DNA of 31,940 nucleotides. Origin: a virus. A program made the position numbers and the translations under genes. Below, in pieces: positions 1-31,940 of this stretch. The DNA is taken from positions 1 through 31,940 of the IMG/VR virus record IMGVR_UViG_3300030118_003559. One strand, written 5' to 3'. The notes below the pieces were generated by a model. It was not told the origin of the DNA, ran no database searches, and saw nothing but the letters and a program-made list of their open reading frames with translations. The first letter of the stretch is position 1. Every line of letters begins with the position of its first letter.

Positions 1-43
1 TGTAGAACCATAATTCAAAACATTCCTATATGTTTTTGGTGAT
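1..43. repeat. Terminal overlap copy 1 (circular closure)
   Basis: These 43 bases recur at 31898-31940 with 41 of 43 identical. The differences are at 25 (c here, t at 31922) and 34 (t here, c at 31931). Both copies lie in the same minus-strand reading frame and both differences are synonymous (Arg AGG/AGA, Lys AAA/AAG). I read this as the overlapping ends of a circular or circularly permuted genome of 31,897 bp, assembled from a population with strain variation. A packaged direct terminal repeat would be expected to be identical. Confidence 0.85.
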
Positions 44-174
44 TTAAGTAACATCTTTAATGCAGAACTACTTAAAGCATTTTTACCTAATATTCCATAA
101 TAAAAATTATCATCATATGCCATACCTATAATTTCTTCTGTAGCATATGTATCTCCATTTAGTAAAGTAATCAT
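1..174 (-). CDS. RecE/Cas4-type PD-(D/E)XK exonuclease, N-terminal part (continues at 31940)
   Basis: This is the first 58 codons of a gene split by the linear cut. The ATG is at 174 and the frame is open to base 1, ending in residues LNYGST. The same residues open the segment at 31310-31940, so across the junction the frame is continuous and gives 253 aa. The N-terminal stretch LSSSALKMLLKSPKTY (residues 34-49) resembles the 'L-S-x-S-x-L-x-x-L-x-x-x-P' opening of phage RecE-like exonucleases. Its ATG overlaps the TGA of the 43-aa ORF at 171-302 (ATGA), indicating coupled translation. The function, 5'-3' exonuclease for recombination or end processing, is inferred from the family. The catalytic residues lie in the other part. 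Confidence 0.85.
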   Translation of the reverse strand, partial: MITLLNGDTYATEEIIGMAYDDNFYYGILGKNALSSSALKMLLKSPKTYRNVLNYGST

Positions 175-302
175 AATCCTTTTACTTTATATTTATTATA
201 ATAAACATCTTTGCATTGTTTAGTGTAGTAACTTGGTAAATCTTTATTATTCATATCTCTACGAAGTTCTTCTTTACTCATGTGTAATATTGTTTTGTTC
301 AT
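171..302 (-). CDS. Small hypothetical protein (43 aa)
   Basis: The ORF runs from ATG at 302 to TGA at 171-173 and overlaps the exonuclease start by the four bases ATGA. It encodes a basic, lysine- and tyrosine-rich peptide beginning MNKTILHMSKEELRRDM. No known domain is recognised. The tight translational coupling to the exonuclease and the minus-strand orientation support it as a real gene. The peptide is hydrophilic, with no signal peptide or membrane segment. It could be a small regulator or accessory factor of the recombination module, but nothing in the sequence shows this. Confidence 0.6.
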   Translation of the reverse strand: MNKTILHMSKEELRRDMNNKDLPSYYTKQCKDVYYNKYKVKGL

Positions 303-405
303 AATTGTTTATTTTAAGTTTCTCTAAATTAATTAAATAATTATCAACATACAAATATTTATATTCTATATCATATGTTGATGTGCTGTACCATTCTATT
401 TCCAT
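274..405 (-). CDS. Small hypothetical protein (43 aa), doubtful
   Basis: The ORF runs from ATG at 405 to TAA at 274-276. It overlaps the first nine codons of the ORF at 171-302 in another frame and fills most of an otherwise empty gap after the gene ending at 460. The peptide starts MEIEWYSTSTYDIEYKYLY and is rich in Tyr, Asn and Glu. The frame stays open upstream to the preceding stop, so an alternative upstream start is possible. No family is recognised and no Shine-Dalgarno sequence is visible. Support is only position, strand and open frame. Confidence 0.35.
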   Translation of the reverse strand: MEIEWYSTSTYDIEYKYLYVDNYLINLEKLKINNYEQNNITHE

Positions 406-459
406 GCATCTAATAATAAATACTCTATAATTCTGAACAGAATATAACCTATTATAAAC

Positions 460-765
460 TCATCCATATACAGATTTATATTCTTTTAGTTTTTTCTCTA
501 ACTTTTCAACTTTTAGTTCAGCTTCTCTTGCTCTTATTATTGCTCTGTTCTTATCTGATCTATACTCACTTAAAGATTTATCATAATGCTTTTGTTCTAT
601 AATCATATTGTGTACATAAAAACCTATTTGTTGCCATGCAAAATACATATCATTAAGAGGTTTAGAATCTTCTTTTAACTTTTTCCATTTTACTATATAC
701 TCACCTACTAAATTGAAGTTAGAGTAATAATCTATTTCTTTTAAATTGTTTATTTTTTTATTCAT
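460..765 (-). CDS. Hypothetical protein with C-terminal coiled coil
   Basis: A 101-aa protein. Residues 1-55 are mixed, with a hydrophobic/aromatic stretch (MYFAWQQIGFYVHNMII, about 41-57). Residues 65-98 are strongly charged and heptad-like (AREAELKVEKLEKKLKEY), predicting a coiled coil. The ATG at 765 almost abuts the stop of the upstream gene at 767, fitting an operon. The 'SEYRSDKNRAIIRAREAE' type of segment recurs in Bacteroidota phage hypotheticals as I remember them, but no function is established. It sits in the early/replication module between the Cys-rich gene and the exonuclease. Confidence 0.75.
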   Translation of the reverse strand: MNKKINNLKEIDYYSNFNLVGEYIVKWKKLKEDSKPLNDMYFAWQQIGFYVHNMIIEQKHYDKSLSEYRSDKNRAIIRAREAELKVEKLEKKLKEYKSVYG

Positions 766-766
766 A

Positions 767-1180
767 TTAATTGTATTGGTTATAAACTTTTTTTAACGAA
801 TCCCAAACAGTACTTTTAAAACTACAAGGTACACATTCTACTTTAGTGTTAAATATTCTATTGTAAATATCAACATATACTTTTAATTCATCTGGTGTAA
901 ATTTATTTTTATTTGTTTCTATTGCAATCTTCATTAATTTATATTCTCTTTCTGTAAAGCACTCTGGTTTTTTTCTTGGAAATAATTTATTAAGTTTTTC
1001 TTTTCTTCTATCACAACCACAATCCCTACCATCTCTGAAAATAAATTCTACTGCTTTTTTTATTCCTGTTGCTGTTGTAATTTTTTCTACAACATCTCCT
1101 AAACCACTTACACCTGCTTCATGATTTTTCTTCCATTGTTTGTATTCTTTAGTTCTTTTATCACCTTTATATTCTGTCAT
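767..1180 (-). CDS. Cys-rich hypothetical protein, possible metal binder
   Basis: A 137-aa basic protein. Its start at 1180 lies inside the end of the sigma-like gene (stop at 1167), a 14-base overlap. Cysteines cluster in two places: DCGCDRRKEKLN with a nearby KKPECF (about residues 53-75), and VECVPCSFK near the C terminus (about 114-122). These CxC and CxxC pairs suggest a bound metal, though this is inference. The N-terminal half holds a helical stretch beginning GLGDVVEKITTATGIK. Similar Cys-rich ORFs occur in Bacteroidota phages as I recall, without a known role. Confidence 0.75.
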   Translation of the reverse strand: MTEYKGDKRTKEYKQWKKNHEAGVSGLGDVVEKITTATGIKKAVEFIFRDGRDCGCDRRKEKLNKLFPRKKPECFTEREYKLMKIAIETNKNKFTPDELKVYVDIYNRIFNTKVECVPCSFKSTVWDSLKKVYNQYN

Positions 1181-1715
1181 AATCTTTATTTTTATAATCT
1201 AAATAACTTTCTTCAACCTTTTCTTTAATATCTAATTTAAGTGTTTTTAAACTATTAAATATACTTACCCATGAAATTTTAGTTTCTTCTGCAAGTTTTC
1301 TTATACTCATATCTGTTTTAGAATATAAGTTCCATAACTTTTTATCATACCAATGCCAATCATCAGTAACCTCATCTACTAATAAACATATTTTATGAAA
1401 TGCTTCATTTTCTTCTATGTTATTGTAATCAGGTATTTGTAAAAATTGTTCATCATCATCTATACTTATCTTGTGTATTTTCTTTTTTTTATTGTAGAAC
1501 TGATAGTACAAACTTTTAAGTGTAAAAAATACATAACCTCTACTTACCTTACCATCCTTTATTATTTTATCAGGATCAGCATACTTTGATAAAGCAATAT
1601 ACATCTCTTGTACCAGATCATCACAAAAAGTATATTCACCAAAACTTTTTACGATACCTACCCAAGTGCTGTGCTGTTTAGCTACTATTTCCAACCAATT
1701 TAAGTTTGTTCCCAT
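1167..1715 (-). CDS. Sigma-70-like transcription factor, phage encoded
   Basis: 182 aa. Residues 31-42 (CDDLVQEMYIAL) match the core of sigma region 2 ('DLxQExxlxl'). Residues 60-75 (GYVFFTLKSLYYQFYN) fit the following helix. Residues 137-158 (SIRKLAEETKISWVSIFNSL) form a helix-turn-helix like sigma region 4. Spacing and length fit a minimal ECF-like sigma, which would direct host RNA polymerase to phage promoters. The central region (80-100) is acidic and poorly conserved. It overlaps the small membrane-protein gene upstream (1700-1909). A non-sigma HTH regulator is the main alternative. A candidate target box is described under findings. Confidence 0.65.
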   Translation of the reverse strand: MGTNLNWLEIVAKQHSTWVGIVKSFGEYTFCDDLVQEMYIALSKYADPDKIIKDGKVSRGYVFFTLKSLYYQFYNKKKKIHKISIDDDEQFLQIPDYNNIEENEAFHKICLLVDEVTDDWHWYDKKLWNLYSKTDMSIRKLAEETKISWVSIFNSLKTLKLDIKEKVEESYLDYKNKDYDRI

Positions 1716-1909
1716 TCAATACATATACTAATAAAAAAAATACAAACCTGTAAAGTATGTTCTCTGCCTTCTTCAAAATCAGTATAAGAATATAATGCAC
1801 CAACCATTACACCAATTATAGGTGCAAAACTAACATCTGCACCATAGAATAAACCTAATGAAACTAATGTTATTGTTATTGATACTAATATTATTAATAC
1901 TGTACTCAA
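1700..1909 (-). CDS. Small membrane protein (69 aa)
   Basis: 69 aa with a hydrophobic N-terminal segment (residues 3-22, LIILVSITITLVSLGLF) and further hydrophobic stretches at about 26-41 and 53-64. It is therefore predicted to be an inner-membrane protein with two or three passes. The ATG at 1909 overlaps the end of the helicase gene (stop at 1906) as ATGA, and the 3' end overlaps the sigma-like gene by 16 bases. A membrane protein between helicase and sigma is unusual. Possible roles such as superinfection exclusion or membrane anchoring of replication are speculative. Confidence 0.65.
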   Translation of the reverse strand: MSTVLIILVSITITLVSLGLFYGADVSFAPIIGVMVGALYSYTDFEEGREHTLQVCIFFISICIEWEQT

Positions 1910-2820
1910 AATAAAACTTCTTTAATTGTTGCTTTTTTACTATGTAGTATATCCTTACCCATAAATTCAAAACCTACATTGTTTTTTACCATTCGTAATC
2001 TTATAGGTTCTTCATATGGTGTACATCTCCCACCTGTTTCTGTTTCTTTAACTTTCAAGACATGAAGATGTGAAAACATCCAATCAGTAGGATGTGTTGT
2101 ATATCTATGGCAACATATTACATCATCTGATCTATTACCCCATTTACCACCACCTTCTACAGATGCTAACCCTAATGGTATAGGTAGGTTTGCATATTCA
2201 TGTTCTTTAGGATGTGTTCTTCTCATTGCTTCTGTAACTCCATGTGCATTAAGATAAACAGTAATATTTTTTTTCTTTGCAAATAATCTAAATTCAGTTG
2301 CTACCTGATAATCATATAAATGTGAACCTATACTCCTCATAAGTTGTGTATCTACTGAAAGTGAATTATAAGGATCAATAAGTAAACCATTATAATCCCA
2401 AGCATTTTTTATTGATTCTGCTTCTTTTAGTAAATCTTTATAAGTGTACAAATCATCAACATCTATAATTTTAAAATATAAATTACACCAATCAATACTT
2501 TCTTTAATTTCTTTTTTAGTTGCAGTATGTATTGGTTTACCCATTTTAAATTCAATTATCTTTCTTACAATACTATCTGGTGTATTTTCACTACTCCAAA
2601 TTACAAATCTTAATTTATGTAACATTGCATACAAAGTAAGAAAATAACATATAATAGTTGTTTTACCTACGTTAGCATGACCTATCCATAAACAAAAATT
2701 ACCTTGTTTGTATCTAATATACTCATCAATTTCAGGTACACCAATTTTTAAACCTTCTTGGATTTTACCATCTTTAATATCATATATTCTTTCTTGTATT
2801 TTATCTGTATGTGCTATCAT
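1906..2820 (-). CDS. DnaB-like replicative helicase / RecA-fold ATPase
   Basis: 304 aa. Walker A is GHANVGKTT (47-55). A DnaB-like WSSENT follows at 75-80, with Walker B GLLIDP (145-150). NAHG with H193 sits at the sensor position, and GGGKWGNRSDDVICCHR (223-239) matches the DnaB arginine-finger/'R-x-x-D-x-x' region. The N-terminal DnaB domain and a primase domain are absent, so this is a core helicase similar to those of small phages. It probably unwinds the fork with host polymerase and primase. The ATG at 2820 directly follows a hairpin and T-tract (2821-2846), so expression may be attenuated. It lies downstream of the SSB gene, completing a replication pair. Confidence 0.88.
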   Translation of the reverse strand: MIAHTDKIQERIYDIKDGKIQEGLKIGVPEIDEYIRYKQGNFCLWIGHANVGKTTIICYFLTLYAMLHKLRFVIWSSENTPDSIVRKIIEFKMGKPIHTATKKEIKESIDWCNLYFKIIDVDDLYTYKDLLKEAESIKNAWDYNGLLIDPYNSLSVDTQLMRSIGSHLYDYQVATEFRLFAKKKNITVYLNAHGVTEAMRRTHPKEHEYANLPIPLGLASVEGGGKWGNRSDDVICCHRYTTHPTDWMFSHLHVLKVKETETGGRCTPYEEPIRLRMVKNNVGFEFMGKDILHSKKATIKEVLF

Positions 2821-2846
2821 AAAAAAAAGGGGGTAACTAACCCCCC
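2821..2846 (-). terminator. Hairpin plus T-tract between SSB and helicase genes
   Basis: On the minus strand a GGGGGT/ACCCCC stem with a five-base loop is followed by eight T (2828-2821). It has the classic form of an intrinsic terminator just after the SSB stop. The last T is immediately followed by the helicase ATG at 2820, leaving no room for a new promoter. It therefore probably acts as a partial terminator or attenuator. Confidence 0.8.
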
Positions 2847-2850
2847 TTAA

Positions 2851-3171
2851 TTAAAATGGTAAATCCACTTCTTCTCTCTGCTGATTCTGCTGTTGGTTAG
2901 TAACCTCATTTCTTTCTGCAAGTTCAATACCACCTTTATCTAACCATTTAACTGCTGCATTTCCTAATGTAATAGGTTTTACTTTATTATCTCTTTCTTC
3001 TTTAGAGATTGTTTGTGTAACCCATACATTGTTTCCATATGAAGAAGTGTTTTGTACCATCATAGTGATGTTTAAATACTTCTTACCATTTTTACCACTT
3101 ATCAGTTTATCTTTATTAACTGCTGTAAGGTCAATACTTCCTGATATGATTGCTGTTGTTTTTTTTTCCAT
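2851..3171 (-). CDS. ssb: Single-stranded DNA-binding protein (SSB-like)
   Basis: 106 aa. An OB-fold-sized body contains beta-strand-like segments (TAIISGSIDLT, KYLNITMMVQ, NNVWVTQTI). It is followed by a Gln/Asn-rich linker (QQQNQQ, about 93-98) and the acidic tail EEVDLPF at the very C terminus. The tail matches the SSB C-terminal peptide (DxxIPF/DLPF) that recruits host replication and repair proteins, and is the main basis for the call. The body is shorter than a bacterial SSB (about 110-120 residue OB fold) and divergent. The gene sits immediately upstream of the helicase and ends in a strong terminator. Confidence 0.8.
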   Translation of the reverse strand: MEKKTTAIISGSIDLTAVNKDKLISGKNGKKYLNITMMVQNTSSYGNNVWVTQTISKEERDNKVKPITLGNAAVKWLDKGGIELAERNEVTNQQQNQQREEVDLPF

Positions 3172-3219
3172 TGTATTTCTATTTGATAATTATTATAACT
3201 AAAGTACGTTTTTTTTATG

Positions 3220-3546
3220 TTACACTTTTTGTAATTCATGTTCTACTTTTTTTGCAACCTTGTATTGGTTTCTAATATCCTTAATAGTGTAACCTTCTTT
3301 AATCCACTCCATTGCTTTATTGTAATCAGGTGTGTTAAAGTTTAACCATTGCTTTTCAGCATCTGGTTTTACAGGTAGAGGTGGTAGTAAATTTACTTTA
3401 CCACTTGGTTCACCACATACCCAATCAACAAAAACCTCTGCAGTTCTTATTATTTGTTCTTCACTCCAATTTTCGTTTTTACAATGAAGTGTAGTTGCTC
3501 TATCTAAACAACTTTGTTTTATAATGTAAAGTTGAGTTTTATCCAT
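3220..3546 (-). CDS. Hypothetical protein (108 aa)
   Basis: A soluble protein with no recognised fold. Residues 13-45 (from CLDRATTLHCKNENWSEEQI) form an amphipathic helical region. The middle is proline-rich (LLPPLPVKPD, about 53-62), and the last third (YNKAMEWIKEGYTIKDIRNQYKV) looks helical and may be a small DNA-binding or interaction domain. It lies between SSB and the NinG-like gene, so a role in replication or recombination is likely by context only. An intrinsic terminator (3595-3627) lies just upstream of its leader. Confidence 0.7.
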   Translation of the reverse strand: MDKTQLYIIKQSCLDRATTLHCKNENWSEEQIIRTAEVFVDWVCGEPSGKVNLLPPLPVKPDAEKQWLNFNTPDYNKAMEWIKEGYTIKDIRNQYKVAKKVEHELQKV

Positions 3547-3594
3547 AATTATTTATTTTTAAGATTTCTATAAAGTTATAAAAAAATATTTAAC

Positions 3595-3627
3595 AAAAAA
3601 AAGGGTAAGAAATTAATCCTACCCCCC
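3595..3627 (-). terminator. Intrinsic terminator after NinG-like gene
   Basis: Minus strand: a GGGTAGGA/TCTTACCC stem (8 bp with one G-T wobble) closes a six-base loop and is followed by eight T (3602-3595). It lies about 20 bases past the stop of the NinG-like gene and about 50 bases before the next start. Confidence 0.75.
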
Positions 3628-3649
3628 TCGTTAAAAACAAACAATTAAT

Positions 3650-4033
3650 TTAAAGAAATTTTTTGACTCGTTCAGAATAGTAAGTTATCTTATCCTGTAA
3701 CTCATCAGTTGTAAATTTAACAACTTCTTTACTTTTAGAATATAGTTGTTCTGATAAGTTATTACCAAGATATTTACTAAACCTATATTGTTGCCCTTGT
3801 TGCATCACATTACATCCATAACATTGTGGTTTAACATTATCTTCTACCCATCTTGTATTGTAATGTTTTCTACTCATAAAATGTCCTGCTTGTATTTGTT
3901 TCCAATGATACTTTTTACCACAAGTTACACAAGTACAGTAACCATTTTTATCAGCATTACTTAATCTTATATATTGTGAAAATACTACATCAAGTTTTTT
4001 AACTACTTTACTTCTTGTAGGTTTTTTAGGCAT
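3650..4033 (-). CDS. ninG: NinG/Rap-like recombination nuclease
   Basis: 127 aa. It matches the lambda NinG (Rap) pattern: KKLDVVFSQYIRLSN (12-26), a CTCVTCGK zinc knuckle (33-40), the HNH-like core QAGHFMSRKHYNTRW (48-62), and NVKPQCYGCN (66-75) supplying the second Cys pair. In lambda, Rap is a structure-specific nuclease that cuts D-loops and Holliday junctions. Here it is shorter than lambda NinG (about 200 aa), lacking N- and C-terminal extensions, but the metal and active-site motifs are intact. It overlaps the upstream 80-aa gene by 8 bases and is followed by a terminator. Confidence 0.88.
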   Translation of the reverse strand: MPKKPTRSKVVKKLDVVFSQYIRLSNADKNGYCTCVTCGKKYHWKQIQAGHFMSRKHYNTRWVEDNVKPQCYGCNVMQQGQQYRFSKYLGNNLSEQLYSKSKEVVKFTTDELQDKITYYSERVKKFL

Positions 4034-4268
4034 CCATGTGGTTTAGTAGTAAATTACCATCAGTAACATTAAAACTCTTAATCAACTTATACAAATGTTT
4101 ACTATCAGCTTTTACTTTTTTCTTTTCTGTTTTAGTACTATCAATACCTAAATTAGTATATTGTGTTGCATCAAGTTCTAATATAGCATCTGTTTTTTCT
4201 TTTACAGATAGTTGAAAATCAATAGCAATTTTTTCAGCAAGTTTTCTAATAGTTAAATCTTCATTCAT
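4026..4268 (-). CDS. Hypothetical protein (80 aa)
   Basis: A soluble, lysine-rich 80-aa protein. The N terminus (LTIRKLAEKIAIDFQLS, residues 5-21) resembles the start of a helix-turn-helix, but no complete motif can be shown. The middle is KTEKKKVKADSKH-like and basic. Its 3' end overlaps the NinG-like gene by 8 bases, implying co-translation, so a link to recombination is plausible by context only. Confidence 0.65.
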   Translation of the reverse strand: MNEDLTIRKLAEKIAIDFQLSVKEKTDAILELDATQYTNLGIDSTKTEKKKVKADSKHLYKLIKSFNVTDGNLLLNHMDA

Positions 4269-4286
4269 TATGTTATAGTTGTTATT

Positions 4287-4688
4287 TTAATTTGTATTTA
4301 TTTTTTTTCTGTTTACAATACCTGTTTGTGATCTTAACCAAAGTTTTTTTATTCTTAATTTTTTTTCAATTTCTGCATATTTTTGATTTTTGTTATATAC
4401 TTTTTTTTGATATATTTTATTATGTATTTTATTATACTTTGGTAAAAATTTTCTTATATACTTTTCTTCTAATCTGTTTACTTCTTTACTTGTAGTAAAA
4501 TCACCTAAATTTTCTATAATTGTCCAAGAATCAAATTCCTTAAAACTTGATAAATGTGTACTTAATCTATTAAGTATATTAGTAGATTGTCCAATATAAA
4601 CTATTTCATTATTACTTATTAAAGCATATATTATATAACAATGTTTTATTTCTCTTTTACTACTTAATATTTCTTTTTTTGTTTTCAT
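4287..4688 (-). CDS. GIY-YIG endonuclease, free-standing
   Basis: 133 aa. The GIY-YIG core is visible: YIIYAL (18-23) for GIY, EIVYIGQS (28-35) for YIG, conserved R41 and H45 in RLSTH, and a likely catalytic Glu at 74 or 75 followed by KYIRKFLPKYN. The C-terminal 45 residues are very basic (KKVYNKNQKYAEIEKKLRIKK) and probably bind DNA. Free-standing GIY-YIG genes in phages are often homing endonucleases. No intron or interrupted gene is seen next to it. Its A/T content and lysine/asparagine bias look even higher than its neighbours', consistent with recent acquisition. A repair-type nuclease is the alternative. Confidence 0.85.
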   Translation of the reverse strand: MKTKKEILSSKREIKHCYIIYALISNNEIVYIGQSTNILNRLSTHLSSFKEFDSWTIIENLGDFTTSKEVNRLEEKYIRKFLPKYNKIHNKIYQKKVYNKNQKYAEIEKKLRIKKLWLRSQTGIVNRKKINTN

Positions 4689-4765
4689 TAACGATAATTA
4701 TTAATGTATAAAGTTATGAATATGGAATGGCTAAAAGTTTTTTTATTAAAATAATTTTATTAACA

Positions 4766-4900
4766 TTATCTTCCCTGCCCTTTATATTGTTTAATATAAT
4801 TTTTGGAAGATTTTAGTTTGGAAGTTTTAGTTTTACTATGTATTCCTTTTCTTTTAATTTTCTTTTTTTGGTAGTTAATAACTATTTGCTTTCTTGCCAT
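4766..4900 (-). CDS. Small, very basic protein (44 aa)
   Basis: The ATG at 4900 directly abuts the TAA of the coiled-coil membrane gene (4901). It encodes a 44-aa peptide starting MARKQIVINYQKKKIKRKG and ending YKGQGR, with about one residue in three Lys or Arg. Small Lys-rich ORFs ending in 'RGQGR' are, as I recall, recurrent in Bacteroidota and other marine phages, with no known function. The composition suggests nucleic-acid binding. It is the last gene of the lysis block, with about 75 non-coding bases before the GIY-YIG gene. Confidence 0.7.
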   Translation of the reverse strand: MARKQIVINYQKKKIKRKGIHSKTKTSKLKSSKNYIKQYKGQGR

Positions 4901-5185
4901 TTATTTTTTTTGTAATTGTTCTACTTTATATTTTAAAACAGCATTTTCAAGTTTCATCATATTTATTTCATCAACTGCTTTTTGTACTTGTTTAGGTGGT
5001 TGAAAATTATTTACCCATGTATAATTTGATTGTACTTTTTCATTCATTTTAGAAACTTTAATCTTTAACATTTCTATTTCTGCTGTAAGATTAAACCATA
5101 TACTTGCTACAGTAACTATACCTATAATCATACCTATAAGTGCTTTTATATCTAAACTTATTTTTGATGTTTCTGATATATTCAT
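4901..5185 (-). CDS. Membrane-anchored coiled-coil protein, candidate inner-membrane spanin
   Basis: 94 aa with one transmembrane segment (about 15-33, ALIGMIIGIVTVASIWF). It is followed by two heptad-rich stretches (about 35-52 and 70-92, EIEMLKIKVSKMNEK and KLENAVLKYKVEQLQKK). This layout (N-in anchor plus coiled coil) matches Rz-type i-spanins, which join an outer-membrane lipoprotein to fuse the two membranes at lysis. A small lipoprotein is encoded nearby (5594-5761), giving a possible pair. The start overlaps the holin stop by one base. A second holin or antiholin is the alternative. Confidence 0.55.
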   Translation of the reverse strand: MNISETSKISLDIKALIGMIIGIVTVASIWFNLTAEIEMLKIKVSKMNEKVQSNYTWVNNFQPPKQVQKAVDEINMMKLENAVLKYKVEQLQKK

Positions 5186-5610
5186 TACTTGTGGTTTTTA
5201 TTACCCATAACTTTCTCGTATGATCTACCACCAAAGTATCCTGCAAAAACAACAAAAAGTAATTCCTTAACTATATTTAAACCATCTATCTGCATATACC
5301 ATCCTGCAATAAATGATACTGTAAAAATAATAAGTGTTAAAGGTCTAACATTAGTAGCTAACCAAGAACCACTTCTGGAATCTGCAACCCACCTACGAGT
5401 AACACCATCAATTTCTGCTCTTTCTATATCAAGTTTTTTAAGTGCAATAGTTTTATCTTCATCACTCATTTCACTACCACCAATAATAGCTTGTATAACA
5501 CTACCTGCTAAAGTATCTCCTGCTACTGCACCAACTACATTAGGTATTTTATTAAGTAAAAACTTACCTACTTGTGTATCTCTAAATTTTTTTTTAGTAT
5601 TGATTGACAT
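5185..5610 (-). CDS. Holin, 3TM/GTA type
   Basis: 141 aa. The stretch VTRRWVADSRSGSWLATNVRP (70-90) followed by a hydrophobic helix LTLIIFTVSFIAGWYM (91-106) and a second one (113-127, VKELLFVVFAGYF) is the hallmark of the 3TM holin family (GTA_holin_3TM). A weaker hydrophobic stretch at about 24-44 could be the third pass. The protein would form the membrane lesion that releases or triggers the endolysin. It lies downstream of the M15 peptidase gene and overlaps the lipoprotein ORF by 17 bases. Confidence 0.8.
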   Translation of the reverse strand: MSINTKKKFRDTQVGKFLLNKIPNVVGAVAGDTLAGSVIQAIIGGSEMSDEDKTIALKKLDIERAEIDGVTRRWVADSRSGSWLATNVRPLTLIIFTVSFIAGWYMQIDGLNIVKELLFVVFAGYFGGRSYEKVMGNKNHK

Positions 5611-5761
5611 AAGTTAAATATAATTTTTGTGCTAATAATATTTCATTTGGGTTATCTACACATACATCTTTAGTCATGTATTGAAACTTAATCAACCTTT
5701 CTTTTCTTGCACTTGCACAACTCATCATCATTGCAACAAGTACTATTGTTATTATTTTCAT
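5594..5761 (-). CDS. Small lipoprotein, candidate outer-membrane spanin
   Basis: The ATG at 5761 and TAA at 5594-5596 give 55 aa. It has a short signal peptide, MKIITIVLVAMMMSC, with a positive N terminus, a hydrophobic core and a lipobox-like MMSC, predicting lipidation at C15. The mature part is about 40 residues and contains a second Cys (about 34). The first half is nested out of frame inside the 60-aa ORF at 5688-5870 and the 3' end overlaps the holin start. Position in the lysis block, size and lipobox all fit an Rz1-like o-spanin. A lipoprotein of another role cannot be excluded. Confidence 0.65.
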   Translation of the reverse strand: MKIITIVLVAMMMSCASARKERLIKFQYMTKDVCVDNPNEILLAQKLYLTYVNQY

Positions 5762-5870
5762 AGTGTTTGTTTGTTTGTAGAAGTAAAACTTCTGTTAGTT
5801 TGTCAATACTTTTTCGTATCTCTTTTAATTCATTTCTTAAACCATTAGATTTAACTTTTATTTCAGCCAT
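5688..5870 (-). CDS. Small coiled-coil protein with Cys-rich tail
   Basis: 60 aa. The first 35 residues (KSNGLRNELKEIRKSIDKL) are heptad-like and probably helical. The C terminus carries STCCNDDELCKCKKRK with four cysteines in about ten residues. The start at 5870 is 18 bases after the endolysin stop. There is no membrane segment. The second half overlaps the lipoprotein ORF in a different frame, so one of the two could be spurious. Both have good starts and sensible protein features, which suggests a true nested pair. Function is unknown. Confidence 0.5.
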   Translation of the reverse strand: MAEIKVKSNGLRNELKEIRKSIDKLTEVLLLQTNKHYENNNNSTCCNDDELCKCKKRKVD

Positions 5871-5888
5871 AAAGTATTCCCTACTGTA

Positions 5889-6245
5889 TTAGTACACCCA
5901 AACTGAATTGTTTTTATCTGCATCTGTATCGCAATGAATAAAGGTTTTTGCAACACCAATTCTTTTGAATCCTGCTCTGATAAGTGCGTTAAGTATAATG
6001 TATCTTTCTTTTCCTGATCCAACTGCAACATCTGCTGCAACTCCTTTAATATGTGATGAGTTTTTAACACCACCAACTTTTTCATTGTGTTCTGCTGTTC
6101 TAAAACCACTTGTGATTTTAAAGGGAATACCTGCAATTTCTCTTGCTTGTTCAAGTTTGTTAATGAAGTTAATATCCATGTTTTTACCAGAATTAGGTAA
6201 AGAAGGACAATCAAACTCTGAAAGGGAAAAGTATTTAAAATTCAT
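5889..6245 (-). CDS. Endolysin, peptidase M15 family (L,D-/D,D-carboxypeptidase fold)
   Basis: 118 aa. The motifs are SGFRT (46-50), SSHIKGVAADV (63-73) with zinc ligands H65 and D72, and FIHCDTD (103-108) with H104 as the third ligand. This is the M15_3/peptidase-M15A pattern of phage endolysins that cleave peptidoglycan cross-bridges. Length is that of a single catalytic domain with no cell-wall binding domain and no signal peptide, so export needs a holin. The ATG at 6245 overlaps the TGA of the upstream membrane protein (ATGA). Confidence 0.92.
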   Translation of the reverse strand: MNFKYFSLSEFDCPSLPNSGKNMDINFINKLEQAREIAGIPFKITSGFRTAEHNEKVGGVKNSSHIKGVAADVAVGSGKERYIILNALIRAGFKRIGVAKTFIHCDTDADKNNSVWVY

Positions 6246-6397
6246 GCAAATATGCTATATATAAGTTTCCATAAAATAAAAAATAAAACTACACCTATTG
6301 CTATAATTTTACCTTTATCAAATATTCTACCACTTAACCAATTTGAAACCACAAAGTATTGTACATTTTCTATTGTTCTATTCCAATATTTTCTCAT
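6242..6397 (-). CDS. Small single-pass membrane protein (51 aa)
   Basis: Starts at ATG 6397, sharing one base with the TAA of the CDGSH-like ORF, and ends at TGA 6242-6244, overlapping the endolysin ATG. The N-terminal 30 residues are hydrophilic (MRKYWNRTIENVQYF). The C terminus holds one membrane helix (about 31-50, IIAIGVVLFFILWKLIYSIF). Coupling to the endolysin suggests a lysis-related role such as a small holin or antiholin, by context only. Confidence 0.7.
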   Translation of the reverse strand: MRKYWNRTIENVQYFVVSNWLSGRIFDKGKIIAIGVVLFFILWKLIYSIFA

Positions 6398-6480
6398 TAT
6401 TTATAATTTAGGTGTGAACCATCACAATACCCTTCACTTTGTTGAGTATTACCACATTCACATTTAGGTTTATTTTCCAT
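6397..6480 (-). CDS. CDGSH-like iron-sulphur mini-protein (27 aa)
   Basis: The ATG at 6480 overlaps the end of the 142-aa membrane gene (stop at 6470) by 11 bases. The TAA at 6397-6399 overlaps the next ATG by one base. The peptide holds CECGNTQQSEGYCDGSH (residues 7-23). It keeps C-x-C, a Thr three residues after the second Cys, and the CDGSH signature that binds a [2Fe-2S] cluster with three Cys and one His in mitoNEET-type proteins. The Cys-to-Cys loop is one residue longer than in the classic C-x-C-x2-[ST]-x3-P-x-C-D-G-[SAT]-H, and the Pro is absent (E16 at that place). A 27-residue stand-alone CDGSH unit would be very small. Cluster binding is inferred. Confidence 0.65.
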   Translation of the reverse strand: MENKPKCECGNTQQSEGYCDGSHLNYK

Positions 6481-6898
6481 TATTCATAGTTTTTTTTGCC
6501 ATATATCTATCATCATGTTCTAATGCTGCTTTCAATATGATCTTGTCCATTACATTATCTTGATTTTCTAACATTTGTTTTTGTAAATCAATAACCATTT
6601 TTTCTAAATCATCTTTAGCTTTTACTAATAAATCTATTTGGTTATTCTTTTTATCTACTTCATTCTTTAAAGCAGTAACATCATCTGGTTTAGCACCTGT
6701 AATTGTGCTTACTACAATACCAATAGAAGCAGAGATTGTTCCAATTAACATCATCACAACTTCTTTATTAGTATCTAATACAGGAAATTGTATAAGAGCA
6801 ACTATTATACCTATTACAAATAAAAATATAAACAAACTACCTATATAGTGCCTTATTTCTTTTTGTACACCATTACCTTTTGAACTTAATGGGTTCAT
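6470..6898 (-). CDS. Two-helix membrane protein with C-terminal coiled coil
   Basis: 142 aa. Two hydrophobic helices are seen (about 20-38, GSLFIFLFVIGIIVALIQF, and 47-67, VVMMLIGTISASIGIVVST). They are followed by a long charged heptad region (about 72-120, VTALKNEVDKKNNQIDLLV). It is probably a second holin-like or spanin-like membrane protein. It begins the chain of overlapping lysis genes, its ATG overlapping the TGA of the 46-aa membrane ORF upstream. The exact role in lysis is unproven. Confidence 0.7.
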   Translation of the reverse strand: MNPLSSKGNGVQKEIRHYIGSLFIFLFVIGIIVALIQFPVLDTNKEVVMMLIGTISASIGIVVSTITGAKPDDVTALKNEVDKKNNQIDLLVKAKDDLEKMVIDLQKQMLENQDNVMDKIILKAALEHDDRYMAKKTMNNGK

Positions 6899-7035
6899 TT
6901 TAGTTTTTTATAAATTGAAATTATAGTATATGTTATTGCTAATAATAAAGATATAGCTTGTAAAAAAGGATTTATAGCACTAATACTAAAAGCTAATGCT
7001 ATTAAGTTTACTCCATATATCTTCAAATCTTCCAT
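6895..7035 (-). CDS. Small membrane protein (46 aa), holin-like
   Basis: The ORF from ATG 7035 to TGA 6895-6897 overlaps the next start as ATGA. Two hydrophobic segments (about 8-22, GVNLIALAFSISAI, and 25-41, LQAISLLLAITYTIISI) are separated by a Pro-containing turn (NPF) and end in a basic tail (YKKLK). Size and topology fit a small two-helix holin, but short membrane peptides are hard to classify. It follows the DUF7483-like fibre gene directly. Confidence 0.65.
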   Translation of the reverse strand: MEDLKIYGVNLIALAFSISAINPFLQAISLLLAITYTIISIYKKLK

Positions 7036-7036
7036 A

Positions 7037-8107
7037 TTATGCTATTGCCCAATAGAAATAATTTTGTCCTGTTTGATTATATCCTGCTGTAATTTCTTTT
7101 AATTCAAATCCATTAGACAAAAAGTTCATAGAATATTCTCCATTTCCTCCTATATTATCTTGTTCTGCATTTGTTAAATTTGGATATAAAACATTTACAG
7201 CAGGTAAAGCACTATTTACTCTTTGGTCATCTAATATATACCAATTATCACCCCCTCCAATATTCTTTATAACTACCATACTTGGTTGAAAACCATTAGC
7301 ACCACCTGAAGCACCATTATCAGTAGTATAAATAGTATTGCTTGTTGAACTATTTCCTGCGTATGTTCCAAATTTTTGTACTCCAGATATATTTGCCCAA
7401 GCATAACAAAGATAGTTTGTGCCATTACCATTAACAGCTGTGCTTGTTCCTAAAGTAAGAGTTGAAGTTCCACCACCCTGTAAAACACCATCAGCTTGTT
7501 CTTGGTCAGCTGTATTCATATATAAATTGTAGTTGCTTCCTGACAATCCATCATAATAAACATAGTTATAAGTACCTGAATCTAAATTTTTAAAAATTGC
7601 AAATTTTACTTGTTGTCCTAATCCGTGACCAATAGTTGCGTTAAATGTACCATTGCCTTGATATTTAAGAATACTAAAAGGCGATGTTGCACCAAAATCA
7701 GAATTAGTTTGAATTGTTGTATTTATAGTTCCATCGCTATTAGTGCTTGTTGTACCCCCATTAGCTTTGAAGCACCAAGCAACATAAGTGTTTCCACTAC
7801 CAGATAAAGTTGAATTAGTTCCTATTGTAAAACCATCAGTTCCAAAAGCAGTTTGATATTGTGCATTAAAAATTTCTGCATAAACATTAGTATTTAATAA
7901 AACAGCTTTTCCAACACCTCTCGTGCTGTCAAACCAATAATGGTCGCTTGTTCCATTTCTTCTCTTTATCCAAAGTAAATCAGGTTGAAAACCAAGCCCT
8001 GTATATGAATAAGCTGCACCTGATGTTTGATAAGTTGCAATATTAAAATAACCTGATGCATCTGCTGCTGCTGCATCTCCTGTAATTAATCTTTTTCCTA
8101 AACTCAT
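7037..8107 (-). CDS. Tail fibre / receptor-binding structural protein (DUF7483-like)
   Basis: 356 aa rich in Gly, Asn, Ser, Thr and Tyr, as in beta-structured virion proteins. It contains GFQPDLLWIKRRNGTSDHYW (38-57) followed by DSTRG, and a second related copy, GFQPSMVVIKNIGGGDNWYI (about 270-290). This internal duplication is typical of the DUF7483 family in aquatic phages as I remember it. C-terminal residues SNGFELKEITAGYNQTGQNY also recur in that family. It probably forms an appendage or fibre exposed on the virion. The start overlaps the previous gene by one base (TAATG). Confidence 0.75.
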   Translation of the reverse strand: MSLGKRLITGDAAAADASGYFNIATYQTSGAAYSYTGLGFQPDLLWIKRRNGTSDHYWFDSTRGVGKAVLLNTNVYAEIFNAQYQTAFGTDGFTIGTNSTLSGSGNTYVAWCFKANGGTTSTNSDGTINTTIQTNSDFGATSPFSILKYQGNGTFNATIGHGLGQQVKFAIFKNLDSGTYNYVYYDGLSGSNYNLYMNTADQEQADGVLQGGGTSTLTLGTSTAVNGNGTNYLCYAWANISGVQKFGTYAGNSSTSNTIYTTDNGASGGANGFQPSMVVIKNIGGGDNWYILDDQRVNSALPAVNVLYPNLTNAEQDNIGGNGEYSMNFLSNGFELKEITAGYNQTGQNYFYWAIA

Positions 8108-8574
8108 TATATAGTTGGTAATTGATAATCTATAATAGATGCCTTTGTACTTAAAGCATTTATTTCTGATTCTTTAGTAGCACACTCATCTCTTAAATCA
8201 CTTCTTTCTTTTGCTATATCACTTGGTACTGCTGTTGCACCTTCTGCTGCTCTTATAACATACCAATCTGTTTTAGATAACTTACCATTGTAAATAGATT
8301 TTAAGTTTTCTATTTTTTGAGTTTTTAGTTCTGCTACTGTTTGGGAATAAGTTCTATTTTCTACAGGATAAGTATAAACACTATTATCAGTATCAAAATA
8401 AATATCTCCTAATTTTTGTGATGGATTTGTTGATGGTACTACTATATTATAGAAACCATGCGTTTGCAATTCTGAATCTGAAAGTGTATTAAATCCACAA
8501 ATAATAGCACCCCAACTTTTAGGTACACTACTATACGTTATTATATTTCCATTACTATTTTCTCTTGCTTTCAT
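8107..8574 (-). CDS. Fibre-associated / tail fibre assembly-like protein
   Basis: 155 aa. The C-terminal part (about 100-150) has the arrangement 'KLSKTDWYVIRAAEGATAVP' then 'ERSDLRDECATKESEINAL'. This resembles the C-terminal 'TDW-x-x-R-x-x-E-x-G-x-x-VP-x-x-x-x-x-x-R-x-x-L-R' region of phage tail-fibre assembly and related appendage proteins. The N-terminal part (residues 15-75) looks beta-rich. It sits between two fibre-like genes, which supports a role in appendage assembly or structure. Confidence 0.6.
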   Translation of the reverse strand: MKARENSNGNIITYSSVPKSWGAIICGFNTLSDSELQTHGFYNIVVPSTNPSQKLGDIYFDTDNSVYTYPVENRTYSQTVAELKTQKIENLKSIYNGKLSKTDWYVIRAAEGATAVPSDIAKERSDLRDECATKESEINALSTKASIIDYQLPTI

Positions 8575-8578
8575 ATTA

Positions 8579-9148
8579 TTATGGTGTTGTATCTGCTGTT
8601 ATTTTTCCTACTGAATAGTTTATAATTGCTGCTGCATCTGTATCATCTACACAAACTACTTGTATAAGATTTTTTTCTGATTGGTCAAAATCAGTACTTC
8701 CTATTTTATTTATAGTTGTGCTTGAAAAATCTGTTGCTAATGTTATTACTGCACTACTTAAAGTTCCTGTCATATGAATATCAATTACTTGACCAAGTTT
8801 CATATTTTGTATTGTAAGTGTAGCTGTTGCAACATTACCTGTAAGTAAAAAAGTTGTTGCTGTTGAAGCATCTAAATTTTGACTACTTGTTGATGTGCTT
8901 GTTGCTTTTGCTGTATATCTTGGTTCTAATTTTGCATGAGTAACTCCATCATCATTTAAAGATATTGTTACTGCACCTGTTGCTGAATCTCTTGCTATTG
9001 GTGCTGTTGCTGTAATACTCCCTACATCACCTGCATCATCAGAATATAATTCTGTAAAATTATCGTTACACTTATCAAATGCTGCTCTTAAAGTATCTCC
9101 TGTACCATCATTTGCTGTTGTTCCTATTCCTATAACTTGTTTTGCCAT
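8579..9148 (-). CDS. Fibre/appendage protein with GDTLRxAFDKxNxNFTELY motif
   Basis: 189 aa. The N-terminal 35 residues (GIGTTANDGTGDTLRAAFDK then CNDNFTELY) match a widespread virion-protein module found at the start of phage fibres and other appendage proteins. The rest is Thr/Ser/Ala-rich and beta-like (VTHAKLEPRYTAKATSTSTS), a composition typical of trimeric fibres. Start at 9148; the stop lies 5 bases before the next gene. It was probably assembled into the tail tip or baseplate, by context. Confidence 0.75.
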   Translation of the reverse strand: MAKQVIGIGTTANDGTGDTLRAAFDKCNDNFTELYSDDAGDVGSITATAPIARDSATGAVTISLNDDGVTHAKLEPRYTAKATSTSTSSQNLDASTATTFLLTGNVATATLTIQNMKLGQVIDIHMTGTLSSAVITLATDFSSTTINKIGSTDFDQSEKNLIQVVCVDDTDAAAIINYSVGKITADTTP

Positions 9149-9158
9149 TTTTTATTTT

Positions 9159-9326
9159 TTAAAATTCTGTTGCATCTGCTGTAAATTGATTAGTATCTGC
9201 TGTTTCTTTAGTTGTATCTGCAGTAAATGATGAACCATCAGCATCAAAAGGATATACGATACCCCAACCATTTGCTTCATTAACATTACCCCAATAACTA
9301 ACTGAATATATAGCACCATAACTCAT
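9159..9326 (-). CDS. Small hypothetical virion-region protein (55 aa)
   Basis: The ORF from ATG 9326 to TAA 9159-9161 fills a gap between the fibre and connector genes. It starts MSYGAIYSVSYWGNVNEANG and ends with a threefold short repeat (FTADTTKE, TADTNQ, FTADATEF). Similar small 'SYWGNVNEANGWG' ORFs occur in aquatic phages near fibre genes as I recall. The mix of aromatic residues and Thr/Asp repeats suggests a structural peptide. A TTATTGTA box lies 6 bases before the ATG. Confidence 0.65.
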   Translation of the reverse strand: MSYGAIYSVSYWGNVNEANGWGIVYPFDADGSSFTADTTKETADTNQFTADATEF

Positions 9327-9327
9327 A

Positions 9328-9435
9328 TTAATACAATAACTTTTTTTCTAATTTGTTATTTACTTTATTTATGTAATTCTGCAACTTTGTTATATTTTGT
9401 TGCTTTGGTTTGTATTTCTTTTTTATATAACCCAT
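9328..9435 (-). CDS. Small basic protein (35 aa)
   Basis: The ATG at 9435 lies in the last codons of the connector gene (overlap 13 bases) and the TAA is at 9328-9330, just before the ATG of the 55-aa ORF. The peptide starts MGYIKKKYKPKQQNITKLQN and is rich in Lys, Asn and Gln, mainly helical. Its only support is position, strand and lack of an intervening gap. No function is suggested. Confidence 0.45.
   Translation of the reverse strand: MGYIKKKYKPKQQNITKLQNYINKVNNKLEKKLLY
9332..9339 (-). promoter_or_regulatory. TTATTGTA box before 55-aa ORF
   Basis: Minus-strand TTATTGTA occurs 6 bases before the ATG at 9326 (leader GTTATTGTATTAATATG). The same octamer precedes several other virion genes (see 12210, 14467, 16779 and 29007). 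It could be a promoter element or a translation signal. Confidence 0.3.
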
Positions 9436-9929
9436 CCCTCAAAACTTGTTCCACCCTTATCAGGCATAACATCTTCATTATTGTTTGTATAGTATTCTGG
9501 AAACTTACTCCCTGCATTAAAACTTAAAAATTCTACTAATCTGTTAATATAATATTCTGCAGTATCTCTTTCCTTTTCCATTAGGAAATCTATTTCTTCT
9601 TTTGATACACCCTCTGCATTTTCACTTGATGGTTTAAATACACCTTTGTTTGCAATAGTGTAATTACTAAAAGGTAAATATTCTACCATAGTAAAATGTA
9701 GAAGTGCAGGTTTTACATATGTATTTACTAATGTTAAGTAATCACCTGTTAAAGTACCTGCTATAATATCTGCTTGTATTTTATTAAGAAGATCTGTACC
9801 TAAATAATTTTCTATATGTTTATCTTGTGCAATCTTAACATACTGTATAAACTTATCAGTATCTACATTACCATTCATTGCAGTAAATTTAACTACATCT
9901 TTTCTTGATATTAAAAGTGCTTCTGCCAT
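9423..9929 (-). CDS. Head-tail connector protein (gp6-like, DUF6712 type)
   Basis: 168 aa. The N-terminal helical region (LLISRKDVVKFTAMNGNVDT, then DKFIQYVKIAQDKHIENYLG, 5-44) and the rest of the chain are mostly alpha-helical. Length, the 'GTDLLNKI' segment (44-51) and the position right after the portal gene fit the connector/adaptor proteins that build the head-to-tail ring below the portal. The family assignment is from memory of Bacteroidota phages. Confidence 0.7.
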   Translation of the reverse strand: MAEALLISRKDVVKFTAMNGNVDTDKFIQYVKIAQDKHIENYLGTDLLNKIQADIIAGTLTGDYLTLVNTYVKPALLHFTMVEYLPFSNYTIANKGVFKPSSENAEGVSKEEIDFLMEKERDTAEYYINRLVEFLSFNAGSKFPEYYTNNNEDVMPDKGGTSFEGWVI

Positions 9930-9932
9930 ATC

Positions 9933-11861
9933 TTATCTATTTACAAATCCTTTTTTTGGCATATCAACAGGTCTTTTTGCAACTTTAGAATCATTTACCT
10001 CTGGTTTAAACCCTTCTTTCTTTGCCTTGTTTACACTTATTTCTGCTCTTGGGTTAGTTGCATCAGGTTTAACACCTTTTGCCATATATGTTTTTCTCAT
10101 CCAATAATGATGACATGATCCTCCACCTTTAAAGAACCATATATCATAAGTTGCAGCACCATTTAAACCCCATCCTGCATTTACTGCTCTTTCACCCATT
10201 TGCATAATATCTTCTTTTCTGTAAATCTTTTTTGCTTTTATCATTTTTTTACAAAAGTTTCTACTTACAGATTTACCATTTCTCATAGTTTCTTTAAGAG
10301 GTGCATATTGATATCTTACTTTAAATTTAATAACCTCATCTTCTGTTTCTACTTCACCATCTTGTTCACTTTTAGAATTTGGTCTTGCTGAACCTGTAGA
10401 TGCTAAACCTATCATTTTATCTAATGTTTCTTCTTGTTCATAATCTACTTTTCTTTCATCAACAAGTTCCCAATTATCTAAATCTTCATCTTCACCAAAC
10501 TCTTGTAACAAATCATACATTTCATCAGGTGTTTGTGGTACATTTTTAGAAAGGTTTTGATTTTTATGTTCTTTACATGGCATATACCAAGTTTTACCTT
10601 CTAAATTATGAGTATGAAAACCTTCACAACCTATATCTTTTGCCATTTCTTCTGCTTTCTCTTGTGTAGAATAAGCTAATCTATCATCTATAATAGCAGT
10701 AGTATCATTTACAACTTGTGTTGCTAATTTTACACCTGTTTCTTCTTCTCTTGCTTCGTTAGTAATAGCATTATCTGTTTCTATAAATTCTAATGGTTGT
10801 AGTGTTTTAAAGTATAGTTTTAGTGCTATTTCATTTACTGCTAATATCTGATCTAAACATTCTATAATTAAATCTTGATAAGGTTTTATAGTTATGTTGT
10901 TAAATAATAAAGATGCTGTTTTAATTTCATCTGCATTATTTCCTAAACCATTATTACCATCTCTAATACCTAAAAGTAAAGGTGAGGTTACTCTATGTGC
11001 TACCATAAGTTTTGTTGCACACTCTGATGATAGATATTCATAATGTGCAGGTGCATCTGTTAAAGGTATATCATCTACTGTTGTTTTACTTTCTGCATTG
11101 TTGTTAAATGCTATAATTACTTTTTCACCTCTTGATCCTGTAAGTTTACCAAGAACATCTGATTTTATTTGTAATTGTTTTTCTCTATCTGGTACACCAT
11201 TGTTAAAGTTTACAACCTTTGTACCACTAAAACCACATTGTACATCATTTATAAGGTAATCTGCTATCTCACTTTCTAATTCTGCATATGCTAAACCACC
11301 TTGATAATCTACAGGGCAATAGTAATCATATCCTGATACATATTTTTTTACAATTTTTATTTCAGGTTCTTTACCATTACCAAAACCAAAAGCTGCTATT
11401 CTTTCAGGTTTATCTGTAGGTTTTATTTTACCCCAATCAGGAAAATAGTAGTATGCTTCTATATCACCATCATCATTGTATTTTTCTGCTCTTAATGTTT
11501 GTCTTGGAAAATGTTCTGCAGTTACAACCTTACCATCTTTGTATAATACTTGGAAAGATGCTTCACCTAATAGTTTTAAATCAAGTGCTACTTTTTTTAA
11601 GCAATCATTATGTACTATACTTCTTAATGATGCGTATTCATCAGGTTTAGATGAATTATCTAAAGCATCTATACCTTTACCATAAATCATGTTAGATACA
11701 CCATTTATAACTGCATTGTTTGTTGTGCTGTTTATGTATAAATCTATAAGGTATTGGTAGTAATTGTTATCATCACCATATGCAACCCAATCTTTTCTTT
11801 TATCTTCTTTAATTTTAGGTTTGTTGTATTGTGAAAGATTTACTATGTGTAAGTTTTCCAT
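9933..11861 (-). CDS. Portal protein with long C-terminal extension
   Basis: 642 aa. Residues 1-360 carry portal features: an N-terminal clip/stem-type region with YGDDNNYYQYLIDLY (28-42), then VINGVSNMIYGKG (51-63), and a central region ending HRVTSPLLLGIRDGNNGLGN (289-308), a conserved portal stretch. The last 280 residues are extra. They include GFHTHNLEGKTWYMPCKEH (414-432), an acidic linker and a basic Cys/His-rich end (GGGSCHHYWMRKTYM, 579-593). It forms the dodecameric DNA channel at one capsid vertex. The extension may be an internal-virion or processing domain. The start is set by the short gap after the 113-aa gene. Confidence 0.85.
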   Translation of the reverse strand: MENLHIVNLSQYNKPKIKEDKRKDWVAYGDDNNYYQYLIDLYINSTTNNAVINGVSNMIYGKGIDALDNSSKPDEYASLRSIVHNDCLKKVALDLKLLGEASFQVLYKDGKVVTAEHFPRQTLRAEKYNDDGDIEAYYYFPDWGKIKPTDKPERIAAFGFGNGKEPEIKIVKKYVSGYDYYCPVDYQGGLAYAELESEIADYLINDVQCGFSGTKVVNFNNGVPDREKQLQIKSDVLGKLTGSRGEKVIIAFNNNAESKTTVDDIPLTDAPAHYEYLSSECATKLMVAHRVTSPLLLGIRDGNNGLGNNADEIKTASLLFNNITIKPYQDLIIECLDQILAVNEIALKLYFKTLQPLEFIETDNAITNEAREEETGVKLATQVVNDTTAIIDDRLAYSTQEKAEEMAKDIGCEGFHTHNLEGKTWYMPCKEHKNQNLSKNVPQTPDEMYDLLQEFGEDEDLDNWELVDERKVDYEQEETLDKMIGLASTGSARPNSKSEQDGEVETEDEVIKFKVRYQYAPLKETMRNGKSVSRNFCKKMIKAKKIYRKEDIMQMGERAVNAGWGLNGAATYDIWFFKGGGSCHHYWMRKTYMAKGVKPDATNPRAEISVNKAKKEGFKPEVNDSKVAKRPVDMPKKGFVNR

Positions 11862-11862
11862 A

Positions 11863-12204
11863 TTATAATACTATAAATTCGTTATCAGTACTATGTACTG
11901 TGTATTCGTTGTTGTTTACAGAATAAGAAGAAATTGTTTGGTTTGTACAAAATATCTTATCTCTATATATCAAGTTACTACCTTGTGTTATTTCTAATGT
12001 GTAAAAAGTATCTTGTACTAAAGTAAAAGTGTTACTGTATTGGTAATAATAATCGTTAGCAGTAAAAGAAGTTGTTGTTTGACTAAACACCTCTTTGTTT
12101 GTTGTTTCATCATTTATTTTAATTGTATAAGTTAAACCAGATGTGTAACTTCTTGGAATAAAATTAAATGTTTGACTGCTTCCAGATTGTTGTAATATAA
12201 TCAT
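11863..12204 (-). CDS. Small beta-rich virion protein (113 aa)
   Basis: 113 aa, rich in Thr, Ser, Tyr and Asn with alternating hydrophobic residues (TYTIKINDETTN, TFYTLEITQGSNLIY), so probably an all-beta Ig-like fold. The gene follows a terminator (12241-12267) and a TTATTGTA box and directly precedes the portal gene. The context indicates a virion component such as a head decoration or head-tail joining protein. No family is recognised. Confidence 0.65.
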   Translation of the reverse strand: MIILQQSGSSQTFNFIPRSYTSGLTYTIKINDETTNKEVFSQTTTSFTANDYYYQYSNTFTLVQDTFYTLEITQGSNLIYRDKIFCTNQTISSYSVNNNEYTVHSTDNEFIVL

Positions 12205-12209
12205 ATATA

Positions 12210-12217
12210 TACAATAA
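12210..12217 (-). promoter_or_regulatory. TTATTGTA box before 113-aa virion gene
   Basis: Minus-strand TTATTGTA lies 5 bases before the ATG at 12204 (leader ATTTATTGTATATATATG). It sits between a terminator and the start codon, where a new promoter would be useful. Confidence 0.35.
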
Positions 12218-12240
12218 ATGTTTCTTGAATTTGTTATAAT

Positions 12241-12267
12241 AAAAAAGGGTAACTGTTAAATTACCCC
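12241..12267 (-). terminator. Terminator after tail-tube-like gene
   Basis: Minus strand: a GGGTAA/TTACCC stem with an eight-base loop is followed by six T (12246-12241). It lies about 25 bases after the stop of the gene at 12292 and 36 bases before the next ATG. Confidence 0.7.
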
Positions 12268-12291
12268 TTAATTACCAAATGAAAATACTAA

Positions 12292-12840
12292 TTAGGAATT
12301 AGTTCCTTCTGTTACTGTTACAGTTCCTGTTAATCCTGCAAATGGATTAGCTTCTGTTGCACCTTCTAAAAAGTTAGCAGGTACTTGTTCTTGTGCATTT
12401 AGTGTAAGTGTATAACCACTTAAATCACCCATTGCTGCACCTGTAACTATTGTACCCCCTGTTACTTCACTACCATGTTCTGCACCCATTAAAAATGCAT
12501 TACCATTGTAATCTTGTACAACTACATGAGGTCTGCCATAACTCATTAGTTTTAACTCTTTGTGATCTTGTACTGTCATCTTTTTTAATGTAAGATTTAA
12601 AGTTTGATCAAAAAAAGTTGTACCATTTTCTCTTGAAGAAGTAATAGTTTGTTCAAAACTACTATTCCCTTTTATTTCGTATTTAAAAGCAGTTACAGTA
12701 CCCAAATCATCTACTACATCTGTATCAACACCATCATATCCTATAGTTATATCTCCATAATCCATAAAATATACTGCTTTAATACCACCTACTACATCCT
12801 TGCAGGGTTCTTTTCTACCTTTTGTTAAATCACAAGCCAT
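12292..12840 (-). CDS. Putative major tail (tube) protein
   Basis: 182 aa. It starts MACDLTKGRKEPCKDVVGGI. Distinctive segments are NGTTFFDQTLNLTLKKMT (72-89), YGRPHVVVQDYNGNAFLMGAEHG (split around 100-122) and GAAMGDLSGYTLTLNAQE (134-151), a family common in Bacteroidota phages as I recall. The mixed alpha/beta composition, size and isolated expression between two terminators fit an abundant virion protein. The tail tube is the best guess, a head decoration protein the alternative. The start at 12840 lies only 12 bases beyond the upstream terminator. Confidence 0.6.
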   Translation of the reverse strand: MACDLTKGRKEPCKDVVGGIKAVYFMDYGDITIGYDGVDTDVVDDLGTVTAFKYEIKGNSSFEQTITSSRENGTTFFDQTLNLTLKKMTVQDHKELKLMSYGRPHVVVQDYNGNAFLMGAEHGSEVTGGTIVTGAAMGDLSGYTLTLNAQEQVPANFLEGATEANPFAGLTGTVTVTEGTNS

Positions 12841-12852
12841 ATTTTTTGTATT

Positions 12853-12888
12853 AAAAAAGGGTAGGTAGATACAAACACCACCTACCCC
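12853..12888 (-). terminator. Terminator after major capsid gene
   Basis: Minus strand: an eight-base-pair GGGTAGGT/ACCTACCC stem with a loop of about 13 bases is followed by six T (12858-12853). It is placed 20 bases after the capsid stop and 12 bases before the next ATG, so it may set the ratio of capsid to tail-tube transcript. Confidence 0.8.
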
Positions 12889-12909
12889 TTTAAGTTATTT
12901 AATTACTTA

Positions 12910-13863
12910 TTAGTTAGCTGAATTTGTAATACCATATGTGGTAATATCATCAATAATTCCATACTGTACACCTGCAGTAAATCTCATTACTACTCGTACA
13001 TTTTGTGAACCATCAAGATCAGCCATATCAATTACTTTAACCTCGTTATGGTCTGCAAGTAATCCTGTACCAAAGAAAAGGTTAGATTTCTCTGCTGCTA
13101 TTGCTTTGTTATCTGCAAGTCCATTAGCTACAAATATTTTTACTCCATCAAAAGATAGTGAACCATTGTTCCACCATTGAGTACCTTGTGCATTTGTACC
13201 TGCTGCACCTAAACCAGAACTTCCAAATCCACCTAATGCTCTTACATATGCTCTTGCAATGTTTTGTGAAACATAGATGTTTAAATCTTCACTACCATAA
13301 AGTGTAGAAGGTATTGCATCTACAAGTGAACCAAGTTGTGCAATAACATTTGAAGATGTTACTGTAGTACCTGCTACCTCTTGTGCTGCAGGTAATCCTG
13401 CATCTAATGAAATAAGTTTAGTTAAACCATCAAACTGACCATTGTTAGATGTGTTACCATCCCAAATAGATTGTTCAGTACGTTGTGCTACTTTAGATGC
13501 TACATGAGCAATTAAGAAATCACTAAATGATGGTGGTAAATCCTGATGTGCAGAATATCCCATACCTATTGCTTCCCAATCAGATTGAAAATCTTTTTTA
13601 CAAAGTTGTAAGTTTACTTGTTGAAACTCTGGTTGTAATACTTTTTCTGTAAGTGTAATTGTAGATGTAGGATCAAAATCACAAGTTGCATCTTTTACAA
13701 TTGCATTTGTATCTACTTTCTTAATTACCTCTTTAAACTTTACGTTAGGTTTTACAGTAATACCACCACCTTCAATAGTAGCACCACTTAATAATGCTGC
13801 AGAAATATACTCTCCTGCAAACTCACCTGCATAAGTTGTTGTTATACTTGTTGTTGTTGCCAT
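12910..13863 (-). CDS. Major capsid protein, HK97 fold
   Basis: 317 aa. It follows the scaffold-like gene, as usual for the head module. Length and composition (Ala, Gly, Thr, Asp rich) fit. It shows an E-loop/spine-type helix region, and the C-terminal stretch KVIDMADLDGSQNVRVVMRF, then TAGVQYGIIDDIT, resembles the end of HK97-fold capsids of Bacteroidota phages. Other marks are KDFQSDWEAIGMG (88-100), VAQRTEQSIWDGN (126-138) and STLYGSEDLNIYVSQNIARA (186-205). No delta domain of its own is evident at the N terminus, so the separate 196-aa protein likely serves as scaffold. A strong terminator follows. Confidence 0.85.
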   Translation of the reverse strand: MATTTSITTTYAGEFAGEYISAALLSGATIEGGGITVKPNVKFKEVIKKVDTNAIVKDATCDFDPTSTITLTEKVLQPEFQQVNLQLCKKDFQSDWEAIGMGYSAHQDLPPSFSDFLIAHVASKVAQRTEQSIWDGNTSNNGQFDGLTKLISLDAGLPAAQEVAGTTVTSSNVIAQLGSLVDAIPSTLYGSEDLNIYVSQNIARAYVRALGGFGSSGLGAAGTNAQGTQWWNNGSLSFDGVKIFVANGLADNKAIAAEKSNLFFGTGLLADHNEVKVIDMADLDGSQNVRVVMRFTAGVQYGIIDDITTYGITNSAN

Positions 13864-13869
13864 TTTTTA

Positions 13870-14460
13870 CTATTTATTTTTTAAGTTAGCTATTTTTGAA
13901 AGCACTCTATCGTATGTTGTTTGTGTTCTCTTTTGAGCATACAAGTTCATTACTTTCTTTGTTTCCTTTTCAGGGTTATGTTTAATTTTCTCAACAGGTT
14001 CTTCTACTGCTGATAATTCTTCTTTAGTTTCTGGTTGAGGTTCTTCTGCACTCATTTCATCTTTCTTTTCAATCATGCCTTTGATTTCCTCAATCATTTC
14101 TTTCACCTCTGCCAATTCTTCTTTAGTTGCATATTGCATTTCTTCTTTTTCTTCTTCTAAATTTTCCTCTTTAGATGCTTCTTCTTCAGCAGGTTCTTCT
14201 GCTGCTCCAATAGATGCAATAATACCTTCTTCTTCAACTTTGAGCATCTCTCCATCTTCTAAAGTGTATTCACCTACAGGTAGTGCTACTTTTTCATCTT
14301 CTGTTACAATAAATACTTCACTTCCTGCAGCAAAATTTTCACTTTCTATAACAGTACCATTTTCCAAAGTCGCTTGTGCTAATTTTACTTCTTGGGTTTC
14401 TTCTTTAAGTTCAACTCCAAGAACCTCTTTTACTTTGTTTAACATATCTGTTGCTTTCAT
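13870..14460 (-). CDS. Scaffold-like, highly acidic capsid assembly protein
   Basis: 196 aa. Residues 1-85 hold a compact, Val/Glu-rich domain with a repeated beta-hairpin look (LENGTVIESENFAAG, VGEYTLEDGEMLKVEEEG). Residues 86-160 are extremely acidic (EEPAEEEASKEENLEEEKEE) and coiled-coil-like (YATKEELAEVKEMIEEIK). The C terminus is basic (QKRTQTTYDRVLSKIANLKNK from 175), a usual site for capsid binding by scaffolds. Position just upstream of the capsid gene supports the call. Confidence 0.75.
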   Translation of the reverse strand: MKATDMLNKVKEVLGVELKEETQEVKLAQATLENGTVIESENFAAGSEVFIVTEDEKVALPVGEYTLEDGEMLKVEEEGIIASIGAAEEPAEEEASKEENLEEEKEEMQYATKEELAEVKEMIEEIKGMIEKKDEMSAEEPQPETKEELSAVEEPVEKIKHNPEKETKKVMNLYAQKRTQTTYDRVLSKIANLKNK

Positions 14461-14466
14461 ATATAT

Positions 14467-14474
14467 TACAATAA
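14467..14474 (-). promoter_or_regulatory. TTATTGTA box before scaffold-like gene
   Basis: Minus-strand TTATTGTA lies 6 bases before the ATG at 14460. The bases AACACATTA lie just upstream, as they do before the protease gene at 16773. The shared leader suggests a common promoter or translation element. Confidence 0.4.
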
Positions 14475-14498
14475 ATTAATAATGTGTTTGTTAGATTT

Positions 14499-14843
14499 TT
14501 ATGTAAGTAATCTACTACCTGATTGTGCAATTTTAATTGCATCTCTTGTTCTTCTAAATTTAGTTTTAAGTACATTTTCTGCAGTATCAAGTGTTTTTAC
14601 TGCATCATTTGCACCTAAATCTTGTGCAAGTTTTCTTAATCTACTTGCTTCTTTTTGTAATTCTTCTATCTCTTGCATTACTTTGTAAAGTTCTTTTTCT
14701 GTTGTTTGAGCAACTTTATTTAATCTTAATAAAACATCATAAGGAGTAATTGCATCTGCTTTTTTTAAGATATTTTCTATTCTTCCCAACTCAACTTTCT
14801 CTTTACCTAACTTTGTAAGTATTTTTTTTACTTTTGAATCCAT
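14499..14843 (-). CDS. Small helical protein, paralogue 3 of 3
   Basis: 114 aa, mainly helical, starting MDSKVKKILTKLGKEKVELG. It shares this start pattern (MDxKxxxILxKL) with the two genes upstream (14846-15241 and 15245-15589). The body is heptad-rich (KEASRLRKLAQDLGAND) with a basic C terminus (KFRRTRDAIKIAQSGS). It lies between the protease and scaffold genes, so it probably takes part in head assembly. No known family is recognised. Confidence 0.7.
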   Translation of the reverse strand: MDSKVKKILTKLGKEKVELGRIENILKKADAITPYDVLLRLNKVAQTTEKELYKVMQEIEELQKEASRLRKLAQDLGANDAVKTLDTAENVLKTKFRRTRDAIKIAQSGSRLLT

Positions 14844-14845
14844 AA

Positions 14846-15241
14846 TTATTTTGGTTCTTTATATAAACTTTTCATATTAGATATTACTTGTGTTAATCTT
14901 CTAATAAGTTCATCAGATTTAACCATTTCAGGTACGCTTTGTGGTCTTACATCTAATTCATTAAGTGATTTTACAATCATACCAAAATCTTGTGTAATTT
15001 TTATAATTTGTTTTTCTGATGTATCTGTAAAAACATCCCAATCACTATACACTTTTTTGTATTGTAAATATGCTTTATCAATTTTTTGTTCTTCTCTTGC
15101 AATAGAATTATCTAATTTATCTAATTCTTTAAGTATTGTACTTGGTTTTTTTGCAAGTTCAATCTTTTCTATTTTTTGTAAAGATTGTTTTTGTTGTTCT
15201 TCACTTAACTTTGTAAGTATCTTTTTTGTTTTTGCATCCAT
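14846..15241 (-). CDS. Small helical protein, paralogue 2 of 3
   Basis: 131 aa, starting MDAKTKKILTKLSEEQQKQS. It is related to the flanking genes by its N terminus. The middle (ILKELDKLDNSIAREEQKID, 36-55) is a probable coiled coil, and it contains a YSDWDVFTD stretch absent from the other two. The start lies 3 bases after the upstream stop, so the three genes read as one transcript. Function is unknown; by position it belongs to the head module. Confidence 0.7.
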   Translation of the reverse strand: MDAKTKKILTKLSEEQQKQSLQKIEKIELAKKPSTILKELDKLDNSIAREEQKIDKAYLQYKKVYSDWDVFTDTSEKQIIKITQDFGMIVKSLNELDVRPQSVPEMVKSDELIRRLTQVISNMKSLYKEPK

Positions 15242-15244
15242 ATT

Positions 15245-15589
15245 TTAAAAGTTATTTATAAATCCTTTCATTTTTGTAGCAGTATTTAGTCCTTTAAACT
15301 TGTTTACTACTTTGTCAAACACATCTATAGTATTGGCTTTAGGAATACCCAACTTGTTAAGTAGGTTTGTATATTCTCTTGCTTGTTTTTTATTATCCTC
15401 TACTTTTGCTTCTGTGCTATAATATCTATTCAATAACTGTGATACTTCTTTTTTAAGTGCTACAGCATCTCTTTCTAATCTCTGTACTTCTGCATCTATT
15501 TCTTTTGTAGTTATTTGAAACTTTTCTAATGTCAAATCAACCTTTTGTGTAGAAAACTTTTGTAGTATTTCGTTAGTTTTATTATCCAT
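15245..15589 (-). CDS. Small helical protein, paralogue 1 of 3
   Basis: 114 aa, starting MDNKTNEILQKFSTQKVDLT. This is the most divergent N terminus of the three but has the same pattern and length. It is heptad-rich (IDAEVQRLERDAVALKKEVS, 32-51) and then basic. The start at 15589 lies about 36 bases after the 47-aa Cys-rich gene. It probably arose by tandem duplication with the next two genes. Confidence 0.7.
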   Translation of the reverse strand: MDNKTNEILQKFSTQKVDLTLEKFQITTKEIDAEVQRLERDAVALKKEVSQLLNRYYSTEAKVEDNKKQAREYTNLLNKLGIPKANTIDVFDKVVNKFKGLNTATKMKGFINNF

Positions 15590-15625
15590 ATTTATATAAT
15601 AAGTTTTTTAAGGGTTTGTTGTATT

Positions 15626-15769
15626 TTATGTTCCATCTCCTGTTATATTACCAATACCTTGTGCTTGGTAACTTCCATCACAACACTTTCTTGAATATGT
15701 TCCATCAGGACATAAACAAGCTCTTTTATCACTTTGTGGTGAAGGGTTTCTTTCTTTGTAATCTCTCAT
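15626..15769 (-). CDS. Cys-rich mini-protein with CDGSH-like motif (47 aa)
   Basis: The ATG at 15769 overlaps the protease TGA (ATGA) and the TAA is at 15626-15628. The peptide contains CLCPDGTYSRKCCDGSY (18-34): C-x-C, then nine residues, then C-D-G-S. Spacing is identical to the 27-aa protein at 6397-6480, with Tyr in place of the terminal His and an extra Cys at 29. After it comes QAQGIGNITG. Similar 'CCDGS-x-QAQGIG' peptides recur in Bacteroidota phages as I recall, with unknown function. Iron-sulphur or zinc binding is inferred. The coupling to the protease suggests a virion or head-assembly role. Confidence 0.7.
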   Translation of the reverse strand: MRDYKERNPSPQSDKRACLCPDGTYSRKCCDGSYQAQGIGNITGDGT

Positions 15770-16773
15770 TTTATTGGTACACAATTTGGAACTCTTCTAC
15801 CATTTTTCATTTTAAATCCTATCATTTCATATCCTGCTTCACAAGGTTTTTTAAGTGATGCTTCTAATAAATCTAACTCTTTTAATTTAGAACCTGCCCA
15901 TCTTAAACCTGCTTTACCACCCCACAACAAGTAAGATATAGTACCACATGCTTCATTATCACTTTCATCATAGTATTCACCTGCTCTTGATAAATAACTA
16001 AACATTCTTTTTATAGTTTCTACTGTTATAGGTTCTTTTTTAGCTAATTGTGTTGCTCTAACTTTTCCTACTTGTGTAGCACACTTATTATTTACTTTTT
16101 CATTTAATTCTATACCTCTTTTTGCATTGTTAGATACTGCATCTGGGTAATCTGCATATGATTCAAGTTCTTCACCTGTTAATATTTGTTTTAATTCTGT
16201 AATTAGTGCTTCTGCTTCTGCTTCTTCTATTTTTGCAAGTTCATTTGGTTCATTAGGTCTTTCTGCCCTATCTGCAAAGTAACCTTCTATACTAAATCCT
16301 TTTACCTTTCCTGTTTTTACATAATCATTCCAAACATCATCATTTAAAACTTTCATAGATAACATCCAAGTACCTATTGGCATATCCATACCATATGCTG
16401 CACTTTTATCTTTTTTAGAATCTTCTACTAACCATGATTCAACTGCTACTAAACCATTTAATGGCATACCATGTTCTAATGTTGATTTATCATAGTTACC
16501 TCTTATAAAAAATAATTCACTTGCTTTTCTTACTGTATCTCTTGAAAAATAAATATAGTATTCTTTATCTTCTGTTTTTCTGTATATAGGTTTGTTAGGA
16601 ATAAGAGCAGCACCCATTAGAATACGCTTCTCTTTGTTCACTTCTGCAAATTTAACCTCATGGTTTTTAAGTGCAATAAAATCTTCTTCAATCGCAGGGT
16701 TTTCTACTATAGATACTGCTTCAATTCCTGAAACCTCATCTTCTTCATCTATAAAAAGTTCTACTATATCCAT
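15766..16773 (-). CDS. Prohead protease, XkdF-like, with C-terminal domain
   Basis: 335 aa. Residues 1-170 match the XkdF-like serine protease domain: EHGMPLNGLVAVESW (100-114) with H101 as likely catalytic His, MPIGTWMLSMKV (131-142), then DDVWNDYVKTGKVKGFSIEGYF (split at 145-166) with S161 as likely nucleophile. Residues 205-300 form a second, widespread phage domain of unknown role (AVSNNAKRGIELNEKV and RAGEYYDESDNEACGTISYL). It would cleave the scaffold during head maturation. A TTATTGTA box precedes the start. Confidence 0.8.
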   Translation of the reverse strand: MDIVELFIDEEDEVSGIEAVSIVENPAIEEDFIALKNHEVKFAEVNKEKRILMGAALIPNKPIYRKTEDKEYYIYFSRDTVRKASELFFIRGNYDKSTLEHGMPLNGLVAVESWLVEDSKKDKSAAYGMDMPIGTWMLSMKVLNDDVWNDYVKTGKVKGFSIEGYFADRAERPNEPNELAKIEEAEAEALITELKQILTGEELESYADYPDAVSNNAKRGIELNEKVNNKCATQVGKVRATQLAKKEPITVETIKRMFSYLSRAGEYYDESDNEACGTISYLLWGGKAGLRWAGSKLKELDLLEASLKKPCEAGYEMIGFKMKNGRRVPNCVPIK

Positions 16774-16778
16774 ACTTA

Positions 16779-16786
16779 TACAATAA
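16779..16786 (-). promoter_or_regulatory. TTATTGTA box before protease gene
   Basis: Minus-strand TTATTGTATAAG lies 5 bases before the ATG at 16773, preceded by AACACATTA. The leader resembles that of the scaffold-like gene (14460). Confidence 0.4.
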
Positions 16787-16802
16787 TATTAATGTGTTTT
16801 TG

Positions 16803-18401
16803 TTACCCTATTGAAGCACCTGTTTCTACTTTTCTGTCTAATGCTTGTTGATTAGATACCTCACTACTTACTACAAATGCTTTTATAGGTTTTTGTTGTT
16901 GCCCTTCTATTGTTTCTGCTAATTGGTTTTCTGGTGCTGCTCCTACTACATTAAATGCAGGTGCTTGTGTTGCTACTTCACCTCTACCACCAGATATTCC
17001 ACCACCACCCATAGATGATGCACTTCCTTTTGCTGCTTTTACTGCTGATCTAACTGATGCAATAATTCCTGCTGCTTGTGCTGCAAATGCAATAAGTAAA
17101 GGTATGTTTTGTGGAAATCCTACTTTAGCTGTTGATGCTGCACCTTTAGCTGTATCTACTGTTGCTTCTGATGCCCTTAATGCTATTCTTTGTAAAGTTG
17201 CTTTAGCTTCTGCAATTTGTTCTTTTATAATCATTGCTTGTTTAGCTACAAATAATGCTCTACCTATTTTTGTTTCTGCACCTGCTGAATCTATAACAGC
17301 ATCTAAATTATCTTTTATACCTTGCCTTTCTTCTTCTCTTTGTTGTTTTTTAAGTTCTGCAAGTTCTATTGCTTTTTCTTTTTCTTCATCTAATAAATCA
17401 ACTCTTTCTCTTTCAAGTGCATTTATATTCATTAATTGTTCTGAACGAAAACCTTCTATTTGTGCTAATATACCTTCTCTTTCTGCTTTAGCTTCTAATA
17501 GTGCAATCTGGTTTTCATCATTGTTGTTTTTATCAAATTGTGCTTGTGCAGCAGCTATAACTGCATCTGCATTTGCTAACATTAATCTTTCTTGTTCATC
17601 TAATACTTCTGCAAGTTTATTATTAGCTGCAATTCTTTCTTCTATGGTTTTACTTTCATCATCTCTTATTTGTCTTAACTTCTCTGCTTCTCTATCTTTT
17701 TGTTCTAAAATAATTCTGTTTTGTGCAATACCTACCTCTGCTGCTCTATTTAACTCAACTGTATCTTGTGCTGCTTTAATTGTACTTTTTGCATAATCTG
17801 TAATACCTTTTACAACTGTAGGTAATGTTTCAGATACTTTATCAAATGTATTGTCTACTCCTGTTACAACATCAAATAATTCTTTACCTGCATTTTTAGC
17901 ACTTTCTGCTGCACCTGCAAAATCACCTTTGAATACTTTTACAACAGCTTCACCTAAAAATCCTAAAGCATCTAATGCAGATTGTACCCTTTCTATTACA
18001 TTATCTACTATTGCTCTACCAAAGTTTTTAATTGCATCTACAGGGTTTTCAAATATACCTTTAAAGTAATCTATAACAGTACCTACATTTCTATCTAAAA
18101 AATTAAAGAAATCATTAAAAGCAAGTGATAGTGTTTCAAAAATAGTGTTAAATGTGTTTGCTACTTTTTGATTTTGTTGAAATACCTCTGCTAACTTTGC
18201 AAAAGCAGCAATAGCCAATCCAATACCTGCAGCTTTTATAGCATTACCTATACCTTTTACACCTTTAGCAACACCACTTGATGTATCTTTAACATCTTCT
18301 AAATTTTTGTCTATATTTTCTACACTCTTTGCAACACCTTGTAAATCTTTTTCTGCTTTACCAACTCTTGCTTCAAGTTCTATTGTTTTTGTAATTGCCA
18401 T
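16803..18401 (-). CDS. Tape measure protein
   Basis: 532 aa, helical. Residues 1-50 are coiled-coil-like (LEARVGKAEKDLQGVAKSVE). Hydrophobic segments occur at about 50-70 (IKAAGIGLAIAAFAKLAEVF) and again near 405-425 (GFPQNIPLLIAFAAQAAGII). Residues 220-350 are a long charged helix (QNRIILEQKDREAEKLRQIR). The Gly-rich C terminus (GGGGISGGRGE) follows. This fits a short tape measure that sets tail length and helps DNA entry. About 530 residues predicts a short siphovirus-type tail by the usual roughly 0.15 nm per residue rule. Start selection is supported by overlap with the 50-aa upstream ORF. Confidence 0.85.
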   Translation of the reverse strand: MAITKTIELEARVGKAEKDLQGVAKSVENIDKNLEDVKDTSSGVAKGVKGIGNAIKAAGIGLAIAAFAKLAEVFQQNQKVANTFNTIFETLSLAFNDFFNFLDRNVGTVIDYFKGIFENPVDAIKNFGRAIVDNVIERVQSALDALGFLGEAVVKVFKGDFAGAAESAKNAGKELFDVVTGVDNTFDKVSETLPTVVKGITDYAKSTIKAAQDTVELNRAAEVGIAQNRIILEQKDREAEKLRQIRDDESKTIEERIAANNKLAEVLDEQERLMLANADAVIAAAQAQFDKNNNDENQIALLEAKAEREGILAQIEGFRSEQLMNINALERERVDLLDEEKEKAIELAELKKQQREEERQGIKDNLDAVIDSAGAETKIGRALFVAKQAMIIKEQIAEAKATLQRIALRASEATVDTAKGAASTAKVGFPQNIPLLIAFAAQAAGIIASVRSAVKAAKGSASSMGGGGISGGRGEVATQAPAFNVVGAAPENQLAETIEGQQQKPIKAFVVSSEVSNQQALDRKVETGASIG

Positions 18402-18532
18402 CTCTTATACTGTTTATATCCTTCTTTTATACTCATAGGTATTTTATTTTTACCTAAAGCAATAAATGTATATTGCCCTATATTTTTTTCTTCTTTTGCT
18501 ATTTCAAGCATATCTAAAATATTACTTATCAT
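18380..18532 (-). CDS. Small hypothetical protein (50 aa)
   Basis: The ATG at 18532 overlaps the TGA of the 1277-aa tail gene (ATGA). The TAG at 18380-18382 lies inside the tape-measure start in another frame (overlap 22 bases). The peptide is charged and helical (MISNILDMLEIAKEEKNIGQ, ending in a basic KQYKRWQLQKQ-like run). Overlaps on both sides argue for a real coupled gene. It may be a tail assembly factor, but nothing specific is seen. Confidence 0.6.
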   Translation of the reverse strand: MISNILDMLEIAKEEKNIGQYTFIALGKNKIPMSIKEGYKQYKRWQLQKQ

Positions 18533-21500
18533 GAACATTCATATTTTGTTACTACTGTTGCAGTAGCTGTTTCTATTACAATAAAACCTACAATAGTAAA
18601 TAACGTCATTACACCTTGTCTATCACCTTTATCTTCTAATAATGTTGCTGCTAAATATTTAGGTGAACCTGTGCCAAAATCTTTTGCAAAAACACCAAAA
18701 GAACTTACACCACCATCATAATTAGACTTTCTATTTATTTTAACTTTATCTCCAACATCAGGTTCTCTACCTGCACCTGTATGATAAAAACTTGATACGC
18801 CTAATAATAAATCACCACAATCACTTTGTGTTGCTAAAGAACCTCTTATATCAGCTAAATCTGATAAAGGTGGAATTTCAGAAAACCCAAAACCAATTAC
18901 ATTAGTATTAGTTTTACTTTGTGCAAAACCACTACTAAAATGGTTAGAAATTTGGTTTAATACTATTTTATAACAAGTGCCAAATTGTTGCCTTTCTGTT
19001 ATAATTCCATTAACTACTTTTACACTAAAACCACAATTTAATAATTTTTGTGGGAAATTTTGAGGTGTACCATCACCATTCCAACCCCATTGTGCATAGT
19101 ATCCATCAGGAACAGTTGCTTTTGTTGCTGTTGTTACTGTAGCACTTCCACTTATAAAACCAAAATCAGATTTTCTTTCATCATTCCAATTTGTATATAC
19201 TGCAGTACCTTCATTATAGAATAAATTATAGTTTTGATTTGTTGTGCTATAATTTATATTTGGTGTTCCACTTGGTATAGCTACATCTTTAAATGGTATA
19301 GAAGAAGAACCAAATTCTTTTGCATCATTTTGTGCATCTTCTCTTGATGTAGCACTATACGCAAAACCTGTTCCTGAATTTACTTTTACTCCACCTATTG
19401 TAGCAGGTAAACTCATTTGTGTTTCTAACATACCAGATAAACCATTAGAAGTAACATTATATTGTGTTGCTATTGCACCACTTGGTATTGGTATACCCTC
19501 TACTACATAAGGTACTATTTTAGATTGTATTTCAAATGCACCTGATGTAACATAATCTACTAAATCACCTGCATCTGTTTTTATTCTAATTGTTCTTATT
19601 GTATCAGCAGGGTTATCAGAAGTAGTTGATATTTTATAGTTAATAGAATTTGTTGTTTCACTATATGGTGATGAAGGTACTGTACTTGATGAGGTAATTA
19701 CAGTCATTGCTTCTGCTTCATCAAAATTACTATCTGTATTTGTTCTTGTATAAAACCTATAATATATTGTTTCAGGGTCAGTTAAACCTGTAAGTTCTAA
19801 AAGTTTTTCACCTATTGTTTTATCATCTGTAATTTTATGTTGTGTAACTCCTGATGTTCCTATTATAGTATCTAAATCATCTCCTACTAATTTACTATAA
19901 GTAGAAGTATAAACAAATCCATATTCATCTAAACTTGGTGTATCACCTATTTCACCTAATTGATTTATTTGACCTCTTAATGTTACAGCAGTAGATGAAT
20001 TATTTGTTAATTGACTAACATCAGGTGCTGTAATATCTGCAACAGTAACTACAAGAGGTACATCTACTACTACAGGAATATTACTAATAGAAGTTTCTTG
20101 TGGTACTTCTTCATCAAATGTTACAATAGGTAATTCTGCATTAGCACAACTTAAATCTGCTTTTAATAAAGTATTATCTGCAAGTTCTATAGTTGAATCA
20201 GCAGTATAACATCTTGCATCAGGTGTAAATTTAAGAGGTACAATAGGTTGTATTTCTTCTGTTTGTGTTTCAATAATACCTACTACTTCTTCTTTAATAT
20301 TTATAAGTTCTAAACTTGATAGGTTTGTTTCAAAATTTGTCGTTATTTTATTTATCTTATATAACCTATCAAATATTATAACCTTATCTGCAAGTGATAA
20401 GTTGTGTAACATCTTAATAGGTAAGTATGCTTTTACTGTTGTTAATCTTCTTTGTTTATCAAATATTTCTGTTACATACTTTTTATAATATTGGTCAAAT
20501 AATGTTTTTTGATAAGGTACATTAGTAAACTCATTTTTTTCTGCATTAAAGTTTATATTTTCTGAACCATCTGTACTTAATATGTTTATTAAAGATGTAG
20601 AAACAGAATTAGAAGGTATGTATATTGATGCTTGTGATGTAAGTGTACCACCACTATCTATAACACCTATTTGTTGTGTTTTAAGTATAGGATAAAAAAG
20701 TAAAGGTTTACCAAGATTAGGTTGTTGTTTTATATCTGCACTCCATCCCCATTGAGCATTAGTATTTGCACCATCTGCTACATTTACTAATCTTTCATAT
20801 TTAAAATGTTCAAAAGGTAAACTTACTGTATATGTTTCACCTTCAAACTTTGCACTTGCTTGAAATCTATTTTCACCCCAATCTATGTTAAATAATTCTT
20901 TATGGTTTTTTGCAAAGAAGTTATCTAAACCTTCATATGTAAAATCTATTTGTTTAAAAGGCAATACACTATCTACTGTTGCACTTTGCTTATCAAGATG
21001 TTCTGTTATATCCCATTTGTTTGGGCTTCTATTGTAAAAATCATCTAATGTTTCTACTACTATTACACCTTCATCATTTTGAAATGCTGTTAGGTTAAAC
21101 ATCTTAAATAAACCTGTAAGAAAATCTATTACTTTAATTTCTGGTAGTTGGTTTGATGTGTTTAATGTTACATCTGATAATACTGATGCTGTACCTGTAA
21201 AATGTATATCTGCTATACCACTTAACCTTCTTTTTCTTTGTACATAAAATCTTATTTCATATGTTGATGGTGTATCTGTTTCTATACCAAAACTATAATC
21301 ACCCCTGTTTAATGGTAAATTTCTTATATCTGAATACTCACCTTCTAAATCATCATATCTTTGAAATACATTTCCATTTTCAAATATTACTAAATTATAC
21401 TTTACTGAATTATTACTTGGTACAACTGTAACATCTAATGTTCTTTCTTTCTTTGCTCTACCTGTAGATTGGTCTGATGGTGGTGTAGTAAAGTAATTAT

Positions 21501-22362
21501 TTCTTAAATCTATAACCTCACCATTAGAATATGTAACAGAAAAATTACCTACAGTTGCTATATTACCTTCATCTTGAAATAATCCACCTGTTTTGTTATG
21601 TAACCATAAATACAAATTATAAAATTGTGGATTTGTAACATTAAAAAAATCTTCACTAAAAGTTATACCATATTGAAATTCTATTGCTTTTATTATAGGA
21701 TAAACTCTCAATGCAGGTTTTAGTTGTGATAATTCTAAACCATGTTGTGTTCCTGCTTCATATGCTATATTGTTTTGTGTAGCTGTGTTTGCAGTAGAAT
21801 CACTTGTATCATATATAAATCTTTTAGTATGTGATATTAATGGAAATATAATTGCATCTGTATAGGTAACCATTTTAGATGTTATATCTAATCCATCACT
21901 TAAATATGTTTTTATGTTTGCATCAGAATATGTAAATGTAAAATCTGATGTAATCATTTTTAATGCACTTAAATAATCATCTCCTACAAGATCAGGTAGG
22001 TTTACAGTACTACCAAAAAATGTTAATCTATATGTATGTGGTTTATTTAAAAGTAGTGATGTACCTTCTAATTTTATTTTACCTTTTTTAAATGGGTTGT
22101 GATTTAGATATAGTATAGCATCAAACTTCTTTCTTGCATCAAAATCTAATATATTGTAATTGTAAAAATGTTTAAATATTTTGTTGTTGTTTTTAGAAGC
22201 AGGTACATTAAAGGTTTTTGTAAAATCAGTAAATACTTTTTTTATATCCCTTATATCCTGTATTGCTTGTGTAAGTTCAATACTTTCATCTTTAAATAAT
22301 TCTATATGTTGATATGATGATGATACATCTTCATTCTTTATGTAAAGCTGTAATTTTAACAT
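18529..22362 (-). CDS. Large tail tip / baseplate structural protein
   Basis: 1277 aa, the largest gene. The N-terminal half (1-700) begins MLKLQLYIKNEDVSSSYQHI and includes IRDIKKVFTDFTKTFNVPAS (37-56), a stretch common in tail proteins of Bacteroidota phages as I recall. The centre (about 710-790) has CYTADSTIELADNTLLKADL and a region resembling fibronectin-like beta repeats (TAVTLRGQINQLGEIGD, DEYGFVYTS). The last 250 residues are Gly/Ser/Asn-rich and include TSREDAQNDAKEFGSSS and paired Cys. It is likely the tail hub or tip with carbohydrate- or receptor-binding parts. Exact equivalence to known baseplate genes is unproven. Confidence 0.7.
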   Translation of the reverse strand: MLKLQLYIKNEDVSSSYQHIELFKDESIELTQAIQDIRDIKKVFTDFTKTFNVPASKNNNKIFKHFYNYNILDFDARKKFDAILYLNHNPFKKGKIKLEGTSLLLNKPHTYRLTFFGSTVNLPDLVGDDYLSALKMITSDFTFTYSDANIKTYLSDGLDITSKMVTYTDAIIFPLISHTKRFIYDTSDSTANTATQNNIAYEAGTQHGLELSQLKPALRVYPIIKAIEFQYGITFSEDFFNVTNPQFYNLYLWLHNKTGGLFQDEGNIATVGNFSVTYSNGEVIDLRNNYFTTPPSDQSTGRAKKERTLDVTVVPSNNSVKYNLVIFENGNVFQRYDDLEGEYSDIRNLPLNRGDYSFGIETDTPSTYEIRFYVQRKRRLSGIADIHFTGTASVLSDVTLNTSNQLPEIKVIDFLTGLFKMFNLTAFQNDEGVIVVETLDDFYNRSPNKWDITEHLDKQSATVDSVLPFKQIDFTYEGLDNFFAKNHKELFNIDWGENRFQASAKFEGETYTVSLPFEHFKYERLVNVADGANTNAQWGWSADIKQQPNLGKPLLFYPILKTQQIGVIDSGGTLTSQASIYIPSNSVSTSLINILSTDGSENINFNAEKNEFTNVPYQKTLFDQYYKKYVTEIFDKQRRLTTVKAYLPIKMLHNLSLADKVIIFDRLYKINKITTNFETNLSSLELINIKEEVVGIIETQTEEIQPIVPLKFTPDARCYTADSTIELADNTLLKADLSCANAELPIVTFDEEVPQETSISNIPVVVDVPLVVTVADITAPDVSQLTNNSSTAVTLRGQINQLGEIGDTPSLDEYGFVYTSTYSKLVGDDLDTIIGTSGVTQHKITDDKTIGEKLLELTGLTDPETIYYRFYTRTNTDSNFDEAEAMTVITSSSTVPSSPYSETTNSINYKISTTSDNPADTIRTIRIKTDAGDLVDYVTSGAFEIQSKIVPYVVEGIPIPSGAIATQYNVTSNGLSGMLETQMSLPATIGGVKVNSGTGFAYSATSREDAQNDAKEFGSSSIPFKDVAIPSGTPNINYSTTNQNYNLFYNEGTAVYTNWNDERKSDFGFISGSATVTTATKATVPDGYYAQWGWNGDGTPQNFPQKLLNCGFSVKVVNGIITERQQFGTCYKIVLNQISNHFSSGFAQSKTNTNVIGFGFSEIPPLSDLADIRGSLATQSDCGDLLLGVSSFYHTGAGREPDVGDKVKINRKSNYDGGVSSFGVFAKDFGTGSPKYLAATLLEDKGDRQGVMTLFTIVGFIVIETATATVVTKYECS

Positions 22363-23348
22363 TAACGTACACTATTTATTTTTGTAAATGCAAATTCAAA
22401 TTCTATTGTATAATTTATAAGTTTATCATTTAAACTTGTTTTAAAAGCTAATGATTTTGTTTTTGGTATTATAGGTAATGTTTTGCTTTCATATCTTATC
22501 CATACATTTTCTGTTAAAAACAATTCTTCTATAGTTTGGTTCATATCTTCTTTTATAAACCCTGTATTAAGAGTAAGTGATGTTTGTCCATTAACATTAT
22601 ATCTTTCACTTTGCCCTGCATAAGTAGGATAACTTGTAGTATTGTTTACTAATGTGTTTCTTCTAAACCTTTCATCAGTAACATTTAAACTTTCTATGCT
22701 TTTCTTGAACATATATAAATCCTGAAATGCACCATACTTATTTACAAATGTTATTTTATAAGGTGTAAACTTGGGTTCACATACATTGTTTACTGTTATT
22801 GTTTTTCTTAATGTAGCATCATCAGTATCAAATATTTGTATAGTAGAACTGTTTGCAGGTATTGTAATGTATTGTATTTTTTGATTAGTGTTTCCACTAT
22901 CTGTTACTTGTGTTGTTGTAGAATCTATTATATATTTTCCAACACCTTCTGCAAATATTGGTAATTTACCTGCTGTACTTTCTGGTAAGTATATATTGTT
23001 TGATGATATAAGTGCATTTGTTGATAGTTGTGGATTTACCTCATCTTCAAAAAAACCATATCCATCTAATGCTAAATAAGTATTTGTTTGTGGGTTACTA
23101 TAGGTAAAAGGTTCATTGTTTTCATCAAATAAATTTGCAATAGCTGTAACCCATACACATTTAGATAAATAATCATTATTAAAAGTTACATCTATATAAT
23201 CTCTTACAAGATTTGATACTTCAAAATTAATAACATCATCTGCATTAATTCTTTCTTTTTGTATTGTATATTTTAAATCAGAACTTTCATAAGAACCTGA
23301 TGTACCTGTGTATATGTATAAACTTAATTGTGCTGTACTTATTGCCAT
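22362..23348 (-). CDS. Tail structural protein (distal-tail-like)
   Basis: 328 aa, mixed beta composition (LSLYIYTGTSGSYESSDLKY, then FEVSNLVRDYIDVTFNND). It shares a one-base junction with the 1277-aa gene. The region KITFVNKYGAFQDLYMFKKS (200-220) is a good family mark, seen in Bacteroidota phage tail proteins as I recall. It probably belongs to the tail tip. Dit-like function is suggested by order (between the tail chaperone block and the large tip protein) but not shown. Confidence 0.6.
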   Translation of the reverse strand: MAISTAQLSLYIYTGTSGSYESSDLKYTIQKERINADDVINFEVSNLVRDYIDVTFNNDYLSKCVWVTAIANLFDENNEPFTYSNPQTNTYLALDGYGFFEDEVNPQLSTNALISSNNIYLPESTAGKLPIFAEGVGKYIIDSTTTQVTDSGNTNQKIQYITIPANSSTIQIFDTDDATLRKTITVNNVCEPKFTPYKITFVNKYGAFQDLYMFKKSIESLNVTDERFRRNTLVNNTTSYPTYAGQSERYNVNGQTSLTLNTGFIKEDMNQTIEELFLTENVWIRYESKTLPIIPKTKSLAFKTSLNDKLINYTIEFEFAFTKINSVR

Positions 23349-23350
23349 AA

Positions 23351-24808
23351 CTATAAATTTGTAAAACTACCTGAACCACCAATATCACAATTTGCTATTG
23401 CAACATTTGTTACTATTCCATTATTATCTATCAACCATAAAATATATGAACCTACACCTATACCTGCTCCTGCATTTATTGATACAGTACTTACTGCATA
23501 ATACAAGTTTTGTCCTGCAAAAGCAGTACCTTGTTTACATACTGTTTTACCTTTTCCTGTTTCTTTATTAGAAGCTGTTGAAACTATTGCAGTTGTTGTA
23601 GGAAATGTACCATCACAAAAATCTGTTGGTGATGCTTTACCAGATGATATAAAATAATCATTGCTACCACATACACCTAAACTTGCAGGTTGTGTTATTG
23701 TTTTAGTACAGGTTAGTGTTTGTGAACCATCTCCTGTATTTGAATAACCACTTGGTATTAAAACTGTAAAATCTATTGACCTGTTTGTTTCTGTTGTAAC
23801 CTCTGCAAAATTAATAGGTGAAAAACCTTGTATTGTACCTAATTGTGTTTTACCTATATGTATATCACCTCTTGTACTTATACCTTGTTCTGTAAGATTT
23901 GCAGTATCACAATCAAAAGTAGGTAATGTAGAGGTCGCTTGTTGTTTAAATGTTTTAGAACATATTACTGTTGCTCCTGCATTTGTATATCCTGCAGGTG
24001 CAGTTAAATCAAAAAATAAAGTAACATCTATTGCACTACTACCTGAATTTGCTGCAACACTTGTAATATGCCCACCACCTGATGTTAAACTTTTTGCTGT
24101 AATTTCTGCTATTGATGTAGGGTCAGTTATTGTACCATTTTGTGCTATACTACCACCACCATTAGCAAGATTTGCTGCTGTACAATCAAATGCTGAACTT
24201 AAACCATTTACTGTAACTGCTATAGATTGAACTGCAGTACAAGTACCAGATGCACTTTCAAATGCTTCTACATATATTGTTTTAGTACCACCTATTTGAT
24301 TAGATGTTAGTGTAAGTGTATTAGAATTTACTCCTGCTGTAACTAAATTTGTATGGAAGTTTATTATGTTATATCCTGCTATTGAACCACCTGAAAAGTA
24401 AGAAGATAAATCTACAGTTTTACTATTACCACCTACTGTTATTGTTTGAGCAGGAATACTCCCACTTGTTGTTACATTTTGTGTACAAGTTGTACCTGCT
24501 ACAAATGCAGGTTGTGTTGCTGATACATCACAAGTAATAAATCCATCTGTATCTGTATTACTAAATCCTGTAGGAATCTGTATTGTAAGGGTTACTGTTC
24601 TACTTGTAGGTGAAGTTACTGTTGCATACTTTTCTGTACTTACTGCTGTTATTGTTCCATAATCTAATGTAGGTAATGTTAAAATACCTTGTTGGTTTAT
24701 ACTAAAATTTCTTGGGTTTGCTATAAAGCAATCAAATACAGGTGTAGGTACTGTTGGTTCACTATATGCTAAAAAATAAGGTGATCTTACATTAATTTTT
24801 GTACTCAT
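23351..24808 (-). CDS. Tail protein with three FDC...QPA repeats
   Basis: 485 aa, Ser/Thr/Gly-rich. Three repeats of about 75-90 residues begin with FDC (25, 207, 298) and close near a second Cys (93, 283, 367) followed by a Q-rich turn (DVSATQPA, KTFKQQATS, KTITQPAS). Each ends in a 'GY/FSNTG' and 'C-x-K-T' type strand. A beta-sandwich-like segment (IPAQTITVGGNSKTVDLSSYF split at 118-138) lies between repeats 1 and 2. The Cys pair could form a disulphide in each repeat. It is probably an extended beta-rich tail or surface protein; its role in attachment is inferred. Confidence 0.65.
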   Translation of the reverse strand: MSTKINVRSPYFLAYSEPTVPTPVFDCFIANPRNFSINQQGILTLPTLDYGTITAVSTEKYATVTSPTSRTVTLTIQIPTGFSNTDTDGFITCDVSATQPAFVAGTTCTQNVTTSGSIPAQTITVGGNSKTVDLSSYFSGGSIAGYNIINFHTNLVTAGVNSNTLTLTSNQIGGTKTIYVEAFESASGTCTAVQSIAVTVNGLSSAFDCTAANLANGGGSIAQNGTITDPTSIAEITAKSLTSGGGHITSVAANSGSSAIDVTLFFDLTAPAGYTNAGATVICSKTFKQQATSTLPTFDCDTANLTEQGISTRGDIHIGKTQLGTIQGFSPINFAEVTTETNRSIDFTVLIPSGYSNTGDGSQTLTCTKTITQPASLGVCGSNDYFISSGKASPTDFCDGTFPTTTAIVSTASNKETGKGKTVCKQGTAFAGQNLYYAVSTVSINAGAGIGVGSYILWLIDNNGIVTNVAIANCDIGGSGSFTNL

Positions 24809-25350
24809 CTATTTTGTTTTATTGTAAATTTTAAAAATTCTTCTACATCTAATCCATATGCTTTTATTACCTCATCTGGAAGTGTTTTAAATGCTTTCTC
24901 AAATGGTTTAGTAAAAAACAAACTTGGTTTCAATCCTTTATTCCATATTGATCTTGATATAAGAAATGCAGTAGAATTATAACTTAAAAACTTTCCTTTC
25001 TTATCTCTAAATTGGAATCTTCTTTTTCTTACCCATTCTTTTATACTTTGTGATAATCCTTTTCCTTTCTTTCCTTTACCACTACCAAATCTTGCAAGTG
25101 TTGGATATTTACCAAGTTCTATATATGATGAGGTTGTACCATGCACACCCCTATCTTGATAATAACCATATTCTTCCATTAAAAAATCTATCTCAATCCA
25201 ATTTTTTCCTGTATTAATTTTACCTTCTAAACTATTATACAAATCAGAAGTAACATTCTTTTTACCTCTTGTAAGGTTTGCTCTTGCTTGTTGTATAACA
25301 TAGTTTTTAAACTTGTTAAGTATTTTGTATGTTTCTCCTTTGGTTAGCAT
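24805..25350 (-). CDS. HK97 gp10-like tail/neck component
   Basis: 181 aa. Residues 1-60 are helical and basic (ILNKFKNYVIQQARANLTRG). The FLMEEYGYYQDRGVHGTT stretch (56-73) matches the 'Y-x-x-x-D-x-G' core of gp10/HK97-type neck proteins. Later LISRSIWNKGLKPSLFF (130-146) precedes the C-terminal helix. By position (between tail terminator-like and tail chaperone genes) it is a head-tail joining component. It overlaps both neighbours by a few bases. Confidence 0.7.
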   Translation of the reverse strand: MLTKGETYKILNKFKNYVIQQARANLTRGKKNVTSDLYNSLEGKINTGKNWIEIDFLMEEYGYYQDRGVHGTTSSYIELGKYPTLARFGSGKGKKGKGLSQSIKEWVRKRRFQFRDKKGKFLSYNSTAFLISRSIWNKGLKPSLFFTKPFEKAFKTLPDEVIKAYGLDVEEFLKFTIKQNR

Positions 25351-25799
25351 ATGGTCATACCATTTTGTATTACTACATCAAATGTTGCTACCCATCCTGC
25401 TAACTTATTTTCAAACCTATCTACAAAGGGTTCACATCCTACTTCACCTTCTACTTGGTATTTATCATCATATAGTGTACCTCTTTGCAGTAGTGCTATT
25501 AATCTGTTTAGTATTGCAAGTTGTGTATTAAGTACATCTTGTTCATTATCATTTCCTACAAAGTTATCTGTAGTTTCTAATTTACTTTCATCTACTACAT
25601 CCATTGCAAGAACTGATATATTAAATCGTAGTAAGTTAGATGCAACTGTACAATTATTTACTATAATGTGTGATAAAGGAAATATAGTTTGTTTGTTTAA
25701 ATCTACATCATCTAAACTACCATAGGTAACTGTATTTACAAATGGTTCTGCTTGTAATGTATCTTTTATTTTATCTGTTAAATCATAGAAACCTGTCAT
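25344..25799 (-). CDS. Tail terminator/completion-like protein
   Basis: 151 aa. The N terminus (MTGFYDLTDKIKDTLQAEPF) and QTIFPLSHIIVNN (37-49) mark a family seen in Bacteroidota phages as I recall. Its length and mixed alpha/beta pattern resemble tail terminator proteins such as lambda gpU. The start overlaps the TGA of the chaperone extension (ATGA), and the gene order chaperone - terminator - gp10-like fits the neck/tail block, though order in this family may differ. Confidence 0.6.
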   Translation of the reverse strand: MTGFYDLTDKIKDTLQAEPFVNTVTYGSLDDVDLNKQTIFPLSHIIVNNCTVASNLLRFNISVLAMDVVDESKLETTDNFVGNDNEQDVLNTQLAILNRLIALLQRGTLYDDKYQVEGEVGCEPFVDRFENKLAGWVATFDVVIQNGMTIC

Positions 25800-25885
25800 T
25801 TCCTATATCTTTTTATTTGTTGTTTTTCTAATTCTACTTTCTCTTTTTCAAATGCTAAATACAATAAACATTCGTGCATATTCAT
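25796..25885 (-). CDS. Frameshift extension of tail assembly chaperone (GT-like) or 29-aa ORF
   Basis: The ATG at 25885 gives 29 aa (MNMHECLLYLAFEKEKVELE...) ending at TGA 25796-25798. The same frame stays open upstream across the end of the 217-aa gene, where the slippery heptamer A-AAT-TTG occurs. A -1 slip there would add 34 residues (starting DGVTKMN) and give a 249-aa fusion. This is the G/GT pattern of lambda-like tails, where a minority product with the T extension recruits the tape measure and tail tube. The extension is helical and charged. It is shorter than lambda gpT, so a plain small ORF is the alternative. Confidence 0.6.
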   Translation of the reverse strand: MNMHECLLYLAFEKEKVELEKQQIKRYRK

Positions 25886-25890
25886 TTTTG

Positions 25891-26544
25891 TTACACCATC
25901 AAATTTGGTAACATCTCCTTTAGCAAGTCCATAGATTGATTGATACCATCCCCATTTTTTTCCAAAGTTTGAAGTTGTAAAGTGTTCATTTGATTGGGTA
26001 CTTCCCTGTTCAAATAGTTCAGGATAGTTTGTAGCAATTCGTTGTTTAAATTGTAAAAAAAAACCATAGAACCCATTACAACATCTAACCTCATCTGCTT
26101 CATTATTTCAGCATCATCAGTTCCATTATATTCTTCAATCAAATACTTATCTCCTTTTCTCATTGTAATAGGTCTATAGAGTACAGCCATTGCTTTGTGC
26201 ATATTATCCCATTCAGTAAAAGAATCATCTAAATCAATATATTCACCTAAACTAATATCATCAAGTTTTGGTATGAATCCATATTCTTTACCTCTTAATT
26301 TAAATGTAGGTATAAGATCAGGTTTCTCTGCAAATATGTTATCTATATCTTTGAGAACAGATTTTACACTTTGCATTTTTATCTTTGCAATATCTTTTAA
26401 TTCTAACCCACAAAATATCTCTACAGTTTTGTGCATCAAGAAATTAGTATCTTGATTTTCTTCTGTATTTATCTTATTAAATCTTTGGTACTGATCCAAT
26501 GTTATTTCAGATAAACTTGTAGGTACTTGTATTTGTATCTTCAT
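25891..26544 (-). CDS. Tail assembly chaperone (gpG-like)
   Basis: 217 aa, soluble and helical. It starts MKIQIQVPTSLSEITLDQYQ, a frequent opening in Bacteroidota phage tail chaperones as I recall. Acidic stretches (FIPKLDDISLGEYIDLDDSF, 90-109) follow. The C terminus (LLKEMLPNLMV) carries the slippery heptamer in its final codons. It probably binds the tape measure and tail tube during assembly. The gene lies just downstream of a terminator and a TTATTGTT box, in a new transcription unit for the tail. Confidence 0.65.
   Translation of the reverse strand: MKIQIQVPTSLSEITLDQYQRFNKINTEENQDTNFLMHKTVEIFCGLELKDIAKIKMQSVKSVLKDIDNIFAEKPDLIPTFKLRGKEYGFIPKLDDISLGEYIDLDDSFTEWDNMHKAMAVLYRPITMRKGDKYLIEEYNGTDDAEIMKQMRLDVVMGSMVFFYNLNNELLQTILNYLNREVPNQMNTLQLQTLEKNGDGINQSMDLLKEMLPNLMV
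25900..25906 (-). other. Candidate -1 frameshift slippery site
   Basis: Minus-strand AAATTTG sits in zero frame as A-AAT-TTG, matching X-XXY-YYZ. It lies nine bases before the 0-frame stop (25893-25891), and the -1 frame is open for 34 further codons. The +1 option is closed by TGA. No strong downstream stimulatory hairpin is obvious. Confidence 0.6.
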
Positions 26545-26549
26545 ATAAT

Positions 26550-26557
26550 AACAATAA
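26550..26557 (-). promoter_or_regulatory. TTATTGTT box before tail chaperone
   Basis: Minus-strand TTATTGTT, one base off the TTATTGTA box, lies 5 bases before the ATG at 26544. It sits between a terminator and the start codon, as at 12210. Confidence 0.25.
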
Positions 26558-26576
26558 CCTAATGAGATATATGTAT

Positions 26577-26602
26577 AAAAAGAAAGGGGATATAAAATCC
26601 CC
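26577..26602 (-). terminator. Terminator before tail module
   Basis: Minus strand: GGGGAT/ATCCCC, a six-base-pair stem and five-base loop, is followed by TTTCTTTT. It lies about 25 bases after the stop at 26628 and 33 bases before the next ATG. Confidence 0.7.
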
Positions 26603-26627
26603 TAACTAAATCAAAAACAAATGAAAA

Positions 26628-26858
26628 CTACTTATTACCTTGTCTAAAGTAATAACAATAAAGTTCTTCTATTCTTTGATACATACCATGTCTTTCTGCT
26701 TTTTTCTTTTGCGACCATAGTATATCACCTGTTCTTTTAAACCCTTGATAATCTACTTGGATTGCTAATCTTGGTGGTGTTTCAGGATTTGCTTCTTTCC
26801 AGATTATAGGGTATATCTTAATATCATTATCTATGCACCAACTCATACAACCTTTCAT
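26628..26858 (-). CDS. Hypothetical protein (76 aa)
   Basis: 76 aa with WCIDNDIKIYPIIWKEA (7-23), then PPRLAIQVDYQGFKRTG and a charged, aromatic C terminus (RIEELYCYYFRQG). It is probably a small soluble beta-alpha protein. No family is recognised. The start at 26858 almost abuts the stop of the upstream gene at 26860, and a terminator closes the unit, so it is the last gene of the small unknown block. Confidence 0.7.
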   Translation of the reverse strand: MKGCMSWCIDNDIKIYPIIWKEANPETPPRLAIQVDYQGFKRTGDILWSQKKKAERHGMYQRIEELYCYYFRQGNK

Positions 26859-26859
26859 A

Positions 26860-27045
26860 TTAGTAATCTAAAATAAAATGTGTTGTATATAATATAGCAT
26901 ACATGAAACCATAACTGCAGCACATAAGTAAAGCTGCTGTAACTATAGTTTTTAATGTTTGTTTTATGTTTTCTCTTGCTATTGCTTTTTTGATTAGGTT
27001 GTACTCAACACTAAAATCATTTCTCCAATTATCCTCGTTTTTCAT
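26860..27045 (-). CDS. Small membrane protein (61 aa)
   Basis: 61 aa. The N-terminal half is charged (MKNEDNWRNDFSVEYNLIKK). One hydrophobic segment follows at about 33-58 (TIVTAALLMCCSYGFMYAI). It is likely a single-pass membrane protein. It overlaps the 52-aa ORF upstream (27029-27187) by 17 bases. Function is unknown; by position it may belong to an accessory or superinfection-exclusion block. Confidence 0.65.
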   Translation of the reverse strand: MKNEDNWRNDFSVEYNLIKKAIARENIKQTLKTIVTAALLMCCSYGFMYAILYTTHFILDY

Positions 27046-27187
27046 TATTCATTAAATTTTTATATTCATATACTGTTTTAGTTTGTTGCCAAGCATTAAA
27101 TAAATCATTCTCAAGCTGTAGTAATTCTTCTGCAGTCATGCTATCTAATTTATTTGTTCTGAAATATATTTCTAATTGTTTGTCCAT
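27029..27187 (-). CDS. Small hypothetical protein (52 aa)
   Basis: The ORF from ATG 27187 to TAA 27029-27031 overlaps the start of the membrane gene in another frame. It starts MDKQLEIYFRTNKLDSMTAE and continues with helical, Glu/Leu/Asn-rich sequence and FNAWQQTK. It lies 19 bases after a terminator stem. No family is recognised. Support comes from position, open frame and overlap. Confidence 0.6.
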   Translation of the reverse strand: MDKQLEIYFRTNKLDSMTAEELLQLENDLFNAWQQTKTVYEYKNLMNNEKRG

Positions 27188-27205
27188 AATATTTGTTTTT
27201 AAATT

Positions 27206-27227
27206 AAAAAAGGGGTATTGCTACCCC
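27206..27227 (-). terminator. Terminator after 88-aa gene
   Basis: Minus strand: a GGGGTA/TACCCC stem with a four-base loop is followed by six T (27211-27206). It lies 15 bases after the stop at 27242 and 18 bases before the next ATG. Confidence 0.8.
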
Positions 27228-27241
27228 ATTAAAGTTATACT

Positions 27242-27508
27242 CTATTTTATCCAAACAGGTTTTTGAAAAAACCTTTGTTCTTTATGATTCATAACAAAAT
27301 ATTTATCATTATCCCATATAGATTTAGGAATCCATAACAATACATCTCTATAAGATTTTCTAAGATAACCCTTTTTTATAGGAATACTATATACTATATG
27401 ATATGCTTTGTCTGTTTCTCCAAGTATTGATATTTCTCTGTCTATATTATAACCAACAGATATAAAAGTTTCAGTTCTTTCAGGTATTTTAAATTTTTTG
27501 TAACTCAT
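27242..27508 (-). CDS. Hypothetical protein (88 aa)
   Basis: 88 aa, beta-rich and basic (FISVGYNIDREISILGETDK, then HIVYSIPIKKGYLRKSYRDV), ending KPVWIK. The DVLLWIPKSIWDND stretch (55-68) resembles small phage proteins that carry a 'W-x-P-K-S' mark. It is the first gene after the large terminase and ends in a terminator, so it may have its own promoter (27530-27560). No function is suggested. Confidence 0.7.
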   Translation of the reverse strand: MSYKKFKIPERTETFISVGYNIDREISILGETDKAYHIVYSIPIKKGYLRKSYRDVLLWIPKSIWDNDKYFVMNHKEQRFFQKPVWIK

Positions 27509-27529
27509 TTATTGTAATTTTTAACTCTG

Positions 27530-27560
27530 TAAATATATTAATAATTTGTTAATAAACAAA
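27530..27560 (-). promoter_or_regulatory. Candidate Flavobacterium-type promoter
   Basis: Minus-strand TTG (27559-27557), 19 bases, then TATATTTA (27537-27530). The Bacteroidota primary-sigma pattern is TTG-N17-23-TAnnTTTG, so only the last base differs. It lies at the end of the large terminase gene, about 22 bases before the 88-aa start. A TTGTT/AACAA inverted repeat overlaps it. Confidence 0.35.
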
Positions 27561-28718
27561 ATATTGTCCTTTATTTGGGTTTTCTAATTGGTCAGTAAGT
27601 GCATATCTTGCTGCATCAATACAATCAGGATGTGAACCAGAAGGTTTACTTGTAGTGTTACCATCTTTATCTTTTGCCCATACATATCCTTGTAATTCTC
27701 TTTTTAGGTTTCTGCTTCTTGCTGTTATGTATATTTCATTTTGGTTTATTAAGTTTATACCATATACTACTGAATCTCTACCTTTAGATACAGGATATAC
27801 TTTATGCCCATATCCTACAAGTTCAGCTATACTTTTTGGTTCTGCTGAATCTGCAATAATATTATCTTGTATGTTGTTTGCTTCTAAAAACCTACTTATA
27901 TCTCTATTTAACATTCCTGTTTTATAAAGTACCTCATCAAATATATAAGCATTGTTCCATTTGTAAAGTGCAATAAGTGTAGATGGGTCAATAGAATATC
28001 CAAAATCCATTCCATAGTTTAGTAATCTTGCTTCTTGTGGTATATTATCTATTTCTTTCCAATCAGGAATACAAGCACCTGATAGTGTACCTTGTAAACC
28101 TAATCCATATACATTCCACCAATTTTCCCAATAAGTTGAGGTTCTTGCTTTATCTCTTGCTTTCTCAATCTCTTTAACTATTGTTGGTGAAAGTGCATCA
28201 TTATCTTTGTAAGTTAAAGTAATGTAATCTGTATCAGGTTGTCCAATTACTTCTTTATCTACCCAAAACAAATGTGTAGGGTTGTAATCTAACCATATTA
28301 CTCCAGATGTTCGTATAGATAATTCACCATAAGCAGAAAAAGGAATATTGCTACACTCATTAATAAAGAGATCAGTTCTTCTGCTGCCTCGTAATCTATC
28401 TGGTTGATCAGTACTAAAAAATTCAATATAGCTGCCATTAGTAAAAGTGTATTTAAGTGTTGTTCTGTTAAATTGTGATTCTTTGTATCTGTTTAATCCT
28501 TGTAGTATTCCTATAAAATCTTTTAATGCACCCCTTCTTAAAGATGGTACTGATTCTGCTACTACACTTATTTCTTTACCTTTGTATGTTATTGCTTCAT
28601 TGATTAATATACAAAGTATAGATATTGTTTTAGAAGCTGATGTGCCACCTTTAATAACTCTTGTTCTTTGAGTTAGTTTTCTTAATTTGGTAAGTGCTTG
28701 TGTTTTTTTAACCTGCAT
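27549..28718 (-). CDS. terL: Terminase large subunit
   Basis: 389 aa. Walker A-like GGTSASKT (24-31), Walker B LFINE (117-121, with N before the catalytic E121), then LDYNP (143-147) as the coupling motif. The nuclease domain shows MDFGYSIDPST (237-247, D238), IADSAEPKSIAEL (288-300, D290) and HPDCIDAARYAL (363-374, with D365 and D368). All main motor and nuclease residues are present. It packages DNA into the prohead with the small subunit encoded upstream. Length is at the short end of TerL proteins. Head-full packaging is suggested by the circularly closed map, not by the protein. Confidence 0.93.
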   Translation of the reverse strand: MQVKKTQALTKLRKLTQRTRVIKGGTSASKTISILCILINEAITYKGKEISVVAESVPSLRRGALKDFIGILQGLNRYKESQFNRTTLKYTFTNGSYIEFFSTDQPDRLRGSRRTDLFINECSNIPFSAYGELSIRTSGVIWLDYNPTHLFWVDKEVIGQPDTDYITLTYKDNDALSPTIVKEIEKARDKARTSTYWENWWNVYGLGLQGTLSGACIPDWKEIDNIPQEARLLNYGMDFGYSIDPSTLIALYKWNNAYIFDEVLYKTGMLNRDISRFLEANNIQDNIIADSAEPKSIAELVGYGHKVYPVSKGRDSVVYGINLINQNEIYITARSRNLKRELQGYVWAKDKDGNTTSKPSGSHPDCIDAARYALTDQLENPNKGQYFVY

Positions 28719-28749
28719 ATAAATTACAGATCAGAGTTATGGTTATCTC

Positions 28750-28980
28750 TTAATCTATAAATAAAGGTACATCCTCTGAAACATTTATATTCTTTGTTTC
28801 TGTAGGTTTACCTGCATAGTAGTTGTAGAACAACTGTACAAATTTAAAATCTCCTTTTTCAACTCCTGCTTTAAGTGCTGCATATGCTGTATCTTCTAAA
28901 GGTGATAATTTCTCTATTAAAGAAACCTCATCTGCTTTAGATTTTCTACCTGCATTATCTCTTTTTCCACCATGTGCCAT
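28750..28980 (-). CDS. Terminase small subunit
   Basis: 76 aa. The basic start MAHGGKRDNAGRKSKADEVS resembles the 'GGxRxGAGRK' type DNA-binding start of many phage small terminases and related proteins. The helical middle (SPLEDTAYAALKAGVEKGDF, 26-45) then QLFYNYYAGKPTE (49-61) fits. It is short for a TerS but its place directly before terL supports it. It would recognise the packaging start site. Confidence 0.75.
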   Translation of the reverse strand: MAHGGKRDNAGRKSKADEVSLIEKLSPLEDTAYAALKAGVEKGDFKFVQLFYNYYAGKPTETKNINVSEDVPLFID

Positions 28981-29002
28981 CTTGAAAAAACTTGATTATT
29001 CA

Positions 29003-29034
29003 ATTATACAATAAAAAATAAAGTGTTTTGTTAA
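29003..29034 (-). promoter_or_regulatory. Candidate late promoter / TTATTGTA box before terminase genes
   Basis: Minus strand: TTAACA (29034-29029), 20 bases, then TATAAT (29008-29003) within TTATTGTATAAT. The AACAC element found before the 14467 and 16779 boxes is also present. It lies in the only gap between the PP-loop gene and terS, a natural start of the packaging/virion transcript. The 20-base spacer is long for sigma-70. Confidence 0.45.
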
Positions 29035-29879
29035 ATCCCACAATAACCTGAATCACATTCATTAAAATCATCATCAAACAATTCTGTTTGTATATTCCAT
29101 TGTTTTATTTCATCATAAGTTTGTTCTGTTCTCCAATGTGCCTTATTTATACTTTCTCTTTCCCTTGATGCAAACCATTCTAATTTATTCGGATGTTTTT
29201 CCCACATCTTTCTTAATAACATTGGTGTTTTATGAAAACAACCCACACAATTATTCATCCAAGCAAATCTTACAGGTTTATCTTTCCAATACTTTTCTAT
29301 TGTATCTTTATATATATTATCTTCTATTAAAGGAAAAGTTGGTTTTTGGTAGGGTACATCTTCCCATTTATTTCTGCCATCTTTGTGTTTTTCAAATGTT
29401 GCTTTAAAAACTGATAAACCATTTTCATTTAATCTTTGTAACATATTTTTTGATCTTCGTGTTTCATTTGCTCTAAATCCTATTCTTGTTTCTATAGGTA
29501 CTCCTATATTTTCTGCCCACCAATAAAACATAGGTTCTATTTTCATTTCTACAGTACAAAATCTTTGAACTTTATTTGGTAGATATACTTTATCTTTTCT
29601 TGTAGTTATATTATCAAATGTTTTACCTGTAACCCAAGTTATCTTTCTACCTATATATTGTTCAAGATCAAACATAGTGTATATTATCATATCATCTTCT
29701 GCTGTAGCTATAAAAGGTGCTTGTATTCTATCTTCTACTTCTTTTCTTATTTTCTTATCAGGAAACTTTGATGCTTGGTGTTCAATTCTTACTAAAGCAA
29801 ATACATCATAATCTGCAGGGTAGTTAGCTGCAATGTATGAAGATGTTTTACCACCACTTAAAGAGTTTACTGTAATCAA
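29031..29879 (-). CDS. PAPS reductase-like PP-loop protein
   Basis: 282 aa. PP-loop SLSGGKTSSYIA (6-17) at the N terminus. Family marks then follow: RFCTVEMKIEP (106-116), TRIGFRANETRR (131-142), NNCVGCFHKTP (209-219) and CDSGYCG (275-281). Five Cys (108, 211, 214, 275, 280) could bind iron-sulphur or zinc, or hold thiol chemistry. Relatives are CysH, DndC-type and other adenine-nucleotide alpha hydrolases, common in phages. A role in sulphur transfer, tRNA or DNA modification is possible but no partner (dnd genes) is seen here. The 3' end of the DnaA-like gene overlaps its start by 4 bases. Confidence 0.85.
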   Translation of the reverse strand: MITVNSLSGGKTSSYIAANYPADYDVFALVRIEHQASKFPDKKIRKEVEDRIQAPFIATAEDDMIIYTMFDLEQYIGRKITWVTGKTFDNITTRKDKVYLPNKVQRFCTVEMKIEPMFYWWAENIGVPIETRIGFRANETRRSKNMLQRLNENGLSVFKATFEKHKDGRNKWEDVPYQKPTFPLIEDNIYKDTIEKYWKDKPVRFAWMNNCVGCFHKTPMLLRKMWEKHPNKLEWFASRERESINKAHWRTEQTYDEIKQWNIQTELFDDDFNECDSGYCGI

Positions 29880-30280
29880 AGTATTTGTTTCTTTAGTAAT
29901 CTATTTTCAGTTCTTACTTTGCGAAGTTCTAAAAGAGTTTCTTTAAACCTTTCTCTGTAGTAGTTAGCAGGGTCTACAATCTTTTCTGTAGTGTTGTTTA
30001 ATCTCCTAAATAATCTATCTAATTTATTATGTATTTCTTTGTACTCTTTTGCATCATCATATCTTGATATTACATTATCATATAGTTTAATACCATGTAG
30101 AACAGTTGCATGGTTTTTCTTTACTGATGCACCTATTCTTGTTAGTGATGACCTTGTATGTGTTTTACATAGTTTGTAATATACACTTCTTGCATATACT
30201 ATTTCTTGTTTTCTTGTTTTGTTTAGTAAGTTGATTTCTGTTTCTTGTTCAACTACTTCTTTTATTTGATTTAAGTTCAT
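29876..30280 (-). CDS. DnaA domain-IV-like DNA-binding protein
   Basis: 134 aa. Residues 22-68 match the C-terminal DNA-binding domain of DnaA: RKQEIVYARSVYYKL (23-37), then SSLTRIGASVKKNHATVLHG (44-63), corresponding to DnaA's 'SLxxIGxxFGGRDHSTVxHA' signature. The AAA+ ATPase part is missing. The C terminus (about 85-134) is a coiled coil (ETLLELRKVRTENRLLKKQI). It could bind DnaA boxes to help phage origin firing, compete with host DnaA, or act as a transcription regulator. No clear DnaA-box cluster was found nearby. It overlaps both neighbours. Confidence 0.8.
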   Translation of the reverse strand: MNLNQIKEVVEQETEINLLNKTRKQEIVYARSVYYKLCKTHTRSSLTRIGASVKKNHATVLHGIKLYDNVISRYDDAKEYKEIHNKLDRLFRRLNNTTEKIVDPANYYRERFKETLLELRKVRTENRLLKKQIL

Positions 30281-30473
30281 GTATCTTTTTTTTAATTGTT
30301 GTTAGTGTATCATTTTTTACTTCATCTATTGCTCTTTGTATTCCTGCACACGCTTCATAATCTTCTAATACCTCATAGTAAGATATAGCTTTTTGTAATT
30401 CTTGTATTGGTGAACCATTTGCTAAATCTGTTAATGCCATTAAATAAAACTCATCTATTAATTTCCTTTTCAA
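30249..30473 (-). CDS. Hypothetical protein (74 aa)
   Basis: 74 aa, helical and charged (MKRKLIDEFYLMALTDLANG, then AISYYEVLEDYEACAGIQRA). The C terminus is basic (KKIHELKSNKRSS). It resembles no known family, though the composition suits a small regulatory or adaptor protein. It overlaps the DnaA-like gene start by 32 bases and the upstream gene by 4, indicating strong coupling. Confidence 0.7.
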   Translation of the reverse strand: MKRKLIDEFYLMALTDLANGSPIQELQKAISYYEVLEDYEACAGIQRAIDEVKNDTLTTIKKKIHELKSNKRSS

Positions 30474-30796
30474 TTATCAAAATTTTCTTTGTAGTTATTT
30501 TTTTCTACTTGTAATTTATAATATTCAAATGCTCTAAATCCTGTAATATGACTATCTGTTGGTACTAAATACTTCCAACCTTTAGAAATACCTTTATTAA
30601 TATAATAAAATAAAAATGCTGCAAGTTTACCTGTATTCTTTTTAAATATTACTGTAGCTGTATGATCGCTTGTTGGTATTATTTCCTCTATATTAAATGA
30701 TTCATTATTATAGTTACCTTCTCTATTTTTATTAGAATATCTATCACATACTTTGTTTGCATATTCGTTTAATTCAATCGCAATGGTTTTGTTCAT
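30470..30796 (-). CDS. Hypothetical protein (108 aa)
   Basis: 108 aa. FKKNTGKLAAFLFYYINKGI (51-70), then PTDSHITGFRAFEYYKLQVE (79-98) look like a conserved compact domain, seen in flavobacterial phages as I recall and of unknown function. It is not a membrane protein despite the hydrophobic middle. It sits between the PD-(D/E)XK nuclease and the DnaA-like gene, so a replication or recombination role is possible by context. Confidence 0.7.
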   Translation of the reverse strand: MNKTIAIELNEYANKVCDRYSNKNREGNYNNESFNIEEIIPTSDHTATVIFKKNTGKLAAFLFYYINKGISKGWKYLVPTDSHITGFRAFEYYKLQVEKNNYKENFDN

Positions 30797-30824
30797 CTCC
30801 TATTTTTAATTTTTTTAATCACAT

Positions 30825-31313
30825 TTATTTTTTTATCCATTCAATTAAATCATATAAAGTTTTAATATGTTTTTTATTTACAAAATAAAAGTCTTTAACA
30901 TATCCTTTAACATTATCTTTAATTGTTTTTTTGAACCAATATTTTTTTGATGTTACAGGTATAACAAAAGTAGATAAAGTTTTTTGTGATATATTTATTA
31001 TAGCTGATGATTTGTGTTTTTTATTATCCCAATTTTCAACCATATCAACAATAACATCATTGTAAGGATAATCACTCATAGATGTATAATATCTTGATGA
31101 AGATTTTACTTCTAATGATATTTTATCTTTTCCTTTATATGTAAATAAATCTCCTTTATCTGTATAATCTATTCTATCTGCTCCTATTGGTCTAATTTTT
31201 AAATCATCTATAAAAACTTTTAATTCATTTTGTTCAAGTATTTCTTTTACTTTTAATTGGTAATCATATCCTTTTTTTAATTGATTTACAAAATCTTTAT
31301 GTGTATAACTCAT
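30825..31313 (-). CDS. PD-(D/E)XK nuclease-like protein
   Basis: 162 aa. DKGDLFTYKGKDKISLEVKSS (split, 52-72) shows D55 and E68-x-K70, the metal-binding core of PD-(D/E)XK nucleases. Upstream, the conserved EILEQN helix region (24-29) fits the fold. The rest (VDMVENWDNKKHKSSAIINI) is a plausible beta-alpha core. It is probably a restriction-like or resolvase-like nuclease. The start overlaps the stop of the RecE-like exonuclease by four bases, so two different nucleases of one superfamily are coupled. Confidence 0.7.
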   Translation of the reverse strand: MSYTHKDFVNQLKKGYDYQLKVKEILEQNELKVFIDDLKIRPIGADRIDYTDKGDLFTYKGKDKISLEVKSSSRYYTSMSDYPYNDVIVDMVENWDNKKHKSSAIINISQKTLSTFVIPVTSKKYWFKKTIKDNVKGYVKDFYFVNKKHIKTLYDLIEWIKK

Positions 31314-31940
31314 AGTACACCTCTTAATACATATTGGTCTAAATCATTTTCTTCTTGAAAGAAATATCTATAGTTGCTTATTGCTTGTTTGAATTTATCT
31401 TCACCTCTTGCAATAAACTCATCACTTGTTTCAAATATTCCTATATCAGTAGAATTTTTATCTACTACAATAAAAGAACATTTATCTCTTTTAAACATTC
31501 TTTGGTATATGTATGCTTGTAAATCATATCCAAACTTATCTGCAGAGTATCTAAAGCTGTTTAAATCTTGTGTACTTTTTATATCTATTATACAATCATC
31601 TCTTAAAATATCTGCTTTTGCTCTGAAAGGTAAACCATCTAACATTTGTATTTCAGGTATTTCAAACTCTGCTTTGTTTAGTAGTTTAAGTACAGCTTCA
31701 TTTCTTAATAGTGCATCTGCTAATCTTTCTGCTTCATTTATCTCTTTTCTTAAATACACTTCTTGATGTTCTTTCTTTGCTTCTTTATATGCTTTTGTAT
31801 TTTTGGTTGTTGCTTCTACAACATTTAGTTTTTTTATCTTATGTGGTTCTAATACCATCCAATGTAAAAGTTTACCAAGTACAAGTGCTGCAGATTCTGT
31901 AGAACCATAATTCAAAACATTTCTATATGTCTTTGGTGAT
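31310..31940 (-). CDS. RecE/Cas4-type PD-(D/E)XK exonuclease, main part (starts at 174 across the junction)
   Basis: The frame enters from base 31940 and is the continuation of 1-174, with 253 aa in total. In joined numbering, H70 lies in GKLLHWMVLEP (66-76). The nuclease core RAKADIL...DIK gives D154, D163 and K165. LQAYIYQ follows, with Q185-x3-Y189 as the QxxxY motif. H, D, D-x-K and QxxxY together mark the RecB/Cas4/RecE nuclease group, and the GxxxHxxxLEP stretch is typical of phage RecE-like proteins (DUF3799-type). It probably resects DNA ends for recombination-dependent replication. No RecT-type annealase was recognised. A TTG at 31915 is not the true start. Confidence 0.88.
   Translation of the reverse strand, partial: SPKTYRNVLNYGSTESAALVLGKLLHWMVLEPHKIKKLNVVEATTKNTKAYKEAKKEHQEVYLRKEINEAERLADALLRNEAVLKLLNKAEFEIPEIQMLDGLPFRAKADILRDDCIIDIKSTQDLNSFRYSADKFGYDLQAYIYQRMFKRDKCSFIVVDKNSTDIGIFETSDEFIARGEDKFKQAISNYRYFFQEENDLDQYVLRGVL
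31898..31940. repeat. Terminal overlap copy 2
   Basis: The second copy of the 43-base end overlap (see 1-43), with mismatches at 31922 and 31931, both third-codon-position changes. Removing it gives a circle of 31,897 bp. Confidence 0.85.

Follow-up and report, generated by a model that had tools for sequence, protein, structure and literature searches.

A four-cysteine protein of the phage head module as a possible disulfide-stapled anchor for exchangeable domains

In a virus sequence of 31,940 nucleotides (IMG/VR record IMGVR_UViG_3300030118_003559, positions 1 to 31,940; hereafter the window), a 47-aa ORF that overlaps the prohead protease gene encodes four cysteines in an arrangement recalling CDGSH domains. 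The original prediction took it for one of two related mini metal-binding peptides in this genome. The question is what such a small protein does beside the capsid genes. The relevant features are as follows.

15626 to 15769, minus strand: 47-aa four-cysteine protein of the "CCDG family", in the bare form that lacks a C-terminal extension, MRDYKERNPSPQSDKRACLCPDGTYSRKCCDGSYQAQGIGNITGDGT
15674 to 15718, minus strand: core motif CLCPDGTYSRKCCDG, invariant columns in the family alignment
15716-15718, 15710-15712, 15683-15685 and 15680-15682, minus strand: codons of C1, C3, C12 and C13, respectively
15650 to 15661, minus strand: QGIG signature after the Cys module, attachment point of C-terminal modules in other members
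15766 to 15769, minus strand: ATGA shared by the end of the protease gene and the start of the peptide gene, the most frequent single spacing among relatives
15766 to 16773, minus strand: XkdF-like prohead protease (Peptidase_S78_2, E 5e-12)
14499 to 15589, minus strand: three small coiled-coil-like ORFs (114, 131 and 114 aa) between peptide and scaffold
13870 to 14460, minus strand: scaffold-like protein; the C-terminal part of PHROG 24921 resembles it, and the N-terminal part is the protease
12910 to 13863, minus strand: putative major capsid protein (MCP), assigned by gene order and family (PHROG 11320, E 1e-39)

The ATG start codon of the 47-aa ORF shares four bases with the TGA of the protease ORF, and the ORF coordinates agree with this overlap, confirming the predicted coupling to the protease. 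A scan of IMG/VR with the 56-residue open frame revealed 393 confirmed relatives. When the ORF was compared with 122 relatives, 778, 938 and 1904 changes were found at codon positions 1, 2 and 3, and single-base codon changes were synonymous in 1142 cases vs 435 non-synonymous. The number of relatives, the third-position bias and the synonymous excess together demonstrate that the 47-aa ORF is a real coding gene and no chance ORF.

The family is very widespread, with hundreds of members in IMG/VR; its motif pattern matched at least 120 stretches. The consensus is SPKGGKRGCLCxDGTYSxKCCDGSLQAQGIG, in which C1, C3, the Y, C12, C13 and the QG-G core are near-invariant. Arg at position -2 and Gly or Ala at -1 before C1 are also conserved (pattern [KR]R-[GA]-C). 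A lipoprotein anchor was considered for the G/A-C at the first cysteine and was rejected because a hydrophobic signal stretch is absent.

The 47-aa protein had no Pfam match at E≤1, and its sole PHROG match, at E 0.09, was not significant. The family profile had no match in PDB. tblastn of three family forms against the INPHARED isolate phages gave no match, the seven hits at E 2-3 being chance. In a Foldseek search of a viral library, a modelled 124-aa form of the family matched A0A516LRQ9 (40% identity, E 5e-9) and, weakly, the 47-aa fragment A0A6J7WJR7 (61% identity, E 0.06); both are uncharacterised viral proteins in UniProt, homologues of the family with no function recorded. A PDB fold search with the same form returned nothing at E≤0.001. 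Our literature search found no paper on the family and none tying CDGSH proteins to phages. The family thus appears to be undescribed, without curated family, isolate match or paper and with only uncharacterised UniProt relatives, which bears out the original claim of an undescribed phage family.

Among the cellular genomes scanned with a single peptide pattern, only two loci were found, one in a Bacteroidetes MAG contig and one in a masked, apparently chimeric stretch of a Woesearchaeota MAG. A general prophage origin of the gene was therefore ruled out within that scan. In the archaeal MAG chromosome (L322, CP070803.1), the four-Cys gene, scaffold and capsid genes stand beside the masked stretch; these phage head genes are probably an assembly chimera.

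We used the MCP instead of the Cys motif as search anchor for loci, so that there was no selection on the motif. A family member was present in all loci that held both protease and MCP, 58/58 in the first set and 35/35 in the second, in agreement with the predicted association with XkdF-like proteases. The gene sits on the gene strand between the protease and the scaffold and MCP; the median distance is 1.1 kb to the protease match upstream, and 0.4 kb to the scaffold and 1.1 kb to the MCP downstream. In 151 of 314 loci, the start of the gene lies no more than 20 nt from the protease stop, and the commonest gap is -4 (ATGA). These findings show that the four-Cys gene belongs to the head module as a constant component. 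In the window, the 47-aa ORF is followed by the three coiled-coil-like ORFs, the scaffold-like protein, the putative MCP and the portal. The three consecutive small ORFs have similar N-termini (MDxKxxxILxK) and are present in only 3-7 of 196 related loci.

Flavobacterium phages have the terminases nearest to that of the window (50%), and Nonlabens phage P12024S has the nearest protease (44%), which makes a Bacteroidota host likely. The head module of P12024S/L (Inhavirus) resembles that of the window in having a related protease (44% identity) and a related MCP (~30%); it differs in that protease and scaffold-like region form one polypeptide (gp01, 349 aa). No four-Cys gene was found in seven P12024S-type loci, in which the protease and scaffold-like regions are adjacent or fused. 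The window protease and scaffold match the two halves of PHROG 24921. Since protease and scaffold are one protein in P12024S and correspond to halves of a single PHROG, the four-Cys gene lies at a fusion/fission point.

The part that follows QGIG varies among members. It is missing in the window copy and is a tail of 20-35 residues in some relatives; others carry a cysteine- and histidine-rich 70-aa domain with a confident predicted beta fold (pLDDT ~89) and no PDB analogue. The long members L103, L182 and L066/L080 end in repeats that we call Ig-like from our reading of the repeat sequence pattern, not from a profile match. One protein encoded in the window is homologous to the C-terminal part of these long members (E 1e-40 for L103):

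23351 to 24808, minus strand: protein with Ig-like repeats

In L148, the C-terminal domain resembles ArabFuran-catal, an arabinofuranosidase-like domain (E 5e-6, above cutoff), and the ORF is open to the contig end. On a quick MCP tree of 92 rows, the C-terminal class, set by simple rules, changes 29 times. C-terminal modules are thus exchanged on a constant Cys module across the family, and in the long members they look like display-type domains.

Decoration proteins such as T4 Hoc and T5 pb10 combine a small constant part with a changing exposed domain (PMC10385173, PMC5292684, PMC7602432), and T4 Hoc, T5 pb10 and N4 gp17 bear Ig domains (PMC7602432). The four-Cys gene is likewise a neighbour of protease, scaffold and MCP in the head module, its product has a small constant part with variable C-terminal domains, and these domains are Ig-like in some members; the window copy has no extra domain. 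Unlike in Hoc, pb10 and gp17, the constant part here forms the N-terminus and would be stapled by its cysteines, cargo is lacking in many members (the window copy included), and the gene occurs in every protease and MCP locus examined. Pfam, PDB and PHROG revealed no sequence homology of the family to known decoration proteins. We infer a place in the virion from gene position and domain company. Whether the 47-aa protein is a disulfide-stapled head component that acts like a decoration or display protein, an anchor for exchangeable domains, is in our judgement evenly poised; by function, it would be a modular decoration protein, a kind already known.

Whereas decoration proteins are usually dispensable, the four-Cys gene was present throughout these loci and may also have an essential role in assembly. 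Its universal presence, the basic N-terminus and the position of the gene before MCP and portal would suit an internal head protein or a neck/tail connector rather than an external decoration. The long C-terminal domains, of types known from phage exteriors, argue against such a role, which we consider unlikely. Scarcely different in probability is a partnership with the XkdF protease, in which the protein would be a small disulfide-rich inhibitor, cofactor or substrate coupled for stoichiometry. The ATGA coupling occurs in many lineages, and the conserved residues before C1 ([KR]R-[GA]-C) could form a cleavage site; however, a protease partner leaves the exchangeable Ig-like, ArabFuran-like and 70-aa C-terminal domains unexplained, and a search for the four-Cys gene came up empty in the isolate relative P12024S, whose homologous protease is joined to a scaffold-like region.

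The decoration reading includes disulfides between the cysteines. Among distinct cores from MCP-anchored loci, 65 were of the CCCC form and 5 of a CGNC form (C-x-G-x-DG-x-Y-x3-N-C), in which C3 and C12 are both gone and the rest of the module is unchanged; no core had lost a single cysteine. The joint loss was significant (Fisher 8e-8, not corrected for relatedness). A pattern scan revealed ~50 CGNC members beside protease and/or MCP in diverse backgrounds. On the MCP tree, for which some of the CGNC loci had been gathered by pattern, there are 10 changes of state, and well-supported branches force at least 7 of them; transfer of the small gene from one capsid lineage to another could have raised this number. 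Near-sister pairs differing by the double change are L170/L479, L449/L444 and L379/L378.

Because C3 and C12 are lost only together, and repeatedly on the tree, the cysteines most likely form the disulfides C3-C12 and C1-C13 rather than a metal site; joint loss is a prediction of paired disulfides and not of a four-Cys or three-Cys-one-His metal site. Such bridges would need an oxidised environment or would have to arise once the cell has lysed. AlphaFold modelled the 47-aa form poorly (pLDDT 61, pTM 0.29), and the bridges are not visible in that model. Two tail-module proteins (L513:5450 and L529:4828), homologues of the window protein at 22362-23348, contain an inserted loop C-R-G-N-D-G-x-Y-x3-N-C that repeats the pattern of the two-Cys peptide; this may be chance or a portable disulfide loop.

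Four near-invariant cysteines within 13 residues, the small size of the protein and phage assembly in a reducing cytoplasm would fit a structural Zn(Cys)4 knuckle steadying a small domain that binds scaffold or capsid. Many lineages, however, have G and N in place of C3 and C12 and retain C1 and C13 alone; two cysteines alone make a poor Zn site, and one remaining disulfide is chemically natural. The zinc knuckle is about as improbable as the protease partnership.

The original prediction related the 47-aa protein to a second peptide of the window:

6397 to 6480, minus strand: 27-aa CDGSH-like peptide of a separate family, outside the four-Cys system, MENKPKCECGNTQQSEGYCDGSHLNYK

Direct reading of the sequence verified that C-x-C-x9-C-D-G-S is present in both ORFs. 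In CDGSH domains the ligands are three Cys and one His, and the consensus reads Phi-C-X-C-XX-(S/T)-XXX-P-Phi-C-D-G-(S/T/A)-H (PMC3174974, PMC5859297). The window copy shares with these domains (PF09360) the string C-x-C...C-D-G-S; it departs from the consensus in its x9 spacing, the absence of P and the Y in place of H. Spacing, DG and the His site were counted in 71 distinct relatives from the capsid-anchored scans. C3 and C13 were separated by x9 in 46 and by x10 in 25, and the exact C-x-C-x9-CDGS occurred in only 14, so the x9 spacing is not the private variant that had been proposed. His occupied the ligand site in a single relative, the usual residues there being L, S or F, and no Pro was conserved. 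DG was kept in 79% and absent in 21%; natural members carry CNG, CQG, CGQ, CEE, CDP or CDD in place of CDG. The window copy retains all three ligand cysteines, but the recurrent CGNC variant has Gly in place of C3. In contrast to CDGSH domains, the 47-aa family thus has no His ligand, Pro motif, fixed spacing, fixed DG or Pfam match, and it can lose C3, jointly with C12. These features contradict the CDGSH-type metal site of the original prediction, and the proposal that C12 replaces the His ligand gave way to its covariation with C3, as a partner.

Comparison of the two families gave no better support for kinship. With no Pfam match at E≤1, the 47-aa protein does not match zf-CDGSH (PF09360), and the family profile matches no CDGSH chain in PDB. 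Alignment of the 47-aa and 27-aa family profiles by hhalign gave a probability of 21.6%. Of 87 contigs compared in one direction, 4 held both peptides, and of 47 in the reverse direction none did; many of these contigs are fragments, the reverse test was limited to the x9 pattern, and the single contig in which both had been seen before lies outside the 47. Of the two signs by which the original prediction was to be judged, conservation of the cysteines was found and joint recurrence of the two motifs was not. The shared x9 spacing in the window genome is best read as coincidence. A CDGSH beta-sandwich dimerisation module would have little room in 47 aa, and the low-confidence AlphaFold model shows none. 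Although both peptides contain the C-x-C-x9-C-D-G-S string and the common form has four conserved cysteines, a CDGSH-like mini metal or Fe-S peptide that is a sister of the 27-aa peptide, with C12 as substitute ligand, is highly improbable, being already contradicted by the loss of the required ligand C3 in the CGNC variant, by the variable spacing, DG and His site without conserved Pro, and by the lack of database matches, profile similarity and regular co-occurrence; CDGSH kinship was rejected on these grounds.

By its sequence pattern, the 27-aa peptide belongs to a separate, large phage CDGSH-like family, with the pattern C-x-C-G-x-[ST]-x-N-P-x-G-x-C-D-G-[ST]-H, one residue longer than classic CDGSH. 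Most of 115 pattern matches (L202-L320) look genuine, and many are ORFs of 25-45 aa. The family shows a weak zf-CDGSH match (13.7 bits; cutoff 29.5) and a weak PDB match to 3tbn. In some loci (L228, L244, L249, L250, L253, L257, L312 and L317), XkdF-like proteases carry the same CDGSH-like peptide as a C-terminal tail (VKGFSIEGFF...MSKTQCRKNGGCACGRTENPNGLCDGSHLK). This very large and apparently unstudied mini-CDGSH-like family is worth a study of its own.

We return to the decoration or display reading, under which the 47-aa protein would be the bare form of a constant head-module component shared by a large clade of phages that are uncultured and probably infect Bacteroidota. From a basic N-terminus rich in Ser and Pro, the chain would lead into a small knob, closed by C3-C12 nested within C1-C13 around a D-G turn, and then into QGIG. 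Translated together with the prohead protease, the protein would probably be added to the capsid while it assembles or afterwards, as a small cement or decoration protein; the disulfide-closed knob would dock on the capsid and leave the C-terminus free to carry display domains. In other phages, recombination would attach different exposed C-terminal domains to the constant anchor, and the window copy would be a cargo-free form, perhaps only a cement. A broader claim, which we make more tentatively and put at somewhat below even, is that the phages of this uncultured clade universally carry a disulfide-stapled anchor peptide on their heads and that it constitutes a natural display system, a 40-residue plug with interchangeable sugar-binding or Ig-like cargo whose second disulfide has repeatedly been gained or lost as a unit.

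An ORF that looked like chance is thus a signature gene of an abundant aquatic phage group absent from the isolate collection searched, and the four-Cys motif provides a simple DNA pattern for finding aquatic phages of this clade. If the decoration reading is true, these phages would possess a modular system for capsid display that comes with its own natural experiment in disulfide covariation.
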